From: Frankia alni ACN14a
Lineage (GTDB): Bacteria > Actinomycetota > Actinomycetes > Frankiales > Frankiaceae
Reading direction: 5' to 3'
Length of the DNA stretch: 64,000 nt
Assembly: GCF_000058485.1 (NCBI RefSeq)
Contig: NC_008278.1
Coordinates: 2,350,962-2,414,961, forward strand
The notes under the pieces are model-generated. The model was not told where the DNA came from. It saw only the letters and a program-made list of their open reading frames with translations, and searched no databases. Within the stretch, counting starts at the first letter, position 1. Every line of letters begins with the position of its first letter. Made by a program: the position numbers and the translations under genes. Below, one piece after another: positions 1-64,000 of the stretch.

Positions 1-1472
1 GCGCGACGTCGTCCGACTACACCGGCGTCGCGGTGACCTACGCCCAGGTCGCGGCCCACCCGGCGCTGCACCGGGCGCGGACCGCCGCCCGGCGCACCCT
101 GGTCATCCTCGACGAGATCCATCACGCGGGCGACGCGTTGTCCTGGGGCGAGGCGACCCGGGAGGCGTTCACTCCCGCGGCGCGACGCCTCGCCCTGACC
201 GGGACGCCGTTCCGCTCCGACGTCAACCCGATCCCGTTCGTCACCTACCTGCCGGGACCCGACGGCGTCCTGCGCAGCATCTCCGACTCCTCCTACGGCT
301 ACGCCGAGGCCCTGCGCGACGGCGTCGTGCGCCCGGTGCTCTTCCTCGCCTACTCCGGCGAGATGTCCTGGCGGACCAGCGCCGGCGCCGAGCTGTCGGC
401 CCGGCTCGGCGAACCGCTGACGGGCGAGCAGACCGCCGCCGCCTGGCGCACCGCCCTGGACCCGGGCGGGGACTGGATGCCGGCCGTGCTCGCCTCGGCG
501 GACACCAGGCTGTCGCAGGTGCGCGCCGGCGGCATGCCCGACGCCGCCGGGCTGGTCATCGCCACCGACCACGCCGCCGCGCGGGCCTACGCGGGGCTGC
601 TGGCCCGGATCACCGGCACGTCGCCGGTGCTCATCCTGTCCGACGACCCGACCGCGTCGGCGAAGATCGCCAACTTCCGGGAGTCCGCGGACCGGTGGAT
701 GGTGGCGGTGCGGATGGTGAGCGAGGGTGTCGACGTGCCCCGCCTCGCCGTCGGGGTCTACGCGACCTCGGCCTCGACGCCGCTGTTCTTCGCCCAGGCC
801 GTCGGTCGGTTCGTCCGGGGTCGGGGTCGGGGGGAGACCGCCTCGGTGTTCCTGCCGAGCGTGCCCACCCTGCTCGCCCTCGCCGGGGAGATGGAGATCC
901 AGCGCGACCACGCGCTGGAGAAGCAGCCGCGCGACCCCGACGCCTTCGACGACGACGCGCTGCGCGAGGCCAACCGGCGCAGGGACACCCCCGACCAGCC
1001 CGACACGCTGTTCACGGCGCTGGGCTCGTCGGCCCACCTCGATCGGGTGATCTTCGACGGCGGCGAGTTCGGTACTCCCGCGGCGCCCGGTTCGGTGGAG
1101 GAGGAGGACTTCCTCGGCCTGCCGGGCCTGCTGGAGCCGGACCAGGTCGCGACCCTGCTGCGCCAGCGGGAGGCCGCCCAGCAGGCGGCCGCGCGCCGCG
1201 GGGCCGCCGCCCGGGCGGCCGGGCAGCCCGAGCCCGAGGTGCCGGCGGCCCGCGACGGTGCGCAGCCGACGACCCGACCGGTCCACGAGGTCATCGCCGA
1301 GCTGCGCAAGGAGCTCAACCGGCTGGTCGGGGCGCACTTCCACCGCACCGGCAAGCCGCATGGAATGATTCACGCCGAGCTGCGCCGGTCCTGCGGTGGT
1401 CCGCCGAGCGGGCAGGCCAGCGCCGCGCAGTTGCAGGCCCGCATCGACACGATCCGCCGCTGGGCCGGCTGA
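1..1472 (+). CDS. DEAD/DEAH-box helicase, C-terminal part (5' truncated by window)
   Basis: The reading frame is open from base 3, so the start lies upstream of the window. The visible 490 residues carry superfamily 2 helicase motifs: a Walker B/motif II DEIHH near base 112, motif III TGTPFRSD near base 200, and a motif V-VI region with SEGVDVP near 718 and QAVGRFVRGR near 798. The motif I lysine must be in the missing part. The layout (short motif II-III spacing, DEIH rather than DEAD) is that of ResIII/SSL2-like DNA helicases, which use ATP to translocate on nucleic acid. The last 130 residues are rich in Ala, Arg and Gln and may form a helical tail. The downstream neighbour is convergent, so nothing visible ties it to a pathway. 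Family confidence is high; the exact role is unknown. Confidence 0.85.
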   Translation, partial: ATSSDYTGVAVTYAQVAAHPALHRARTAARRTLVILDEIHHAGDALSWGEATREAFTPAARRLALTGTPFRSDVNPIPFVTYLPGPDGVLRSISDSSYGYAEALRDGVVRPVLFLAYSGEMSWRTSAGAELSARLGEPLTGEQTAAAWRTALDPGGDWMPAVLASADTRLSQVRAGGMPDAAGLVIATDHAAARAYAGLLARITGTSPVLILSDDPTASAKIANFRESADRWMVAVRMVSEGVDVPRLAVGVYATSASTPLFFAQAVGRFVRGRGRGETASVFLPSVPTLLALAGEMEIQRDHALEKQPRDPDAFDDDALREANRRRDTPDQPDTLFTALGSSAHLDRVIFDGGEFGTPAAPGSVEEEDFLGLPGLLEPDQVATLLRQREAAQQAAARRGAAARAAGQPEPEVPAARDGAQPTTRPVHEVIAELRKELNRLVGAHFHRTGKPHGMIHAELRRSCGGPPSGQASAAQLQARIDTIRRWAG

Positions 1473-1501
1473 CGGCTGCCCGGGCCGGCCCAGCCGCCGC
1501 G

Positions 1502-2350
1502 TCAGCCGCCCTGGGAGATGGCGATCGACAGGATCTTCGCCTTGCTGGCCGGGGCGCCGTCGGAGCCGCCGCCCTGCACGCCGGGCTTGGTGAGCTTGTC
1601 GAGGACGTCCAGCCCCGTGGTGATCTTGCCGAAGACGGTGTAGCCGCCGGCCAGCGCCGCCGCCCCCTGCTGCGTCGGGTTGGCGTAGTTGATGAAGAAC
1701 TGGCTGCCGTTGCTGTTCGGCGCGGAGCTGTGCGCCATCGCGAGCACCCCGCGGTCGTAGGTGACGCCCTCGGTGTTCTCGTTGGCGTACCCGTAGCCGG
1801 GGCTGCCGCTGCCGGTGCCCGTCGGGTCGCCGCACTGCAGCACGGAGATGCCCGCCTCGGCACCGCCGGTCTGCCGGTGGCACAGCGTGTTGTCGTAGTA
1901 CTTGGCGTCGGCGAGCGTGCGCAGCGCGTGGACGGTGCACGGCGCCTTCTGTGCGTCCAGGCTCGCCGTCATCGTCCCGGCGTCGGTGGTGATGGTCATG
2001 GTGGCCGGGGAGGTGTCGACGGTGGCCGCCGCCTTCGGCAGGGTGGCGCCGCGGGCCGGGGTCTCCCCGTTGGCGGTGTACGTGCAGGCGCCGACCTTGC
2101 TGGTGGCCGCCGCGGCGGCGCTGGGGGCCGCGGTGCTGGCCGCGTCGGCGGCGGTGACGTCGGACTTGTCGTCCTTGCCGGTGAGCAGGATCGCGGCGAT
2201 CGCCGACGCCGCGACCACGATCGTCACGAAGCCGGCCACGATCGCGAGTCGCTGCTGGCGGCGGCGATGGGCGACCCGCCGTCGCTGCGCCTGCCGGGCC
2301 GCGCGAGCCTCGGCGAGCTCGCGCTGCCGTCGCTCCTTGGAACTGGCCAC
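1502..2350 (-). CDS. Membrane-anchored cyclophilin-type peptidyl-prolyl cis-trans isomerase
   Basis: A 282-residue protein of the cyclophilin family, which catalyses cis-trans isomerisation of Xaa-Pro bonds. The GTG at 2350 is chosen because a strong GAGGAGG ribosome site lies about 9 nt upstream and the conserved start VASSKERRQRE follows; the frame stays open further upstream but looks non-coding. The N-terminus is a basic, Arg/Ala-rich cytoplasmic segment (residues 1-35), followed by one hydrophobic segment (about 36-57) and a low-complexity Ala/Ser linker. The catalytic domain fills residues about 115-280, with CHRQTG where the catalytic Arg lies and GSQFFINY as the substrate-binding core. 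This places the enzyme on the outer face of the membrane, where it may assist folding of exported proteins. It is divergent from serS and convergent with the helicase. Confidence 0.9.
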   Translation of the reverse strand: MASSKERRQRELAEARAARQAQRRRVAHRRRQQRLAIVAGFVTIVVAASAIAAILLTGKDDKSDVTAADAASTAAPSAAAAATSKVGACTYTANGETPARGATLPKAAATVDTSPATMTITTDAGTMTASLDAQKAPCTVHALRTLADAKYYDNTLCHRQTGGAEAGISVLQCGDPTGTGSGSPGYGYANENTEGVTYDRGVLAMAHSSAPNSNGSQFFINYANPTQQGAAALAGGYTVFGKITTGLDVLDKLTKPGVQGGGSDGAPASKAKILSIAISQGG

Positions 2351-2594
2351 CGTCGCCGGCCTCCTCACATCCCGAACCTGGCAGGTTCCTCGCTGTTGCG
2401 TCCCGTCCGTCCCGCGGCGGTGGACACATGTGGTCTGTGCACCGTAACCGTTGGGCGGCGCCCGGCTGGGCAGCGCACCTGTGGCGAGCATGCCGAAGCC
2501 GCCTGTGCGCCCGCTGTGCGCCGGAGGCGTCGGCGGTGGCTGGTAGCGTTGCCGCAAGGTGAGGTGCGGTACCGATCAGGGGCTGACGCGATTC

Positions 2595-3857
2595 ATGCTC
2601 GATAAGCGTTTTATCCGGGAGAATCCGCAGGCCGTGCGGGACGCGGTCGCGGTCAAGGGCATTGACCTGGATGTCGACGAACTACTCCAGCTCGACCAGG
2701 ACAATCGCAAGTTGCAGTTCGAGGTGGACGAGGCGCAGGCCCGGCGCAAGAGCTTCGCCAAGCAGTTCGCCAAGGCCGACGAGGCCCGCCGGGCCGAGCT
2801 GCGCGTCGAGCACGAGGCGTTCGACGCCCAGCTCAAGGACCTGCGCGAGCAGCTCGCCCGCACGGGTGCGCGATTGTCCGAGCTGATGCTGCTGACGCCG
2901 AACATCCCCTGGTCGGGGGCGCCGGTGGGGCCGGACGAGGCGGCCAACGTGGTGCTGCGCACCGTCGGCACGCCCCCGGAGTTCGACTTCACCCCGCTCG
3001 ACCACACCGAGCTCGCCGAAAAGCGCGGCTGGGCCGAGTTCGCCCGCGCCCGCAAGGTCGCCGGCGAGCGGGCCTACGCGCTCGTCGGCGACATGGTGAT
3101 GCTGGAGCGGGCGGTGCACTCCTACGCGCTGGACCTGCTGCGCGGCCGGGAGTTCACCCCGGTGGCGGTTCCCGCGCTCGTCCGCGAGGAGCCGCTGATC
3201 GGCACGGGGATGCTGCCGAAGGCCCGGGAGGAGATCTACGCGATCCCCGAGGACGACCTGTACCTGGCCGGAACCGCCGAGGTGGCCCTCGTGGGCCTGC
3301 ATGCGGGGGAGATCCTCGACGCCGCCCGCCTGCCGATCCGCTACGCCGGGATCTCGCCGTGCTTCCGCCGGGAGATCGGCAGCGCCAGCCGGGACGTCCG
3401 CGGCCTGCTGCGCGTGCACCAGTTCGAGAAGGTCGAGCAGTTCGTCCTGTGCGCCGCAGACGAGGCCGAGTCGGCCCGCTGGCACGCCGAGCTGCTCGCC
3501 ACCGCCGAGCGGATCCTGTCCGACCTCGGGCTGTGCTACGAGGTCGTCGAGTGCGCCACCGGGGACATGGGCGTCGGCAAGTTCCGGATGAACGACATCA
3601 ACACCTGGTTTCCGTCGCTGGGGCGCTTCCGGGAGACGCACAGCTGCTCCACGCTGCACGACTGGCAGGCCCGCCGGGCGAACCTGCGCTACCGAGACCC
3701 CGACGGCACGATCCGCTTCGCCCACACACTGAACAACACCGCGGTGGCCACCCCCCGACTGCTGGCGGCGCTGCTGGAGAACTTCCAGACCGCGGACGGC
3801 GCGGTGCGCGTCCCCGAGGTGCTGCGGCCCTACCTGGGTGGGCGCGAGCTGATCTGA
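2595..3857 (+). CDS. serS: Seryl-tRNA synthetase (Thermus-like motif 3)
   Basis: A 420-residue class II aminoacyl-tRNA synthetase that charges tRNA-Ser with serine using ATP. The N-terminal 110 residues (MLDKRFIRENP onward) form the two-helix coiled-coil arm that grips the long variable arm of tRNA-Ser. Motif 2 begins around residue 256 (CFRREIGSASRD, RGLLRVHQFEKVE) and motif 3 near 378 (TLNNTAVATPRLL, then ALLENFQ). Typical actinobacterial SerRS has a TLNGTLATTR-type motif 3; TLNNTA-ATPR is what I recall from Thermus. This hints at a transferred or second SerRS, but a standard copy elsewhere cannot be seen here. The ATG at 2595 is chosen for homology and for an AGGGG stretch about 15 nt upstream. 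The last 28 bp overlap the convergent crtB. Confidence 0.93.
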   Translation: MLDKRFIRENPQAVRDAVAVKGIDLDVDELLQLDQDNRKLQFEVDEAQARRKSFAKQFAKADEARRAELRVEHEAFDAQLKDLREQLARTGARLSELMLLTPNIPWSGAPVGPDEAANVVLRTVGTPPEFDFTPLDHTELAEKRGWAEFARARKVAGERAYALVGDMVMLERAVHSYALDLLRGREFTPVAVPALVREEPLIGTGMLPKAREEIYAIPEDDLYLAGTAEVALVGLHAGEILDAARLPIRYAGISPCFRREIGSASRDVRGLLRVHQFEKVEQFVLCAADEAESARWHAELLATAERILSDLGLCYEVVECATGDMGVGKFRMNDINTWFPSLGRFRETHSCSTLHDWQARRANLRYRDPDGTIRFAHTLNNTAVATPRLLAALLENFQTADGAVRVPEVLRPYLGGRELI

Positions 3858-4828
3858 GCGCCGCCGCGGCGGCGCTCCCGGGCGGCCCGGACCAGGGCCG
3901 GCCCGGCCACCGCGAGGCGCCGCGGCAGCCCGACGGCCACCCGGCGTTCCAGCACCCGGTAGTCGGCCCGCTCCACCTCATCGAGGATCTCCCGGTAGAG
4001 GACGAATGCGGTGCGCATGCAGTCCCGCGAGGTGGGGTGCAGCAGTCGGATACCGGGCGCCGCCGCCCGGAACAGCTCCCGGGCCCGGCTGATCTCGAAC
4101 GCCAGCAGCCGGCGGACCGGCCCGTCGACGACCCCGGCGGCCAGATGCTCCCGGGTGACGCCGAACAGCGCCAGCGACGTCTGCGGCAGGTACACCCGCC
4201 CGCGGCGCAGGTCCTCCCCGACGTCCCGGATGAAGTTGGCGTGCTGGAAGGCCAGGCCGAGGTCGCGCGCGTAGGGCAGCGCGCTGTCGTCGACCGGTTC
4301 GAGCAGCGGCACCATCTGCAGGCCGATGACCGCGGCTGAGCCGTGCATGTAGACCAGCAGGTCCTCCCATGTCGCGTACCCGGTGACGGTCAGGTCCATC
4401 GCCATCGAGGACAGGAACGCGGCGAAGTGGTCGGGGTCGAGCGCGAAGCGACGGATCGTGTCGACGACCGCCGGCAGCACCGACACCTCGCTCGCCGCCC
4501 CGTTCTGACCGCCGTCCTCGCCCGAGACCTGGGCGTCGACGGCGTGGGCGGGCACGCCGTCGCGCAGCGCGGCGAGGAACCGGCCACTCCAGGCCTGCAG
4601 CCGGACGGCCCGCTCGTCGCCGGTCAGCGCCGAGTCGAGGTCGTCGACGATGTCGTCGGCGTGGCGGGCGAAGCCGTACAGGGCATGTACGTGCGCCCGC
4701 TTCCACGGCGGCAGCAGCAGGGTCGCCAGGTAGTAGGTGCGCCCGTGGGCGGCGTTGAGGGCGCGGGCTCGTGCATACGACGCGCGCAACCGGGGATCGG
4801 TGATCCCGGCCGCGTCGAGCTCCCCCAC
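3830..4828 (-). CDS. crtB: Phytoene synthase (squalene/phytoene synthase family)
   Basis: A 332-residue trans-isoprenyl diphosphate synthase that condenses two geranylgeranyl diphosphates head to head into phytoene, the first carotenoid-specific step. The substrate-binding aspartates are in HADDIVDD (about residues 61-68), following YLATLLLPPWKRAHVHALYG. The second Asp-rich motif is in ANFIRDVGEDLRRGRVYLP (about 198-216). The GTG at 4828 is preferred because it lies 7 nt after a TAGGCT -10 box, as in leaderless actinobacterial genes. A TTG at 4867 would extend it by 13 residues, but that TTG is part of a TTGACA -35 hexamer. The partners crtE and crtI lie 5-8 kb away on the same strand, separated by an HNH gene and a moxR operon. 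The 3' end overlaps serS by 28 bp. Confidence 0.9.
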   Translation of the reverse strand: MGELDAAGITDPRLRASYARARALNAAHGRTYYLATLLLPPWKRAHVHALYGFARHADDIVDDLDSALTGDERAVRLQAWSGRFLAALRDGVPAHAVDAQVSGEDGGQNGAASEVSVLPAVVDTIRRFALDPDHFAAFLSSMAMDLTVTGYATWEDLLVYMHGSAAVIGLQMVPLLEPVDDSALPYARDLGLAFQHANFIRDVGEDLRRGRVYLPQTSLALFGVTREHLAAGVVDGPVRRLLAFEISRARELFRAAAPGIRLLHPTSRDCMRTAFVLYREILDEVERADYRVLERRVAVGLPRRLAVAGPALVRAARERRRGGAQISSRPPR

Positions 4829-4867
4829 GGCATTCAGCCTAACGGTACTGACGGTAGGCCCTGTCAA
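4829..4867 (-). promoter_or_regulatory. Candidate leaderless promoter of crtB
   Basis: On the minus strand a TTGACA hexamer (4867-4862) and a TAGGCT hexamer (4841-4836) precede the GTG at 4828 by a 7-nt gap, which puts the transcript start at the start codon. The 20-nt spacer is longer than ideal, so the -35 assignment is less certain than the -10. Confidence 0.45.
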
Positions 4868-4908
4868 CGTCGCATCCAGGATCGGGTTGGGCCCCCGGTC
4901 CTAAATCT

Positions 4909-5187
4909 CCGAACATCATGATCGACTGTCGGAGTCGGGTCGCGGCTGTTCCGCGGAACACCATGATCGTTTCCTGGTGTCGAGGTCAGGGCGGGGCGCG
5001 GTTCTGGCACCGGATGGGTTCCGTTCCGCGGACCATGATGTTTTTCTGCTGGTTTCGCGTCCCGCCGCGGGCTCCACGCCCGTGCCGTGCCGGTGTTGCT
5101 GCCGGGGCGGGACTCTGCTCCGGACATGATCGGCGGGGTCCGGCCTGCGGTCCGGCGGTGCGGGCGGTTCCGCGGAACACCATGATC
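4909..5187. repeat. Dispersed palindrome-plus-CATGATC repeat, four copies
   Basis: TTCCGCGGAACACCATGATC occurs exactly at 4949-4968 and 5168-5187. A shorter variant (TTCCGCGGACCATGATG) is at 5024-5040 and a degenerate copy (TCCGAACATCATGATC) at 4909-4924. TTCCGCGGAA is a perfect 10-bp palindrome. All copies are in the same orientation, in front of the DUF222/HNH gene. They could be binding sites or members of a genome-wide interspersed repeat. Confidence 0.7.
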
Positions 5188-5263
5188 ATCGGTGGGGCCG
5201 GTTCGGGTGGGGTTCCGGCTGCATCGCCGAGTGGGGCTTCCGGTTCTGGAAGGGCCTGGCCCG

Positions 5264-5323
5264 GCCCGCCGCGGTCGGGCCCGTCTCGGTCGGGCCCGCC
5301 GCGGTCGGGCCCGTCCCGTTGTG
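5264..5323. repeat. 15-bp tandem repeat, four units
   Basis: Units at 5264, 5279, 5294 and 5309 alternate between GCCCGCCGCGGTCGG and GCCCGTCTCGGTCGG; the last is degenerate. There is no spacer structure, so it is a simple minisatellite and not a CRISPR array. Confidence 0.7.
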
Positions 5324-5434
5324 CCCGCGCCGTCCCACCCCACCATGGTTGATCTTGTGTTGGGTTTTTGTCGGTGGTGGGTGGGACGATCGTCGTGTCC
5401 GTTGATCGATGACACCTCTGGCCCGGTGATCCTG

Positions 5435-6976
5435 ATGAGTGCAGCGTCCACGTCTCCTCTTCCTCTGCCTGTTCCCTCGGCCTCGTCGGCGTCGTCGGAT
5501 GCGTCCGCGCTGATCGGGGTGGATGTGGAGGCCGCGTCGTTGGGGGAGGTGGAGGAGGTGATCTGCCGGTGGGCGGGGCGGATTGCCGCGGCGAGCTGTG
5601 GCTGGCTGCTGGCGGTCGCGGCGTTCGACCGCCGCGGTGGCTGGTCGGGGATGGGGATGGGTTCGTGTGCGCACTGGCTGGCCTGGCGGTGCGGTGTCGG
5701 CCTGCGTACGGCGCGGGAGCAGGTGGCGACGGCGCGGGCGTTGGAGGGTCTTCCGATGGTGCGGGCGGCGTTCGCGGCGGGCACGGTGTCGTATGCGAAG
5801 GTGCGGGCGGTGACCCGGGTCGCCGAGCCCGCGACGGAGGAGCTGTGGCTGGCCCGTGCCCGACGGTGCTCGGCCGGTCAGGTGGAACGGCTGGTCCGTT
5901 CCTACCGGCAGGCCAACGGTGATCCGAAGGTTCGGCGGGCCGTACGGCGGGTGGCGTGGACGTTCGACGGCGACGGGATGCTGTGTCTGCGGGCGGTCCT
6001 GTCCCCGGACGAGGGCGCCCGGTTGATCGCCGCGTTGGACGCCGCCCGGGCCAGTCTCGAGGACACCACGGCCCTACCCGGCGACCATCCCCCAGCAGAC
6101 GGCGGCACGGGGGGCGACGTGGGTGAGGTGCCCGCGGATGGGGAGAGGGTCGTGGCGGCGCGGGATCGGCAGCGGGACGCCGACGCGCTGGTCGCGTTGG
6201 CCGACGGGTTCCTCGACCGGCCTGCCCCGGGGCTGATGAACCCTGGTCACACCCTGGCCGTGCACCTCACCACCCAGCCCACCCCCACCAGCAGCGACGT
6301 CACTGCGGCCGGTGGTGATGGAGAGGCCGGGAGCGACGCGGCGGACCCGAAGGAGGGCCCCGCGGGGGGGCTGCTGGGGGTGGCGCGGATCGGGATCGGG
6401 GCGTGGGCGCAGGTCGACGGGGGCGTCGGACTGTCCCGGCAGGTGGTGGAGCGCCTGGGCTGTGACGGGCTGATCCGGGCGTTGCTCACCGACCCGGACG
6501 GTAATCCGTTGCATCTCGGTCGGCGGCAGCGTCAGCCCGGGCAGCGGCTTCGTGACGCGGTCTACCTGCGGGACCAGGGGCGCTGCCAGTATCCGGGCTG
6601 CGGTCACACCCGCTGGTTGCACCTGCATCACCTCACCTGGTGGGGCCGCGGGGGTGATACCGACATCGACCGGCTGCTGCTGGTCTGTTCGACCCATCAC
6701 CGGGCGGTGCACGACGACGACATCAGCCTCGGCCGCGACGCGGACGGGACCGTCACCGCGCGGACCGTCGACGGCCGCGTCCTCGTCGAAGCACCACCGG
6801 TCCTGCCCGGGCCCGAGCCGGCAGGAACCCTCGCCCGCGCAACCCGCCACATCGACCCCACCACGATCCACACCCGCGACGGAGGACGCCTTATGGCAGG
6901 CGGGAGGCGAAGGCGAGCGAGCTCGCCGCGGCAAGGAAGCCCAGCGCGAGGGACAGGCCCAGGAACCAGGTGGTGA
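5435..6976 (+). CDS. DUF222 / 13E12-repeat family protein with C-terminal HNH endonuclease domain
   Basis: A 513-residue protein (from the ATG at 5435) of the actinobacterial 13E12 repeat family. Residues about 30-310 match the helical DUF222 region (SLGEVEEVICRWAGRIAAAS, FDRRGGW, then an Ala/Arg-rich stretch). An HNH nuclease domain follows near residues 383-425, with CQYPGCG, LHLHHL and CSTHHRAVHDD supplying the Cys/His metal ligands and catalytic His. Family members are multicopy; some act as repeats at phage attachment sites, but their function is unclear. An ATG at 5345 in frame would add 30 residues. The C-terminus after DGGRL is odd: from base 6891 the frame runs 86 bp antisense through the end of the convergent VWA gene and gives a basic low-complexity tail, so the native end may have been lost. 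The four palindromic repeats just upstream may be related. Confidence 0.85.
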   Translation: MSAASTSPLPLPVPSASSASSDASALIGVDVEAASLGEVEEVICRWAGRIAAASCGWLLAVAAFDRRGGWSGMGMGSCAHWLAWRCGVGLRTAREQVATARALEGLPMVRAAFAAGTVSYAKVRAVTRVAEPATEELWLARARRCSAGQVERLVRSYRQANGDPKVRRAVRRVAWTFDGDGMLCLRAVLSPDEGARLIAALDAARASLEDTTALPGDHPPADGGTGGDVGEVPADGERVVAARDRQRDADALVALADGFLDRPAPGLMNPGHTLAVHLTTQPTPTSSDVTAAGGDGEAGSDAADPKEGPAGGLLGVARIGIGAWAQVDGGVGLSRQVVERLGCDGLIRALLTDPDGNPLHLGRRQRQPGQRLRDAVYLRDQGRCQYPGCGHTRWLHLHHLTWWGRGGDTDIDRLLLVCSTHHRAVHDDDISLGRDADGTVTARTVDGRVLVEAPPVLPGPEPAGTLARATRHIDPTTIHTRDGGRLMAGGRRRRASSPRQGSPARGTGPGTRW

Positions 6977-7850
6977 TCTCCCGGTACTCGGTCCGGTAGC
7001 CGATGGAGCTGCCCAGGCCCTTGTAGACCGAGCGCAGCTCGTCGCCGGTGGCGGCCCGGTGGTAGGAGCCCTCGGTCTGGTCGGCGATCTCGTTGAGGGC
7101 CTGCTCGTTGACTGGGACGGGCACCTCCTGGCCGCCGACGTCGAGCGTGCCGTCGCTGGTGCCGTAGGCGATGGTGTCGACGGGGACGTGCGCCTGCCGG
7201 GCGGCGTCGGTGGCCTGCGTGTTCGGCCGGCCGCGGGTGGTCTCGCCATCGGAGAGCAGGACGATGGCCGCGGGTGGCGGGCTCTGCCCGGCGTCGGAGA
7301 ACCGCTTGCCGGCGGTGTTGATGGCCTGCAGCGAGGCGAAGATCCCCTCACCGATGGCCGTCGCCGGGCCGAGTTGCAGGCCGCGGATGCCGGCGCGGAC
7401 CGACTCGCGGTCGGTGGAGGCGGGCACGAGCACCGTCGCGCTGCCGGCGAAGGAGACCAGGCCCAGGTTGATGCGCGGCGGGAGCTGGTCGACGAACGCC
7501 TCGGCGCCCTGCTTGGCCGCCTCCAGGCGGTTCGGGGCGATGTCGGTGGCGGCCATCGAGTTCGACACGTCGATGGCCAGGATGATCGTCGCGCGTTCCC
7601 GTGGCACCCGCTCGGCGCGGGCCGGCCGGGCCAGCGAGAACACCAGGCCGGCGAGGGTGAGCAGCAGCAGCGCGGCCGGGACGTGGCGGCGCCACCACTG
7701 CGGGCGCCGCGGCAGCACCGAGGCCAGCACCGAGGTGGACGACAGGCGGGCCGCGTAGACCCGCCGCCGCGCGGAGACGACGATGTAGGCGACGAGCAGC
7801 GCGGCGACGAGCAGGTACAGCCACAGCCAGTGGCCGGCGAGGAAGCTCAC
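6891..7850 (-). CDS. VWA-domain membrane protein (BatA-like), last gene of a moxR operon
   Basis: A 319-residue membrane protein with two N-terminal hydrophobic segments (about residues 8-25 and 57-74), a von Willebrand factor A domain and a C-terminal membrane segment (about 292-313). The metal-ion-dependent adhesion motif is complete at the start of the domain: DVSNS at residues 94-98, following IILAI. A later LLSDGETTRG supplies the third MIDAS loop. The GTG start overlaps the stop of the upstream DUF58 gene in a GTGA. MoxR-DUF58-VWA operons are thought to act as chaperone-like systems that mature or insert metal cofactors or membrane complexes; the client here is unknown. The 3' end overlaps the convergent HNH gene by 86 bp. 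Confidence 0.9.
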   Translation of the reverse strand: MSFLAGHWLWLYLLVAALLVAYIVVSARRRVYAARLSSTSVLASVLPRRPQWWRRHVPAALLLLTLAGLVFSLARPARAERVPRERATIILAIDVSNSMAATDIAPNRLEAAKQGAEAFVDQLPPRINLGLVSFAGSATVLVPASTDRESVRAGIRGLQLGPATAIGEGIFASLQAINTAGKRFSDAGQSPPPAAIVLLSDGETTRGRPNTQATDAARQAHVPVDTIAYGTSDGTLDVGGQEVPVPVNEQALNEIADQTEGSYHRAATGDELRSVYKGLGSSIGYRTEYREITTWFLGLSLALGFLAAASSLAFASRLP

Positions 7851-8853
7851 CGGGTACCCGCCTGGGCGGGTCGGACCGCCGGGCCGCCGCGACCGACCGG
7901 CGCGCGCCGCCCGGCACCGCGGCCGCGCCGGTTCGCGGAGGCGAAGCGGACGATGTCGACGAGCCAGTCCGAGTCGGTGCGCAGGACGAGGTGGTCGGCG
8001 CCGACCCGGCGCAGGGCGAGCGAGACCTCCCGGCGGTGCGCCGCGGCGGCCGCGGCGTACCGTTGCCGGAACTTCCGCGAGGAGGTGGGGACCTCCAGCA
8101 TCGCCCCGGTCTCGGCGTCGACGACGGGCAGCAGGCCGACGGCGGGCAGGGCCAGCTCCAACGGGTCGACGATCTCGATCGCGAGCACCTGGTGGCGGGC
8201 GGCGACCACCCGCAGCGGGCGTTCCCAGCCGAGGTCGGTGGACTGGAAGTCCGAGATGACGACGGCGAGGCCGCGCCGGCGCGGCGGCCGCAGCAGGCCC
8301 TGCACGGCGGCGGCGAGGTCGGTGGCGGCCGCCGGGTCGGGGCGGCGGTGCGGCCGGTCGTGCGCGGTGCGGGGCAGCGTGAGCAGGCTGCGCAGCAGTG
8401 CCCGCAGGCCGTCGCGACCCGGCCGGGCCGGGATGAGCCGCGTGCCGGCCTGGGTGAGCGCGACCGCGCCCATCCGGTTGCCGGTGCGGGCGGTGAGGAA
8501 ACCGACGGCGGCGGTGGCGGCGACCGCGAGGTCGCGCTTCTCCCAGGCGCCGGAGCCGAACTCGCTGCTGGCGCTGAGATCGACCAGAGCCCAGGTCTCC
8601 AGCTCCCGGTCGGCGATGAGGTCGTGGACGTGCGGGACGGTGGTGCGGGCGGTGACGGCCCAGTCCATCCGGCGCACGTCGTCGCCGACGGAGTACTCGC
8701 GGCTCTCCGCCTTCTCGCTGCCCTGGCCGGGCAGCAGCCCGAGGTGGTCGCCGAGCAGCATCCCGTCGAGGCGGCGCAGCACGGTGAGCTCCAGGCGGCG
8801 CAGCGTCCGCTCCACCGCCGGGTCGGAGCCCGGGGTGGCCGCGGCCGGCGTCG

Positions 8854-8857
<4 letters not shown>
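7847..8857 (-). CDS. DUF58 domain protein, middle gene of moxR operon
   Basis: A 336-residue soluble protein of the DUF58 family. The signature YSVGDDVRRMDW is at residues 55-66, followed by ARTTVPHVHD. The second half has a VWA-like fold (LVDLSASSEFGSG, then VVISDFQS). The GTG at 8857 forms a GTGA overlap with the moxR stop, which fixes the start even though the frame is open far upstream through moxR and crtI. The C-terminus is Arg/Gly/Pro-rich. DUF58 proteins are invariably paired with MoxR ATPases, and the tight overlaps on both sides indicate translational coupling. The biochemical role is unknown. Confidence 0.9.
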
Positions 8858-9966
<1,109 letters not shown>

Positions 9967-10050
9967 GCCGGTATTCTCCCAGCCCCGGCGCGGAATGGGG
10001 CGCCAACGGAGTCGGCACGGCTCGGTTGCAAGCGTCTTCTAAGCCCCTGT

Positions 10051-11604
10051 TCAGGAACTTTCGGTCGCTGGGCCGGGCTGGGTCGGGGCCTCGGAGCGCA
10101 GCGCACGCGAGCGGTAACCGCGATCGGCGCCGAGGATCCGCTCCGCCGCGAGCCGTCCCGAGATGAGCACCATCGGCACGCCGACGCCGGGCCGGGTGCC
10201 GCTGCCGGCGAACACCACGTTCGCCAGCCCCGGCGCCATGTTCGCCGGGCGGAACGGGCCGGTCTGGCGGAAGGTGTGGGCGGCGGCGAACGGCGCGCCC
10301 GCGGCCATCCCGCGGGCCCGCCAGTCGGCCGGGGTGGTCACCTGCTCCACCTCGATGGCGTCGCCGAAGCCGGCGTAGCCGCGCCGTTCGCAGGTGGCGA
10401 CGACCTCGTCGCGGTAGCGCGAGCGCAGTACGGACCAGTCCAGGGGCGCGGTGAGGTTCGGCGTCGGGAACAGCACGTAGTAGGCGTGCCCGCCGGCGGG
10501 CGCCATCGCCGGTTCGCTGCGCGACGGCGTGGTGACGAGAAACGACGGGTCGCTCATCAGCTCGCCCCGGTCGATGATCTCCGCGAAGGTCCGCCGCCAG
10601 GCGTGGCCGAAGTGGATGGTGTGGTGCGCCGTGTGCGGGTACTCCGCCCGCGCGCCGGCCAGCAGCAGGAAGCACGACGGGGAGTAGCGCAGCCGGCGCA
10701 GCCGGGCCGGCGCCGCCGCCGGCGGCAGCAGCTCGGCGTAGGCGATCGGCAGGTCCGGGTTGAGGACCACCACGTCCGCGCCGATGCGCTCGCCGGCGGT
10801 GGTGTGCACCGCCACCGCCCGCCCGCCGTGCACCTCCACCCGGCTCACCGTCGTCTCGTAGCGCACGGTCACTCCGTGCTTGACCGCCGCTGCGGTCATC
10901 GCCTCGGCGACGGCGTGCATGCCGCCGGTCGGGTGGTAGACCCCGGCGACGGAGTCCATGTACGAGATGACGGCGTAGAGGGCGAGCGCGTCGTGCGGGG
11001 CCAGCCCGGCGTACATCGCCTGGAAGGAGAACATCCGCCGGGTCCGCGGGTCGCGCAGGTGACGGCCGACGACCGTGTCGAGCCGGCGGAAGCCGCCCAG
11101 CGCCGCGAGCCGGGCGAGCTGTGGGCGCAGCAGCGACAGCGGCGAGTCCACCTGGGCGTCGATGAAGTGCCGCACCTGGGCCCGGTACATCGCCGTGACC
11201 AGGGTGACGAACCGCTCGAAACCGGCGGCCTCCGCCGGGCCGCACAGCGCCCGGATCTGCGCCGCGGTGTCGGCCGGGTCGGCGCGCACGTCCAGCGACG
11301 AGCCGTCGGCGAAGAACCCCCGGTACATCGGGTCGAGCCGGGTCAGCGTCAGCCACCGATCGAGGTCCTCGCCGACGCAGTCCAGCGCGTCGGCGATCAG
11401 CTCGGGCATGGTCAGTACGGTCGGGCCGGTGTCGAACCGGTAGCCGCCGAGGGTGAGCAGCCCCGCCCGCCCGCCCGGCACCGCCTCGCGCTCCAGCACC
11501 GTCACCCGCCGCCCGGCCCCCGCCAGGCGCAGCGCGGCCGACAGCCCCGCGAAGCCCGCCCCGACGATGACGACGTGATCCGTCGGGCCCTCCACCGTGC
11601 GCAT
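10051..11604 (-). CDS. crtI: Phytoene desaturase (CrtI family)
   Basis: A 517-residue FAD-dependent desaturase expected to convert phytoene to lycopene in several steps. The N-terminal dinucleotide-binding motif is VVIVGAGFAGLSAALRLA (residues 11-28), followed by GGRAG and YRFDTGPTVLTMPE, typical of bacterial CrtI. The C-terminal FAD-binding signature is near residues 459-491 (NVVFAGSGTRPGVGVPMVL). A GGAGG ribosome site lies about 10 nt before the ATG at 11604. It starts 42 nt after the crtE stop on the same strand, so crtE-crtI is an operon. It is distinct from the second CrtI-family gene at 16628-18157, whose C-terminal motif is of the GGSTHPGGG type. Confidence 0.9.
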   Translation of the reverse strand: MRTVEGPTDHVVIVGAGFAGLSAALRLAGAGRRVTVLEREAVPGGRAGLLTLGGYRFDTGPTVLTMPELIADALDCVGEDLDRWLTLTRLDPMYRGFFADGSSLDVRADPADTAAQIRALCGPAEAAGFERFVTLVTAMYRAQVRHFIDAQVDSPLSLLRPQLARLAALGGFRRLDTVVGRHLRDPRTRRMFSFQAMYAGLAPHDALALYAVISYMDSVAGVYHPTGGMHAVAEAMTAAAVKHGVTVRYETTVSRVEVHGGRAVAVHTTAGERIGADVVVLNPDLPIAYAELLPPAAAPARLRRLRYSPSCFLLLAGARAEYPHTAHHTIHFGHAWRRTFAEIIDRGELMSDPSFLVTTPSRSEPAMAPAGGHAYYVLFPTPNLTAPLDWSVLRSRYRDEVVATCERRGYAGFGDAIEVEQVTTPADWRARGMAAGAPFAAAHTFRQTGPFRPANMAPGLANVVFAGSGTRPGVGVPMVLISGRLAAERILGADRGYRSRALRSEAPTQPGPATESS

Positions 11605-11646
11605 CCGGCGCCCGCCTCCTCTCCCCGCTCTTCCCGGTCGTCCGCG

Positions 11647-12723
11647 TTACTGTGCCCGTGCCGTGGCCGCGGTCGCGAGCTCCATCAGCGCGCCGCGGGT
11701 GGTGTCGTCCAGATCGGAGCGTGCCAGGACGGCCAGGGCCTGCGCGGTGCGGGCGGCGATCCGCTCCTCGGCTGCGGCCGGTGCGCCGCTGGCCGCGATC
11801 AGTTCGCGCGCCTGTTCGACCGCGCCGGGCCGGGCCGGGCGACCGACGAGGTCACGCAGCCGGGCCGCCGCGGCCGGCCGCGCCTGGCGCAGGGCCAGCG
11901 CCAGCAGCCCGTTGGGCCGGCCGTCGCGCAGGTCCTCCCCGGCGGGCTTGCCGGTCACCGCCGGGTCGCCGAACACCCCGAGGACGTCGTCGCGGAGCTG
12001 GAACGCCTCTCCGAGCGGATGGCCGAACGCCGCGTAGGTCTCCAGCAGGCCGGGACGTGACCCGGCGAGCAGGGCGCCGAGCTGCAACGGTCGGACCACC
12101 GTGTAGCCGGCGGTCTTGTAGCGGGCGATCCGCGCGACCCGAGCCGGGTCCACCTGGCCGCCCCCGGCTCCCCCCTGGCTGGCCCCGGGTCCCACCTGGC
12201 TGGCGAGGTCGAGGTACTGGCCGGCGACGAGCTCGCCGCGCATCCGCGCGTACGTCGGCCAGGCCCGCGCCAGGGCGCCGGGCGTCAGCCCGCTGGCCAT
12301 CAGCAGATCGTCCGCCCAGGTCAGGAAGAGATCGCCGAGCAGGATCGCCGCCGAGCGGCCGAAGGTGTCCGGATCGCCGCCGAGCCGGGCCCGCCGGTGC
12401 ACCAGGGTCAGGCGGCGCTGCGCGCTCGGCGCACCGCGGCGCAGCTGCGAGCCGTCCATCACGTCGTCGTGCACCAGCGCACAGGCGTGTAGCACCTCCA
12501 GGGCTGCGGCGGCCGTCACGATCTCGTCGCAGTCCGGCCCGCCGGCGCCCCGCCAGCCCCAGTAACAGAACGCCGGCCGCACCTGCTTGCCCCCGCTGAG
12601 CAGCACGTCCTCGGCAACCCGGACGAAGGGGTCGAGATCGGCGTCGATGTCGCGCAGCGCCGCCCCCCGGGCGTCGGCGAACCGGCGCAGTACGGCGGAG
12701 ACCCGCGGGCGGACATCGGTCAT
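11647..12723 (-). CDS. crtE: Polyprenyl (geranylgeranyl) diphosphate synthase
   Basis: A 358-residue trans-polyprenyl diphosphate synthase, probably making the C20 geranylgeranyl diphosphate for carotenoids. The first Asp-rich motif is DDVMDGSQLRRG (from residue 86) and the second is FQLRDDVLGVFGD (241-253). GGKQVRP at 44-50 is the conserved diphosphate-binding segment. Product length cannot be fixed by sight, but the downstream crtI strongly suggests C20. The ATG at 12723 is preferred over an in-frame ATG 37 codons upstream, because that extension is Arg/Pro-rich and overlaps the divergent gene. The two divergent starts nearly touch (12723 and 12726), so the promoters must overlap the opposite coding regions or be leaderless. 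A Gly/Gln-rich insert (180-190) is strain-like variation. Confidence 0.9.
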   Translation of the reverse strand: MTDVRPRVSAVLRRFADARGAALRDIDADLDPFVRVAEDVLLSGGKQVRPAFCYWGWRGAGGPDCDEIVTAAAALEVLHACALVHDDVMDGSQLRRGAPSAQRRLTLVHRRARLGGDPDTFGRSAAILLGDLFLTWADDLLMASGLTPGALARAWPTYARMRGELVAGQYLDLASQVGPGASQGGAGGGQVDPARVARIARYKTAGYTVVRPLQLGALLAGSRPGLLETYAAFGHPLGEAFQLRDDVLGVFGDPAVTGKPAGEDLRDGRPNGLLALALRQARPAAAARLRDLVGRPARPGAVEQARELIAASGAPAAAEERIAARTAQALAVLARSDLDDTTRGALMELATAATARAQ

Positions 12724-12725
12724 CG

Positions 12726-13439
12726 GTGACCGGGGTACCGTGCGGTGTGCCCGTGTTCGACACCGCCATCCTGGTGATCGCCGTCGTGCTGCTGGCCGCC
12801 GCGGTGGGCGGTCTGTCCCTGTTGCGGATGCCACCCGCCGAGCTGGTTCACACCGTCGACGGTATAGAGGCCGTCGAGGTCATGGTGGCCGCGGGCCGGG
12901 TCGAGGTCGCCGAGCGCGACCGCTCTGACGTGCGCGTCGACCTCACGGTGCGGCGCCGGCCCGGCCGCTCGGGTCCCGCGGTGACCACCGGCGGGTCGGT
13001 GCTGCGGATCGACGGGCGGCGCAGCGACGTGCGGGTCCGGCTGGCCGTGCCGCCCGGCACGCGGGTGCGCGCCGAGGTGCTCACCGGCGAGATCACCCTG
13101 TGGGGTGTGCGCGGGGAGCTGTCGCTGGTCACCCGCGACGGCACGATCGCCGGCCGCGAGCTCGGCGCCGGCCCGGTCGCCGCCCGCAGCCGGGGCGGGG
13201 ACGTCAACCTGCACTTCAGCGAGCCGCCGGACACGGTCCATGCGCACACCGAGTCCGGTCTTCTGACGGTCATGCTCCCCGACGGCGCGTATGCGGTGGA
13301 GGTCGAGACGGGCGATCCCAGCGCGGTCGACGTGGCGCTGGCGCCGACGCCGGGGGCCACGCGGCGGGTGGTGGCCCGCACCGTCGCCGGCCGGGTGCGC
13401 ATCGGCCTGACCGCCCCGCTGGGGCCGCTGCCGATCTGA
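12726..13439 (+). CDS. DUF4097-like beta-repeat protein with N-terminal membrane anchor
   Basis: A protein of up to 237 residues that I do not recognise precisely. It has one hydrophobic segment near the start (TAILVIAVVLLAAAVGGL) followed by a beta-rich domain with repeated short strands (VEVMVAAGRVEVAERD, VRVRLAVPPGTRVRAEVLTG, ITLWGVRGELSLVTRDGTI). This alternating pattern resembles the putative-adhesin DUF4097 fold. The start is uncertain: GTG at 12726, 12747 or 12753 are all possible, and a TACCGT hexamer at 12736-12741 would suit a [15 protein letters not shown] at 12747. It is divergent from crtE with nearly abutting starts. Nothing links it functionally to carotenoids apart from position. 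Confidence 0.7.
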   Translation: MTGVPCGVPVFDTAILVIAVVLLAAAVGGLSLLRMPPAELVHTVDGIEAVEVMVAAGRVEVAERDRSDVRVDLTVRRRPGRSGPAVTTGGSVLRIDGRRSDVRVRLAVPPGTRVRAEVLTGEITLWGVRGELSLVTRDGTIAGRELGAGPVAARSRGGDVNLHFSEPPDTVHAHTESGLLTVMLPDGAYAVEVETGDPSAVDVALAPTPGATRRVVARTVAGRVRIGLTAPLGPLPI

Positions 13440-13515
13440 TGTGCGTTGATGTCACGTGCCGCTCACGCGTGTTTCCGGCACAGGGGTACGTCTCCGGCCG
13501 TGGTCCGCGCCGGTC

Positions 13516-13521
13516 TACTCT
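13516..13521 (+). promoter_or_regulatory. -10 box of a leaderless metF promoter
   Basis: TACTCT (TAnnnT) ends exactly 6 nt before the ATG at 13528 and there is no ribosome site, the pattern expected for a leaderless transcript. No clear -35 hexamer is visible. Confidence 0.5.
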
Positions 13522-13527
13522 CGTCGC

Positions 13528-14424
13528 ATGACGGCGGTTCGGAGTGCGAGCGCGAAACCGGCGACGATGGGGGAGTTCCTCGCCTCCGGGCGTCCCTCGT
13601 TCTCGTTCGAGTTCTTCCCGCCCCGCACGCCCGAGGGCGAGCGTCACCTGTGGACCGCCCTGCGCCGGATCGAGGCGCTGCGCCCCTCCTTCGTCTCGGT
13701 GACCTACGGCGCGGGCGGCTCGACCCGCGAGGGCACGATCCGGGTGACCGAGCGGATCGCCACCGACACCACCCTCACGCCGATCGCCCACCTCACCGCG
13801 GTCAACCACTCCGTCGCCGAGCTGCGGCAGGTGATCGGCAACTACGCGGGCGCGGGCGTGCGCAACGTGATCGCACTGCGCGGCGACCCGCCCGGCGACC
13901 CGCAGGGCACCTGGACGGCCCACCCCCAGGGGCTGGAGCACGCCGACGAGCTCGTGCGGCTGGTGAAGTCGGTGGGGGACTTCTGCGTCGGGGTGGCGGC
14001 CTTCCCGGACAGGCACCCCCGCTCGCCCGACTTCGACACCGACGCCCGGTACCTGGTGGGCAAGTTCGACGCCGGCGCCGACTACGCCATCACCCAGTTC
14101 TTCTTCGGCGCCGACGACTACTTCCGGCTGGTCGAGCGGGTCCGCGCGCTGGGCTGCGACAAGCCGATCATCCCCGGGATCATGCCGGTGACGAACGTGG
14201 CGCAGATCGTCCGGATGGCACAGCTGTCCGGTGCCGCCTTCCCGCCCGCGCTGGCCGCCCGGCTGCAGGCCGTCGCGGACGACCCGGCGGCGGTGCGGGC
14301 GGTCGGCCTCGAGGTGGCGACCGAGCTGTCCCGCCGCCTGCTCGACGGCGGGGCGCCCGGTCTGCACTTCATCACCCTCAACCGGTCCAGCGCCACGCGG
14401 GAGATCTTCGAGGCGGTCCGGTAG
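13528..14424 (+). CDS. metF: Methylenetetrahydrofolate reductase
   Basis: A 298-residue flavoprotein that reduces 5,10-methylenetetrahydrofolate to 5-methyltetrahydrofolate, supplying methyl groups for methionine synthesis. The [12 protein letters not shown] segment (residues 27-38) includes the catalytic Glu at residue 28, the same position as in E. coli MetF. Further conserved blocks are [56 protein letters not shown] and PIIPGIMPV. The C-terminal [10 protein letters not shown] is also typical. Length is normal for the bacterial enzyme. The ATG at 13528 is supported by a -10 box 6 nt upstream; an in-frame ATG at 13456 would add an Arg/Ser-rich stretch with no similarity. It is a single gene, convergent with the next. 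Confidence 0.95.
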
Positions 14425-14432
14425 GCGGGCGC

Positions 14433-14681
14433 CTACTCGGGATCGTCGTAGGCTTCGAACACGCACAGCAGCCACTCGTCGCGGAAGGTCTGCTCGCGCT
14501 CCAGGGCGAACCCGGCCTGGTTGGCGGTGTCGATCACCGCCGCCACGAGGCCGAGGTCGAGGGTGTTGAAGACCGGGGTGATCCGCACGGCGAGGATCAC
14601 CTGGTGGCGGTGGGGGGCGAAGACCACCCGCGGGTCGAGGTCGTCGAGGCTCTCCACCACGCCGCTTACCTGCTCGGTCAC
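14433..14681 (-). CDS. Small conserved hypothetical protein (82 aa)
   Basis: An 82-residue acidic protein (VTEQVSGVVESLDDLDP at the start, WLLCVFEAYDDPE at the end). The GTG at 14681 is preceded by GGGAGTGAC, giving a good ribosome site at 5-9 nt, so this start is preferred over the longer open frame to 14879. The predicted pattern of strand (RVVFAPHRHQVILAVRITPVF) and helix (DLGLVAAVIDTANQAGF) suggests a small alpha-beta fold. I do not recognise the family. It is convergent with metF (8-nt gap) and divergent from the CDP-alcohol phosphatidyltransferase. Confidence 0.65.
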   Translation of the reverse strand: MTEQVSGVVESLDDLDPRVVFAPHRHQVILAVRITPVFNTLDLGLVAAVIDTANQAGFALEREQTFRDEWLLCVFEAYDDPE

Positions 14682-14841
14682 GTCACTCCCGCCTGGCGGG
14701 GCCGGCCTGGCCTCGTCCGTCCGCTCCCATCGGCCGACGTGGCCGCGGCCCGTGGTGGAAGTCCACGCGACTCTACGTCCCCGGGGCGGTGACGTCCCGG
14801 ACGGGGTCGGCGTCCCGGTCGCGGCTGATGTCCCGGGCAGG

Positions 14842-15540
14842 ATGGACGTTGTGCGCACCCCCGTACCCGACCGCGACACCTATCTCGCGCGCTGGTCGGC
14901 CCTGCACGGCGGGTACGACCCGCGGGGCGGGCTGTGGCTGGTGCGCGCCTGGCTGACGCTGGTCCACCGGGTCGCGAGCCCGCTGGCCGCCCGCCGGGTG
15001 CCGCCGTCGGCGGTGACCGCGGCGGGGGTGGCGGTCACGGCGCTCGCGCTGCCGGCCGCCGCGGCCGGGGGCCGCTGGCCGCTGCTGGCGGTGGTGGTGA
15101 TGCTGCTCGGGGGCGTCGCCGACAGCCTCGACGGAGCCGTGGCCGTCCTGACCGGTCGGGCGAGTGCCTGGGGTTACGTGCTGGACTCGGTCGCCGACCG
15201 CTGCGGCGACGCGCTGTACCTGGTCGCGCTGTGGTACGTCGGGGCGCCGGGCGGTCTGCTCGTCGCCGCCGGATGCGCGCTGGGGCTGCTGGAGTACACC
15301 CGGGCGCGGGCCGGCAGTGCCGGCTTCCGGGAGATCGGCGTCGTGACGATCGGTGAGCGGCCGACGCGGCTCATCGTCGCCGCGTTCGGGCTGGCGGGGG
15401 CCGGCATCGTCCCCGGCCTGGCCGGTTTTGCCGGGACGGTGGCGGCAGGCGCGACGCTCGCGGTCTGCGTGGTCGGCCTCGGCCAGCTCATGCTCACTCT
15501 GCGTGCCCTCCTGCTGGGCGCGCCCCCACCCCGTGACTAG
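14842..15540 (+). CDS. CDP-alcohol phosphatidyltransferase family membrane protein
   Basis: A 232-residue integral membrane enzyme of the CDP-alcohol phosphatidyltransferase family, which transfers a phosphatidyl or related group from a CDP-linked donor to an alcohol. The catalytic motif lies in residues 94-119: D94-x2-D97-G98, then G111-x3-D115-x3-D119, so all four aspartates are present. The usual Ala-Arg pair after DGxx is Ala-Val (101-102), which is unusual. Five to six hydrophobic segments follow, mainly between residues 55-90 and 125-225. The ATG at 14842 has only a weak GGGCAGG in front; a GTG at 14851 is an alternative. The substrate cannot be told from sequence; it could make a phospholipid such as a phosphatidylinositol-type lipid. 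Confidence 0.8.
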   Translation: MDVVRTPVPDRDTYLARWSALHGGYDPRGGLWLVRAWLTLVHRVASPLAARRVPPSAVTAAGVAVTALALPAAAAGGRWPLLAVVVMLLGGVADSLDGAVAVLTGRASAWGYVLDSVADRCGDALYLVALWYVGAPGGLLVAAGCALGLLEYTRARAGSAGFREIGVVTIGERPTRLIVAAFGLAGAGIVPGLAGFAGTVAAGATLAVCVVGLGQLMLTLRALLLGAPPPRD

Positions 15541-15975
15541 CCGGGTGACGACAGCCGGGTGACGGGCGCGTTGTTCGGACCTCCGTCCATTCCTTCGTGC
15601 CGAGGGCGGCGCCCGCTTCTGCGGTCGTGCGCGAACAGACCGTATGCGAGAGATCTGTTCAGTATGCGGACAGTTTTGATGGTCGTCCGACCGGCGGGGT
15701 CCGGAAGATCTGGGCGGTCGCGGTTGACCGCGGGTTGCTCGTCGGTCTCCGCCGGTGGTGGTCGCCGGCCCGCGGGCGGCCGACCAGGGGTCGGAGCGTC
15801 ACCGGCGGAAGCGTGGAAAAGCTGACCAGATGATCCGCATACGCGGATTCTTCTTGGCTTTCCGCCCAGATCTGCGGATTCATCGCTACGATCTGGCCAT
15901 CCGCTCAGTCGCCGATCGGCCGCGGGCCGCGGCCGCGTGACCGGCGAACTCCGCACCCACGAAAGATTCGGGGAA
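15541..15975. other. Long intergenic region with inverted repeats
   Basis: About 435 bp with no convincing gene. An open frame at 15559-15825 is Arg/Gly/Ser-rich and unlike any family. The second half is notably richer in A and T than its surroundings. It contains ATCCGC-ATAC-GCGGAT (15833-15848), TCCGC and GCGGA flanking CCAGATCT (15861-15878), and related GTATGCG copies near 15640-15670. These could be operator sites for the molybdopterin-domain gene that follows. Confidence 0.4.
15833..15848. repeat. Inverted repeat ATCCGC-N4-GCGGAT
   Basis: A perfect 6-bp inverted repeat with a 4-nt centre, about 130 bp before the next gene. The half-site GCGGATTC recurs at 15874. It resembles a dimer operator more than a terminator because the stem is short and no T-run follows. 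Confidence 0.4.
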
Positions 15976-16599
15976 ATGGTGTCGTACCTCGCCCGCAGAG
16001 TGTCCCGTCCGCGTGTCGTCGCGATCGTTCTGGCCCTGGCCGCGATCCTCGTCGTCAGCCTGCTGCCGACCTGGCGGGCCGAGGCCGCCACTCCGGCCGC
16101 CACCCCGGCCCCCGCTGCGGCCGCCGCGCCCGCCAAGGCAGTCCCGCATCCCCTTCCCACCCTGCCGCCGGGCCGGGTGGTGCTCCTCGGCCGGATCGCG
16201 CACCCGGTGCTGCTGACCGTCGCCGATCTCGCCGCGAAGTACCCGCAGCACACCCAGACGGTCTCCTTCCAGAGCGGGGCGGGTCCGCAGACCCACACCT
16301 ACACCGGCCCCCTGCTCTACGACGTCCTGCAGGCGGCGAAGCCGGCGTTGCGCAGTGACGTGAAGAACGACGCGCTGCGCTACGCCGCGGTCGTCCACGC
16401 CAGCGACGGCTACGAGTCGGTCGTCTCGTGGGGCGAGATCGACCCCGGCTTCGCCAACACCGAGGCGCTGCTCGCCGTCACCCAGGACGGCGTGTCGCTG
16501 GCGAAGGAGGGGCCCCGCCTGACCGCCCCCGGCGACACCAAGGGCGGCCGGTACGTCTCCGGCGTCACCGCGGTGACGCTGGTCCGCGCCGGGCTGTAG
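15976..16599 (+). CDS. Secreted/membrane protein with molybdopterin-dependent oxidoreductase-type domain
   Basis: A 207-residue protein. The N-terminus has a basic start and a hydrophobic core (VVAIVLALAAILVVSLLP) that look like a signal peptide or anchor, then an Ala/Pro-rich linker. Residues about 70-205 resemble the sulfite-oxidase-type molybdopterin-binding fold: a leader strand, LTVADLAAKYPQHTQTVSFQ, THTYTGPLLYDVLQAA, a VHASDGYESVVSWGEID segment, and a closing YVSGVTAVTLV. The usual catalytic Cys that binds Mo is not evident, so it may be a cofactor-free relative. The ATG at 15976 is chosen for its position ahead of the signal core, with GGGGAA just upstream; GTG codons at 15979 and 15937 are alternatives. 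It is convergent with the CrtD-like gene. Confidence 0.7.
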   Translation: MVSYLARRVSRPRVVAIVLALAAILVVSLLPTWRAEAATPAATPAPAAAAAPAKAVPHPLPTLPPGRVVLLGRIAHPVLLTVADLAAKYPQHTQTVSFQSGAGPQTHTYTGPLLYDVLQAAKPALRSDVKNDALRYAAVVHASDGYESVVSWGEIDPGFANTEALLAVTQDGVSLAKEGPRLTAPGDTKGGRYVSGVTAVTLVRAGL

Positions 16600-16627
16600 G
16601 CCGCGGGCGCCGGGTGAGTCGGGCCGG

Positions 16628-18157
16628 TCAGGCCGGCCCGACGAGCCCGGCGACGATGCCGGCGGACAACACGACCAGCGGCAGGCCGCCGCCGGGGTGG
16701 GTGGACCCGCCGACGAGGAACAGCCCCGGTACCCGGGCGGCGTTCGGTGGACGCAGGAACGCCGCCCGGGCACCGTTCGACGACCCGCCGTAGATCGATC
16801 CGCCCACCGAACCGGTGCGCCGCTCCAGGTCCGCCGGGGTGATCGTCTCGTACCACCGCAGCCGGGACCGCACGTCGAACCCGCGGGCGGCGAGGATGTC
16901 CAGGACGTGCTGGGCGTAGTGGTCCGCCAGGCCGGGTTCGTCCCAGTCCAGGCCGCGCGCGTCGGGACGCCCCGCCGCGGCGACCGGCGCCGGGGCATGC
17001 GGCGCGGCGTTGACGAGGACGAACCACGCCTCGCCGCCCGGCGGCGCGCAGGCCGGGTCCGCCGGGGCGGCGATGTAGACCGCAGGGTCGGCGGCGAGGC
17101 GCCCGGCGAACACCGCGTCGAACTCGCCGTCGTAGTCCGCCGGGAAGGTGACCGTGTGGTGGCCCAGCCCCGGCGTGGCGCCGGTCAGGGCCAGCAGCAG
17201 CACGAACCCGGACATCGACGGCGTGGCCCGCCCCACGCGGCGCCGCCCGGCCCGGTCGTCCACCAGCCGGCCCCCCGCCCGCCGGGCGTTCTCCGGGCGG
17301 CCGTAGAGCGATGCCGCGTCGACGTTGGCGACGACGACGTCGGCGGGCAGCAGGAGGCCGTCGGCGAGTCGCACCGCGTCGACCCGGCCGCCGGGGGTGC
17401 GGGTCACCGTCAGCACCCGGGTGTCGAGCAGGATCCGGGCCCCGCGCTCCTCGGCGCGCCGCGCGATCGCCTCGCCCAGCCGGCGCAGCCCGCCCTCCAC
17501 GTACCACCCGCCGAAGCGGCGTTCGGCGTGTACCACCGAAACCAGGGCGGCCGGGGCGCGCCGGGGATCGGAGCCGGAGTAGGTCGCGTAGCGGTCCAGC
17601 ACCATCCGTAGGCGGGGGTCGCGCAGGTAGCCGCGGCCCAGGCCGCGCAGGCTGCGGCCGGGGGCGACCGCCGCGACGTCCCCGGGCGAGGCCCAGGCCA
17701 GCCGGGCGAGCCCGGCGGCGCGCACCGGGCTGGACAGAAACGGCCCCTCGGCGGCGTCGAAGACCCGCGCCGCCCGGTCGGCCAGGCGTCGCCAGTCGCC
17801 GCCGGCGCCGCCGCCGAGGCGTTCGTCGAGCTCGGCGGCGAAGGCGCCGTCGTCCGCGTGCGCGGCCAGGGTCGTGCCGTCGGCGAACCGGTAGGAGGCG
17901 ATCGGGTCGAGGCGGCGAAGGTCCAGCTCGGCGCGCAACGGTCCGCCGGTCGCGGCGAACAGGTCCTCGAACACGGCGGGCATGGTCAGCAGGGACGGCC
18001 CGGTGTCGAAGCCGTAGCCGTCCCGCTCGTACCAGCCGAGCTTCCCGCCGATCCGCGACGACTGCTCGCAGACGGTGACCTCATGCCCCGCGGCGGCCAG
18101 GCGGGCCGCGGCGGCCAGCCCGCCCACCCCGGCGCCGATCACCACCACCCGGGCCAC
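16628..18157 (-). CDS. CrtI/CrtD-family carotenoid desaturase
   Basis: A 509-residue FAD-dependent desaturase. The N-terminus ARVVVIGAGVGGLAAAARLA binds FAD; GGKLGWYERDGYGFDTGPS and the C-terminal LFLVGGSTHPGGGLPLVVL are family signatures. The last motif is closer to 1-hydroxycarotenoid 3,4-desaturase (CrtD) than to phytoene desaturase, and a separate crtI is present in the window. It lies directly downstream of a CruG-like glycosyltransferase and CruF-like hydratase. That fits 3,4-desaturation of a 1'-hydroxylated acyclic end group. The GTG at 18157 is 7 nt after a TAGAGT box that overlaps the upstream stop codon, suggesting a [15 protein letters not shown] or re-initiation. The exact bond desaturated is inferred. 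Confidence 0.8.
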   Translation of the reverse strand: MARVVVIGAGVGGLAAAARLAAAGHEVTVCEQSSRIGGKLGWYERDGYGFDTGPSLLTMPAVFEDLFAATGGPLRAELDLRRLDPIASYRFADGTTLAAHADDGAFAAELDERLGGGAGGDWRRLADRAARVFDAAEGPFLSSPVRAAGLARLAWASPGDVAAVAPGRSLRGLGRGYLRDPRLRMVLDRYATYSGSDPRRAPAALVSVVHAERRFGGWYVEGGLRRLGEAIARRAEERGARILLDTRVLTVTRTPGGRVDAVRLADGLLLPADVVVANVDAASLYGRPENARRAGGRLVDDRAGRRRVGRATPSMSGFVLLLALTGATPGLGHHTVTFPADYDGEFDAVFAGRLAADPAVYIAAPADPACAPPGGEAWFVLVNAAPHAPAPVAAAGRPDARGLDWDEPGLADHYAQHVLDILAARGFDVRSRLRWYETITPADLERRTGSVGGSIYGGSSNGARAAFLRPPNAARVPGLFLVGGSTHPGGGLPLVVLSAGIVAGLVGPA

Positions 18158-18164
18158 GGCGTCG

Positions 18165-18170
18165 ACTCTA
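18165..18170 (-). promoter_or_regulatory. -10-like box before the CrtD-like gene
   Basis: TAGAGT on the minus strand ends 7 nt before the GTG at 18157 and includes the TAG stop of the upstream glycosyltransferase. This is the spacing of a leaderless promoter inside an operon. No ribosome site is present between the two genes. Confidence 0.4.
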
Positions 18171-19376
18171 CGAGCCCGCGCCCCGCGGTTCTCGCCGCGG
18201 TGGGGGCGCCGTGACCGATCGGCCCTTCCAGGTCGCGGTACCACGTCGCCGCCGCCACCACGACAGCGCCGTCAGGTATCCCAGCAGGCCGACCGAGACC
18301 GGGTGGGCTGCGGCGTCCGGCCAGCTGCGCCCTCCGGTGCGCCGGGCGGCGACCACCCGGCCGGCGACCCCGGCGAGGTAGCCGGCCAGTCCGGCGCGGG
18401 AGCCGAGCGCCGCCGCGGCGGCCGGCAGGACGAACAGCCACCACAGCAGGCCGATCTGCGCGGCGCTGGCCGCCGGGCCGCCGCCGGCGGCGGCCAGCGA
18501 CTTGGCGTAGCCGTCGCGCAGCTCGGCCCAGCCGGCGTACATCCGGTTGGTCACCAGGGCAGAGCCGTCGACGACCACCCCGCGCCCCCCGGAGCGCTTC
18601 ACCGCCCGCAGCAGGGCGATGTCCTCGAGGATCTGGTCGCGGACCCCGGCGTGCCCGCCAGCCCGCCGGTACGCCGCCGCGTCCACGCACAGGAACTGGC
18701 CGCCGGCCGCGGCCAGCGACGGCCGCGGGGACCGCTCGGCCGCCCGCAGCGGCAGCAGGGCCAGCCACGACCAGGTCAGCAGCGGCTGGACGAGCCGCTC
18801 GGCCGGGCTCGCCGCGACCTGGCGCGGATACGGTGAGATCAGGTCCAGTCCGCTGGCGCGCAGCAGCAGCACGGCGCGGGCCAGCCCGTCGGCGGCGAGG
18901 ATCACGTCGGCGTCGACGAAGACCAGCACGGTTCCGGTCGCCGCGGCCGCCCCCCGGGCGCAGGCGTGCGGCTTGCCCAGCCAGCCGGGCGGTGGGCCGG
19001 CGCCGCGCAACGCGACGATCCGCCGGTCGCGCCGCGCCCAGCCGGCGAGGATGCGTCCGGTGGCGTCGGTGGAGGCGTCGTCATAGACCACGATCTCCAG
19101 ATCGGGCACGTCCCGCGCGGCCAGCAGGGCCGCCAGGCAGTCGTCCAGCCGGGCGGCCTCGTCCCGGACCGGCAGGACCACGGACACCCGCTCCGGCACC
19201 GGCCGGGCCGGCGGCGCCACGCGCAGCAGCCGGGCGTTCACCGCCGCGTGCACCGCGATGCCCAGGGACGCCACCGCAGCCGCCCCCACCACACCGTCCC
19301 GGACCGTCGCCGCTCCGGCTCGGATGATGGCCGCTCCGGCTCGGATGATCGCCGCCCCGGCCGGGACCGCCCTCAC
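18168..19376 (-). CDS. Family 2 glycosyltransferase, CruG-like (carotenoid glycosylation)
   Basis: A membrane-bound GT-A glycosyltransferase of about 402 residues. A start-proximal hydrophobic segment is followed by VSVVLPVRDEAARLDDCLAA, LEIVVYDDASTDATGRILA and TVLVFVDADVILA (the DxD metal motif), then LEDIALLRAVKRSG (ED and acceptor region). Three hydrophobic segments near the C-terminus anchor it. It lies between the CruF-like hydratase and the CrtD-like desaturase, matching the CruF-CruG pairing known from carotenoid glycoside pathways, so a carotenoid hydroxyl is the likely acceptor. The GTG at 19376 gives a GTGA overlap with cruF and has GGTGGGGG upstream; GTG at 19382 or 19388 is possible. 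The N-terminus encodes the repeat AAIIRAG twice. Confidence 0.8.
   Translation of the reverse strand: MRAVPAGAAIIRAGAAIIRAGAATVRDGVVGAAAVASLGIAVHAAVNARLLRVAPPARPVPERVSVVLPVRDEAARLDDCLAALLAARDVPDLEIVVYDDASTDATGRILAGWARRDRRIVALRGAGPPPGWLGKPHACARGAAAATGTVLVFVDADVILAADGLARAVLLLRASGLDLISPYPRQVAASPAERLVQPLLTWSWLALLPLRAAERSPRPSLAAAGGQFLCVDAAAYRRAGGHAGVRDQILEDIALLRAVKRSGGRGVVVDGSALVTNRMYAGWAELRDGYAKSLAAAGGGPAASAAQIGLLWWLFVLPAAAAALGSRAGLAGYLAGVAGRVVAARRTGGRSWPDAAAHPVSVGLLGYLTALSWWRRRRGTATWKGRSVTAPPPRREPRGAGS
19309..19350. repeat. 21-bp tandem duplication at the start of the glycosyltransferase
   Basis: GCCGCTCCGGCTCGGATGATG (19309-19329) is repeated with one change at 19330-19350 and decays into a third partial copy. 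In the protein it gives AAIIRAG-AAIIRAG-AATVRDG just after the start codon. Confidence 0.7.
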
Positions 19377-20251
19377 CGCCACCCCCACCGCCCGGGATCG
19401 TCCGCTCGGCGTTCGGCACGCCAGGGCCGCAGCGCCACGGCCAGCACCACTCCCATCGCGACGCCACCGGTGACCGCGACGCCGGGCTCGCCGAAGAAGG
19501 CGAGGTTCGCCAGCACCGACGACAGGTAGGTCCAGGCCAGCAGGGTGAGCGGGATGCGCTCGTCGCCGCGGTCGCTACGGCGGCCGTGGCGGGGACCGTC
19601 CGTCGGGTCGGGCAGTGCGAGCAGGATCGCGGTCATGACGGTGCCGACCACCAGCCAGCCGAGGAAGTTCGTCAGCGGGATCCCGTTGAGCGCCGGACCG
19701 CCGCCGAGCCAGTGCCAGTGGCCGGCGGTGACCATCTGCGGGTCGAGGAAGAGATCCCAGGTGGCCAGCACCAGGCCGCCGAGGACGGCGGCGCGGACCG
19801 GGGCGCGCCGGTGCCGCCGGACCAGGACATAGGTGGGATACGCCATCATCGCCCAGGCCAGCGGCACCACGACGGCGACGCCGCACAGGCGGGGGCCGAG
19901 CGAGCCGGCGTAGGCGTAGCGGCCGAACGGGACGCCGGTGTGAACCCCGACCGTCTCCACGGCGAGCCCCCCACCGACGGTCACGGCGAGGAAGCCGGCG
20001 GTCCAGAGCGGGCCGCGGGTGGCCAGGGCGTGCGCCGTCGACGCGACGAAGAAGAGCAGGACCGTCACGACGGCCAGCGCGCTGCGCGCGGCGCCGCTGA
20101 CGAGCGGGTAGGGGATCTGCACCGCCACCGTGGCCAGCACGGGAATCCATCCCCAGATCGGCGCCCGGCGTACAGGCGGTTTGCCCGGGATGCGCCGGCC
20201 GACGGGCCGGGCCGACCCGAGCGCCGTGGACGCCGGGCCGTGGAGGGTCAC
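19373..20251 (-). CDS. CruF-like carotenoid 1',2'-hydratase (DUF422 membrane protein)
   Basis: A 292-residue polytopic membrane protein with about seven hydrophobic segments (for example SALAVVTVLLFFVASTAHAL, AVLGGLVLATWDLFLDPQM and LTNFLGWLVVGTVMTAILLA). The blocks VETVGVHTGVPFGRYAYAG and WDLFLDPQMV resemble the CruF/DUF422 family, which hydrates the psi end group of acyclic carotenoids to a 1'-hydroxyl. The next gene downstream is a CruG-like glycosyltransferase, the usual partner. The GTG at 20251 overlaps the GNAT stop in a GTGA, which decides the start. The family call is good; the natural substrate (lycopene or a neurosporene derivative) is inferred from the nearby crtI. Confidence 0.82.
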   Translation of the reverse strand: MTLHGPASTALGSARPVGRRIPGKPPVRRAPIWGWIPVLATVAVQIPYPLVSGAARSALAVVTVLLFFVASTAHALATRGPLWTAGFLAVTVGGGLAVETVGVHTGVPFGRYAYAGSLGPRLCGVAVVVPLAWAMMAYPTYVLVRRHRRAPVRAAVLGGLVLATWDLFLDPQMVTAGHWHWLGGGPALNGIPLTNFLGWLVVGTVMTAILLALPDPTDGPRHGRRSDRGDERIPLTLLAWTYLSSVLANLAFFGEPGVAVTGGVAMGVVLAVALRPWRAERRADDPGRWGWR

Positions 20252-20880
20252 CGCACGGGTGCCGGCTGGTCGGCGTCGCCGGCGCGCTCGCCGTCGGGGC
20301 TGGCGGCCGACGGAGCGCGCAGCTCCTTGCCGAGCACCGCGTAGGGGGTGAGCGTCCCGGGGAACTGGAAGTCCGACAGCAGCGGGACGAATCCCTCGCT
20401 GGCGTACAACCGGCGCGCCCGGCTGCCGGCGGGTTCGAGCGCGGACAGGGCCGCGGTCCGCTGTGGGACGTCGCGCAGCAGCTCCCGCAGCAGCTGGCGG
20501 CCGATCGAGCGGCCCTGGTAGGAGGGCAGCACGTGCAGCTCGACGATCTCGAGGCAGTCGTCGAGCCAGTGCGCCGCGGTGGCCGCCGAGCCGGCCGCGA
20601 CCGCGTCCACGACGACGTCGTGCCACCACTGGCCGGGCTGGCCGGGCAGCGCGTAGGTGATGCCGACGAGGGTGTCGTCGGGCGTGACGGCGGCGACGGC
20701 GAGCAGGTCGCGGCGGTCGAAGTGGCGACGGGCGTGCAGGGCCCGGTCCCGGGCGGCCCGGACGGGGTCGGCCTCGTGATGGTCGAGGAACGCGGCCTTG
20801 TAGACACCGATCACATCGTCGAGCCGGGCCCGCATGCGGCTGGGCGACCAGCGGACCACGCTCACGTCCCCGTCGGTCAC
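20248..20880 (-). CDS. GNAT-family N-acetyltransferase
   Basis: A 210-residue acyltransferase. The acetyl-CoA-binding motif A is in IVELHVLPSYQGRSIGRQLL (QGRSIG is the Q/RxxGxG/A loop), with ARRLYASEGFVPL as the later motif B. The GTG at 20880 has GGAGG 9-13 nt upstream, so the longer frame to 21036 is not used. It sits directly upstream of cruF with a GTGA overlap and is probably cotranscribed with the carotenoid genes. Its acceptor is unknown; a role in acylating the carotenoid sugar is speculative, because GNATs usually modify amines. Confidence 0.8.
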   Translation of the reverse strand: MTDGDVSVVRWSPSRMRARLDDVIGVYKAAFLDHHEADPVRAARDRALHARRHFDRRDLLAVAAVTPDDTLVGITYALPGQPGQWWHDVVVDAVAAGSAATAAHWLDDCLEIVELHVLPSYQGRSIGRQLLRELLRDVPQRTAALSALEPAGSRARRLYASEGFVPLLSDFQFPGTLTPYAVLGKELRAPSAASPDGERAGDADQPAPVR

Positions 20881-21035
20881 CGGCGTCGCCTCCTGTCCGT
20901 CCCTCGGCGCGTCGACCTGGTCCCGCGAACGGGTCTGGCGAGCCAGGAGGTCGGGGCACACCAACACGTCGCTCGACGATAACGCGCCGGTAGCGGGGCG
21001 CGCCGAGCGGCGGGAGTGCCTGCCACGTAACGTCA

Positions 21036-23747
21036 TTACTCTGATGCGCAGGGCGTTTTCCCCGGAAGGCGCGGGAGGCCGATCCGATCGACCGCCATCG
21101 CGAGACCCGCACAGCGGGGAACGTCGTCGAGCAGGTCCGCGACCAGGCCGGCGACGGCCGGGGCCTGCACCGCGCCGCCCGCGTTCGTCCCCGCGGCCAC
21201 CAGGACCCGGCCGGCGTGGCCCGGTAGCGCGGTGACGAGGGGGAGTCCGTCGGGGGTGGCCGGACGTTCGCAGACGCGCACGTCGCGTACGTCAAGGCTG
21301 CCGTCGGCCCGCCGCAGCGCCGGAAACAGGCCGGCGATGGCCCGTTCGGCGACGTCCCGCAGCCCGGCGATCCCCGCCGCGGCGGCCTGGCGCTCGGCGG
21401 TGCCCAGGTAGCCGAAGCCGCCGCTGACGTGGATGAGCGTGCCGTCGGGTGACAGGGAAATGTTGATCACGCCGAGGGGGTCGCCGGCGTGGATCTTCGC
21501 CGGGCGGCGCAGCCCGGGGTTCGGCAGTGTCAGCGACAGGCCGAGCAGGTGGGCCACCGCGCCGGCCCCGGGCCAGGCGGCCCCGAGCAGCCGGTCCAGG
21601 TCGCGACCCCCGGCGGTGATCACGACGCGATCCGCCGGCAGCACCGCGCCGTCGTCGAGACGCAGCCGCACCGCGCCGCCACCGGAGTCGAGTTCCCGTA
21701 CCCGCACGCCGGCGCGTACCTCGACGCCGAGGTCGGTGAGCCGGCCGGCCAGCGCCGTCGCCAGATCGTGGATGTTGACGGCGTAGCCGTCCACCTCGAC
21801 CGCGCCCGCGATCTCTCGGACGCCGCCCGGCAGCGGCATCGAGGCGGCCAGGCCCGGCCAGTCCCGGGCCAGCGCCGCCCCGGGCAGGCGGACGGCGTCG
21901 GTGCCGGCCGTGCGCTGGAGCCGTTCGCCCGCGGCGAGCTCGGCGGCGTCGAGGTAGATCCGGGCCAGCCGGGCGTCCCGGCGCAGGCCGGCCAGCCAGC
22001 CCGCGCCGTCGACGGCGAACAGGTGTTCCCATCCGCGCAGCCCCAGCCGGTTGAGAGCGATCACCAGCTCCTGGGCCGTCGCGTGCAGGCCCGGCCGGTC
22101 GGTGCCCCGGTCGAACGCCGCCGACCAGGCGAGCTCGGCCGCGCTCAGGGACGCGGGGTCGCGCAGCCGCCAGCCGCCGTCCGCCGGGCCGCGGTCGAGG
22201 ACGCCGGCCCGGCCGGCATCCGCCGGCGGCAGGGTCTCGGTCGCCGACAGGTGCCGCGCGTTGGCTCCGCCGAACGTCGTGCCCTGCCGGTCCGGATCCG
22301 CGCGATCCGCCGGCGCGGCGTCGAGCACCCGGATCCGGCGGTGGCCCCGCAGCCGCAGCAGCAGCGCGACGGTGAGTCCGACGATCCCGCCGCCGACGAC
22401 CACCACGCCGTGGCCGCCCGCGGCGGGATCGTCGGGTGCCGGGTCCTCGTCGACCCGGCGGTCGGTGTCCCGGCCCGGGCCGGGAGGGTCGGATCGCGGT
22501 CCGAACAGGTCGGCGCCGGTCAGCTCGTCCAGGTCCGCCCGGCCGACCACGGCGAACATGGCCTGATCCAGATCGTCGTCGCAGGCGGCGGAGCGCATCG
22601 CCGCGGAGCACAGGGTGAACCCGGGGCGCGGGGCGCCGCCGTCGCCGTCGATCCGCGTGGCCAACAGCTCCCGCACCGCGGCGAGCAGCCGGGGGGCGTT
22701 GTCGAGGACGACGGCGAGATCACGCCGGTCGTAGGCGTCGAGCAGGGCGCGCTCGGCGAACACCTCGGGCTCGCTGACCGAGACGATCCGTTCGCCCGTG
22801 AACGCCTTGAGCACCCGCTCGTCGATCAGGTCGACGGTCGCCCAGGGCCCGGCGTGGACCAGCGGCACGGCGACGGCGACCGCGTCGGCGACCTCGAGGA
22901 CCTCCTCCACGGTGCGGGCGACGCGCACCCGGTCGGCGGGCAGCCGGTGATGACGCGCCCAGGCGCCCACCGACGCGGGCTCGGCGACGAGGGAGGGGGA
23001 GTGCACGACCAGGCGCCAGCCCCGCGCGGCGCCGTCTCGGGCCACCCGTCCGTTGATGTTGCCGGCGCCGAGTAGCCCGAGGACGCCGGGCCGATCCCGC
23101 GCGGGCGACGCCGCCGCGCCGTCGGCGGGGCCGAACAGCCGGTCGGCCACGAACCGGGCGACGTGACGGGCGTTGACCTCCGGGGTGTTGCGCACCTCGA
23201 TCCGTAGCCGGGCGGCGGCGGTGGTGTCGACGGCGGCCAGCGAGGTGCCGCGGCGGACGAGCAGGAGCTCGCGGTCGGCGTCGGACTGCGGCGAGCCCAC
23301 GTGAACCGGACCGCCCGCAGGGACCGGACCGCCCGCAGGGACCGGACCGCCCGCAGGGACCGGACCGCCCGCAGGGACCGGGCCGCCCGCGCGGACCGCC
23401 GCGGCCCATCGTTGCAGGGTCGCGGCGTCGACCGCGTTCGCGCCGACGACCAGGGTCTGCGGGCGCAGTTCGACCAGCGCGTCGGCGAGTTCGGCCGGGC
23501 GGGCGGCCAGCTCCGGGCGAAGGACCACGCTGGCGGCCCGGGTGAGCAGGTCCGCCGCGCGGGCGCCCACCGCCGTGGCGATCAGTATCCGGCGGTGGGG
23601 GACGGAGCCGTGCGCAACCGGGGGGTGCGGTCCTGGGCCGCGGGGCGTCGCTTCGGGGGGTGCCTGGCCTGCGGACACCTGGGCACGTGCCTGGTCACGG
23701 GACATCGGCATGCGGTTCGCTTCATCCGGTTCGTCGGGCTGCCTCAT
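21036..23747 (-). CDS. Fused D-2-hydroxyacid dehydrogenase-like domain and FAD-dependent oxidase
   Basis: A 903-residue two-domain protein. Residues about 50-400 resemble NAD-dependent D-2-hydroxyacid dehydrogenases: VRNTPEVNARHVARFVADRL, a Rossmann turn LGLLGAGNINGRVA (about 223-236), then EVLEVADAVAVAVPLVHAG and an ERALLDAYDRRDL segment. Residues about 446-890 are a DAO-type FAD oxidoreductase: GVVVVGGGIVGLTVALLLRL (447-466), GGVREIAGAVEVDGYAVNIH, and a C-terminal GRVLVAAGTNAGGAVQAP. An Asp/Pro-rich linker joins them. A five-unit 18-bp repeat adds GGPVPA hexapeptides at residues 121-150. This fusion is not one I know. It could oxidise an amino or hydroxy acid with NAD and FAD steps; the substrate is unknown. 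Start codons at 23711 and 23705 are also possible. Confidence 0.7.
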   Translation of the reverse strand: MRQPDEPDEANRMPMSRDQARAQVSAGQAPPEATPRGPGPHPPVAHGSVPHRRILIATAVGARAADLLTRAASVVLRPELAARPAELADALVELRPQTLVVGANAVDAATLQRWAAAVRAGGPVPAGGPVPAGGPVPAGGPVPAGGPVHVGSPQSDADRELLLVRRGTSLAAVDTTAAARLRIEVRNTPEVNARHVARFVADRLFGPADGAAASPARDRPGVLGLLGAGNINGRVARDGAARGWRLVVHSPSLVAEPASVGAWARHHRLPADRVRVARTVEEVLEVADAVAVAVPLVHAGPWATVDLIDERVLKAFTGERIVSVSEPEVFAERALLDAYDRRDLAVVLDNAPRLLAAVRELLATRIDGDGGAPRPGFTLCSAAMRSAACDDDLDQAMFAVVGRADLDELTGADLFGPRSDPPGPGRDTDRRVDEDPAPDDPAAGGHGVVVVGGGIVGLTVALLLRLRGHRRIRVLDAAPADRADPDRQGTTFGGANARHLSATETLPPADAGRAGVLDRGPADGGWRLRDPASLSAAELAWSAAFDRGTDRPGLHATAQELVIALNRLGLRGWEHLFAVDGAGWLAGLRRDARLARIYLDAAELAAGERLQRTAGTDAVRLPGAALARDWPGLAASMPLPGGVREIAGAVEVDGYAVNIHDLATALAGRLTDLGVEVRAGVRVRELDSGGGAVRLRLDDGAVLPADRVVITAGGRDLDRLLGAAWPGAGAVAHLLGLSLTLPNPGLRRPAKIHAGDPLGVINISLSPDGTLIHVSGGFGYLGTAERQAAAAGIAGLRDVAERAIAGLFPALRRADGSLDVRDVRVCERPATPDGLPLVTALPGHAGRVLVAAGTNAGGAVQAPAVAGLVADLLDDVPRCAGLAMAVDRIGLPRLPGKTPCASE
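23305..23394. repeat. 18-bp in-frame tandem repeat, five units
   Basis: ACCGGACCGCCCGCAGGG is repeated exactly at 23305, 23323, 23341 and 23359, with a decayed fifth unit at 23377-23394. The length is a multiple of three, so expansion or contraction only changes the number of GGPVPA units in the encoded protein. Near-identity of the units suggests recent expansion. Confidence 0.85.
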
Positions 23748-23787
23748 CCGGTTCGCCGCCGGACCTCCCCACCGTGGCGGACGTCCG

Positions 23788-23869
23788 TCAACGGGTTGTC
23801 AAACCGTCGGACCCGGTGCCGGCCCGGGGCGGGGCGGGCGTACACGGCACCTTCAACGAGCCGTCAACG
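23788..23869. promoter_or_regulatory. Candidate SARP operator: two TCAAC direct-repeat pairs
   Basis: Two pairs of direct repeats with exact 11-bp spacing: TCAACG/TCAAAC at 23788 and 23799, and TCAACG/TCAACG at 23853 and 23864. The first pair is in the gap upstream of the fused oxidase gene; the second overlaps the last codons of the crtA-like gene. On the minus strand they read CGTTGA-N5-CGTTGA, close to the CGTTCA repeats bound by AfsR. Confidence 0.45.
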
Positions 23870-24632
23870 TCGGGTCGGGGAGCAGGGCCAGCAGCGGATC
23901 GCGTCCGCCAAGCGTGCCGCGGGAGCCGAGCACCGCGAACCGCGCGAACAGCTCCTCGCTGTACCAGCCGACCTCGGGGGTCCGACGGACGACCTCGCTG
24001 TGCGCCGGCCGGCCGTAGGCGAACCGGCGCAGCGAGGCCGCGTCCTGCCAGAGGCTGAACGTCCCCTTCAGCCCGATCGGCGCCTCACCGATCCCGGCCG
24101 CGAACAGCAGCCCCTCGGCCCGGGCGAGGTCCGCGACCACCGGCGGGACCGCCCGGCGGAAGGTGAGCGCGTGCCGGGGAGCGACCCGGGCCCGGGTGAT
24201 CACCGCGACCTTCGTGCCCGCGGCGGTGGCGGTCGGCGCGGCCGCAGCCGTGAAGTCGCCGAACGGCTCCCGCCGCGACCACCGCCCGCGCGAGGACAGC
24301 GGGTGCAGGTCGATGCGCCACCGCTCCTCGGCCAGCACCGACCAGGCCCGCACCTGCGCGGACCGCTCGAACGACCGGGCCGCCGACGGCGTCTCCCAGA
24401 CCGAGACCATCGCCCACTGGCAGGGGTCGGCGCCGCGCAGGCCGAGGCTGCTCGCCGAGCCGGTGCCGAGCAGCTTGGCGAACGTCAACCCGGTGACGTG
24501 CCGCAGCGCGGAACGGTCGGCGGCGACCCGGGCCAGGGCGTGGCCGATCCGGCGGCGGGGGACCCGCCAGAAGTCGACGGTCACCAGCAGGGCGGCGGGG
24601 TTGGCCGGATTCATCGGGACCGCCGTTCGCAT
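23853..24632 (-). CDS. crtA: CrtA-like (spheroidene monooxygenase family) protein
   Basis: A 259-residue protein with strong resemblance to spheroidene monooxygenase. Conserved blocks are DFWRVPRRRIGHALARVAAD, GLTFAKLLGTG, WAMVSVWETPSAARSF, IDLHPLSSRGRWSRREPFGD, LLFAAGIGEAPIGLKGTFSLWQ and VGWYSEELFARFAVLGSRGT. In purple bacteria CrtA introduces a keto group at C2 of acyclic carotenoids, which matches the acyclic pathway suggested by the crt genes in this window. The ATG at 24632 lies 5 nt after the SARP stop with GGAG about 11 nt upstream, so the two genes are cotranscribed; an ATG at 24614 is possible. Length is slightly above the purple-bacterial enzyme. Confidence 0.8.
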   Translation of the reverse strand: MRTAVPMNPANPAALLVTVDFWRVPRRRIGHALARVAADRSALRHVTGLTFAKLLGTGSASSLGLRGADPCQWAMVSVWETPSAARSFERSAQVRAWSVLAEERWRIDLHPLSSRGRWSRREPFGDFTAAAAPTATAAGTKVAVITRARVAPRHALTFRRAVPPVVADLARAEGLLFAAGIGEAPIGLKGTFSLWQDAASLRRFAYGRPAHSEVVRRTPEVGWYSEELFARFAVLGSRGTLGGRDPLLALLPDPTLTAR

Positions 24633-24637
24633 CGCGT

Positions 24638-27600
24638 TCAACTCCGCACCGAGGACAGTCGCAGCAGGCCGTCGCGCGCGGCCCCGTACTTCTGGGTGAA
24701 GGCCGCCGCCACCACCCCGGCGCCGGCGTCGTCGCGCAGCGGTACCACCCGGGCGCGGCCGATACCGGACAGCGCGTGCCGACCGTCGCCCGCCACGGCC
24801 GTGACCAGGCCGTCCGGGCCGCCCTGGCGCAGCAGGGCGGCCAGCTCCGCGGACGCGACGTACACCGCCCCGTCGAGCCGGACGAACTCGGCGCGCACGT
24901 CGACCGGGTCGGCGTCCGACCGGAGGACCTGCAACGGCACGCGCAGGTAGTCGTCCAGGGCGGCGCTGCCCGCCGGACTCCACAGCCGCTCGAAGTGCTG
25001 CTCGACGAACTGGACGAGGGTCGAGGAGATCGTCGCCTCGTGCTGGGTCGCGGCGGCCGAGGAGTAGCCGACCGGGAAGCTTGACACGAGCGCGCCGGAG
25101 TCCCAACGGTGGTAGGTCGTCAGCGGCTGCTCGGCGTAGAGCCGCACGGCGAGGCGGGGACGCAGAACCGGGGTGAGCCGCTCCCGCAGCCCGTCCAGGA
25201 CCAGCAGGTTCGCCCGGATCTCGGCGGGTACGTCGATGCGGTGCGACAGATCGGCCGTGCGCGCCGCCGCGGCCGGCGAGTCCGGGTCGAGTAGCAGGAT
25301 CTGCACGATCGCCCCGGCGTCGATCGCCGCCAGCACCGCGTCGGTGAAGGCGTCCCGATGCGGCGCGGAGACCAGGTCCGTCCACGTGTTCAGTAACCGC
25401 ACGCTGCGCCGCGAGGCGGCGACCCGGGCGATGAAGTAGGCCGGTTCGAAGGCGCCGAGCAGCCGGCCGCCGGTGAACTGGGTCGGCTCGGTGGTGACCG
25501 GCGCGCTCAGCCGGTCCTCGGCGGCGGCCAGCTCCGGGGAGCCCTGCTGGCGCAGCAGCGTGATGCCCTGCTGCCAGGAACGCCGGGCCGCCGGATGGTC
25601 GTCGAGCTGGGCGAGGATGTCGCCGCGGCGCACCAGCACGCGCGGCTCCCACAACAGGTCGGGCAGCTCGGCCAGCAGCGGCAGGCTCTCGTTGTAGGCC
25701 GCCAGCGCCTGTTCGGGGCGCTCCCGGTAGCGGTAGAGATCGCCCAGCCGCCGCTGGGCCTGCGCCTCCAGCGGCCGGTTGGCAAGCTCCCGGGCGATCG
25801 ACAGGCTCATCGTCAGGCAGGTGATGGCGTCGGCGAGCTCCCTGCGGTCGCCGTGGGTCATGGCGACGGCGACCAGCGTCTCCGCCTCGAGGCGGCGGGC
25901 CCCGGCCCGACGCATCGTGCCCAGACAGGCCTCGAAGTGATCCAGCGCGGCGGCGAACTCGCCGCGGCCGCGGCAGGCGTCGGCGAGCCCGCGCACGGCC
26001 CGTGCCTCGCCCAGCTCCGCCCCGAACCCGGCGAAGATCTCCCGTGCCCGGGTGAAACGCTCGGTGGCCAGCGCCAGGCGCTCGAGCGCGTCCTGGGTGA
26101 CCGCCACCGCGGGCTCGCCGTCGGGATCGGCCCCGGCGGCGTCCAACCGCCAGAACGCCTCCTCGAACGTCAGGACGATCTCCCGTTCCCCGAGACTGGT
26201 GAGCAGTTCGGCCTCGGCGAGGCGGTGCCCCGTGCGGCGGGCGGCGGCCAGGCCCAGCGCATGGGTGCGCGCCCAGTCGGCCCAGTGCGCCGCGAACGCG
26301 TAGAACTCCGCGGCCTCGACGGCGAGCAGCCAGGTCGGCGGGTCGAGCCCGGCGGCCTGCGCCTGTTCGACGAGGGCGAGCAGGTTCGAACGCTCCCCGC
26401 CGAACCAGACCAGCGGCCGGCGGACGACCTCGGCGAGGTCCGCGCGGGCGAACCGGGCGGCGGCCTGCGCGGCGAAGCCGGCGTCCGGCCCGTCGGCGGA
26501 CAGGGTCCGGACGCGTCCGGGGCTGAAGGTGTCGACCGCCTCACGCAGCATCACCTGATAGGCGTACAGCAGTCGGCTCAGCGCCGCTTGGTGTTCACCG
26601 GACAACGCCGGCGAATCGTCGGGTTTCGCGGCGTCGGAGGCGCCGTGCCCGCCGTCGCCGCCGGCGGCGACGCCACCTTCGGGCGCGACCCCCGGGGGCC
26701 GCCCGCCGTGGCCGTCCCCCGCGTGGCCGTTCCCCGCCCGCTCCCCGTCCGCGGACCCCGGGTGGGCGCCCGACGTCTTCGACGCGGGCTGGCCGATCGC
26801 GGTCCCGACGCCGGTCTCCCGCTCCCGGGCGAACACCCGCAGCAGGTCGTGGAACCGGTAACGTTCGGTGCCGGTGGCGTCGACGCCACGCCGCTCCAGC
26901 AGCTGCGCGTCGGCGAGGCGGTCGACGACGTCCTCGGCCTCGTCCAGATCGACGTCGAGCACGGCCGCGGCGGCCCACGGCGCGAAGTCGTTGACCGCGG
27001 GCAGCGACAGCAGCCGGAAGGCACGCTGCTCGTCGGCCGGCCGACCCTCGTAGCTCAGCGAGAAGCTGGCCCGGACCTCCAGGTCGCCGACCTCCAGCCA
27101 GGACAACCGGTCCCGCTCGTTGGCGAGCCGGCCGGCCAGGCGCGCCAGCCGCCAGTGCGGATGCGCGGCCAGCTTGCGCCCGGCGATCTGGATGGCCAGC
27201 GGCAGGTACCCGCACAGGCCGACGATGTCGCGCGCCGCCTCGGGCTCGGCGTCGACCCGCGCCGCCCCGACCACCTTGGCCAGCAGCTCCACCGCGTCGC
27301 TGGGGATGAGGACGTCGACCATCCAGTACGGCACGGTGAGCCCGTGCAGCCGCGACCGGCTGGTGATGAGCACGGCGCAGCCCGGGCTCGTCGGCATGAG
27401 CGGACGTAGCTGTGCCTCACCCGCCGCGTTGTCCAGAATGATCAGCACCTTGCGGGTGGCGAGCAGCTCCTGGTACATCTCCGCCAGGTCGTCCGGATCG
27501 GTGGGGACCGCGGCCCGGCTGACCCCGAGCCCCTGGACGAACCGGGCGAGCACCCGCGTCGGCTCCAGCGGCTCGCTGGTGCCGCGCAGATCCACGTACA

Positions 27601-28618
27601 GGGCGTCGGTGAACCCGGCGCGGATGCGGTGCGCGATGTGCACGGCCAGTGCCGTCTTGCCCGCGCCGGCCTTGCCGGCGAAGGCCGCCGTGACGGTGCC
27701 CCGGGCCAGGGCCGCCTGATCGGTGAGCACGGCGTGCGCCCGGGCCTGGATGGTGTCCCGCCCGGTGTACTCCGGGGTGTCCGGCGGGAGCTGGTGGCCG
27801 CCGGCGCCGGCGGGCGCGACCTGGGCGGGGCGGCCCAGCGAGCGCGGCGGCGCCCAGGCGAGATCCGGCGCCCCGCGCAGCACGTCCTCCTGCAGCCGGC
27901 GCAGCATCGCAGAGTCCAGCCCGAGCTCGTGCAGGGCCTCCAGGCCGTCGCGGCAGGCCCGGGCGGCGTCCTCCGTCCGGCCGTCGCGGTAGAAGGCGAC
28001 GACCAGCTCCCGGCGCAGCCCGTCGTCGTGCGGATGACGGGCGACCAGCATCCGCAGGTCGCCGATGACCTCCCGGTGCCGGCCCAGGGACAGGTCGGCG
28101 GCGATCCGCGTCTTGGTCACGTCGAGCTGGAGCTCGGTAAGCGCCTCCGCGTAGCCGTGCGCGAACGGATGGTCCGCGACGTCGACCAGCGGCGGCCCCC
28201 GCCACAGCGACTGGGCCTCCTGCAGCGGGGCGATCGCGCTCACCGGGTCGCCGTCGTCCACCGCGCGGCGGCCCTGCGCCAGCAGCCGCCGCACCCGCTC
28301 GACGTCGATCTGCTCGGCCCGCACGTCGAGCAGGTAGCCCGCGCCCCTGCGCAGCAGCACCCGCGGCGGCCTGTCGTCCGCCATCACCCGCCGCAGCTCG
28401 CTGACGTGGGTGCGCAGCGTGCGCAGCGCACCCTCCGGGGGAGAGTCGCCCCAGATCACCTCCATCAGCCGGGGGATCGACACGGCCCTGCCGGCCTCGA
28501 GCAGCAGAACGGTCATCAGGACCTTGCGCTGGGCGCCGCCCAGCGAGACGGGTGTCCCGGCCGCGGTGACCTCCAGCGGACCCAGGATGGCGAACTGCAG
28601 GCTGTCGCGGTCGGGCAT
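24638..28618 (-). CDS. SARP/AfsR-type regulator with NB-ARC, TPR and PLD-like C-terminal region
   Basis: A 1326-residue regulator. Residues about 8-95 are an OmpR-like winged helix (FAILGPLEVTAAGTPVSLGG, LMEVIWGDSPPEGALRTLRT). Residues 100-250 are a bacterial transcriptional activation domain. An NB-ARC ATPase follows, with Walker A GKAGAGKTALA (about 314-324) and Walker B KVLIILDNA. After an Ala/Gly-rich linker come TPR-type helices (about 800-1020). The last 260 residues go beyond the AfsR plan: ARLVASRR-like helices, an AVLAAIDAGAIVQILLLDPD block and RLYAEQPLTTYHRWDSG resemble PLD-like/DUF5919 sensor domains. SARPs bind direct repeats near -35 boxes and recruit polymerase. GAGAGG lies before the ATG at 28618. 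The crtA-like gene follows 5 nt downstream, so pathway-specific control of carotenoid genes is likely. Confidence 0.85.
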   Translation of the reverse strand: MPDRDSLQFAILGPLEVTAAGTPVSLGGAQRKVLMTVLLLEAGRAVSIPRLMEVIWGDSPPEGALRTLRTHVSELRRVMADDRPPRVLLRRGAGYLLDVRAEQIDVERVRRLLAQGRRAVDDGDPVSAIAPLQEAQSLWRGPPLVDVADHPFAHGYAEALTELQLDVTKTRIAADLSLGRHREVIGDLRMLVARHPHDDGLRRELVVAFYRDGRTEDAARACRDGLEALHELGLDSAMLRRLQEDVLRGAPDLAWAPPRSLGRPAQVAPAGAGGHQLPPDTPEYTGRDTIQARAHAVLTDQAALARGTVTAAFAGKAGAGKTALAVHIAHRIRAGFTDALYVDLRGTSEPLEPTRVLARFVQGLGVSRAAVPTDPDDLAEMYQELLATRKVLIILDNAAGEAQLRPLMPTSPGCAVLITSRSRLHGLTVPYWMVDVLIPSDAVELLAKVVGAARVDAEPEAARDIVGLCGYLPLAIQIAGRKLAAHPHWRLARLAGRLANERDRLSWLEVGDLEVRASFSLSYEGRPADEQRAFRLLSLPAVNDFAPWAAAAVLDVDLDEAEDVVDRLADAQLLERRGVDATGTERYRFHDLLRVFARERETGVGTAIGQPASKTSGAHPGSADGERAGNGHAGDGHGGRPPGVAPEGGVAAGGDGGHGASDAAKPDDSPALSGEHQAALSRLLYAYQVMLREAVDTFSPGRVRTLSADGPDAGFAAQAAARFARADLAEVVRRPLVWFGGERSNLLALVEQAQAAGLDPPTWLLAVEAAEFYAFAAHWADWARTHALGLAAARRTGHRLAEAELLTSLGEREIVLTFEEAFWRLDAAGADPDGEPAVAVTQDALERLALATERFTRAREIFAGFGAELGEARAVRGLADACRGRGEFAAALDHFEACLGTMRRAGARRLEAETLVAVAMTHGDRRELADAITCLTMSLSIARELANRPLEAQAQRRLGDLYRYRERPEQALAAYNESLPLLAELPDLLWEPRVLVRRGDILAQLDDHPAARRSWQQGITLLRQQGSPELAAAEDRLSAPVTTEPTQFTGGRLLGAFEPAYFIARVAASRRSVRLLNTWTDLVSAPHRDAFTDAVLAAIDAGAIVQILLLDPDSPAAAARTADLSHRIDVPAEIRANLLVLDGLRERLTPVLRPRLAVRLYAEQPLTTYHRWDSGALVSSFPVGYSSAAATQHEATISSTLVQFVEQHFERLWSPAGSAALDDYLRVPLQVLRSDADPVDVRAEFVRLDGAVYVASAELAALLRQGGPDGLVTAVAGDGRHALSGIGRARVVPLRDDAGAGVVAAAFTQKYGAARDGLLRLSSVRS

Positions 28619-28770
28619 CTGGTCCTCTCGTCACGGCCCCGTGGTGATGTCTGTTTATCGCAGCGTGCGCCCGCAGGGGAGCCCGCGGCAACCACCGATC
28701 CTCCACGGGCGCTGTCGTTTCCGCGTCAGGACCGCACCCGCTGTGATCCCGGCACGGCGCACGGGACCTG

Positions 28771-28787
28771 TCAACGACCGCTCAACG
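28771..28787. promoter_or_regulatory. Candidate SARP operator between the regulator and a divergent gene
   Basis: TCAACG at 28771-28776 and 28782-28787 are exact direct repeats with 11-bp spacing, the same as the pairs at 23788 and 23853. The site lies 153 bp before the SARP start and 117 bp before the divergent 28904 gene, so it could serve autoregulation. Confidence 0.45.
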
Positions 28788-28903
28788 TCTGCGGTGACCG
28801 TGCGTGCACCGCTCATTGACACCGCAGGTGTGCACTCCGGATCGACGAGAACCGAGGATGACGGACCGTCGGCAGTCGGCCGACGGTAGGAGGTGTCGGG
28901 ATT

Positions 28904-29689
28904 ATGGCGATCGCGGTGACGAGGATCCTGTCGCGACGGCCCGGGGCGCCGGGGCGGGCGCCTTCCCCGGCGGCGGCGTCGGGGACGCGGGCCGAGGCGG
29001 TCGCGGGACGGTCGGGACGGTCGGAACGGCCCGTGACCTGCACGCGGCCGTTGCCGGAGGTCGGCGCCGGGGCGCAGGCCCTCCCCCGGCGCGCCGGCGG
29101 CCTGCCGCACGAGGTGGTCTTCCGGGTCACCGCGGCGAGCCGGTGCACCGCGGTCCGGCAGGTGTGGGTCGAGACCGACGAGCAGGCGGTGCTCGCCGAC
29201 TGGGCGTCGCGGGGGCGGGTCGAGCTGATGGCCGCCCGGCGTCCGTTCGTCCTGGAACTGGACCTTGACGGCCAGGGCGTGCGGCTGGTCGAGCCGATGG
29301 GGCGGGTGCCGGTCGCGGCCTTCGCGGCCGACCGGGCGGGCGGCCGGGTGCGCCTGGCGGACGGCTGCGTGCTGCGGTGGCTCACGCCGACCCGCGGCGC
29401 GTTCGCCAGCGGCCTGGTGGGGCACCGCGAGGTCAACATCATCCGGTTCGCGCTGGACGGGACGGCGCTCGTCGTGGCCCATCCCGACCTGCTCGTCCCG
29501 GAGGTCACCCGGGTGGTCCGGGCGTCGGACGCGGGTCCGGGGGATACCCGTCGGGGGGATGTCCCGGACCCGCGCCTGGGCTGGGTGCCCGACGTGGTGG
29601 CGCTGCTCGTGCTGGCCTGGTTCCTGCGGCTGCTCGAGACCAGCGCCGTCGTGCCGGCTCGCTCGCGTGTTCGAGAGCCGGGTGTTTGA
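28904..29689 (+). CDS. Hypothetical protein with beta-rich core and C-terminal hydrophobic segment
   Basis: A 261-residue protein that I do not recognise. The first 65 residues are low-complexity (Arg, Pro, Ala, Gly). Residues about 70-220 alternate strands and turns (VRLVEPMGRVPVAAFAADRA, GRVRLADGCVLRWLTP, FALDGTALVVAHPDLL), loosely reminiscent of scramblase/LURP-type beta barrels. A hydrophobic segment near the end (VPDVVALLVLAWFLRLL) could be a tail anchor, as in that superfamily, but this is only a structural impression. GTAGGAGGTG upstream of the ATG at 28904 is a strong ribosome site. It is divergent from the SARP gene with a TCAAC repeat pair in between, so it may be a regulator target. 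Confidence 0.7.
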   Translation: MAIAVTRILSRRPGAPGRAPSPAAASGTRAEAVAGRSGRSERPVTCTRPLPEVGAGAQALPRRAGGLPHEVVFRVTAASRCTAVRQVWVETDEQAVLADWASRGRVELMAARRPFVLELDLDGQGVRLVEPMGRVPVAAFAADRAGGRVRLADGCVLRWLTPTRGAFASGLVGHREVNIIRFALDGTALVVAHPDLLVPEVTRVVRASDAGPGDTRRGDVPDPRLGWVPDVVALLVLAWFLRLLETSAVVPARSRVREPGV

Positions 29690-29723
29690 CGGGCCGGCCG
29701 GGAGAGGGTTACCTTCCAGGTAT

Positions 29724-29739
29724 TCGAACTTGTGTTCGA
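29724..29739. promoter_or_regulatory. SOS box (LexA operator)
   Basis: TCGAACTTGTGTTCGA is a perfect TCGAAC-N4-GTTCGA palindrome, matching the actinobacterial/Bacillus-type LexA site. It lies 16 bp before the start of the HEPN gene that heads the imuA'-imuB-dnaE2 genes, so this mutagenesis cassette should be induced by DNA damage. Confidence 0.9.
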
Positions 29740-29754
29740 CGCCGGGAGGGTGTC

Positions 29755-30327
29755 ATGGCCGTCGTGAGTCGACCTGTCAGCGGCGCGGGCCCCGCGGGCG
29801 GAGCCGTCGGGGTGGAGGGTACGTCCGCCGGGCGCGGAGCATCCAGCGGGCCGCCCGGACGGGCCCTGCTGCCCGCGGCGGGGCTGCCCCACCGTTCCCG
29901 GGACGAGCTGCTCGCCGCCGCCCGGCGCGGTCTCGGGGAGGCGGAGTACGCCCCCCGGGCCGGGGAGCGGTACGCCCTGGCTCATCTCGCCGCCCTGCGG
30001 GCCGCCGCCGCCGTGCTGGCGGATCGGGCGCGGCCCCGGCCGGGCCGCCGCGGCCGGCCGGTCAGCGCCTGGTGCCTGCTCGTGCGGGTGGCTCCCGAGC
30101 TCGTCGAATGGGCGGACTTCTTCGCGGCGGGCGCCGGTCGGCGAGCGGCCGCCGAGGCCGGCCTGAACGTGGTGGGCCGCCGCGAGGCCGACGATCTGAT
30201 CCGCCAGGTCGACCAGTTCATCGGCGTCGTCGAGGGCGCGCTGGGGCTGCCGTCCCAGCCGGTGCTCGCCGGCACCGGTCCGGCCGATGTCGTGGCAGCC
30301 GCGGCCGTCCCGCCGCGGCGGGGTTAG
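29755..30327 (+). CDS. SAV_6107-family HEPN domain protein
   Basis: A 190-residue protein. After a low-complexity Gly/Ala N-terminus, residues about 55-170 form an alpha-helical HEPN-type bundle: DELLAAARRGLGEAEYAPRA, YALAHLAALRAAAAVLADRA, and VRVAPELVEWADFFAAGA. The family is typically found beside imuA'/imuB/dnaE2 in actinobacteria. The canonical Rx4-6H RNase motif of toxic HEPN proteins is not obvious, so nuclease activity is not assumed. It is the first gene after the LexA box, with a GGGAGGG ribosome site before the ATG at 29755. The imuA' start is 6 nt after its stop, so cotranscription is nearly certain. A role in the damage-induced mutasome is an inference from this context. Confidence 0.8.
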   Translation: MAVVSRPVSGAGPAGGAVGVEGTSAGRGASSGPPGRALLPAAGLPHRSRDELLAAARRGLGEAEYAPRAGERYALAHLAALRAAAAVLADRARPRPGRRGRPVSAWCLLVRVAPELVEWADFFAAGAGRRAAAEAGLNVVGRREADDLIRQVDQFIGVVEGALGLPSQPVLAGTGPADVVAAAAVPPRRG

Positions 30328-30333
30328 CCGGCC

Positions 30334-31032
30334 GTGGCCGGTCCGGCGGCGTTGGCCGCCCTGCAGGAGGTCGCCCGCGGTGCGCCGCCGCGGGTGGGGG
30401 ACACCGGTGAGCGCCTGCTGCCCGTGGTCTCCACCCTCGCCGCGCTTCTTCCCGAGGCAGGGCTGCGCCGGGGGACGACCATCGTCGTCACCGGGTCCAC
30501 CTCGTTGCTGCTGACCCTGCTGCGTGGGCCCTCCCAGGCGGGTGCGTGGTGCGCGGTGGTGGGTTTCGCCCAGCTCGGAGCGCTCGCCGCCGCCGAAGCG
30601 GGCATCGCGCTGGAACGCCTCGCCCTGGTCCCCGTGCCGGGCCAGCGCTGGCCGGTGGTCGTGGCCGCGCTGCTGGACGCCATGGACGTGGTGGTGGTCC
30701 GCCCGCCGGCCCGGTCCCGCCCGGCGGACGGCCGGCGACTGACCGCGCGGGCGCGCGAGCGCGGCGCCGTCCTGGTCGCCGTGGACGGCTGGGAGGGCGC
30801 CGATCTGCGGGTGGCCGCCGTCGAGCGGCGGTGGGACGGCCTCGGCGCCGGCCATGGCCAGGTGTGCGCACCCAACCTGCTGGTGGAGGTGTCCGGGCGC
30901 GGGGCGGCGCGCCGCCCCCGCCGGGCGTGGCTGGCCGGGGCCGGTGCGCCGCCTGCCGCGGCCCCGCCGGCCGTCGAGGCGGGTGGGACGGTGCCCGCGG
31001 TGGTGCGTGCCCTTCCGGTCGAGGTGGCCTGA
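30334..31032 (+). CDS. ImuA'-like RecA/SulA-fold mutasome protein
   Basis: A 232-residue protein related to actinobacterial ImuA'. It has a degenerate RecA-like core: VVTGSTSLLLTLLRGPSQAG takes the place of the Walker A region but lacks GKS/T, so ATP binding is doubtful. LERLALVPVPGQRWPVVVAA and MDVVVVRPP supply the later strands. In mycobacteria ImuA' works with ImuB and DnaE2 in damage-induced mutagenesis and binds RecA. The GTG at 30334 follows the HEPN stop by 6 nt, and imuB starts 1 nt after its own stop. It belongs to the LexA-controlled operon. The exact boundary of the C-terminal Ala/Pro-rich tail (residues 195-232) is not conserved. Confidence 0.85.
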   Translation: MAGPAALAALQEVARGAPPRVGDTGERLLPVVSTLAALLPEAGLRRGTTIVVTGSTSLLLTLLRGPSQAGAWCAVVGFAQLGALAAAEAGIALERLALVPVPGQRWPVVVAALLDAMDVVVVRPPARSRPADGRRLTARARERGAVLVAVDGWEGADLRVAAVERRWDGLGAGHGQVCAPNLLVEVSGRGAARRPRRAWLAGAGAPPAAAPPAVEAGGTVPAVVRALPVEVA

Positions 31033-31033
31033 C

Positions 31034-32644
31034 ATGCCGGTCCGCATGCTCGCCGTGCACTACCCGGACTGGCCGGCCGTCGCGGCCGGGGTCGCGGCGG
31101 ACCAGCCCGGCGCGGTGCTGGCCGCCGGGCGGGTCGTCGCCGCGACCCCCGCCGCCCGGCGCGCCGGGATCCGCCCGGGGCTGCGCCGCCGGGAGGCGCA
31201 GGCCCGCTGTCCCGAGATCACCCTCGTGCCCGACGACCCCGGCCGCGCCGCCCGGGTCTTCGAGCCGTTGGTCGCCGCGGTGGAGTCGGTGGCCCCCGGC
31301 GTCGAGGTGCGCGGCCCGGGTGACTGCGTCGTCCCGGTACGCGGCGTCGCCCGGTACTTCGGCGGGGTCGAGGCCGCCCTCGCCGAGGTCCGCCGGGCGC
31401 TGACGGCGGCCTGGCCCGCCGCGGTCCGGTCGGCCGGGGCGGTCGGGCCGGCGCCGCGCTGCGGCCTCGGGGTGGCCGACGGGCCGTTCGCGGCCGGGAT
31501 CGCGGCCCGCGGCGAGGCGGTCGTCCCCCTCGGGGGGACCGCGGCCTTCCTCGCCCCGCATCCCGTCGACCTGCTCGGCGACGCCGAGCTCGTCGATCTG
31601 CTCCGCCGGCTGGGACTGGTCACGCTCGGGAGCTTCGCCGCGCTCCCGGCGGCCGACGTCGCCGCCCGGTTCGGGCCGCCCGGAGACTGGGCGCACCGCC
31701 TCGCCCGCGGCGAGGACCCCCGCCCGGTGACCCCGCGCGAGCATCCGGTCGACCTCGGCGTCGTCACGGCGTTCGACCCGCCGGCCGAGCGGGTCGAACA
31801 GGCGGCCTTCGCCGCCCGCCGGCTCGCCGAGCAGGCCCATGATCGGCTCCGCGACCACGGGCTGGCCTGCACCGGGATCCGGATGGAGGCGGAGACCGGC
31901 CACGGGGAACACCATGTGCGGACGTGGCGCCACGACGGCCCGCTCGCGGCCGCGGCCATCACGGACCGCGTCCGCTGGCAGCTCGACGGCTGGCTGGCCG
32001 GTTCGGCCTCGGCCGGCGACGAGGTCGCCCACGCCGCCATGCCGACCCGGCCGCGGGGGGCGGCCGGATCGGGGCCCACGGCCGGGGTGGTCCGGCTCCG
32101 GATCGAACCGGTGGGGCTGGTGCCCGCAGCCGGTCGCCAGCTCGGGCTGTGGGGGGAGCCGGGGGCGGCCGCCGCGCGGGTCGGCCGCGCCCTCACCCGG
32201 GTGCAGGGGCTGCTCGGTCCGGACGCCGTCCTCACCGCGGTGGTCGGCGGTGGCCGCGATCCCGGGGACCGGATCCGCCTGGTGCCCTGGGGAGAACCCC
32301 GGGTGGCCACCGGGCTGGATCGACCCTGGCCCGGGACCCTGCCGGCCCCGGCCCCGACCCTCGTGCACCGACCCCCGCTGGTGGCCAGCGTCCTCGACGA
32401 CGCCGGGGAGCCGGTGGGGGTCAGCGCCCGGTGCACGGTGACCGCGCCGCCCGCGCGGCTGGCGATCGGCGCGGGCTCGCCGATGCCGGTGACCGGCTGG
32501 GCGGGGCCGTGGCCGGTGGACGAGCGCTGGTGGGACGCCGACGCCCGCCGGCGGGCCCGTTTCCAGATCAGCGTCGCCGAGGGGGGCGCCTACCTGCTCG
32601 CCGTCGCGGGCGGGCGGTGGTGGGTGGAGGCGTCCTATGACTGA
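31034..32644 (+). CDS. imuB: ImuB, catalytically inactive Y-family polymerase homologue
   Basis: A 536-residue Y-family polymerase-like protein. The fold is recognisable (MLAVHYPDWPAVAAG start, RRAGIRPGLRRREAQARCPE, VARYFGG), but the metal-binding acids are gone: where DinB has HVDMDAF it has AVHYPDW, and where DinB has SVDEAFLD it has GPGDCVVPV. ImuB proteins act as a scaffold that links the beta clamp, ImuA' and DnaE2. A clamp motif is suggested by QLGLWGEPG (about residue 371). GAGGTGG precedes the ATG at 31034. Its stop overlaps the dnaE2 start by 8 bp, so translation is coupled. Confidence 0.92.
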   Translation: MPVRMLAVHYPDWPAVAAGVAADQPGAVLAAGRVVAATPAARRAGIRPGLRRREAQARCPEITLVPDDPGRAARVFEPLVAAVESVAPGVEVRGPGDCVVPVRGVARYFGGVEAALAEVRRALTAAWPAAVRSAGAVGPAPRCGLGVADGPFAAGIAARGEAVVPLGGTAAFLAPHPVDLLGDAELVDLLRRLGLVTLGSFAALPAADVAARFGPPGDWAHRLARGEDPRPVTPREHPVDLGVVTAFDPPAERVEQAAFAARRLAEQAHDRLRDHGLACTGIRMEAETGHGEHHVRTWRHDGPLAAAAITDRVRWQLDGWLAGSASAGDEVAHAAMPTRPRGAAGSGPTAGVVRLRIEPVGLVPAAGRQLGLWGEPGAAAARVGRALTRVQGLLGPDAVLTAVVGGGRDPGDRIRLVPWGEPRVATGLDRPWPGTLPAPAPTLVHRPPLVASVLDDAGEPVGVSARCTVTAPPARLAIGAGSPMPVTGWAGPWPVDERWWDADARRRARFQISVAEGGAYLLAVAGGRWWVEASYD

Positions 32645-35600
32645 ATCGGCGGCGGCCGGCCTGGCGGGCGGGGACCGAGGACGGGACGCGTCGGTTCGCA
32701 CCGGTCAGCCCGGCGACGGCGGGGACAGCCCGGCCTGGTCGCGCAAGCGGGCCCCCTACCGGCCGCGAGCGGGGCTGCGGGCCGCCTCGGCCGCGGCCGT
32801 CCCCTACGCCGAGCTGCACTGTCATTCCGCGTTCAGCTTCCTCGACGGCGCGAGCCAGCCGGAGGACCTCGTGGAGGAGGCGGTGCGGCTGGGGCTGTCG
32901 GCGCTCGCACTCACCGACCACGACGGGCTCTACGGCGTGGTCCGCTTCGCGGAGGCGGCCCGGGAGGTGGGACTGCGGACCGTCTTCGGGGCGGAGATCT
33001 CGCTCGGGGCGCGGGCGGCCCGAGCGGGCGAGACCGATCCCGACGGTGACCACCTGCTCGTCCTCGCCCGTGACCCGGAGGGCTACCGGCGGCTGGCCCG
33101 GCTGCTGTCCGACGCCCACCTGGCCGGGGGGGAGAAGGGCCGGCTGGTGGCCGAGCCCGAGGCCTGCGCCCGGGCGGCCGGCGGGCACTGGCAGGTGCTC
33201 ACCGGATGCCGCAAGGGCACGGTTCCCCGGGCCCTGGCCCGCTCCGGTCCCGCCGCAGCCGGGGCCGCCCTCGCGGAGCTGGCGGAGCTGTTCGGCCGCG
33301 AGAACGTGGCGGTGGAGCTCGCCGACCATGCCCATCCGCTGGACTCGGCCCGCAACGACGCTCTGGCCGAGCTGGCCCGCACCGCGCGGCTTCCCCTGGT
33401 GGCGACCGGCAACGTCCACTACGCCGCGCCCGGCGCGGCCCGGTTGGCGGCGGCGATGGCTGCCGTGCGGGCGCGGCGCAGCCTGGCGGAGATGGACGGC
33501 TGGCTGCCGGCCGCGGGCACCGCGCACCTGCGCTCCGGCGCGGAGATGGCGCAGCGGTTCGCCCGGTTTCCCACCGCGGTGGAGCAGGCGGCCCGCATCG
33601 GTGCCGAGTGCGCCTTCGACCTGCACCTGGTCGCGCCGCGGCTGCCCGACTTCCCGGTTCCCCCGGGGCACACCGAGGCGAGCTGGCTGCGGCTGCTCAC
33701 CATGCAGGGCGCCGCGCGCCGGTACGGCCCAGCGGGACAGGAACGGATCGCCGGTGCCTACGACCAGCTCGCCCACGAGCTGGGGCTGATCGAACAGCTC
33801 GGTTTCCCGGGCTACTTCCTGATCGTCCATGACATCGTCGAGTTCTGCCGCCGGCACCGGATCCTCTGCCAGGGACGGGGCTCGGCGGCGAACTCGGCCG
33901 TCTGTTACGCCCTGGGCATCACCGGGGTGGACGCGGTCTCCTTCGGCCTGCTGTTCGAGCGTTTCCTCGCCCCGGAACGCGACGGGCCGCCCGACATCGA
34001 CCTGGACATCGAATCCGGACGGCGGGAGGAGGTGATCCAGTACGTCTATCGGCGCTACGGGCGGGACCGGGCCGCCCAGGTGGCAAACGTGATCACCTAC
34101 CGGCCGCGGTCGGCGGTGCGGGACGTGGCGCGTGCCCTGGGCTTCTCCGCCGGGCAGCAGGACGCCTGGTCCCGCCAGCTCGACCGGTGGTCCCTCCCCG
34201 CGGCCGGGCCGCCGCCGTCGGGTGACGGCGGCGGCCCGGAACACGACATCCCGCCCGAGGTGACCCAGCTGGCCGACCGGTTGCTCGGATTCCCCCGACA
34301 TCTCGGCATCCACTCCGGCGGCATGGTGATCTGCGACCGCCCGGTCGGGGAGGTCGTCCCGGTGGAGTGGGCCCGGATGCCCGGGCGGACGGTGATCCAG
34401 TGGGACAAGGACGACTGCGCCGCCGCCGGCCTGGTCAAGTTCGACCTGCTCGGGCTCGGCATGCTCTCGATGCTGCACAAGGCGTTCGACCTCATCCGCG
34501 GCCACCACGGCCGCGACCTTGACCTGTCCCTGATCCCGCCGGAGGATCCGGCGGTCTACGACATGCTGTGCGCGGCCGACTCCATCGGGGTGTTCCAGGT
34601 GGAGAGCCGCGCCCAGATGGCCACGCTGCCCCGCCTGCGGCCCCGGCGCTTCTACGACCTGGTGGTCGAGGTGGCGCTGATCCGGCCCGGGCCGATCCAG
34701 GGCGGGTCGGTCCACCCCTACATCCGTCGCCGCAACGGGGCGGAGGAGGTCACCTATCCGCATCCGCTGCTGCGTCGCTCCCTGGCCAAGACCCTGGGTG
34801 TTCCGCTGTTCCAGGAGCAGCTCATGCAGATGGCGATCGACATCGCCGGGTTCTCGGCGGCGGAGGCCGACGAGCTGCGCCGGGCGATGGGCTCCAAGCG
34901 GTCCGCCGACCGCATCGAACGGCTCCGTGAGCGGCTCTACACGGGGATGGCGGCCAGCGGCATCACCGGCGCGCTGGCCGACGACCTGTTCACCAAGCTG
35001 TCTGCCTTCGCGAACTTCGGGTTTCCCGAGAGCCACTCGGTGAGCTTCGCGTTCCTGGTGTACGCCAGCTCCTGGATCAAGCTCTACTACCCGGCCGCGT
35101 TCTGCGCCGCGTTGCTCAACGCACAGCCGATGGGCTTCTACTCGCCGCAGAGCCTGGTCGCCGACGCCCGCCGCCACGGCGTCGAGGTGCTGCGGCCGGA
35201 CGTCAACGCCTCCGCGGTCGGGGCGAGTCTGGTCGGCGCGCAACCGCGGGTCCGGCTTGGCCTGTCCGGAGTCCGGCGGGTGGGGGAGAGTCTGGCCCGC
35301 CGCATCGTCGAGACGCGGGTGGCGGGCGGCCCCTACGCCGGCATGGCCGATCTCGTCCGCCGGGTCGGACTGTCCGTCGATCAGGTCGAGGCGCTGGCCA
35401 CCGCGGGGGCGTTCGCCTGCTTCGGGGTGGCGAGGCGCGAGGCGCTGTGGGCGGCCGGCGCCGTGGCACAGGCTCGCCCGGACCGGCTCGACGGGATGGT
35501 CTTCGGCGCCGACGTCGCCGCCGTCGCGCCGTACCTGCCGGGGATGACCGGGGTCGAGGAGTCCGTGGCCGACCTCTGGGCGACGGGGATCACGACCGAG

Positions 35601-35957
35601 GGCTATCCCACCCGGTTCCTCCGGGAGCGGCTCGCCGCCCAGGGGGTGACGGCGGCGGCGGGTCTGCGCGACGCCGAGGCGGGCCGGCGGGTCCTGGTCG
35701 CCGGAATCGTCACCCACCGGCAACGGCCGGCGACGGCGGGCGGCACGACCTTCGTCAACCTGGAGGACGAGACGGGCCTGGTGAACGTGATCTGCTCGCC
35801 CGGGGTCTGGGCGCGCCATCGGATCGTGGCCCGCACGGCGGTGGCCCTCGTCGTCCGCGGTCGCCTCGAACGGGCCGAGGGGGTGACCAATGTGATCGCC
35901 GAGCGGATGTGGCCGCTGCCGGTCGCCGTCACCTCCCGCTCCCGGGACTTCCGATGA
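32637..35957 (+). CDS. dnaE2: Error-prone DNA polymerase III alpha subunit DnaE2
   Basis: A 1106-residue C-family polymerase. An N-terminal PHP domain starts at YAELHCHSAFSFLDG (about residues 57-71), with LALTDHDGLYG next. The palm aspartates are in PDIDLDIESGRREEVI (about 451-466), followed by QVANVITYRPRSAVRD. HSGGMVICDRPVG and FFRQ-like thumb elements fit DnaE2 rather than DnaE1, as do the shorter length and the lack of an extended C-terminus. A helix-hairpin-helix and OB domain occupy residues 900-1100. DnaE2 carries out translesion synthesis together with ImuA' and ImuB. The ATG at 32637 overlaps the imuB stop. The first 50 residues are low-complexity. It is controlled by the LexA site at 29724 through the operon. 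Confidence 0.95.
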   Translation: MTESAAAGLAGGDRGRDASVRTGQPGDGGDSPAWSRKRAPYRPRAGLRAASAAAVPYAELHCHSAFSFLDGASQPEDLVEEAVRLGLSALALTDHDGLYGVVRFAEAAREVGLRTVFGAEISLGARAARAGETDPDGDHLLVLARDPEGYRRLARLLSDAHLAGGEKGRLVAEPEACARAAGGHWQVLTGCRKGTVPRALARSGPAAAGAALAELAELFGRENVAVELADHAHPLDSARNDALAELARTARLPLVATGNVHYAAPGAARLAAAMAAVRARRSLAEMDGWLPAAGTAHLRSGAEMAQRFARFPTAVEQAARIGAECAFDLHLVAPRLPDFPVPPGHTEASWLRLLTMQGAARRYGPAGQERIAGAYDQLAHELGLIEQLGFPGYFLIVHDIVEFCRRHRILCQGRGSAANSAVCYALGITGVDAVSFGLLFERFLAPERDGPPDIDLDIESGRREEVIQYVYRRYGRDRAAQVANVITYRPRSAVRDVARALGFSAGQQDAWSRQLDRWSLPAAGPPPSGDGGGPEHDIPPEVTQLADRLLGFPRHLGIHSGGMVICDRPVGEVVPVEWARMPGRTVIQWDKDDCAAAGLVKFDLLGLGMLSMLHKAFDLIRGHHGRDLDLSLIPPEDPAVYDMLCAADSIGVFQVESRAQMATLPRLRPRRFYDLVVEVALIRPGPIQGGSVHPYIRRRNGAEEVTYPHPLLRRSLAKTLGVPLFQEQLMQMAIDIAGFSAAEADELRRAMGSKRSADRIERLRERLYTGMAASGITGALADDLFTKLSAFANFGFPESHSVSFAFLVYASSWIKLYYPAAFCAALLNAQPMGFYSPQSLVADARRHGVEVLRPDVNASAVGASLVGAQPRVRLGLSGVRRVGESLARRIVETRVAGGPYAGMADLVRRVGLSVDQVEALATAGAFACFGVARREALWAAGAVAQARPDRLDGMVFGADVAAVAPYLPGMTGVEESVADLWATGITTEGYPTRFLRERLAAQGVTAAAGLRDAEAGRRVLVAGIVTHRQRPATAGGTTFVNLEDETGLVNVICSPGVWARHRIVARTAVALVVRGRLERAEGVTNVIAERMWPLPVAVTSRSRDFR

Positions 35958-36047
35958 TCCCTTCGCCTGCTGTTGCACGCAGCGTAGCCGTCGTTCACTA
36001 TCGGTCATCTCCTGGGGTGTTGCGCGTGACGAAGCAGGTGATCATCG

Positions 36048-36203
36048 ATGGCTCTCACCGGTTCTGGGTTCCGGCACCACGGCGCGCATCGTGCGGTGCC
36101 GTCCGCAGTGGCCCGGCGCAACGCCTGGGTGCTACAGATTCTGGGACTGTCGGTCGGCGGGCTCGCGGTCGGCGTCGCCATCGGCCTCGTCGTGGGCCGC
36201 TGA
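36048..36203 (+). CDS. Small single-pass membrane protein (51 aa)
   Basis: A 51-residue open frame starting at ATG 36048 with a CAGGTG about 8 nt upstream. The first half is basic and polar (RHHGAHRAVPSAVARRNAW), the second is one hydrophobic helix (VLQILGLSVGGLAVGVAIG) ending LVVGR. This is the shape of a tail-anchored or small N-in membrane protein. It lies 90 bp after dnaE2 and 53 bp before the methyltransferase, on the same strand, so it could be part of the damage operon. I do not know a family. Codon bias is GC-rich at third positions, supporting that it is real. Confidence 0.6.
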   Translation: MALTGSGFRHHGAHRAVPSAVARRNAWVLQILGLSVGGLAVGVAIGLVVGR

Positions 36204-36256
36204 CCCGCCCGCGCCCGACCGGGCCGACCGGCGCGGGCGGCTGGGGGGAGGAGGCG

Positions 36257-37180
36257 ATGTCGATGGCCGACCATGTCACTGCCGGCGATGTCACTGCCGG
36301 CGATGTCACTGCCGGCGATGTCACCGGCGGCGATCTGCGGCAGGCCGCGATCTGGCACGGCCTGTGGGCGGTCCTGCCCCGCCCGGCGCAGCCAGCCCCG
36401 GCCGACCAGCCCGCGGGCGCCGGGACGGGGGCACCGGGTGAGCCGGGGGTGGGGGCGCGCCGGCCGCTCGTCGTCGACGCCGGCGGAGGCAGCGGTGGCT
36501 TCGCCGTGCCGATCGCGGCTGCCGGCTACCCGGTCATCGTGGTGGATCCCTCGCCCGACGCGCTGGCCGCCCTGCACCGGCGCGTCGCCGAGCGGGGGCT
36601 CGGCGGGCGGGTCACCTCGATGCAGGGGGACCTGCGTGACCTGACCGGCCTCGTCGGCACCGGGCAGGCCGACCTGCTGCTGTGCCATTCGGTGCTCGAT
36701 GTCGTGGACGATCCGCAGACCGCGCTCGCGCAGGCGCTGGGGGTGCTGCGGCCGGGGGGTGCGCTCAGCGTCGTCGTGGCCGGTCTCGCCGCCGCGGTCC
36801 TCGCCCGCGCGCTGGCCGGGCAGTTCGAGGCCGCCCTTGCGGCACTCGTCGAGGACGCGCCCCCCGTGCACCGGCCGTCCGGCGCGGATCACGGCTCGTC
36901 GGAGCTCAGGGAGTCGGCAGCCGGTCGGGCGCCCCGACGGTTCAGCACCGCCGAGGCCGTCGCGCTGGTCCGGGCCGCGGGGGCGGAGGTGCTCGAGGTC
37001 CACGGCGTGCGGATCTTCGCGGATCTGGTGCCGGGGGAGCGCCTGCCCGATGCCCTGGCGGCGCGGCGGCTGCTGCGGCTGGAGCTTGCGGCCGCCGGGC
37101 GCGAGCCGTTTCGGGCGTTGGCGGCGCAGCTGCACGTCCTTGCCCGCAGTCCGGGCGGCACGGGTCCCCATGAACGCTGA
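36257..37180 (+). CDS. SAM-dependent methyltransferase
   Basis: A 307-residue class I methyltransferase. Motif I is LVVDAGGGSGGFAVPIA (about residues 71-87), followed by acidic motif II VIVVDPSPDAL, then QGDLRDL, a LLLCHSVLDVVDD post-I motif and LRPGGALSVVV as motif III. The family (SmtA/UbiE-like, CmoM-like) is broad; the substrate is unknown. GGGGGGAGGAGG before the ATG at 36257 is a strong ribosome site, which rules out the longer upstream frame. A 15-bp tandem repeat adds VTAGD units at residues 7-26. Its end overlaps dinB by 11 bp, so it is translationally coupled to a translesion polymerase gene. Confidence 0.85.
   Translation: MSMADHVTAGDVTAGDVTAGDVTGGDLRQAAIWHGLWAVLPRPAQPAPADQPAGAGTGAPGEPGVGARRPLVVDAGGGSGGFAVPIAAAGYPVIVVDPSPDALAALHRRVAERGLGGRVTSMQGDLRDLTGLVGTGQADLLLCHSVLDVVDDPQTALAQALGVLRPGGALSVVVAGLAAAVLARALAGQFEAALAALVEDAPPVHRPSGADHGSSELRESAAGRAPRRFSTAEAVALVRAAGAEVLEVHGVRIFADLVPGERLPDALAARRLLRLELAAAGREPFRALAAQLHVLARSPGGTGPHER
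36272..36331. repeat. 15-bp in-frame tandem repeat, four units
   Basis: Units of GATGTCACTGCCGGC begin at 36272 (first base C), 36287, 36302 and 36317; the last is degenerate. They encode a VTAGD repeat at the N-terminus of the methyltransferase, ahead of the catalytic fold, so unit number can change without breaking the frame. Confidence 0.8.
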
Positions 37181-38402
37181 GAGCACGATCCTGCACGTCG
37201 ACATGGACGCCTTCTTCGCCTCGGTGGAACTTCGCCGCCGCCCCGAGCTCCGCGGCCGACCCATGATCGTGGCGGGGGGTGAACGCGGGGTGGTGCTGTC
37301 GGCGACCTACGAGGCCCGGGCGTACGGGGTCCGCAGCGCGATGCCGATGGCGCGGGCGCGGCGCCTGTGCCCCACCGCGGCGGTGGTCGCGCCCGACCAC
37401 GCCGCGTACCGGGCGGCCTCGGTCGCGATCATGAAGATCTTCCGGGACGTCACCCCGCTGGTCGCACCGCTGTCGGTCGACGAGGCGTTCCTCGACGTCG
37501 CCGGCGCGCGGGCGCTGTTCGGGTCGGCGCCGCGGATCGCCGCGGACATCCGCCGGCGGGTGGCGGCCGAGCAGGACCTCACCTGCTCCGTCGGCGTCGC
37601 ACCGTCGATGTTCGTCGCCAAGATCGCCTCGACCCGGTGCAAGCCGGACGGACTGGCGGTCATCGCCCCCGACGCGGTGCTTGCCTTCCTGCATCCGCTG
37701 CCGACCGGGGCGTTGTGGGGCGTCGGCCCGCGGGCGGAGGCCGCCCTGACCCGGCTGGGGCTGCACACGATCGGGGACATCGCGGACACTCCGGTGGACA
37801 CGCTGCGCCGGGCGCTCGGAGACGCCGTCGGGACCCACCTGCACCGGCTGTCGTGGGGGATCGACGAACGGCGGGTGGATCCCGCCACCACGGAGGTCAC
37901 CGTCGGCGCCGAGCGCACCTTCGCCACCGACATCACCGAGCCGGCGGCGCTCGCCCGGGAGCTGCTGCGCCTGTCCGGGCGGGTGGCCGGCCAGCTCCGG
38001 CTCCGGCACCGGCGCGCCCGGACCATCTCGGTCAAGGTGCGCTACGGCGACTTCCGGACCGTGACTCGCGCTCGCACGCTGCGTGATGGCACCGACGTTT
38101 CCCAGGCGATCTACGCCACGGCGACGGACCTGGTGACGGATCTGGGTCTGCTCGGCGCCGGCCGGGCCGCCGCCGCCGAGGTCATGGCCGTGCGTCTGCT
38201 GGGGGTGCGGGCGGGCAACCTCGTCGACGCGGGGGGCGCCAGCAAGCAGCTACGGCTCGGAGAACGGCCCGACGGCTGGGCGGAGCTGGACCGGGTGGCC
38301 GACCGGGCGCGTGAGCGGTTCGGTGCGGACGCGGTGGGTCCGGCGGCTCTGCTCGACCACCCCGAGGGACCCCCACCCGCGCCCCCGCCGGGGCCTCCGT
38401 GA
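37170..38402 (+). CDS. dinB: DNA polymerase IV (Y family)
   Basis: A 410-residue translesion polymerase. The catalytic acids are intact: D11 in HVDMDAFFASVE and D104-E105 in LSVDEAFLDV. SVGVAPSMFVAKIASTRCKPDG and WGVGPRAEAALTRLGLHTIGD (thumb helix-hairpin-helix) are typical. The little-finger domain ends with a QLRLG sequence in place of the usual QLxLF clamp motif, and the last 20 residues are Pro-rich. The ATG at 37170 overlaps the methyltransferase stop by 11 bp. It lies near the imuB-dnaE2 genes, but no separate LexA box was found directly upstream, so damage control would depend on read-through. Confidence 0.93.
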   Translation: MNAESTILHVDMDAFFASVELRRRPELRGRPMIVAGGERGVVLSATYEARAYGVRSAMPMARARRLCPTAAVVAPDHAAYRAASVAIMKIFRDVTPLVAPLSVDEAFLDVAGARALFGSAPRIAADIRRRVAAEQDLTCSVGVAPSMFVAKIASTRCKPDGLAVIAPDAVLAFLHPLPTGALWGVGPRAEAALTRLGLHTIGDIADTPVDTLRRALGDAVGTHLHRLSWGIDERRVDPATTEVTVGAERTFATDITEPAALARELLRLSGRVAGQLRLRHRRARTISVKVRYGDFRTVTRARTLRDGTDVSQAIYATATDLVTDLGLLGAGRAAAAEVMAVRLLGVRAGNLVDAGGASKQLRLGERPDGWAELDRVADRARERFGADAVGPAALLDHPEGPPPAPPPGPP

Positions 38403-38570
38403 CGATGGTGTGGCCGGGCATGAACGCCGCTGCTTCGGGCACGGGACACGTGAGGTGATTGGCTCGGTTCCAACCGGCATGACGGGTTGCCTACCGCACC
38501 CGCCCGCGCATGCCTATTCTTGGTTGTCAGGTTCCGTCTGCCGGGCCTGTAGGTCGTGGGAGGAGCGTCG

Positions 38571-38978
38571 ATGCCGCTCTCGGAGAACGAGCAGCGCCTT
38601 CTGGAGCAGATCGAGCGCGCTCTCGTCGAGGATGACCCGAAGTTCGCCAGCACCGTGCGGTCGACGGACCCCCGCACGTACCTGCTGCGCCGGGTGCGCC
38701 GCAGTGCGGTGGTCTTCCTGCTGGGGCTCGCCGTCCTGGTGGTCGGCGTGGTGCTCAACCAGGTGCCGCTCACCGTCATCCTCGGCATCCTCGGGTTCCT
38801 GATGATGCTGTTCGCCGCGCTGCGCGGAGCCGCCGACCTGCGCCGCATCAGCGGGCGCGACACGGGCGGCCGCCGGCCCGGCGGCCGGGGGCGGTCGAAG
38901 GGACGATCCCGGACGAAGGCGCACTTCATGGAGCGGGTCGAGGAGCGCTGGCGGCGCCGCTGGGAGGACCGGCCCTAG
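38571..38978 (+). CDS. DUF3040 membrane protein
   Basis: A 135-residue protein of the actinobacterial DUF3040 family. MPLSENEQRLLEQIERALVE is the family's conserved start, ahead of an acidic helix (DDPKFAS). Two adjacent hydrophobic segments follow (about residues 47-65 and 70-88). The C-terminal 45 residues are strongly basic (GGRRPGGRGRSKGRSRTKA). GGGAGGAG lies 7 nt before the ATG at 38571. Members usually sit near mraZ and the dcw cluster, as here 5.6 kb away, which suggests a link to cell wall or division, but no function is established. It is convergent with the transglutaminase gene. Confidence 0.88.
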   Translation: MPLSENEQRLLEQIERALVEDDPKFASTVRSTDPRTYLLRRVRRSAVVFLLGLAVLVVGVVLNQVPLTVILGILGFLMMLFAALRGAADLRRISGRDTGGRRPGGRGRSKGRSRTKAHFMERVEERWRRRWEDRP

Positions 38979-39066
38979 CCCCTGGTACTGCATCGGCACA
39001 AGCCCCAGCCGCCGCGCCGCCGCGGAACCTCAGCCGTCGTCTGGACGATTTCAGGGGCTGTCCGAT
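38979..39066. repeat. Convergent gap with direct repeat
   Basis: The 88-bp gap between convergent stops contains CAGGGGCTGTCCGATT followed at once by CAGGGGCCGTCCGACG, an imperfect 16-bp direct repeat. A strong hairpin with a T-run, as expected for an intrinsic terminator, was not found. Confidence 0.4.
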
Positions 39067-41730
39067 TCAGGGGCCGTCCGACGGCGCTGACCCACCGCTG
39101 TGCGCCGGCTCCGGGACGCGGACCTCACCATCGTTCACCGCCGCGGGTCGCTGGCCGTCACCGGAGCGGGCCGGTCCGGTGTCGGTGGGGCGGCGCCGCA
39201 GGTACCGGCGGAGTCGGCCGGTGGCGCCCTCGCGGGGCGGTTCGTCCGGCTCGCGGCGGCGGAACACCGACGGCGGTGCGAGGCGGGCCATGATCCGTCG
39301 GGTGCGCGGGGCGACGGCCCAGAGCGTCCCGGAGGCGATGGCGACGTCCCGCCTCACCTCGGCGTGCGGCGGCGGGGCGGCGAGTTCCGGGGGCGCGTAG
39401 CGGGCTCGCTCCTCCGCGGCCGCCAGCCGGGCCAGCGCCTCGCGGGCCTGGGGGTACGACCGGGCGGCCGGCGTCGGGTCGGCTTCGGGATCGGTCGGCT
39501 GCGCCGCCGCCTCGGGATCGGCCTGCCGGTCGACCGCCGGATCGGACCGCCGCGCGGGCGCGGGCTCGGCGTCGAGGTAGGCGGTCAGCCGGGCCACTCC
39601 GGCCCGCGGTGAGTCGCTGACCCGGATCGTGATGCCGAGATCGGAGGCGACGTCGAGCAGCTCCGCCCAGGCGTCGTGCACCTGGTCGACGCCCTGCGCG
39701 CCGGTCCGACCAGGCGCGCCGGCGCCGGCCGTCCCCGCCCCGGCCTCGGGTCGGCCGGCGCGCAGCCGGGCCCGCCGCCGCCGGAACCGGATGATCGCCG
39801 GGGTGGCCAGCAGGGCCGCCACGGGCGGAACGGTCGCGCACAGCCAGATCACCCAGGCGGGGATGCCGGGGGAGGTGTCGGTGTCCTGGCCCGCGGTCGG
39901 GGAGTGTGTCGCGGTCGGGTCCTCGGGGTTCGCCCCGGCACTGGGCACGGGCATCGGCACCGGTTCGGGCAGCGGCTGGGCGCCGGACTCGCTCTCCTGG
40001 CCGGGCGGCGCGGCCGCCCCGTCCGGATCGTCGATGCCGGCGGGCGCGTACGAGGGCGCCGCCGTCGCCCCGTCCGAGCGGCGGGTCGGCTCGAAGCTCA
40101 CCCAGCCGACCGAGGGGAACCACACCTCGGGCCAGGCGTGCGCCTGCCGGTTCGTGATCAGGTAGCTGCCGTCCGCCTGCTGCTCGCCGGGCACGAAGCC
40201 GATGGCGACCCGGGCGGGGAGGCCGAGCAGCCGCACCAGGACGGTCATCGCGGAGGCGAACTGCTCGCAGTAGCCCCGATGCGACTCGAAGAGGAACTCG
40301 GCGAGGGCGCCTTCCTGAGTGGTCGGCGCGCCCGTCAGGTCGTAGGTGAACAGCGGCCCGCGCAGGTGCTGCTGGATCGCGTACACCTTCTCGTAGGGGG
40401 TGCGCGCGTTGTGAGTGATCGATTCGACGAGCTGACGCAGGCGGGGGTCGAGGTTGTCCGGCAGCGCGGTGTCCACGGCCAGATCGGCGGGGGTCGGCCC
40501 GGTCGCGGCCTCCAGCTCGGCCCGGGTCGGGTCCGGCACGGTCGCGTCGACCTGGTAGCGCACGCCCGCGGTCGAGGTCCGGGTGGAGAAGATCGTGCCG
40601 GTCGGGGCCGCCAGCCGCCAGTCGCCGGTGAGCCCCTTGATCTTGGTGGGGATGCCGGGGACCGGCAGGTAGAGCTCGTTGAACCGGGTGGTGACGTCGA
40701 TGGTCGCGCTGACCTGCGCGGTGGTGCCGCCCAGGCGCGGCTTCGGCAGACCCTCGCTGATCCGGTTGTCCCGGGTGGCGTTGAGCGCCCGCAGGGTGAA
40801 GAACTGCCCGTCGAAGTTCTCCAGCGCCGTCAGCCGCAGGTATCGCGGGGTCTGCGAGCGCACCCTGAGCAGGGGCACCTCCTTGCTGGCGTGCAACTGC
40901 TGGTTCACCGAGACGATCGGCTGCACGACGCTGGCCGAGCTCGGCCCGTCTCCGGCGCCGTAGCCGCCCTTACGCGACACCAGCCCCTCGCCGTCCAGCG
41001 ACGGCAGGCCGAGCGGCACGGCGACCGCGACGAGCAGCGCCACGAGCGCCACCCCGAGCGCGTTCACGGTGAGCCGGCCGCCGAACGCCTCCCGCTCGCC
41101 GGCCCCGTCCCCCCGCCCGCGCCCACGCCCGGCGTCGGACACCGTCCGGCCCCACCGGCCGAAGGCCAACCGACCGTCGAGCAGCAACAGCGCGACGAAG
41201 CTCGACGCCCCCAGAAGAAACGGGACGGTGCCAACCCCGCCGGGCAGGATCGCCGCGGACACCGCGTACAGGGCCAGCAGCGGCAGCCCGCCGAGGGCCG
41301 GGCGGTCCAACGTCACCACGATCAGATCGACGACCATGACGACGAGGTAGATGCCGATGACGGTCAGGACCACCAGCCCCTGCCGGTGCGGCACCGGCGC
41401 CGCCAGTCGGGAGATGTCCGAACTACCGTCGGCGATGAGCGTGCGCAGGGTCCGCACCGTCCCCGCGGTCGGCACCACCCCGAGCAGCGCCGTCCCCCGG
41501 GCGCACAACACGGTCACGGTGCCGACGAGCCCGGCGAGGCTGAGCAGGACGGCGGCTGCGACCGGCAGCCGCAGCAACCGGCCGAGCGTCGCGGTCGCCA
41601 CCGCCACGACGACGGCGATCACGACGGGCCGCATCCACCACAGCGTCCCGTCGAACAGCCGGGACAACGCGCTGGTGGACAGCAGGCAGGCGGCCGCGGC
41701 GACGACGGTCGGAACCGGGCGGACGCTCAC
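39067..41730 (-). CDS. TgpA-like membrane transglutaminase (DUF3488/transglutaminase-like)
   Basis: An 887-residue membrane protein. The N-terminal half carries about six to seven hydrophobic segments (for example VVIAVVVAVATATLGRLLRL and VALVALLVAVAVPLGLP). An extracytoplasmic domain follows, ending in the transglutaminase core: catalytic Cys in SHRGYCEQFASAM (about residue 486), His in NRQAHAWPEVWF (about 530) and acid in GWVSFEPTRR (about 545). A Pro/Ser-rich linker, another hydrophobic helix (AWVIWLCATVPPVAALLA) and a 250-residue cytoplasmic tail with DUF4129-like helices complete it. The GTG at 41730 overlaps the DUF58 stop (GTGA). This is the third gene of a leftward moxR operon; TgpA-type proteins occur with MoxR-DUF58 pairs. 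Its substrates are unknown. Confidence 0.9.
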   Translation of the reverse strand: MSVRPVPTVVAAAACLLSTSALSRLFDGTLWWMRPVVIAVVVAVATATLGRLLRLPVAAAVLLSLAGLVGTVTVLCARGTALLGVVPTAGTVRTLRTLIADGSSDISRLAAPVPHRQGLVVLTVIGIYLVVMVVDLIVVTLDRPALGGLPLLALYAVSAAILPGGVGTVPFLLGASSFVALLLLDGRLAFGRWGRTVSDAGRGRGRGDGAGEREAFGGRLTVNALGVALVALLVAVAVPLGLPSLDGEGLVSRKGGYGAGDGPSSASVVQPIVSVNQQLHASKEVPLLRVRSQTPRYLRLTALENFDGQFFTLRALNATRDNRISEGLPKPRLGGTTAQVSATIDVTTRFNELYLPVPGIPTKIKGLTGDWRLAAPTGTIFSTRTSTAGVRYQVDATVPDPTRAELEAATGPTPADLAVDTALPDNLDPRLRQLVESITHNARTPYEKVYAIQQHLRGPLFTYDLTGAPTTQEGALAEFLFESHRGYCEQFASAMTVLVRLLGLPARVAIGFVPGEQQADGSYLITNRQAHAWPEVWFPSVGWVSFEPTRRSDGATAAPSYAPAGIDDPDGAAAPPGQESESGAQPLPEPVPMPVPSAGANPEDPTATHSPTAGQDTDTSPGIPAWVIWLCATVPPVAALLATPAIIRFRRRRARLRAGRPEAGAGTAGAGAPGRTGAQGVDQVHDAWAELLDVASDLGITIRVSDSPRAGVARLTAYLDAEPAPARRSDPAVDRQADPEAAAQPTDPEADPTPAARSYPQAREALARLAAAEERARYAPPELAAPPPHAEVRRDVAIASGTLWAVAPRTRRIMARLAPPSVFRRREPDEPPREGATGRLRRYLRRRPTDTGPARSGDGQRPAAVNDGEVRVPEPAHSGGSAPSDGP

Positions 41731-43085
41731 CGGCCCGCCCGGCGCGGGGGTTGGCCCGCGGTCCGGGTCGCTGCGGTCCGGGTCGCCGCGGCCGGGCCAC
41801 CGCCCGTGCCCTCGTCCGCGCGGCCGACGCCGGCGAATCCCCCCTGGCCCGCGAGCGCCGTCACCCGCGGCCAGACCGAGGCGAGGCTCATGCCCTGCCG
41901 GGCGACGAGGACCGCCCAACCGGCGCGAGTCAGTGTGGTCCGCGCCGCCGCGAGGTCGGCGGCGGCCGCCGGGTGGGGGTGCCAGCTCGTCACGTCGACG
42001 AGGACGGCGATCGCGGGGGCCCGGCGCGAGCGCACCGCGGCCAGCGTCGTGATCTGGGCGGGCTCCGTGTGGCCGAGCACGGCGACGAGCAGGCCGCCCC
42101 GGTCGCCGCCGGGGCGACGCAGGGCGGCGAGCGCCGGGTGCAGCGACTCGGCGCTGGCCGGGGCGAGCGTGGCCAGCTCGTCGAGCAGCCCGGAGACGGT
42201 CGCGCCGGCCGCGGTCGTGACCTGCCCCCGGTCGGTGAGCAGGCGGACCCGATAGCCGCCGCGGACCAGGTGCAGCCCGATCCCGCCGACGGCGCTGACC
42301 GCCCATTCGAACGCCGAGGCGGGGCCGGAGTCCGGCCAGGCCCGCGCGCGGGAGTCGAGCAGGATCGCCGCGGCGCCGGTCTGCGGATGCTCCTCGCGCC
42401 GGACCATCAGCTCGCCGCTGCGGGCCGTCGTCTTCCAGTGCACCTTGCGCAGGTCGTCGCCGGACCGGTACGGCCGGGTGGTCGTCTCGTCCTCGCCGAC
42501 GAGGCCGGTGGCCCGGCGCAGCTCGGCGCTCACGCTGGCCGAGGCACGCGGCCGGGCCGGCGGGAGCCGCTCCACGGCGGGCGCGACGATCAGCTCGTCG
42601 AGGCTGCGGAAGCTGCGGGACAGCTCGCAGAGCCCGAACGGATCGCCGAGCCGGATCGCCATCGGCCCGATCTGGTAGCGGCCGCGGACCGACGCGCGCA
42701 GGGCATAGGAGAGGTCTCGGCTGCCGCCGGGCTCGATTCGGTCGAGCACGAAGCGGGCGCCGCCGCCCAGACCGGAGCCGGTCGTGTCCTCCACCAGCAG
42801 CGCCGACGACGGCGAGCGGCTGACGTTCTCCAACTGAATGCGCACGCTCACCCGATCGCCCGCGGTGACCCGGCGCGGTTCGAGCCGGCGCGTGCAGGAC
42901 AGCCGGTAACGGGTGCGGCAGACGACCGCCGCCGCGAGCACCGGCAGGCTCGCGACGAGCAGCCCGATGCGCAGCAGGTCCTGCTCACCCAGAATGATCG
43001 CGGACACGGCGCAGGCCGCCCCCGCGGCGAGGAAGGACCGGCCGCGGACCGTCAGGCCGCGCAGCGCCGCGACAAAGTCCCGCAC
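41727..43085 (-). CDS. DUF58 domain protein of the moxR-transglutaminase operon
   Basis: A 452-residue protein. A pair of hydrophobic segments at residues about 15-55 anchors it, followed by a beta-sandwich (VRIQLENVSRSPSSALLVED) and the DUF58 motif RPYRSGDDLRKVHWKTTARSG. The C-terminal half includes VWA-like strands (AILLDSRARAWPD, LLVAVLGH). It is larger than the DUF58 protein at 7847-8857, which lacks the membrane segments. The GTG at 43085 is 8 nt after the MoxR stop, with only a weak GAGA as ribosome site, so coupling to MoxR translation is likely. Its stop overlaps the transglutaminase start. Confidence 0.88.
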   Translation of the reverse strand: MRDFVAALRGLTVRGRSFLAAGAACAVSAIILGEQDLLRIGLLVASLPVLAAAVVCRTRYRLSCTRRLEPRRVTAGDRVSVRIQLENVSRSPSSALLVEDTTGSGLGGGARFVLDRIEPGGSRDLSYALRASVRGRYQIGPMAIRLGDPFGLCELSRSFRSLDELIVAPAVERLPPARPRASASVSAELRRATGLVGEDETTTRPYRSGDDLRKVHWKTTARSGELMVRREEHPQTGAAAILLDSRARAWPDSGPASAFEWAVSAVGGIGLHLVRGGYRVRLLTDRGQVTTAAGATVSGLLDELATLAPASAESLHPALAALRRPGGDRGGLLVAVLGHTEPAQITTLAAVRSRRAPAIAVLVDVTSWHPHPAAAADLAAARTTLTRAGWAVLVARQGMSLASVWPRVTALAGQGGFAGVGRADEGTGGGPAAATRTAATRTAGQPPRRAGR

Positions 43086-43093
43086 ACGGATCT

Positions 43094-44122
43094 CTAACGG
43101 CCGTGCCGGGCCGGGCGTGCCGTGCCGGGCCGGGGAATGGGGATCCGGTGCAGGACCTCGGTCAGCACGCGGGTGGCGACCTCGGTGGCCGGCTCGCCGG
43201 AGAGCATGATCTCCGGGTGCAGCAGCAGGCGGTGCGCCATCACCGGGATGGCCATCTCCTGCACGTCGTCGGGCAGGACGAAGGCGCGCTGGTCCAGGGC
43301 GGCGCGGGCGCGCGCGGCCCGGATGAGGTGCAGCGCCGCCCGGGGGGACGCCCCGAGCGCGATCTCCGGATGCGCCCTGGTCCCGCCGACGAGGTCGACG
43401 ATGTAGTGCCGCACCTCGGGAGACACGTGCACGGTGCGTACCAGGGTGATCAGTCGGGCGATCTCGGCGGCGTCGGTGACCGGGGTGATGCTGGTCAGGG
43501 GATTGGCGTTGCCGTGGTTGTCGAGCATCGCCATCTCGGCGGCGGGGGAGGGGTAGCCCATCGAGATGCGCGCGGTGAAACGGTCCCGCTGCGCCTCGGG
43601 CAGTGCCCGGGTGCCCTCCATCTCCACCGGGTTCTGGGTCGCGATGACCATGAACGGCGACTCCAGCCGATAGGTGACCCCGTCGACGGTGACCTGGTGC
43701 TCCTCCATGCACTCCAGCAGTGCGGACTGCGCCTTGGGCTCGGCCCGGTTGATCTCGTCGCCGACGACGATGTTGGCGAACACCGGGCCGGGGCGGAACT
43801 CGAAGTCCCGGGTGCCCTGGTTGTAGACGCTGACGCCGGTCACGTCGCTGGGCAGCAGGTCGGGCGTGAACTGGATGCGCCGCACCCGGGCGTCGATGGA
43901 GCGGGCGAGGGCCTTGGCAAGCATGGTCTTGCCCACCCCGGGGACGTCCTCGATGAGCAGGTGGCCCTCGGAGAGCAGGACCACCAGTGCGGTGGTGATC
44001 GCCTCGGACTTGCCGTCGATGACCGTCTCGACGCGCGCCCGCACCCGGTCGGCGATCTCGGCAAGGTGGCCGATGTCGGCCACCGGGTCACGCCAGTGGA
44101 GCAGACCTGGGTCGGTCACCAC
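43094..44122 (-). CDS. MoxR-family AAA+ ATPase (second copy)
   Basis: A 342-residue AAA+ ATPase. Walker A is DVPGVGKTMLAKALA, Walker B IVVGDEINRAEPKAQ, sensor 1 MVIATQNPVEMEG and an Arg finger region PEAQRDRFTARI. It is the canonical MoxR paired with DUF58 and transglutaminase. The first MoxR in the window (8854-9966) differs in Walker A (GVPGVAKT) and partners, so the two are paralogous systems. The GTG at 44122 is preferred because GGAGGGG lies 11 nt upstream; the frame stays open to an ATG at 44206 with a Ser/Gly-rich extension and no ribosome site. It heads a leftward operon divergent from mraZ. Confidence 0.9.
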   Translation of the reverse strand: MVTDPGLLHWRDPVADIGHLAEIADRVRARVETVIDGKSEAITTALVVLLSEGHLLIEDVPGVGKTMLAKALARSIDARVRRIQFTPDLLPSDVTGVSVYNQGTRDFEFRPGPVFANIVVGDEINRAEPKAQSALLECMEEHQVTVDGVTYRLESPFMVIATQNPVEMEGTRALPEAQRDRFTARISMGYPSPAAEMAMLDNHGNANPLTSITPVTDAAEIARLITLVRTVHVSPEVRHYIVDLVGGTRAHPEIALGASPRAALHLIRAARARAALDQRAFVLPDDVQEMAIPVMAHRLLLHPEIMLSGEPATEVATRVLTEVLHRIPIPRPGTARPARHGR

Positions 44123-44568
44123 TAGTTGGCCCCCCTCCGGGTGTCGGGCTTTTGGGCTGCGCGGAGCCGGCCCCGACGAAACCCGTCCCCCTCCCGAGTG
44201 TGACATCCACAGCGGCCACGCAGGCCACCGTGGTCAAGGAAACATGCCCGGGAACGGGCCGACGGGTGGGGAGTGCCAGGTTGTGGGCCCCCATCCACCG
44301 GGCCCCGGTCGGCGGGTCGGGGGAGTCGCTCGAACCCCCGCAGGTAAGAGACTTTCCTACCAATTTCAGGGGGTTTATACCAGTCCTTGTCGGGGCATCA
44401 CGCGCGCCTGATGTCGGAGTGGTTTCGGTGGGGTGCCGCGGGGTGTTGAGGGGGTGTCGGGTGGGGGGCAGTGGAGTAGAGTGGCGCGCAGTGGGGGACA
44501 GGAGCTCACGGTTGACCGTCGCGGGGTGACCAGGCGCTGTCTTCCTGGCAGTGGCAGGGAGGTCGCCG
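44123..44568. other. Divergent intergenic region between moxR and mraZ
   Basis: About 445 bp with no convincing gene; the frame at 44152-44529 has no similarity I can see. The right half holds G-rich direct repeats that form the mraZ operator. The middle (44340-44400) is richer in A and T; on the minus strand TGGTATAAA near 44380 could be a -10 element for moxR. The GGGAGG at 44550-44555 is the mraZ ribosome site. Confidence 0.5.
44461..44500 (+). promoter_or_regulatory. Candidate MraZ operator: four 10-bp GTGG repeats
   Basis: Four contiguous decamers start with GTGG: GTGGGGGGCA, GTGGAGTAGA, GTGGCGCGCA and GTGGGGGACA. MraZ proteins bind arrays of short G-rich direct repeats at 10-bp period in front of their own gene, so this is the expected autoregulatory site. 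A TAGAGT hexamer (44477-44482) inside the array may be the -10 box, so bound MraZ would block the promoter. Confidence 0.75.
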
Positions 44569-45000
44569 GTGTTTCTCGGCAGCCACACGCCGCGGCTGGA
44601 TGACAAAGGGCGGCTGACCCTGCCCGCGAAGTTCCGCGACGAGTTGGAGGGGGGGCTTGTGATCACGAAGGGGCAGGAACGATGCCTGTACGTCTTCCCG
44701 ATGGCGGAGTTCACCCGGATCAGCGAGTCCCTGCGCACCGCCCCGGTCACCGCGAAGGCACTGCGTGACTACAGCCGGGTGTTCTTCTCCTCGGCTGCCG
44801 ACGACGCGCCGGACCGGCAGGGGCGCATCACCATTCCCGCCCCGCTGCGCACCTACGCGGGGCTGACGCGCGACTGCGTCGTCAACGGGGCGAACACCCG
44901 GGTCGAGATCTGGGACGCCCAGCGTTGGCAGGCCTACCTGGAAAGCCAGGAGGAGAGCTTTGCCGAGCTGTCCGAGGAGGTCCTGCCCGGAGTTATCTGA
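44569..45000 (+). CDS. mraZ: MraZ transcriptional regulator
   Basis: A 143-residue DNA-binding regulator of the division and cell wall cluster. Two SpoVT/AbrB-like repeats are visible: [20 protein letters not shown] (residues 2-21) and [18 protein letters not shown] (about 84-101). The DKGR and DRQGR turns contact DNA. The GTG at 44569 is 6 nt after a GGGAGG ribosome site and gives the family's standard start VFLGSH; an upstream in-frame GTG would add six residues. MraZ forms octameric rings and represses the mra operon through G-rich direct repeats, seen here just upstream at 44461-44500. rsmH follows after a 263-bp gap. Confidence 0.96.
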
Positions 45001-45263
45001 GCTGCCCTGGGATCTCGCGATCCGGACGCCCGGAACACGTGTTCCGGCCTGCGCCCGCACCCGCTTCTCCGGCCACCCCTTCCCCGGCGGCCGGCACGGT
45101 GGGCAGCGTGCCGGGCTGGTCACCCCCGGCGGTCCCGCGTGCGGATTCCGCCGCACCGGCGGTGCCCGCGTCCTGCGCGGGATGCCGCCGTACCGGACGA
45201 GCCCGTCAGCACATCTGAAGACGAGGTCCACGAGCGGTCGAGGGAGGCTCAGCGCTGAACGCC
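45001..45263. other. mraZ-rsmH gap with an 18-bp palindrome
   Basis: The gap is unusually long for this operon junction. No credible gene was found. CCGGAACACGTGTTCCGG at 45030-45047 is a perfect 18-bp palindrome starting 29 nt after the mraZ stop. It could be a regulator site or a weak hairpin. GGGAGG at 45242-45247 serves rsmH. Confidence 0.5.
45030..45047. repeat. Perfect 18-bp palindrome
   Basis: CCGGAACACGTGTTCCGG has no spacer between its arms, so it suits a dimeric DNA-binding protein better than an RNA hairpin. It lies within the mra operon, between mraZ and rsmH. Confidence 0.6.
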
Positions 45264-46241
45264 ATGCACACGCCTGTGCTGACCGACCGCGTGCTGGAAC
45301 TGTTGGCCCCCGCCCTGAGTAGGCCGGGGGCCGTGGTGGTGGACGCCACGGTGGGGCTCGGCGGACACGCCGCGGCCCTGCTCGCCGCCTTCCCCGAGGT
45401 CCGCGTCGTCGGTCTCGACCGCGATCTCGACGCCCTGGCGCACAGCGGCGAGCGGCTGCGCGCCCTCGCACCCGAGCGGGTGCGACTCGTCCACGCCGTC
45501 TACGACGAGATCGGCACGGTTCTCGCCGGCCTCGGCTCCGCGCGGGTCCAGGGCGTCCTGTTCGACCTCGGGGTCTCGTCCCTGCAGCTCGACACCGACG
45601 CGCGCGGGTTCGCCTACTCGCGGGACGCGCCGCTGGACATGCGGATGGACGCCACCCGCGGCCTGACGGCCGCCGAGGTCCTCAACACCTACGACGCCGC
45701 CGCGCTGGCACGGATCCTGCGGGACTACGGCGAGGAGCGGTTCGCCCGCCGCATCGCGGAGTCGGTCGTCCGGGCCCGTGCCGTCGAGCCGTTCACCACC
45801 TCCGCGCGGCTGGTCGACCTCGTCCGCGACGCCATCCCGGCGCCGGCGCGGCGCACCGGCGGCAACCCGGCCAAGCGCACCTTCCAGGCGCTGCGCATCG
45901 AGGTCAACTCCGAGCTGGATGTGCTCGCCCGGGCGTTGCCCGCCGCCTTCGACGCGCTGGCCGTCGGTGGCCGGCTCGTCGTGCTGTCCTACCACTCCCT
46001 CGAGGACCGACTGGTCAAGCGGGAGCTGCGCGGCTACGCGGAGACGCTGGTGCCGCCGGACATGCCCGTGGTGCCGGCCGGCGCCGAGCCGCGGCTGCGC
46101 TGGCTCACCCGTGGTGCCGAACCGGCCGGCGAGGTCGAGAAGGCCGACAACCCGCGGGCGGCGTCCGTGCGGCTGCGGGCCGCCGAACGCACGGCTCCGA
46201 ACCCGGACCGTACCCAGCCCACCATCGGAGGTGCATCGTGA
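45264..46241 (+). CDS. rsmH: 16S rRNA (cytosine-N4)-methyltransferase RsmH
   Basis: A 325-residue methyltransferase (MraW) that modifies C1402 of 16S rRNA. The SAM-binding motif is [17 protein letters not shown] (about residues 24-40), followed by [22 protein letters not shown] and [17 protein letters not shown]-terminal blocks [19 protein letters not shown] and [15 protein letters not shown] are also invariant. GGAGG is 17 nt before the ATG at 45264, which is rather far; a CTG at 45255 would have better spacing. The stop overlaps the start of the ftsL-like gene. It is the second gene of the mra operon. Confidence 0.95.
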
Positions 46242-47197
46242 CCGCTCCCGCGCAGCCGCTTTCCCGGGCGGGGCGGAGCGGCGCCGCCCGCGCCGGTGGC
46301 CCGCCCCCCGGCGCCCGGGCGGGCCGGGTGCCGGCAGGCGCGGCGGCGCGCACCGCCGCGGCGACGGCTCCGGTCCTCGACCCCCCGCTGCGGCGCGCCC
46401 CCGTCCGGACGCGGCTCACGGTGGTCCGCCCGGCGCCGACCGGGGCTCGCAAGGGACCGTTCGTCGTCCTACTGCTGGTCCTGCTCGGCGCCGGCCTGCT
46501 CGGTCTGCTGGGGCTCAACCTCGCGCTGATGGAGAACTCGTTCCACGAGAACACCCTGCGTAATCGGGCCTCCGCCCTGGCGGACGAGGAGCAGTCGCTC
46601 GCGGTGCGGGCCGATCAGCTCTCCGACCCGGCGGCGCTGGCCGCCCAGGCCAGCCGCCTCGGCCTGGTTCCCGGCGGGGTGCCCGAGTACCTTGCGCCGG
46701 GCACCCCCCTGCCGCCGGGGGCCCGGGTGCTGTCCCGGGAGCCGGGCAGCGGTTCGATCCTGGTGATCGTGCCCGCACCGCCAGGCCAGCAGCCTCCGGC
46801 CGTCGCGGGCACAGCCGGGTCCGGGACGGGCACGGCGCCGGATGCCGACCCGGGCGCCGCGGCGGCACCCGGCGCGAACACCGGCGCGGCCACCACCGGC
46901 GCCGGCGCGGCCACCGGCGCCGCGGCCACCGGCACCGCGGGCACTGCGGCGGCCACCGCGGGCGCGGCCATCGGCGCGGAGACGACCGCGCCCGGCGTCG
47001 TGGGCGCCGGCGCGGCCGGGACGAGCACCGCGGCCACCGGCACCAGCGGCGGGGCAACCGGCCCCGCGGCGGCCGGCTCGGCCGTGGGACCGCAGCAGTC
47101 GGGCGCGGTCGGCAGCGGTTCGGGCGCCGGGGCGCCGTCGGGCACGGCGACCTCGACCGGCACCGCCGGCGCTGACCGGGGTGGGCCCGCGCGGTGA
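46238..47197 (+). CDS. ftsL: FtsL-like division protein with long Ala/Gly/Thr-rich C-terminus
   Basis: A 319-residue bitopic membrane protein at the ftsL position. A 72-residue basic/Pro-rich N-terminus precedes one membrane helix (about residues 74-97), then a short coiled-coil segment (99-140: [20 protein letters not shown]) that ends [15 protein letters not shown], as in FtsL/septum formation initiator proteins. The last 150 residues are almost entirely Ala, Gly, Thr, Ser and Pro and would be extracytoplasmic and disordered; this tail is much longer than the family norm. The GTG at 46238 overlaps the rsmH stop and its own stop overlaps ftsI (GTGA). FtsL joins FtsB and FtsQ to activate septal synthesis by FtsW-FtsI. 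Confidence 0.82.
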
Positions 47198-49569
47198 GCT
47201 CCGCCCTCTCCGGCTCACCCCGGCGCGGGCGCGGACGGCTACGGCTGGTGACCCCACCGCCGGCCTCCGTGCACGGCGGACGGTTGCGCCGTGACGACGA
47301 TCCGGATCGGGGCCCGGCGGACGACGGGGATCACGACGATCCGGGCCGCCCCCGCAGCCCGTCGGGCCTGCGGACCGCCAGGCCCCGCGGCGCCCAGGAG
47401 CACCCGCGGGCGCGCCGGGGCGGCAGCGGCGCGGCCCGGGGCGGCACCCGGGGACGAGGCCGGGCGGGTGCCGCCCGCGGGCACGACGGCCGCTACCGCG
47501 ACCACGAGGCCTTTGACCACGACGCCCGGGACCACGACGCCCGGGACCACGACGCCCGGGACCACGACGCCCGGGACTACGACTACGACGACGCCCTGGA
47601 CTACGACGACGCCCTGGACCGCGACGCCGCCGTCGACCACGACGGCCTCGGCTACGACGGCCTCGACAGACGCGTTCGGGCGCGCAGCGGTGCCGGGACG
47701 GCGGGTCGCCGCGTGTATCGGCCGGGGGCGCTGCCCCGCGGCGCCGGTGCCGGCCGGGGCCGCTATGTCCGGGGCGGCGGGGGTGCGGGCGGTGGTCGTC
47801 GGCCACCGCGTCCCCCGGTCCGGCGCAGCTACCGGCTGAGCAGCCCGCGGCGGCGGCTGCGGGTGACGATCGTGTTCATGTGCGCGCTGCTCGGCATCCT
47901 CGCGCTGCGCCTGACCCAGCTCCAGGGCTTCTCCGCGTCGACCTACGCGGCGCAGGCCGAGAAGGAGCGGCTGCGCACGATCGTGCTGCCCGCGGTGCGC
48001 GGCGCCATCACCGACCGCTCCGGCCACACCCTCGCCCAGCACGTCGAGCTGCGCGCGGTCTACGCGAACCCGACGAACGTCCGGGACGTCGCCGCGACCG
48101 CGGCGAAGCTCGCCCCCGTGCTCGACGACAGCGTGCCACGGCTGACGAAGCTGCTGACGGACCCGACCAGGCACATCAAGTTCGTCTACCTGGCCCGCGG
48201 CCTGAACCCCGACGTCGCGAAGAAGGTCAGCGCCCTGGAGTTGCACGGTATCGGCATCACCGAGGAACGCGGCCGGACCTACCCGGCCGGTCCGCTGGCG
48301 GCCAACGTCGTCGGGTTCATGCGGCGCGGCGACGGGGACGTGCTGGAGGGCGCCGGCGGCCTGGAACTCGAGTACGACAAGGTGCTGCGGGGAACCGACG
48401 GCATGCGCGTGCTGGAGGCCAACCCGGAGGGCATCGAGATCCCCTCCGGTCACGGCCGGCAACGCGATCCCGTCCCCGGCTCGGCGCTGCGGCTCACCCT
48501 CGACCGCGACATCCAGTGGAACGCCCAGCAGGCCATCGCCAACGCGGTGCGGTCCTCCGAGGCCGACGGCGGCACGGTCGTGGTGATGGACCCCCGCACC
48601 GGCGACGTCCTCGCGATGGCCGACGCGCCCGAGTTCGACCCGCGCAACATCACCCCTCGGGACCAGCCGGCGCTGGGCAACCGCTCGACCCGGGACGCCT
48701 ACGAGCCCGGCAGCGTCAACAAGGTGATCACGATGGCCGCCGCCCTCGATCGCGGCCTCATCACCGCCCAGACGCCGCTGACCGTCCCGCCGTCCATCAT
48801 CCGCGGTGGGGTGGCCATCAAGGACTCCGAGCCGCACGGCGTCGAGCATCTGACCACCGCCGGGGTGCTGGCCCGCTCCAGCAACATCGGCACCGTGGAG
48901 GTCTCCGAGCGGGTCGGACGCGCGGGGATGGAACAGGCGCTGCGCGCCTTCGGCCTGGGCGCGAAGACGGGGCTGGACTTTCCCGGCGAGGGCAGCGGCC
49001 TGCTGCCGGCGGCGAAGGACTGGTCGGGCAGCCAGGCCGCGACGATCTCCTACGGGCAGGGTATGTCGGCGACGGCGCTGCAGATGGCGTCGGTCTACGC
49101 CACCGTCGCCAACGGCGGGGTGCGGGTCACCCCCCGGCTCGTCGACGCCGTCACCGGCCCGGACAGGACCGTTCAGGTCACCCCGCATCCCCCGGGCCAG
49201 CGGGTGATCAGCGCGCAGACCGCGGCGACGCTGAGCCGGATGCTGGAGACGGTCGCGACGAACGAGGGCACCGCGCCGCTTGCCGAGGTCCCCGGCTACC
49301 GGGTGGCCGGCAAGACCGGCACGGCGTACCGGCCGGATCCCGTGCACGGTGGCTACCAGGGGTACACCTCGTCGTTCATCGGCTTCGCGCCGGCCGACGA
49401 CCCGAAGGTCGTCGTCGAGGTCGTCCTGGACAACCCGAAGAAGGGGTACTTCGGCGGTCAGGTCGCCGCGCCGGTGTTCCAGGGCGTGATGAGTTTCGCC
49501 CTGACCACCCTCGGTGTGCCGCAGCCGACGACGAAGCCGACGCCGCTCGTCCTCGACCTGGACAAGTAG
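47194..49569 (+). CDS. ftsI: Septal peptidoglycan transpeptidase FtsI (PBP3) with extended N-terminus
   Basis: A 791-residue class B penicillin-binding protein that cross-links septal peptidoglycan. A cytoplasmic N-terminus of about 220 residues, rich in Arg, Gly, Asp and His, includes four DHDAR pentapeptides. The membrane helix follows (about 222-240: TIVFMCALLGILALR). The transpeptidase domain has the catalytic Ser in PGSVNK (about residue 507), SSN in ARSSNIGT (about 562) and KTG in VAGKTGTAY (about 706). The mean family length is nearer 600, so the N-terminal extension is unusual. The GTG at 47194 overlaps the ftsL-like stop. The gene is part of the mra operon, followed by a 137-bp gap before murE. 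Confidence 0.95.
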   Translation: MSSALSGSPRRGRGRLRLVTPPPASVHGGRLRRDDDPDRGPADDGDHDDPGRPRSPSGLRTARPRGAQEHPRARRGGSGAARGGTRGRGRAGAARGHDGRYRDHEAFDHDARDHDARDHDARDHDARDYDYDDALDYDDALDRDAAVDHDGLGYDGLDRRVRARSGAGTAGRRVYRPGALPRGAGAGRGRYVRGGGGAGGGRRPPRPPVRRSYRLSSPRRRLRVTIVFMCALLGILALRLTQLQGFSASTYAAQAEKERLRTIVLPAVRGAITDRSGHTLAQHVELRAVYANPTNVRDVAATAAKLAPVLDDSVPRLTKLLTDPTRHIKFVYLARGLNPDVAKKVSALELHGIGITEERGRTYPAGPLAANVVGFMRRGDGDVLEGAGGLELEYDKVLRGTDGMRVLEANPEGIEIPSGHGRQRDPVPGSALRLTLDRDIQWNAQQAIANAVRSSEADGGTVVVMDPRTGDVLAMADAPEFDPRNITPRDQPALGNRSTRDAYEPGSVNKVITMAAALDRGLITAQTPLTVPPSIIRGGVAIKDSEPHGVEHLTTAGVLARSSNIGTVEVSERVGRAGMEQALRAFGLGAKTGLDFPGEGSGLLPAAKDWSGSQAATISYGQGMSATALQMASVYATVANGGVRVTPRLVDAVTGPDRTVQVTPHPPGQRVISAQTAATLSRMLETVATNEGTAPLAEVPGYRVAGKTGTAYRPDPVHGGYQGYTSSFIGFAPADDPKVVVEVVLDNPKKGYFGGQVAAPVFQGVMSFALTTLGVPQPTTKPTPLVLDLDK
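47515..47574. repeat. 15-bp in-frame tandem repeat, four units
   Basis: GACCACGACGCCCGG occurs four times in tandem from 47515, then decays into GACTACGAC and GACGCCCTG variants up to about 47640. It encodes DHDAR repeats in the cytoplasmic tail of FtsI. The alternating acidic and His residues could bind metal, but this is speculative. Confidence 0.85.
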
Positions 49570-49693
49570 CACTGCGACCACAGCAGGTAACCCGCCAGAC
49601 CTGGACAAGCGGTGCGAGAGCGGTCCACCTGCGGCATTCGGGGGACCACCGCCAAGCCCGGGCGCCCCTGCCGATGGCCGAGCTTGCTCCCAC

Positions 49694-49699
49694 TAAGGT
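49694..49699 (+). promoter_or_regulatory. -10 box of a candidate leaderless murE promoter
   Basis: TAAGGT ends 7 nt before the GTG at 49707 and no ribosome site is present, the arrangement of a leaderless transcript. It would give murE and the genes after it a promoter of their own inside the cluster. Confidence 0.5.
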
Positions 49700-49706
49700 C
49701 GTCAGC

Positions 49707-51314
49707 GTGACCCCACCGGCACCCCGACCGGCCGCCCCGACGGCGTGCGGCCTGGCTGATCTGCGCGCGGTGCTCACGGCCGCGCAACTCCCACCGGCGC
49801 CGGCCCCGCTGCCCGCCGGCCCTGGTCCGGACGCCGCCGCGCCCGCCGCGCCCGCCGCGCCCGCCGGACCCGGATCGGACGCGGTGGTGCGCGGCGTCAC
49901 CCACGACTCCCGCCGGGTGGCGCCCGGCGACCTCTACGCGGCCCTGCCGGGCGCGCACGTGCACGGCGCCGACTTCGCCGCCGCCGCGATCGCCCGCGGC
50001 GCGGTGGCGGTGCTCACCGACGCCGAGGGCGCGCGGCGCATCGCCGCCGCGGGTGGGCCGGCGGCCGCGCTGCCGGTGCTCGTCAGCGCCGACCCGCGCC
50101 GCGACCTCGCCCCGGTGGCGGCCCGCATCCACGGCGATCCGTCGGCGGGGCTGCGCCTGCTCGGTGTCACCGGGACCAACGGCAAGACGACGACCGCGTT
50201 CCTCCTCGACGCCGGGCTGCGGGCCGCCGGCCACACCACCGGGCTGATCGGCACGGTGGAGACCCGCATCGCCGGGGACCGGCTGGCCAGCGCCCACACC
50301 ACCCCGGAGGCCAGCGACCTGCAGGCGCTGCTGGCGACGATGGTCGAACGGGGCGTGGACGCCGCCACCATGGAGGTCTCCAGCCACGCGCTGGCCCAGC
50401 ACCGGGCGGACGCGCTGCACTTCGCCGGGGCGCTGTTCACCAACCTCAGCCAGGACCATCTCGACTTCCATCCCACGATGGCGGACTACTTCGAGGCGAA
50501 GGCGTCGCTGTTCGTTCCCGGCCGGGCGGCGGCCGCGGTGATCGGCGTGGGCGACGAGTGGGGCCGGCGGCTAGCGGCCCGCCGCCCGGACGCGGTCACC
50601 TTCGCCGTCGACGGCCCCGCCGACTGGACGGCCCGCGACGTCACCGCCGGCCCCACCGGCAGCGAGCTGCTGGCCGCCGGGCCGGGCGGCGAGCGGGTGG
50701 AGCTGTCCGTCCCGCTGCCCGGGGTGTTCAACATCGCCAATGCGCTGGGTGCGTTGGCGCTGCTGGTGGCCGTCGGGGTCGACCCGGCCGCCGCCGCCGC
50801 CGGGATCGGTGCGCTGCCCGGCGTGCCGGGCCGGATGGAGCGGGTCGACGCCGGCCAGCCGTTCCTGGCACTGGTCGACTTCGCCCACACCCCGGACGCG
50901 GTCACGACGCTGCTGGCGACCGTCCGTCCCCTGGTGAAGGGAAGAATCATCGTCGTGCTCGGCTGCGGCGGGGACCGCGACCGCGGCAAGCGCCCGCTCA
51001 TGGGCGCCGCCGCGGCCACGCTCGCCGACCTCGCGATCCTCACCAACGACAACCCGCGCTCGGAGGACCCGGCGGACATCCTCGCCGCGATGCTCGCCGG
51101 GGTGCCGACCGCCGCGCGCGCGGCGGGCCGGGTGCTGGTCGAACCGGACCGGGCCGCCGCGATCGCCGCGGCCGTCGCCGCCGCCGGCCCGCAGGATGCC
51201 GTCGTCGTCGCCGGCAAGGGGCACGAGTCCGGACAGGAACAGGCCGGGGTGGTGACCCCGTTCGACGACCGGGTGGTGCTGCGCGCGGCGCTGGACGCGG
51301 CGGCCCGCGGATGA
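49707..51314 (+). CDS. murE: UDP-MurNAc-tripeptide synthetase MurE (meso-DAP type)
   Basis: A 535-residue Mur ligase that adds the third residue to the peptidoglycan stem. The ATP-binding P-loop is [18 protein letters not shown] (about residues 150-167); the substrate-binding lysine region is near ASLFVPG. The motif DNPR (in TNDNPRSEDP, about residue 447) is the signature of meso-diaminopimelate addition rather than lysine. VVAGKGHESGQEQ near the end is also typical. The first 50 residues are an Ala/Pro-rich extension. The start could be GTG 49707 (leaderless, favoured) or ATG 49674. The stop overlaps murF in ATGA. Confidence 0.95.
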   Translation: MTPPAPRPAAPTACGLADLRAVLTAAQLPPAPAPLPAGPGPDAAAPAAPAAPAGPGSDAVVRGVTHDSRRVAPGDLYAALPGAHVHGADFAAAAIARGAVAVLTDAEGARRIAAAGGPAAALPVLVSADPRRDLAPVAARIHGDPSAGLRLLGVTGTNGKTTTAFLLDAGLRAAGHTTGLIGTVETRIAGDRLASAHTTPEASDLQALLATMVERGVDAATMEVSSHALAQHRADALHFAGALFTNLSQDHLDFHPTMADYFEAKASLFVPGRAAAAVIGVGDEWGRRLAARRPDAVTFAVDGPADWTARDVTAGPTGSELLAAGPGGERVELSVPLPGVFNIANALGALALLVAVGVDPAAAAAGIGALPGVPGRMERVDAGQPFLALVDFAHTPDAVTTLLATVRPLVKGRIIVVLGCGGDRDRGKRPLMGAAAATLADLAILTNDNPRSEDPADILAAMLAGVPTAARAAGRVLVEPDRAAAIAAAVAAAGPQDAVVVAGKGHESGQEQAGVVTPFDDRVVLRAALDAAARG

Positions 51315-52714
51315 TCCCGCTGACCCTCGCCGAGGTCGCCGTGGCGACCGGCGGACGCCTCGACGCGGTCGCCGACCCGGCCGCCGTGGTCGGCGCCGTC
51401 GCCGTGGACTCCCGTCAGGTCGGCCCCGGCACGCTGTTCGTCGCCCTGGTCGGCGCCCGCTCCGACGGGCACGACTTCGCCGCCGCGGCGGTGGCCGCGG
51501 GGGCGCCGGCGGTGCTCGCCGCCCGGCCGCTCGGCGTGCCGGCGGTCGTCGTGGCCGACCCGTCCGCCGCCCTCGCCGCCCTCGCGGCGCACGTGCGCGA
51601 CATCGCCCGCGCCACCGTCGTCGCCGTCACCGGCTCGGCGGGCAAGACCACGACCAAGGATCTGCTGGCGGACCTGCTCGCCGAGCTCGGCCCGACCGTG
51701 GCCGCGCCCGGGTCGTTCAACAACGAGATCGGCCTGCCGCTGACGCTGCTGCGCACCGAACCGGACACCGCGTTCGTCGTGCTGGAGATGGGCGCGCGCG
51801 GCCTCGGGCACATCGCCACGCTGTGCGCGGTGGCCCGCCCGTCCGTCGGGGCGGTGCTCAACGTCGGCAGCGCGCACGTCGGCGAGTACACCGACGGCCG
51901 GCTCGGCATCGCCGCGGCCAAGGGGGAGCTCGCCGAGGCCGCCCAGGACGCCGTCATCCTCAACGCCGACGACCCGCTGGTGGCGGCGATGGCGCCGCGG
52001 GCGCGTGGCGAGGTCATCACCTTCGGCGAGGACGCCGCGGCGGACGTGCGCGGCGCCGGCGTCCGCGTCGACCCGCTGGGGCACGCCTCGTTCGACCTGC
52101 TCGCCGGCGGCGAGCGCCACCGGGTCACCCTCGGCCTCGTCGGCGCGCACCAGGTGCCCAACGCCCTCGCCGCGGCGGCCGTCGCCCTGCGCCTCGGCCT
52201 GAGCCCCGCGCGGACCGCGGCGGCGCTCGGCGCGGCGCGGGCGCGCAGCCGCTGGCGGATGGAGGTCACCCGGACCGCCGCCGGGGTCGTCGTCGTCAAC
52301 GACGCCTACAACGCCAACCCCGAGTCGATGCGCGCCGCCCTGGCGACGCTGGTCGACATGCGCGGGGCGGGCCGGGCGATCGCGGTGCTCGGGGGCATGG
52401 GGGAGCTCGGCGACGCCGCCGACGACGCGCACGACGCGCTCGGCCGGCTCGCCGTCCGGCTCGGGATCGACCAGGTGATCGCGGTGGGGCCGGCGGCTCG
52501 GCGCATCCACCTCGCGGCGTCGCTGGAGGGTTCCTGGGACGGCGAGTCGAGGTGGGTGGCGGACGCCGACGAGGCGGTGGCGACGGTGGTCGCGCTCGCC
52601 CGGCCGGACGACGTCGTGCTGGTCAAGGCCAGCCGGTCCTACGGTCTGGAGCGCGTCGCCGAGGACGTGGTGACGAGGTTCGGCGTGGTCGGCGCCGGGA
52701 TCGAGGGGGCATGA
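51311..52714 (+). CDS. murF: UDP-MurNAc-tripeptide-D-Ala-D-Ala ligase MurF
   Basis: A 467-residue Mur ligase that adds D-Ala-D-Ala to complete the cytoplasmic stem pentapeptide. N-terminal [17 protein letters not shown] is the uridine-binding region. The P-loop is [17 protein letters not shown] (about residues 104-120). [27 protein letters not shown] and [13 protein letters not shown] are conserved blocks. The ATG at 51311 gives an ATGA overlap with murE. About 50 bp separate its stop from mraY. Length is normal. Confidence 0.96.
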
Positions 52715-52763
52715 GAACGGACCGCTGGGTGCACCGGGGCGGACACGCGCGGGTGACACACGC

Positions 52764-53831
52764 GTGAGAGGCGTTCTTATCGCGGCCATGGTCGCGTTGG
52801 TCGTGTCGTTGCTCGGTACGCCCTGGGTGATCAGGTTCTTCCGCCGGCAGGGGTACGGGCAGGAGATCCGCGAGGACGGCCCGTCGAGCCACCTGACCAA
52901 ACGCGGCACGCCCACCATGGGCGGCACCGTGATCATCGTGGCGACGCTGGTCGGCTACTTCCTCGCCCACCTGGTGACCGGGATCGGCTTCACCGCCTCC
53001 GGTCTGCTCGTCCTGCTGGTGATGACCGGACTCGGCATCGTCGGCTTCCTCGACGACTACATCAAGATCCGCAAGCAGCGCAGCCTCGGGCTCACCGCCC
53101 GGATGAAGTTCACCGGTCAGGCCGCGGTCGCGCTCGCGTTCGGGCTGCTCGCGGTCCGGTTCAAAAACCACGCCGGGCTGCTGCCGGGGTCGACGTACAT
53201 CTCGATCGTGCGCGACACCTCCCTGACGGTCGGCATCATCGGCTTCCCCCTGCTGGCCTGGATCATCATCGCCGCGACGTCGAACGCGGTGAACCTCACC
53301 GACGGCCTCGACGGCCTCGCCGCCGGCACGTCGGCGATGGTCTTCGGCGCGTACGTGGTCATCTCGTTCTGGCAGTTCGGCAACCTGTGCGAGCCGGGGG
53401 ACTCGCCCGCCGGCTGCTACGCGGTGCGCGACCCGTTGGACGTGGCGCTGGTCGCGGCGGCGGCGATGGGGGCCTGCTTCGGCTTCCTGTGGTGGAACGC
53501 CAGCCCGGCGAAGATCTTCATGGGGGACACCGGCTCGCTCGCCCTCGGCGGCGCGTTCGCCAGCATCGCCATCGTCAGCCGGACCGAGCTGCTGCTCGTC
53601 GTCCTCGGCGGCCTGTTCGTCATCGAGACCCTGTCGGTGATGATCCAGGTGGCGTTCTTCAAGGCCACGAAGAAACGTGTGTTCAACATGGCACCGATCC
53701 ACCATCACTTCGAACTCGCCGAATGGCCCGAGACGACGGTGATCATCCGATTCTGGATCGTCTCCGGCCTCGCCGTGGCCTTCGGGCTCGGCCTGTTCTA
53801 CGCCGAGTTCCTCTCCCACGGCAATGGCTAG
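52764..53831 (+). CDS. mraY: Phospho-MurNAc-pentapeptide transferase MraY
   Basis: A 355-residue polytopic membrane enzyme with about ten hydrophobic helices. It attaches phospho-MurNAc-pentapeptide to undecaprenyl phosphate to make lipid I. The catalytic aspartates are in [17 protein letters not shown] and in [31 protein letters not shown] and [15 protein letters not shown] are the other family signatures. The GTG at 52764 starts a proper first helix ([17 protein letters not shown]); no clear ribosome site is visible. Its end overlaps murD by 8 bp, so expression is coupled to murD. Confidence 0.97.
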
Positions 53832-55209
53832 CCCCGCGGAGCCGGCGGGGCCGCGGGCCTGGGCGGGGCTGTCGGTACTGGTCGTCGGGGTGGGGGTGTC
53901 GGGGCTCGCCGCGGCCCGGGCGCTGCTCGCCCGCGGCGCCCGGGTGCGGGTCGTCGACGCCGGTGACACCGAGCGGCACCGCGCGGCCGCCGCCGACCTG
54001 CGGGCGCTCGGGGCCACGGTGGTGCTCGGCGGCCTGCCGGCGGGGCCCGGCGGCGCCGGGCTCGTCGTCACGTCGCCCGGCGTCCCGCCGACCGCGCCGC
54101 TGATCACCGGATCGGCGGCGGCGGGGGTGCCGGTGTGGGGGGAGGTCGAGCTCGCCTGGCGCTGGCGCGGCGCCACCCGCTGGCTCGCCGTGACCGGCAC
54201 GAACGGCAAGACCACGACCACCGAGATGCTCGGGGCGATGCTCGCCGCGGGGGGCCGGCGGGCGATCACCGCCGGCAACATCGGCACGCCGATCGTCGAG
54301 GCCGTCGCCGCCGAGCCGCCCTACGACACGCTCGCCGTCGAGCTGTCCAGCTTCCAGCTCCACTACACCCACACCGTGGCCCCGCTGGCCGCGGCCGTGC
54401 TCAACGTCGCCCCCGACCACCTCGACTGGCACGGCGGCGCGCAGGCCTACGCCGAGGCCAAGGCGCGGATCTGGCGCGATCCGGCGACGATCGCGATCGG
54501 CAACGCCGACGACGCGGCGAGCGCCCGGCTGCTCGCCGGGGCGCCGGGGCGCCGGGTGCTGTTCGGCCGGGACCCGGCGGCCCGCCCCGCCCCGGGGCTG
54601 ACCGTCGAGGCCGGTCACCTCGTCGACCACGCCTTCGGCGGCGGTCGGCTCGTCGCCGTGCGCGACCTGCGGGTCACCGGCCCCCACCTGATCTCCAACG
54701 CGCTGGCCGCGGCGGCGCTCGCCCGCGCCGAGGGCGTCGACCCCGCGGCGATCGGCGCGGCGCTTGCCGAGTTCCGCGCCGGGGCCCACCGCAACGCCGA
54801 GGTCGCCGTCATCGACGGCGTCCGCTGGGTGGACGACAGCAAGGCGACCAATCCGCACGCCGCCGCCGCCTCGCTGGCCGGCTACCCGTCGGTCGTGTGG
54901 ATCGCCGGCGGGCTGAACAAGGGCCTCGCCTTCGACGAGCTCGTCCGCGACGCCCGCGGCGTGCTGCGCGGCGCGGTGCTCATCGGCCGCTGCGCCGACG
55001 AGATAGCCGTCGCGCTCGCCCGACACGCCCCCGATGTCCCCGTCGAACGGGCCGCCGGCATGGACGATGCGGTGAGGGCCGCGGCGGCACTCGCGCGCGC
55101 CGGTGACACGGTGCTGCTCGCGCCGGCCGCGGCCTCGATGGACATGTTCCGCGACTATGCGGCCCGCGGAGACCTGTTCGCCGAGGCGGTGCGCGCACGA
55201 GAGGGGTAG
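53824..55209 (+). CDS. murD: UDP-MurNAc-L-alanine-D-glutamate ligase MurD
   Basis: A 461-residue Mur ligase that adds D-glutamate. A Rossmann-like N-terminal domain ([19 protein letters not shown]) binds UDP-MurNAc-L-Ala. The P-loop is [16 protein letters not shown] (about residues 122-137), followed by [20 protein letters not shown] and [13 protein letters not shown]. The C-terminal domain includes [16 protein letters not shown] and [11 protein letters not shown]. The ATG at 53824 overlaps mraY. The gap to ftsW is 2 bp, placing murD firmly in the operon. Confidence 0.96.
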
Positions 55210-55211
55210 CC

Positions 55212-56708
55212 GTGGCTGGTTCGAGGCCGGTGTCGCCCCCTACCGGGATGCCGGTGCGGCCGATCGCCGCCGGTTCCGGCGGATCCGGCCGATCTGGCCG
55301 GACCGGCCGGACCGGCCGGGAGGCTCAGGACCGGGTTGCTCAGGACGACGACGGCCCGGTGGACCGGGAGACCGCCGAGCTGCGGGTGCCGCTGCTCGAC
55401 CGGCCGTTGGCCTCCTACTACCTGCTGCTGTCCTCGGCCGGTCTGCTGCTGTTGCTCGGCCTGGTCATGGTGCTCTCGGCGTCGAGCGTGCGCTCCTACG
55501 CCCTGTTCGGCTCGGCGTACACGCTGTTCATCCGGCAGGCGATCTGGGTGGGCATCGGCCTGCCGATCGTCGTCGCGGCCAGCCGGCTGCCGGTGCGGGT
55601 CTTCCGCGCCCTGGCCTACCCGTTGCTGGCCGGGACGGTGCTGCTGCTCATGGCCGTGCTCGTCCCCGGCATCGGCAGCGTGCGCGGGGGTGCCCGGCAG
55701 TGGATCGTCGTCGGCCCGATCACCATCCAGCCCAGCGAGCTGGCGAAGATCGCGCTGGTGCTGTGGTGCTCGGATCTGCTGGTGCGCAAGCGGCGGCGGC
55801 TGTCCGACCCGAAGCACCTGTTCGTCCCGCTCGTGCCGGTGTTCCTGTTCATCGACCTGCTGATGCTGCTCGAACCGGACCTCGGCGGCGCGATCTGCGT
55901 GACGGTCGTCCCACTGACCATCCTGTGGGTGATCGGCACCCCGAAGCGCTTCTACGGCGCGGTGATGGGTTCGATGATCCTCGCGGCGACCGTGCTCGCC
56001 GTCGTCGAGCCCTACCGGATCCGGCGGCTGCTGTCGTTCACCGACCCCTTCGCCGACGCCAACGGTGACGGCTTCCAGGCCGTCCAGGGCATCTACGCGC
56101 TGTCCACGGGCGGCTGGTGGGGCGACGGGCTCGGCGCCTCCCGGGCGAAGTGGCCGGAGCTGCTGCCCGCGGTGCACACCGACTTCATCCTCGCGATCAT
56201 CGGCGAGGAGCTGGGGCTGGTCGGCAGCCTCGTGGTGGTCGGGCTGTTCGGCGTGCTCGGCTACGCGGGCCTGCGCATCGCCCACCGCTCCGACGACCTG
56301 TTCGTCCGGTTGGCCGCCGCCGGCGTCACCGCCTGGATCATCGTCCAGGCGGTGGTGAACATGGGGGCGGTCGTCGGCCTGCTGCCGATCACCGGCGTCA
56401 CCCTGCCGCTGGTGTCCTTCGGCGGGTCCGCGCTGCTGCCCACCCTCGCCGCGCTGGGGATGCTGCTGTCCTTCGCCCGTTCGGAGCCGGCGGCGGCGAA
56501 GTACCTGGCCCGACGGGCCGAGGAACGCCGCGCGGCCCGCGCCGAGCGCGCCGGGGTGCGGCGGCGGCCGCGGCTGCCCGGCCGCCGTGGCCGCCGACCC
56601 GACCTGGAGCTCGTGCCCGTCGACGGCCTCGACATAGCACCCGGCACCGGTGGGCGAGCGACCGGTACCGGGCTGTCCGTGGGCCGGCCCGATGTGTCAT
56701 CGTCTTGA
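55212..56708 (+). CDS. ftsW: Lipid II polymerase FtsW
   Basis: A 498-residue SEDS-family glycosyltransferase that polymerises lipid II at the septum with FtsI. About ten hydrophobic helices are visible, with the conserved PITIQPSELAKIALVLW, PDLGGAICV, GLGASRAKWPELLPAVHTDF (catalytic loop Asp/Glu) and ITGVTLPLVSFGGSALL. The first 60 residues are Gly/Arg/Pro-rich and cytoplasmic. The C-terminal 90 residues are Arg-rich and then Gly-rich. GAGAGGGG lies 5 nt upstream of the GTG at 55212. It lies between murD and murG, as in other actinobacteria. Confidence 0.96.
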   Translation: MAGSRPVSPPTGMPVRPIAAGSGGSGRSGRTGRTGREAQDRVAQDDDGPVDRETAELRVPLLDRPLASYYLLLSSAGLLLLLGLVMVLSASSVRSYALFGSAYTLFIRQAIWVGIGLPIVVAASRLPVRVFRALAYPLLAGTVLLLMAVLVPGIGSVRGGARQWIVVGPITIQPSELAKIALVLWCSDLLVRKRRRLSDPKHLFVPLVPVFLFIDLLMLLEPDLGGAICVTVVPLTILWVIGTPKRFYGAVMGSMILAATVLAVVEPYRIRRLLSFTDPFADANGDGFQAVQGIYALSTGGWWGDGLGASRAKWPELLPAVHTDFILAIIGEELGLVGSLVVVGLFGVLGYAGLRIAHRSDDLFVRLAAAGVTAWIIVQAVVNMGAVVGLLPITGVTLPLVSFGGSALLPTLAALGMLLSFARSEPAAAKYLARRAEERRAARAERAGVRRRPRLPGRRGRRPDLELVPVDGLDIAPGTGGRATGTGLSVGRPDVSSS

Positions 56709-56711
56709 CCG

Positions 56712-57842
56712 ATGTTGCGAAGCGTAGTGCTCGCCGGCGGCGGGACAGCCGGCCATGTCGAACCCGCGCTCGCCGTGGCGGACGCCCTGCGCGCCGCCGA
56801 TCCGCGCGCGCGGCTGACCCTGCTGGGCACGGCCACCGGCCTGGAGGCCCGTCTGGTGCCGGCGCGGGGCTACGAGCTGGCGACGGTGCCGAAGGTGCCG
56901 ATGCCGCGCCGGCCCACCCCCGCGCTGCTGAAGCTGCCCGTCCGCCTGTTCGACGCGGTGCGCCAGGCGGGCGCGACGCTGGACCGGGTCCGGGCGGACG
57001 TCGTCGTCGGCTTCGGCGGCTATGTGTCGGTGCCTGCCTACCTCGCCGCCCGGCGCCGCGGCATCCCGATCGTGGTCCACGAGGCGAACCCGCTGCCCGG
57101 GATGGCCAACCGGCTCGGCGCCCGGTTCACCCCGTTCGTCGCCACCTCGTACCCGAGCACCCCACTGCGCGGCGCGACCCTCACCGGGATCCCGCTGCGT
57201 GCGGAGATCCTCAGCCTCGACCGCTCACCGGCCGCCGCCCGCGCCGCGCGGGCCCGCTACGGGCTTGACCCGCACCGCCCGACCCTGCTCGTCTTCGGCG
57301 GCTCCCAGGGGGCCCGCAGCCTCAACCAGGTCATGACCACGGCCGCGCACTCGCTGGCCACCGCGGGCGTCCAGGTGCTGCACGCGGCCGGACCGAAGAA
57401 CTTCGAGGAGGTCGCGGCGGCGCTGCCCCGCGGGCTGCCGGCCCCCTACGAGCTGCGGCCCTACCTGGACGACATCATGTCCGCGTATGCCGCCGCCGAC
57501 ATGACGCTGTGCCGCTCCGGCGCGATGACCTGCGCCGAACTCGCCGCGGTGGGCCTGCCGGCGGCCTACGTGCCGCTCCCGCACGGCAACGGCGAGCAGC
57601 GTCGCAACGCCCTGCCGACGGTGGAGGCCGGCGGTGGCCTGCTCGTCGAGGACGCCGCCCTCGACGAGGACTGGCTGCTGGCGAACGTGCTGCCGGTGCT
57701 CACCTCGGCGGAGAGGCTGGCGAAGATGTCGGCGGCGTGCGCGGGCACCGGCTACCCGCAGGCCGCCGCGGCGATCGTCGCCATGGTCCGCGACGCGGCG
57801 GCGACCCGGCGCCGGTCCCGCCCCCGTCACGCCGCCTCCTAG
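56712..57842 (+). CDS. murG: UDP-GlcNAc:lipid I GlcNAc transferase MurG
   Basis: A 376-residue GT-B glycosyltransferase (family 28) that converts lipid I to lipid II at the inner face of the membrane. The N-terminal [19 protein letters not shown] (residues 5-23) is the first glycine-rich loop. [16 protein letters not shown] and [15 protein letters not shown] are characteristic. The C-terminal domain includes [15 protein letters not shown] and [17 protein letters not shown], which binds UDP-GlcNAc. The ATG at 56712 is 3 nt after ftsW. The last codons lie in a 16-bp repeat. It is the last rightward gene of the first part of the cluster; murC, usually next, is inverted. Confidence 0.96.
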
Positions 57843-57877
57843 CAGGCCGCCTCCTGGCCAGGCCGCCTCCTGGCCAG
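57831..57877. repeat. 15-16-bp tandem repeat spanning the murG stop codon
   Basis: GCCGCCTCCTAGCAG (57831) is followed by two copies of GCCGCCTCCTGGCCAG at 57846 and 57862. The first unit contains the TAG stop of murG. Point changes or loss of a unit could alter the C-terminus of MurG. Confidence 0.65.
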
Positions 57878-58044
57878 GCCGAACCCGGGCAGGGGCGATT
57901 GCGGTGCGTTCTGCACGGTCTGCGCTCCAGGAGCGTGCGCAACGCACCGCTTCGCTTCCCGCGCATCGCGACCGGGGCCGTGCCTTCCGTGGACGGGCCG
58001 GCCGGACGGGGGCGGCTGGCGGTGGCTGGCGGTGGCGGGGGGTG

Positions 58045-58581
58045 TCAGCGCAGGGCGGACAGGACGACGACGGGGATCTCGCGCTCGACCTGCTCCTGGT
58101 GTCCGCGGATGCCCGGCATCGTCTCCACCAGTGCCTGGTAGAGCCGCTCCCGTTCGGTCCCGGTGGCGGTGGACGCCTGCGCGGCGAACCGGTCGTCCCC
58201 GAGCTCGACGGTGACCTTGGGGTTGGCCGTCAGGTTGCGGTACCAGTCCGGATGCCGCGAGGCCGCCATGTTGGATGCGAACACGATGATGCGGTCGTGG
58301 CGGCCAGCCCGCCCGTTCCCGCCGGCCTGGTGCTCCTCGTCCGTCGGGATCTCGTCCGTCGGGGCGTCGGCGGGGCTGTCGGCGGCGCTGTCGGTCACGT
58401 AACCGAGGGGCGTGGTGTGTTCCCGCCCGCTGTGCCGACCGGTCGTCGTCAGCAGCACGAGCCGGGAGCCGGGCAGCGTCTTCTCCAGTGCTCCGCCGGT
58501 GGCTCGGTATTCGGCGATCACGGTCTGGTTGACCGCCCGGATGTCGAAGCCGGGGCTGCGCGGGTCCTGAGTGTCGGACAT
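58045..58581 (-). CDS. Nitroreductase-family deazaflavin (F420)-dependent oxidoreductase
   Basis: A 178-residue split beta-barrel protein of the Ddn/DUF385 family, which uses reduced F420. Conserved blocks are SRLVLLTTTGRHSGREHTTPL (the phosphate-binding loop), DRIIVFASNMAASRHPDWYR, LTANPKVTVELGDDRF and VVETMPGIRGHQEQVEREIP-like sequence near the end. A 30-residue acidic insert (TDSAADSPADAPTDEIPTDE) interrupts the domain. The ATG at 58581 has AGGATCAGGTAG upstream. It sits between murG and murC on the minus strand, an unexpected place for a redox enzyme; no link to wall synthesis is known. Substrates are unknown. Confidence 0.88.
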   Translation of the reverse strand: MSDTQDPRSPGFDIRAVNQTVIAEYRATGGALEKTLPGSRLVLLTTTGRHSGREHTTPLGYVTDSAADSPADAPTDEIPTDEEHQAGGNGRAGRHDRIIVFASNMAASRHPDWYRNLTANPKVTVELGDDRFAAQASTATGTERERLYQALVETMPGIRGHQEQVEREIPVVVLSALR

Positions 58582-58697
58582 CTACCTGATCCTCACCGGT
58601 CGCCGCCGGCCGTGCCGGCGGTGGGCGTGTTGCGGCAGTCAACCATCGACGCAGCGTCACGGCAGGGAGGATCAGGCCGGGTGCCGCCGCGTCGGCC

Positions 58698-60464
58698 TCA
58701 GCCCGCCGCCGGTTCGTCCAGCGCCGCCAGCAGCCGCGGCCCGACCGTGGTGATCGTCCCGGCGCCCAGGGTGAGCAGCAGGATGCCGCCGGCCTGGGCG
58801 GGAACGGGGCCGCTCAGCGTGTCGCGGACGTCCGCGGCGAGCCGGTCGACCAGCTCCGGCCAGGGCACGTAGCCGACCACCGCGGGCCCGACCAGCCGCT
58901 CGACCAGGTCCGTCGGGTGCCGGCCGAGGTCGTCGGTCTCCCGGGCGGCGTAGATGTCGGTGACGTAGACCCGATCGGCGTCGGCGAAGGCGGTGGCGAA
59001 GCCGTCGAGCAGCGCGGCGAACCGGCTGTAGGTGTGCGGCTGGAGCACGGCCCACAGCGCCCGGCCGTGTGTCCGGGCGCGGGCCGCGGCGAGCGTCAGC
59101 CGGATCTCGGTCGGGTGGTGGGCGTAGTCGTCGATGATCTCCAGGCTCCACTCGCCGACCGGATCGGCGACGGCGGTGGCCGGTCCGGTCGGCGAGCGCG
59201 AGGCGAGCGCGCCGGCGGGGGCCGGCAGGGCGGCCGCATGGTCGGGGCCGGCCGCGGGGGCCGGCGTCGCCGCCACCGGTGCGTCGACGGCCGGGGGCGC
59301 GGCCCGCGGCAGGGCGATGCCGGTCGGCGGCGGCGAGTCCGGCGGCCCGATGGGTGCCGTGGTGGCGGCTGCGGCCGCGGTGGCGGGATCGCGGCGGACG
59401 GGTGGGGCGGCTGCGGCGCCTGCGGCGGCCGGGACGGCGGGATCGGGTGTGCCGGCGCGCCAGAAGCCGACGAACTCGAAGCGGCGGGCGGCACCGGTGT
59501 AGGTCGCGAGCGTCGCCAGGGTCTGGGCCGGCGCGACGCCCAGCTCGGTGGCGACCGCGAGGACCGCCAGCGCGTTGAGGAGCGAGTGTCGGCCGGGGAC
59601 CGCCAGGGTCAGGGTGCCGATCTCCTGACCGCCGTGCAGGACGACGGCGCGGGCCGTGTCGTCCCCGGCCACGGTGGCGACGTCCACCGCACGCCAGCGG
59701 CGATCCGTCCCGAAGCCGTAGTCGAGCACCGGCGCGGCCGCGGGCGTCCCCTGCCGGTGCAGCTCGGCGAGGACGGCGGCCACCCCCGGATCGTCCCCGC
59801 AGACGACCAGCCGGCCGCCGGGACGCACCCGCCGGGCGAACGCGGTGAAGGCGGTCCGGACCGACGCCTCGTCCGGGAAGATGTCCGGGTGCTCCCACTC
59901 GACGTTGGTGATCACGGCGATGGTGGGTTCGAGGCCGGCGAACGCGCCGCCGTACTCGTCGGATTCCAGCACGAACAGGTCGCCGGAGCCGGCGAGGGCG
60001 TTGCCCCCGAGCTGGGAGACCTCCGCGCCGATGACGGCGGTGGGGTCGAGCCCGGCCGCGCGCAGCACCAGGGTCAACATCGCCGACGTGGTCGACTTGC
60101 CGTGCGAGCCGGCCACAGCGACCAGCCGGTAACCCGCGGTCAGCTCCGGTAGCCACTCGGACCGGCGGCGGACCGCCAGGCCCAGCGACCGGGCGGCGAC
60201 GATCTCGGGGTGATCCTCGGCGAGGGCGCTGGAGGCGACCACGACATCCACGCCGGCGAGCTCGGCGGCGATCTTCTCCGCGGCCGGCGCGGGCCCGACG
60301 CGGACGGGCACCCCGCGAGCGCGCAGGGTCGCCACGCGGGGGGAGTCCTCCGCGTCGCTGCCGCTGACCTTCCCGCCACCGGCGAGGTGGATCTGGGCCA
60401 GCGGCGACAGGCCGGAGCCGCCGATGCCGAGGAAATGGACGTGCTGGGTGCGCTGACGGGTCAC
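58698..60464 (-). CDS. murC: UDP-MurNAc-L-alanine ligase MurC, with a large internal insert
   Basis: A 588-residue Mur ligase that adds L-alanine to UDP-MurNAc. N-terminal HFLGIGGSGLSPLAQIHLAG and VSGSDAEDSPRV bind UDP. The P-loop is VAVAGSHGKSTTSAML (about residues 114-129). DLFVLESDEYGGAF and ITNVEWEHPDIFPD are further family blocks. The C-terminal DDYAHHPTEI starts near residue 443. Between FEFVGFW (about 327) and this motif lies an insert of about 100 residues, rich in Ala, Pro and Thr, absent from typical MurC. Total length is about 100 above the family norm. The gene is on the opposite strand from murG and ftsZ. The GTG at 60464 is the best start. Confidence 0.93.
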   Translation of the reverse strand: MTRQRTQHVHFLGIGGSGLSPLAQIHLAGGGKVSGSDAEDSPRVATLRARGVPVRVGPAPAAEKIAAELAGVDVVVASSALAEDHPEIVAARSLGLAVRRRSEWLPELTAGYRLVAVAGSHGKSTTSAMLTLVLRAAGLDPTAVIGAEVSQLGGNALAGSGDLFVLESDEYGGAFAGLEPTIAVITNVEWEHPDIFPDEASVRTAFTAFARRVRPGGRLVVCGDDPGVAAVLAELHRQGTPAAAPVLDYGFGTDRRWRAVDVATVAGDDTARAVVLHGGQEIGTLTLAVPGRHSLLNALAVLAVATELGVAPAQTLATLATYTGAARRFEFVGFWRAGTPDPAVPAAAGAAAAPPVRRDPATAAAAATTAPIGPPDSPPPTGIALPRAAPPAVDAPVAATPAPAAGPDHAAALPAPAGALASRSPTGPATAVADPVGEWSLEIIDDYAHHPTEIRLTLAAARARTHGRALWAVLQPHTYSRFAALLDGFATAFADADRVYVTDIYAARETDDLGRHPTDLVERLVGPAVVGYVPWPELVDRLAADVRDTLSGPVPAQAGGILLLTLGAGTITTVGPRLLAALDEPAAG

Positions 60465-60631
60465 GCAGGCAGTACACCATCACGCCCCCGCCCCGCCACG
60501 CTCCCCCTTGATCGCGCCCCCGCGAACCGTCCGGGCACCCCCGCGAATCGCCGAGGCCGAGGTCTGCCATCCCAGGAGGGTCGCCGAAGGTGATCTGACG
60601 GGAGAGGGCTGCCGCAGGGGGCCAGGGGCCT

Positions 60632-60658
60632 CCGCGCATCGCCGAAGGCGATGCGCGG
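60632..60658. repeat. Perfect 12-bp-stem hairpin
   Basis: CCGCGCATCGCC and GGCGATGCGCGG flank a GAA loop. There is no T-run, so it is not a typical intrinsic terminator. No rightward gene ends just before it; it may be a REP-type element or a leftover of a lost gene's terminator. Confidence 0.65.
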
Positions 60659-60715
60659 GGAAGGCTGTGACGAAGCGGACGTGCCAGGAAGGGACGTGAC
60701 GCGCCGACAGCTTCC

Positions 60716-60744
60716 TTGACCACCGACGTAGCCGTGCCTACTGT
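60716..60744 (+). promoter_or_regulatory. ftsZ promoter
   Basis: TTGACC (60716-60721) and TACTGT (60739-60744) are separated by 17 bp, a near-consensus housekeeping promoter. The transcript would start near 60751 and leave a leader of about 160 nt before ftsZ. A second TTGACA at 60763-60768 lacks a well-spaced -10. Confidence 0.65.
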
Positions 60745-60911
60745 CCGATCCACAGTCGGAAGTTGACATAACTGTAACCGTCTAGCTGACGGTGAAGGTT
60801 GAGACTCTGACTGCTTCCCCCGCTCGCCGCGTGAATCCGCCATCCCGCGGCGCCGCAGGGGCGGGGTATCCCCCCGTCCGACCACCGACGCCGCTGGAGG
60901 ACCGACACCGC

Positions 60912-62426
60912 ATGGCTGCCCCACAGAACTATCTCGCGGTCATCAAGGTCGTCGGGATCGGTGGTGGTGGCGTCAACGCCGTCAACCGGATGATCGAAGT
61001 CGGTCTCAAGGGTGTCGAGTTCATCGCCATCAACACCGATGCCCAGGCCTTGCTCATGAGCGACGCCGACGTGAAGCTCGACGTCGGCCGCGAGCTGACC
61101 CGGGGCCTCGGCGCCGGGGCCGATCCCGAGGTGGGCCGGCAGGCCGCCGAGGACCACCGGGAGGAGATCGAGGAGGTCCTCAAGGGGGCCGACATGGTCT
61201 TCGTCACCGCTGGTGAGGGTGGTGGCACCGGTACGGGTGGCGCCCCCGTCGTGGCGAACGTGGCCCGTTCGCTCGGCGCGCTCACCATCGGTGTCGTGAC
61301 CCGGCCGTTCACCTTCGAGGGCAGGCGCCGCGCGACCCAGGCGGACACGGGCATCGACACTCTGCGCAACGAGGTCGACACCCTCATCGTCATCCCGAAC
61401 GACCGCCTGCTGGCGATGACCGACCGCGACATCAGCGTGCTCGACGCCTTCCGCAGCGCCGACCAGGTGCTGCTCTCCGGTGTCCAGGGCATCACCGACC
61501 TGATCACCACCCCCGGTCTGATCAACCTCGACTTCGCCGACGTGAAGACGGTCATGTCGCACGCCGGCAGCGCGTTGATGGGTATCGGGCGGGCCCGTGG
61601 CGACGACAGGGCCACGGTGGCCGCCGAACAGGCGATCGCCTCCCCGCTGCTGGAGGCGAGCATGGACGGCGCCCAGGGCGTCCTGCTCAACATCTCCGGC
61701 GGCTCGGACCTCGGTCTGTTCGAGATCAACGCGGCCGCGGAGCTCGTCGCGGACGCGGCCCACCCCGAGGCGAACATCATTTTTGGCGCGGTGATCGACG
61801 ACGCCCTCGGCGACGAGGTGCGGGTGACGGTCATCGCCGCCGGGTTCGACACGGTGCAGGACCGGCGGATCAGGCCGTCCCACGTGCAGCAGTCGCGGCG
61901 GCCCCCCGGCCAGGGTGGGGCCGCCGGCGGCGGCACCGGGAGCGTGGCCCCGGCTCCGGCCCCGGCGTCCGCGCCGTCGACGACGATTCTGCCGCCCCTG
62001 CCGACGATCCCGAGCGCCTCGGCCCGCGCGGCCCAGGCCGCGCCGCCGCCCCCGCCACCCCCGCCGCCGCCCACCCCCGCGCCGGTCCAGCCGGCCCCGC
62101 CGACGCCGAGCTACCTGCAGACGCCGCCGTCACCGATCGCCCAGGCGAACGTCGGGCACTACCATCCCGAGCCGCTGCCGGGGGCGCCGGCCGCCCACGA
62201 GCGCGTCTCGCCCGGCGAGTCGACGGTGATCCCGACGGTGGAGTCGCGCATCGCGCCGCCCGTGCGGGAACCCGTGGAGCCGGCGGCCGACCCCGGCTAC
62301 GCCCAGCCGCACCGGGTCGACCCGCCACGGGCGACGGGGCCGCGACCGACCTACCCGCCGCCGCGCCGCCCCGTTCGGCCGGTGGCCGACGACGACGAGC
62401 TGGACGTGCCGGACTTCCTCAAATAG
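60912..62426 (+). CDS. ftsZ: Cell division GTPase FtsZ
   Basis: A 504-residue tubulin homologue that forms the Z ring. The N-terminus [20 protein letters not shown] and the signature [16 protein letters not shown] (about residues 100-115) bind GTP. The T7 loop [11 protein letters not shown] supplies catalytic aspartate. The GTPase core ends near residue 315. A long Pro/Ala-rich linker follows, with a run of more than ten prolines near residue 380. The protein closes with the conserved C-terminal peptide [10 protein letters not shown] that binds SepF/FtsA-type partners. GGAGG is about 13 nt upstream of the ATG at 60912; a longer in-frame start at 60792 is not supported. ftsZ leads the pgeF-yggS genes. 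Confidence 0.98.
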
Positions 62427-62450
62427 CCCGCGCCGGGCAGACTTCCGGCC

Positions 62451-63134
62451 ATGCCGGTTCTCGTCACCTCCCGCGCGGGCGGGGTCAGCGTGCCGCCGTT
62501 CGGCGGGCTCAATCTCGGTGATCATGTCGGCGACGCCGAGGATGCCGTCGCCGCCAACCGGCGCCGGCTGGCCGAGCGGCTGCGGATGCCGGTGCAGTAC
62601 ATGCGCCAGGTACACGGCACGCGGGTCGTCGTCGCGCGCGAGCCGGCCCCACCGCCGGAGGCGGACGCCCTCGTGACCGACGTGCCGGGCCTCGCGCTGG
62701 CGGTGATGGTCGCCGACTGCGCGCCGGTGCTGTTCGAGTCCCCGACGGCGGTGGGGGTCGCGCACGCCGGGCGGGCCGGCATGACCGACGGAGTGATCGA
62801 CGCGACGCTGGCGGCGTTCGACCGGCTCGGTGTCCCGGCGGATCGGCTCACCGTCACCATCGGCCCGTGCGTCTGTGCGGGCTGCTACGAGGTGCCGGCG
62901 GAGCTGCGCCGGGAGGTCGAGCAGCGGGTGCCGGGTAGCGCGGCGGCGACGCGGCGGGGGACCGCCGCGATCGACCTGCGGGCGGGCATCCACCATCAGC
63001 TCACCGCGGCGGGTGTGACCGACATCGCCGTCGCCACCCGCTGCACCGCGGAGGACCCGGAGCTCTACTCCTACCGCCGCGACGGTCGTACCGGTCGGTT
63101 CGCCGGGGTGGCGTGGCTCGGGTCGGCCGCGTGA
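62451..63134 (+). CDS. pgeF: Peptidoglycan editing factor PgeF (YfiH/DUF152, multicopper-type fold)
   Basis: A 227-residue protein of the YfiH family. Conserved metal-binding motifs are MRQVHGTRVVV, VMVADCAPVLF, GVAHAGRAGMTDGVI and IGPCVCAGCYEVP, which contain the His and Cys ligands of this family. The C-terminal ATRCTAEDPELYSYRRDG is also typical. In E. coli PgeF corrects misincorporation of serine in the peptidoglycan stem; others have purine nucleoside or laccase activities. It lies 24 nt after ftsZ and overlaps yggS (GTGA), the usual actinobacterial order. Confidence 0.92.
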   Translation: MPVLVTSRAGGVSVPPFGGLNLGDHVGDAEDAVAANRRRLAERLRMPVQYMRQVHGTRVVVAREPAPPPEADALVTDVPGLALAVMVADCAPVLFESPTAVGVAHAGRAGMTDGVIDATLAAFDRLGVPADRLTVTIGPCVCAGCYEVPAELRREVEQRVPGSAAATRRGTAAIDLRAGIHHQLTAAGVTDIAVATRCTAEDPELYSYRRDGRTGRFAGVAWLGSAA

Positions 63135-64000
63135 TCGCGCGTCCGGACCCGCCCGCCGGGGTCGATCCGGCCGCGGCGGGAAGCGGCGACCCGGCGCGCC
63201 GGGCGGAGCTGGCCCGCCGGCTCAGCGTGATCGAGGAACGGATCGCCACCGCGGCCCGCACGGCCGGGCGCGATCCGGCCGGGCTAACCCTCATCGCTGT
63301 GAGCAAGACCTATCCGGCCGCGGATGTCGTGATGCTGCACACACTCGGGGCGCGCCAGTTCGCCGAGAACCGCGAGCAGGAGGCCGGCCCGAAGGTGACT
63401 ATGGTCACGCGTGAGCTCGCCCAGGTCTCCGGCGACCCGTCCGCGGGCGGCGGGGACGGGCTCGCCGGGGCGGGCGTGGCGCCGGGTGCGGCGGCGGACC
63501 CGGCGCCGGGTGAACCGAACGTCATCTGGCACTTCGTCGGCCAACTTCAGCGCAACAAGGCCCGATCCGTCCTGCGTTGGGCGGACTGGGTCCAGTCGGT
63601 GGACCGATCGGCCCTGGTCGGCGTCCTGTCCCGGCTCGCGGTCGAACGAGGCCGCCCGCTGTCGATCTGCCTGCAGGTCTCGTTGGACTCACGGAGTGAT
63701 TCCCGGGGGCGGGTGGGGTCCGTGGTCGCCGATTCGGGCCGGGGTGGCGTCGATCCAGGGGAGCTTCCGGCGCTGGCTGATCTTGTCGACGAGGCGCCCG
63801 GACTGACACTGCGCGGCGTCATGGCGGTTGCGCCCCGTGGTGAACCAGCACGTCCCGCGTTCGAGCGGCTGCGTGCCGTCGCCGAACGGCTGGTCGTGGA
63901 CCACCCTCAGGCCACCGTGATCAGCGCCGGCATGTCGAGCGATCTCGAGGCCGCGGTGGCCGAGGGCGCGACACACCTTCGGATCGGGACCGCTTTGTTC
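63131..64000 (+). CDS. YggS-family PLP homeostasis protein (3' truncated by window)
   Basis: The first 290 residues of an alanine racemase-like, PLP-binding protein (YggS/PROSC). The PLP lysine is in LTLIAVSKTYPAADV (K59). HTLGARQFAENREQEA, WHFVGQLQRNKARSVL and VQSVDRSALVGVL follow. ATVISAGMSSDLEAAVAEGA and HLRIGTALF close the visible part. An Ala/Gly-rich insert (about residues 102-132) lengthens the loop after the first helices. The GTG at 63131 overlaps the pgeF stop. The stop codon is beyond the window; only the last 10-15 residues are probably missing. Confidence 0.92.
   Translation, partial: MIARPDPPAGVDPAAAGSGDPARRAELARRLSVIEERIATAARTAGRDPAGLTLIAVSKTYPAADVVMLHTLGARQFAENREQEAGPKVTMVTRELAQVSGDPSAGGGDGLAGAGVAPGAAADPAPGEPNVIWHFVGQLQRNKARSVLRWADWVQSVDRSALVGVLSRLAVERGRPLSICLQVSLDSRSDSRGRVGSVVADSGRGGVDPGELPALADLVDEAPGLTLRGVMAVAPRGEPARPAFERLRAVAERLVVDHPQATVISAGMSSDLEAAVAEGATHLRIGTALF

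Follow-up and report, generated by a model that had tools for sequence, protein, structure and literature searches.

Described systems related to the locus

The mycobacterial mutasome, formed by the products of Rv3395c, Rv3394c and dnaE2, is among the described systems closest to the locus reported here. The same three proteins (ImuA', ImuB and DnaE2), an inactive ImuB with a clamp-type motif and a LexA box are found in our locus, but here the genes are contiguous and near the dcw (division, cell-wall) region; a gene for a HEPN protein heads them, and genes for a membrane protein, a methyltransferase and DinB follow. In a genus labelled by inference as Mycobacterium-like, four genomes carried ImuB, and HEPN_SAV_6107 was found in none of the five genomes searched. 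Variant mutasomes in which a separate ImuB-C and/or DnaE2 is combined with a Y-family polymerase have been reported (Timinskas and Venclovas 2019, PMC6511836); a similar logic is seen in a DUF6504-HEPN-DnaE-DinB cluster of other families, and the words HEPN and methyltransferase are absent from the main text of that paper.

RNase activity is ascribed to the majority of the HEPN superfamily (PMC3710099). In the accessible part of the same survey, the SAV_6107-like family (HEPN-M family, Anantharaman et al. 2013), to which the protein in our locus belongs, is actinobacterial and is tabulated without a conserved RNase motif; the row for it mentions neither an operon nor a connection to SOS, unlike what was observed here. 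In Corynebacterium glutamicum, according to the accessible part of PMC5055667, cg2381 is a member of the LexA regulon with no function assigned; ciprofloxacin raised it by 3.86 log2 and lowered mraZ (cg2378).

A LexA box precedes a same-strand gene run

The exact LexA pattern TCGAACN4GTTCGA occurs only once in the 64-kb stretch of DNA that was analysed (the window), as TCGAACTTGTGTTCGA at positions 29724-29739. The 7.5-Mb genome contains six exact sites, versus none for the reversed pattern, and one LexA-domain gene, in a locus with three boxes of one mismatch. A degenerate second LexA-like site with two mismatches (29659-29674; no strand is assigned to either site) lies 65 bp upstream of the main box, and a genome of the same genus, G072, has a second site at the same spacing with one mismatch. 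The HEPN gene starts 15 bp past the main box, and the original observation of a perfect SOS box ahead of HEPN-imuA'-imuB-dnaE2 was confirmed. Both the promoter box and a LexA gene are present; the predicted LexA control of these four genes is well supported by sequence, and DNA damage very probably turns on the run, whose products include error-prone DNA polymerases.

The run is encoded on the + strand, and the intergenic distances from HEPN to dinB are, in order, 5, 1, -8, 90, 53 and -11 bp. Its head gene (29755-30328) encodes a HEPN_SAV_6107 protein of 190 aa (PF18726, 118.9 bits, cut-off 27.2), and the next (30334-31032, +) encodes ImuA' of 232 aa, of the Rv3395c family (NF058630 repair_Rv3395c, 179.6 bits, cut-off 65). 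ImuB (31034-32644, +) is an inactive Y-family homologue with an IMS domain, in which the DinB-type acidic residues are absent (SVDEAF of DinB aligns with RGPGDC of ImuB) and QLGLW, which we take to be a clamp-type motif, is present. The product of 32637-35957 (+) was assigned to the error-prone DnaE2 subfamily of C-family polymerases by its score (PRK05672, 1551.8 bits vs. 939) and by its grouping with ImuB-linked DnaE2.

HEPN and its box across the class

HEPN_SAV_6107 was present in 86 genomes of our comparison sample, which comprised 118 genomes of the class. A LexA box, counted when a site with no or one mismatch lay no more than 1.5 kb upstream of HEPN, was observed in 75 of the 86 genomes and in 30 of 32 families, while the downstream side, used as the control, gave none for any of the 86 HEPN genes. 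In further loci of family f4, a box lies within 1.3 kb of HEPN in 37 of 50, and 37 of the best 80 loci of a genome-contig scan (Nocardia, Rhodococcus, Amycolatopsis, Streptomyces and a few relatives, C. glutamicum not being among them) have one within 1 kb. Ahead of HEPN, no site with fewer than two mismatches was detected in the seven genomes of the Streptomyces-like family f18 or in the 12 named Streptomyces loci, and the best site has two mismatches in 30 of the 40 named Nocardia loci.

The box and HEPN are retained where the full mutasome is absent or a remnant, namely in three members of the window's family lacking ImuB (G072, G017 and G056), and families f13, f17, f19 and f32 have a boxed HEPN with no recognised polymerase neighbour. 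Because the box is found before HEPN where the mutasome is absent, we dropped the idea that the mutasome was merely inserted beside unrelated dcw neighbours and brought its own box. A translesion polymerase gene lies near HEPN on the same strand in 54 of the 86 genomes (24 of 32 families). Presence of HEPN was not correlated with the polymerase markers ImuB and DUF6504 (Fisher p 0.41, 118 genomes), which makes a dedicated polymerase role doubtful.

Interchangeable polymerase cassettes

Two gene orders were recognised. HEPN is followed by imuA' in 6 genomes of 2 families, and the order DUF6504-HEPN-DnaE was found in 30 genomes of 17 families, with DinB after it in 22. The slot between HEPN and the dinB end holds either imuA'-imuB-dnaE2, as here, or another DnaE (the slot DnaE), DUF6504 then standing before HEPN. 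ImuB and DUF6504 are nearly mutually exclusive, occurring together in 1 of the 118 genomes (Fisher 1e-15). First scores of about 400 bits had suggested that the slot DnaE is the replicative DnaE1; this identity was rejected because all 30 genomes tested (of the 118) have two DnaE matches and because the proteins group apart, DnaE1, ImuB-linked DnaE2 and slot DnaE each lying on one side of a branch with support of 100 or 99 in trees made with FastTree only, in which long branches (L113) and uneven composition were flagged. Judged by this grouping, the slot DnaE is neither the replicative DnaE1 nor the ImuB-linked DnaE2. Its group includes the second DnaE of the Streptomyces-like genome G112, a further likeness to the variant mutasomes. 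Homology of DUF6504 to ImuB-C is only suggestive: in a search of 25,628 ORFs the best match outside the family was an ImuB C-terminus, with an E value of 0.32, and hhalign gave a probability of 2%.

The comparison of HEPN, box and cassettes led us to consider the run as probably one form of an SOS cluster that is widespread among actinobacteria, has a boxed HEPN gene at its head, carries interchangeable polymerase cassettes and lies near the dcw genes; for this explanation in full, mechanism included, we estimate a probability of about 0.6. DNA damage would cause LexA cleavage and derepress the run; a mutasome would then be formed from the inactive ImuB as clamp adaptor, ImuA', and DnaE2 for synthesis, and read-through would yield the methyltransferase and DinB as well. 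Most speculatively, HEPN might be a non-nucleolytic helical adaptor or an RNA/nucleotide-binding SOS factor, working beside any translesion polymerase present and independently of it. We also propose, tentatively and at somewhat less than even odds, that HEPN_SAV_6107 is an undescribed core SOS effector of the class, catalytically silent and LexA-controlled in most lineages. As a general adaptor it would serve two mutasome layouts (ImuA'-ImuB-DnaE2 or DUF6504-DnaE-DinB), for example by RNA/nucleotide binding at stalled forks or by linking polymerase and replisome, and would stay useful after loss of the mutasome.

Since HEPN carries the same LexA switch in many relatives, even without polymerase genes, it may be a component of the damage response in these bacteria that has been overlooked. 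Nocardia, Rhodococcus, Amycolatopsis and Streptomyces belong to the class, and the HEPN family is also present in Corynebacterium; damage-induced mutagenesis in these bacteria bears on drug resistance and strain stability. If HEPN is LexA-tagged in 30 of the 32 HEPN-bearing families sampled, the SOS response as known there misses a conserved part. The natural variation, in which box and HEPN are kept and polymerases are swapped or lost, opens the role of HEPN to direct deletion tests, and the cassette swap shows how one promoter-bearing site can take alternative sets of SOS polymerases.

The distal genes of the run

The same strand continues, as had been noted, into genes for a 51-aa membrane protein (36048-36203, +), a methyltransferase (36257-37180, +) and DinB (DNA polymerase IV; 37170-38402, +), the last two overlapping by 11 bp (37170-37180). 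The 51-aa protein has a single C-terminal hydrophobic stretch and gave no Pfam or NCBIfam match. It was found in loci of the window's family only; it is thus, by its distribution, a lineage-specific addition and not a general companion. Profile and PDB sequence matches identify the methyltransferase as a CmoM-like class I SAM enzyme. Its best PDB sequence match is CmoM, the tRNA cmo5U methyltransferase (8joz_A, residues 65-300), but it scores 78.6 bits against the CmoM cut-off of 366, and a search of the genome for the CmoB family (PF08003) was negative; CmoM identity was rejected. The model of the methyltransferase has a pLDDT of 62.7 and is poor outside the core. The gene often precedes dinB, but not in every version of the cluster; it is absent from the run in the mutasome-bearing genomes G111 and G038. 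Of the three proteins proposed as companions of the damage response, HEPN is supported well beyond the window, and the methyltransferase is a recurrent though not universal neighbour of dinB.

It is possible, at roughly one chance in three, that the three distal genes have a promoter to themselves and stand apart as a unit, the SOS unit stopping at dnaE2. The 90-bp gap at 35958-36047 leaves room for an unrecognised promoter, and in four genomes with HEPN elsewhere (loci L108-L111) the methyltransferase locus, which includes dinB in one case, lacks a LexA box even when one mismatch is allowed. Against this, neither terminator-like nor sigma-70-like sites were found in 29600-38700 (1.1 and 0.1 expected in shuffles, respectively), which is weak evidence in an actinobacterium, and in 20 of 86 loci, 13 of them boxed, the methyltransferase or dinB comes immediately after HEPN with no polymerase cassette in between.

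The HEPN protein and the dcw neighbourhood

The AF2 model of HEPN residues 46-175 has a pLDDT of 90.7, and its best PDB matches are HEPN proteins, 2hsb (TM 0.73) and 1wol (TM 0.64), with a best E value of 0.085 and none reaching 0.001. As modelled, the gene product is a HEPN fold, a soluble all-helical domain.

Directly beyond dinB lies a gene (38571-38978, +), outside the claimed SOS unit, for a DUF3040/SCO2097-family protein (NF058603, 137.1 bits vs. 110). The cluster is located upstream of DUF3040/SCO2097-family, mraZ and mraW genes in many loci, and DUF3040 directly follows HEPN in 48 of 50 f4 loci. This neighbourhood, together with the boxed HEPN genes that have no recognised polymerase neighbour, would suit a role of HEPN as an SOS-induced factor for a checkpoint or growth control connected with the dcw genes, the polymerases just sharing its promoter. 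SCO2097 is described as MreB-associated in the accessible parts of Streptomyces papers. Five small f4 genomes have the order HEPN-DUF3040-MraZ; unlike the window, their loci showed no polymerase gene beside HEPN, and their boxes are imperfect (two with one mismatch and three with two). C. glutamicum, which served as a search control, has the HEPN family, and cg2381 is probably the HEPN orthologue, as judged from gene order and numbering relative to mraZ, not from its sequence; its opposite response to that of mraZ under ciprofloxacin would agree with a checkpoint role. However, the HEPN loci of f13, f17, f19 and f32 yielded no DUF3040, MraZ or MraW when searched for these, and HEPN is kept with a translesion polymerase in the 54 genomes mentioned. 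Moreover, DivS and ChiZ are membrane division inhibitors, unlike the soluble protein predicted here. We regard the checkpoint role as unlikely, at about one chance in four.

Somewhat less likely still is the original suggestion that the mutasome is the direct target of HEPN, the methyltransferase and the small membrane protein, which would modify or localise it. Close gene spacing on a common strand is consistent with this suggestion, as is the recurrence of HEPN and, at some loci, of the methyltransferase beside two different polymerase cassettes; the retention of boxed HEPN in the three ImuB-less relatives, the restriction of the membrane protein to one family and the lack of the methyltransferase in G111 and G038 argue against it.

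The conserved histidine of the R-x4-6-H motif, whose place we take to be the final helix, was not found there in an alignment of 86 sequences, and this helix reads READDLL. A conserved R72-x4-H77 sits in helix 2, and its histidine is a tyrosine in the consensus of alignment A2. In spite of the HEPN fold and the RNase activity attributed to most of the superfamily, it is very improbable that HEPN works like the toxins of HEPN-MNT toxin-antitoxin pairs, as an RNase that arrests damaged cells, given the motif position, the family's tabulated lack of a conserved motif and the absence of a nucleotidyltransferase domain among the window neighbours scanned.

The region upstream of the box

In some families the upstream region is common to HEPN and a divergent gene. 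Ownership of the box by such a gene was partly checked, in 10 loci; a divergent gene, presumably YbaK-like, was seen in three of them (L061, L066 and L070), and the box is nearer to HEPN in L061 and L066, L070 being ambiguous. In the window, the ORF upstream of the box (28904-29689) lies on the same strand as the run.

LexA box and gene run in the window

The original prediction placed a perfect LexA box ahead of HEPN, imuA', imuB, dnaE2, a 51-residue membrane protein, a methyltransferase and dinB, and all of these elements were found where predicted. The exact palindrome TCGAACTTGTGTTCGA at 29724-29739 occurs only once in the window and is one of 6 exact LexA sites in the genome of 7,497,934 bases, in which the reversed pattern has 0 occurrences. 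The HEPN gene (HEPN_SAV_6107 family, PF18726; 29755-30328, + strand) starts 15 bp 3' of the box and is preceded by a good ribosome-binding sequence; neither terminator-like nor sigma-70-like sites were detected in 29600-38700. The genome yielded a single LexA-domain gene, and three boxes with one mismatch lie in its surrounding locus.

A second, degenerate LexA-like site lies at 29659-29674, 65 bp 5' of the main box; in G072, a genome of the same genus, a site with 1 mismatch is found at equal spacing. Two of the five other exact boxes in the genome were inspected (loci L001 and L004), and both adjoin ORFs, which we take to be HNH/DUF222-like. The DUF3040 protein that follows the run (38571-38978) belongs to the SCO2097 family of morphological proteins (score 137.1 against a cut-off of 110), and further genes of the window are presumably MraZ, MraW and TgpA.

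LexA boxes before HEPN across the class

The box and the mutasome themselves are of a known kind. What is new is the LexA box of HEPN_SAV_6107 in most families of the class, together with the exchange of SOS polymerase cassettes behind HEPN. In the parts of the open-licence literature searched, no link of this family to the SOS response was found, nor was HEPN found there together with the mutasome.

PF18726 was present in 86 of 118 genomes sampled from the class. A draw of 149 genomes from the phylum gave 14 matches; 6 belonged to other classes, and of these 6 a single one exceeded the family cut-off. HEPN loci were fetched from all 86 genomes. In 75 of them, representing 30 of 32 families, the 1.5 kb preceding the HEPN domain held a LexA box with no more than one mismatch (64 perfect), while the control region, 1.5 kb downstream of HEPN, contained such a box in 0 of 86. 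The 11 genomes without a box comprise all 7 of family f18, which appears to be Streptomyces-like, both f4 members of this set, and two genomes, G069 and G075, whose available upstream sequence is just 400 and 8 bp long.

Family f4 carries HEPN in 95 of 101 genomes. Fifty of the 95 were scanned (the 30 top-scoring and 20 hand-picked, two being shared with the set of 86), and within 1.3 kb upstream the best site had at most one mismatch in 37 and two mismatches in 10, with none in 3. Among 80 named loci, the 1 kb upstream held a site of at most one mismatch in 37 (26 perfect), a best site of two mismatches in 35 (30 Nocardia and 5 Streptomyces) and none in 8. All 40 Nocardia loci had a site of one or two mismatches, and 0 of the 12 Streptomyces loci had one of fewer than two. 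In three families (L061, L066, L070) a divergent gene, which we assume to be YbaK-like, lies across the box from HEPN and might share it.

Exchange of polymerase cassettes behind HEPN

The recurrent gene order is (DUF6504)-HEPN-(polymerase slot)-methyltransferase-DinB-DUF3040, followed by an opposite-strand TgpA-type gene and then mraZ-mraW. When the 86 loci were classed by the next recognised neighbours of HEPN, the arrangement DUF6504-HEPN-DnaE was observed in 30 genomes of 17 families; we refer to the polymerase in this position as the slot DnaE. Within the scanned stretch, DinB followed in 22 of these 30 and the methyltransferase in 15, several of the remaining loci being short. HEPN-slot DnaE with DUF6504 undetected was found once, and HEPN-ImuA' in 6 loci (5 in f1, the family of the window, and G095 in f37). 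The other classes were HEPN-methyltransferase (16), HEPN-DinB (4), HEPN-DUF3040 (3), HEPN without a recognised neighbour (17, part of them short loci) and smaller classes (9). In three f31 genomes imuB-dnaE2 lies immediately 5' of HEPN, which has its own box; imuA' is present in two of these, and the contig of the third ends at that point. In G020 (L042), counted among the 30 DUF6504-HEPN-DnaE genomes, the slot-type DnaE is located about 8 kb downstream of HEPN, right behind its own perfect LexA box. A same-strand translesion polymerase gene was counted near HEPN in 54 of 86 genomes and 24 of 32 families; both are minimum figures, since several loci span just 3 kb.

Judged by its sequence, the slot DnaE is distinct from the replicative polymerase. 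Two DnaE matches were obtained in 30 of 30 genomes tested, and two trees (65 and 80 sequences; FastTree only) separated DnaE1, the ImuB-linked DnaE2 and the slot DnaE, each group being set off by a branch whose local support was 100 or 99. The slot group also takes in the second DnaE of the Streptomyces-like G112 and a DUF6504-linked DnaE of f17, whose loci (L145, L146) have no box of at most one mismatch. The dnaE2-dinP genes of S. venezuelae are described, in a portion of PMC9380542, as a LexA target with imperfect boxes; we infer that the G112 gene is the same dnaE2, because a DinB-like gene adjoins it.

ImuB was detected in 48 and DUF6504 in 51 of the 118 genomes. A single genome, G007 (6% contaminated), has both (Fisher 1e-15). 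This near-exclusion fits two alternative mutasomes. Mutasome variants with a standalone ImuB-C appear in a section of Timinskas and Venclovas (PMC6511836), and DUF6504 may correspond to this domain; DUF6504 was not found by that name in the open-licence literature searched.

HEPN without the mutasome

The presence of HEPN is independent of the mutasome. In f1, imuA', imuB and dnaE2 stand behind HEPN in 5 of 8 genomes (reading frames checked for the window genome), and the remaining three, G072, G017 and G056, gave no ImuB match genome-wide. G072 retains box-HEPN-membrane protein-methyltransferase-DUF3040, and G017 a box with one mismatch, HEPN and DUF3040. In G056 box-HEPN is followed by a remnant of DnaE2, which aligns with just residues 50-82 and 178-530 of the 1106-residue window DnaE2, and then by the membrane protein and dinB. 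Over the 118 genomes, HEPN presence did not correlate with ImuB or DUF6504 (p 0.41): 13 of the 86 genomes with HEPN lack both markers, and 25 others carry a marker without HEPN. This uncoupling argues against an obligate polymerase partner. The two DnaE matches of G072 (C1:4889363 and 4971161) have equal scores, a sign that the replicative DnaE may have been duplicated recently in this mutasome-free relative.

The observation behind the original prediction was confirmed, and its interpretation, which saw HEPN, the methyltransferase and the membrane protein as companions of the damage response, was supported in part: it is supported for HEPN, which bears a LexA box in most families of the class, and not for the 51-residue protein, which looks lineage-specific from its matches. 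These were confined to f1 loci (the window, L035, L036, L038 and L039, with partial matches in L040 and L041); there was none in L037 and none at E <0.05 in the other fetched loci compared. Residues 65-300 of the methyltransferase match a CmoM structure; the protein scores below the CmoM cut-off, and the genome gave no match to the CmoB family.

Predicted fold of HEPN and the cg2381 gene

The AF2 model of HEPN residues 46-175 (46 sequences) is a helical bundle with a pLDDT of 90.7. Its top PDB matches are the HEPN proteins 2hsb (TM 0.73, E 0.085) and 1wol (TM 0.64, E 0.10), followed by a HEPN toxin of the MNT pairs; the search gave no match at E 0.001 or better. The final-helix RNase motif was not found in the 86-sequence alignment, and the portion of Anantharaman et al. 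(PMC3710099) that tabulates the family likewise gives it without this motif. R72, W106, W119, R130, A145 and D146 are strongly conserved. The protein may act as an adaptor or in binding. An R-x4-H is present in helix 2 (residues 72-77; R in 99% and H in 93% of the 86 sequences), away from the usual catalytic place.

In the part of PMC5055667 concerned, cg2381 of C. glutamicum, a conserved hypothetical gene, is entered in the LexA regulon with credit to Jochmann 2009, and with ciprofloxacin it is up 3.86 log2, equal to recA, with mraZ (cg2378) down 1.13. This is probably the HEPN gene, because the family is present in C. glutamicum (a control in the profile search) and the five fetched genomes of genus g74, Corynebacterium-like in size (2.2-2.9 Mb), have the order HEPN-DUF3040-MraZ. 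The best box in these five genomes has one mismatch in 2 and two mismatches in 3.
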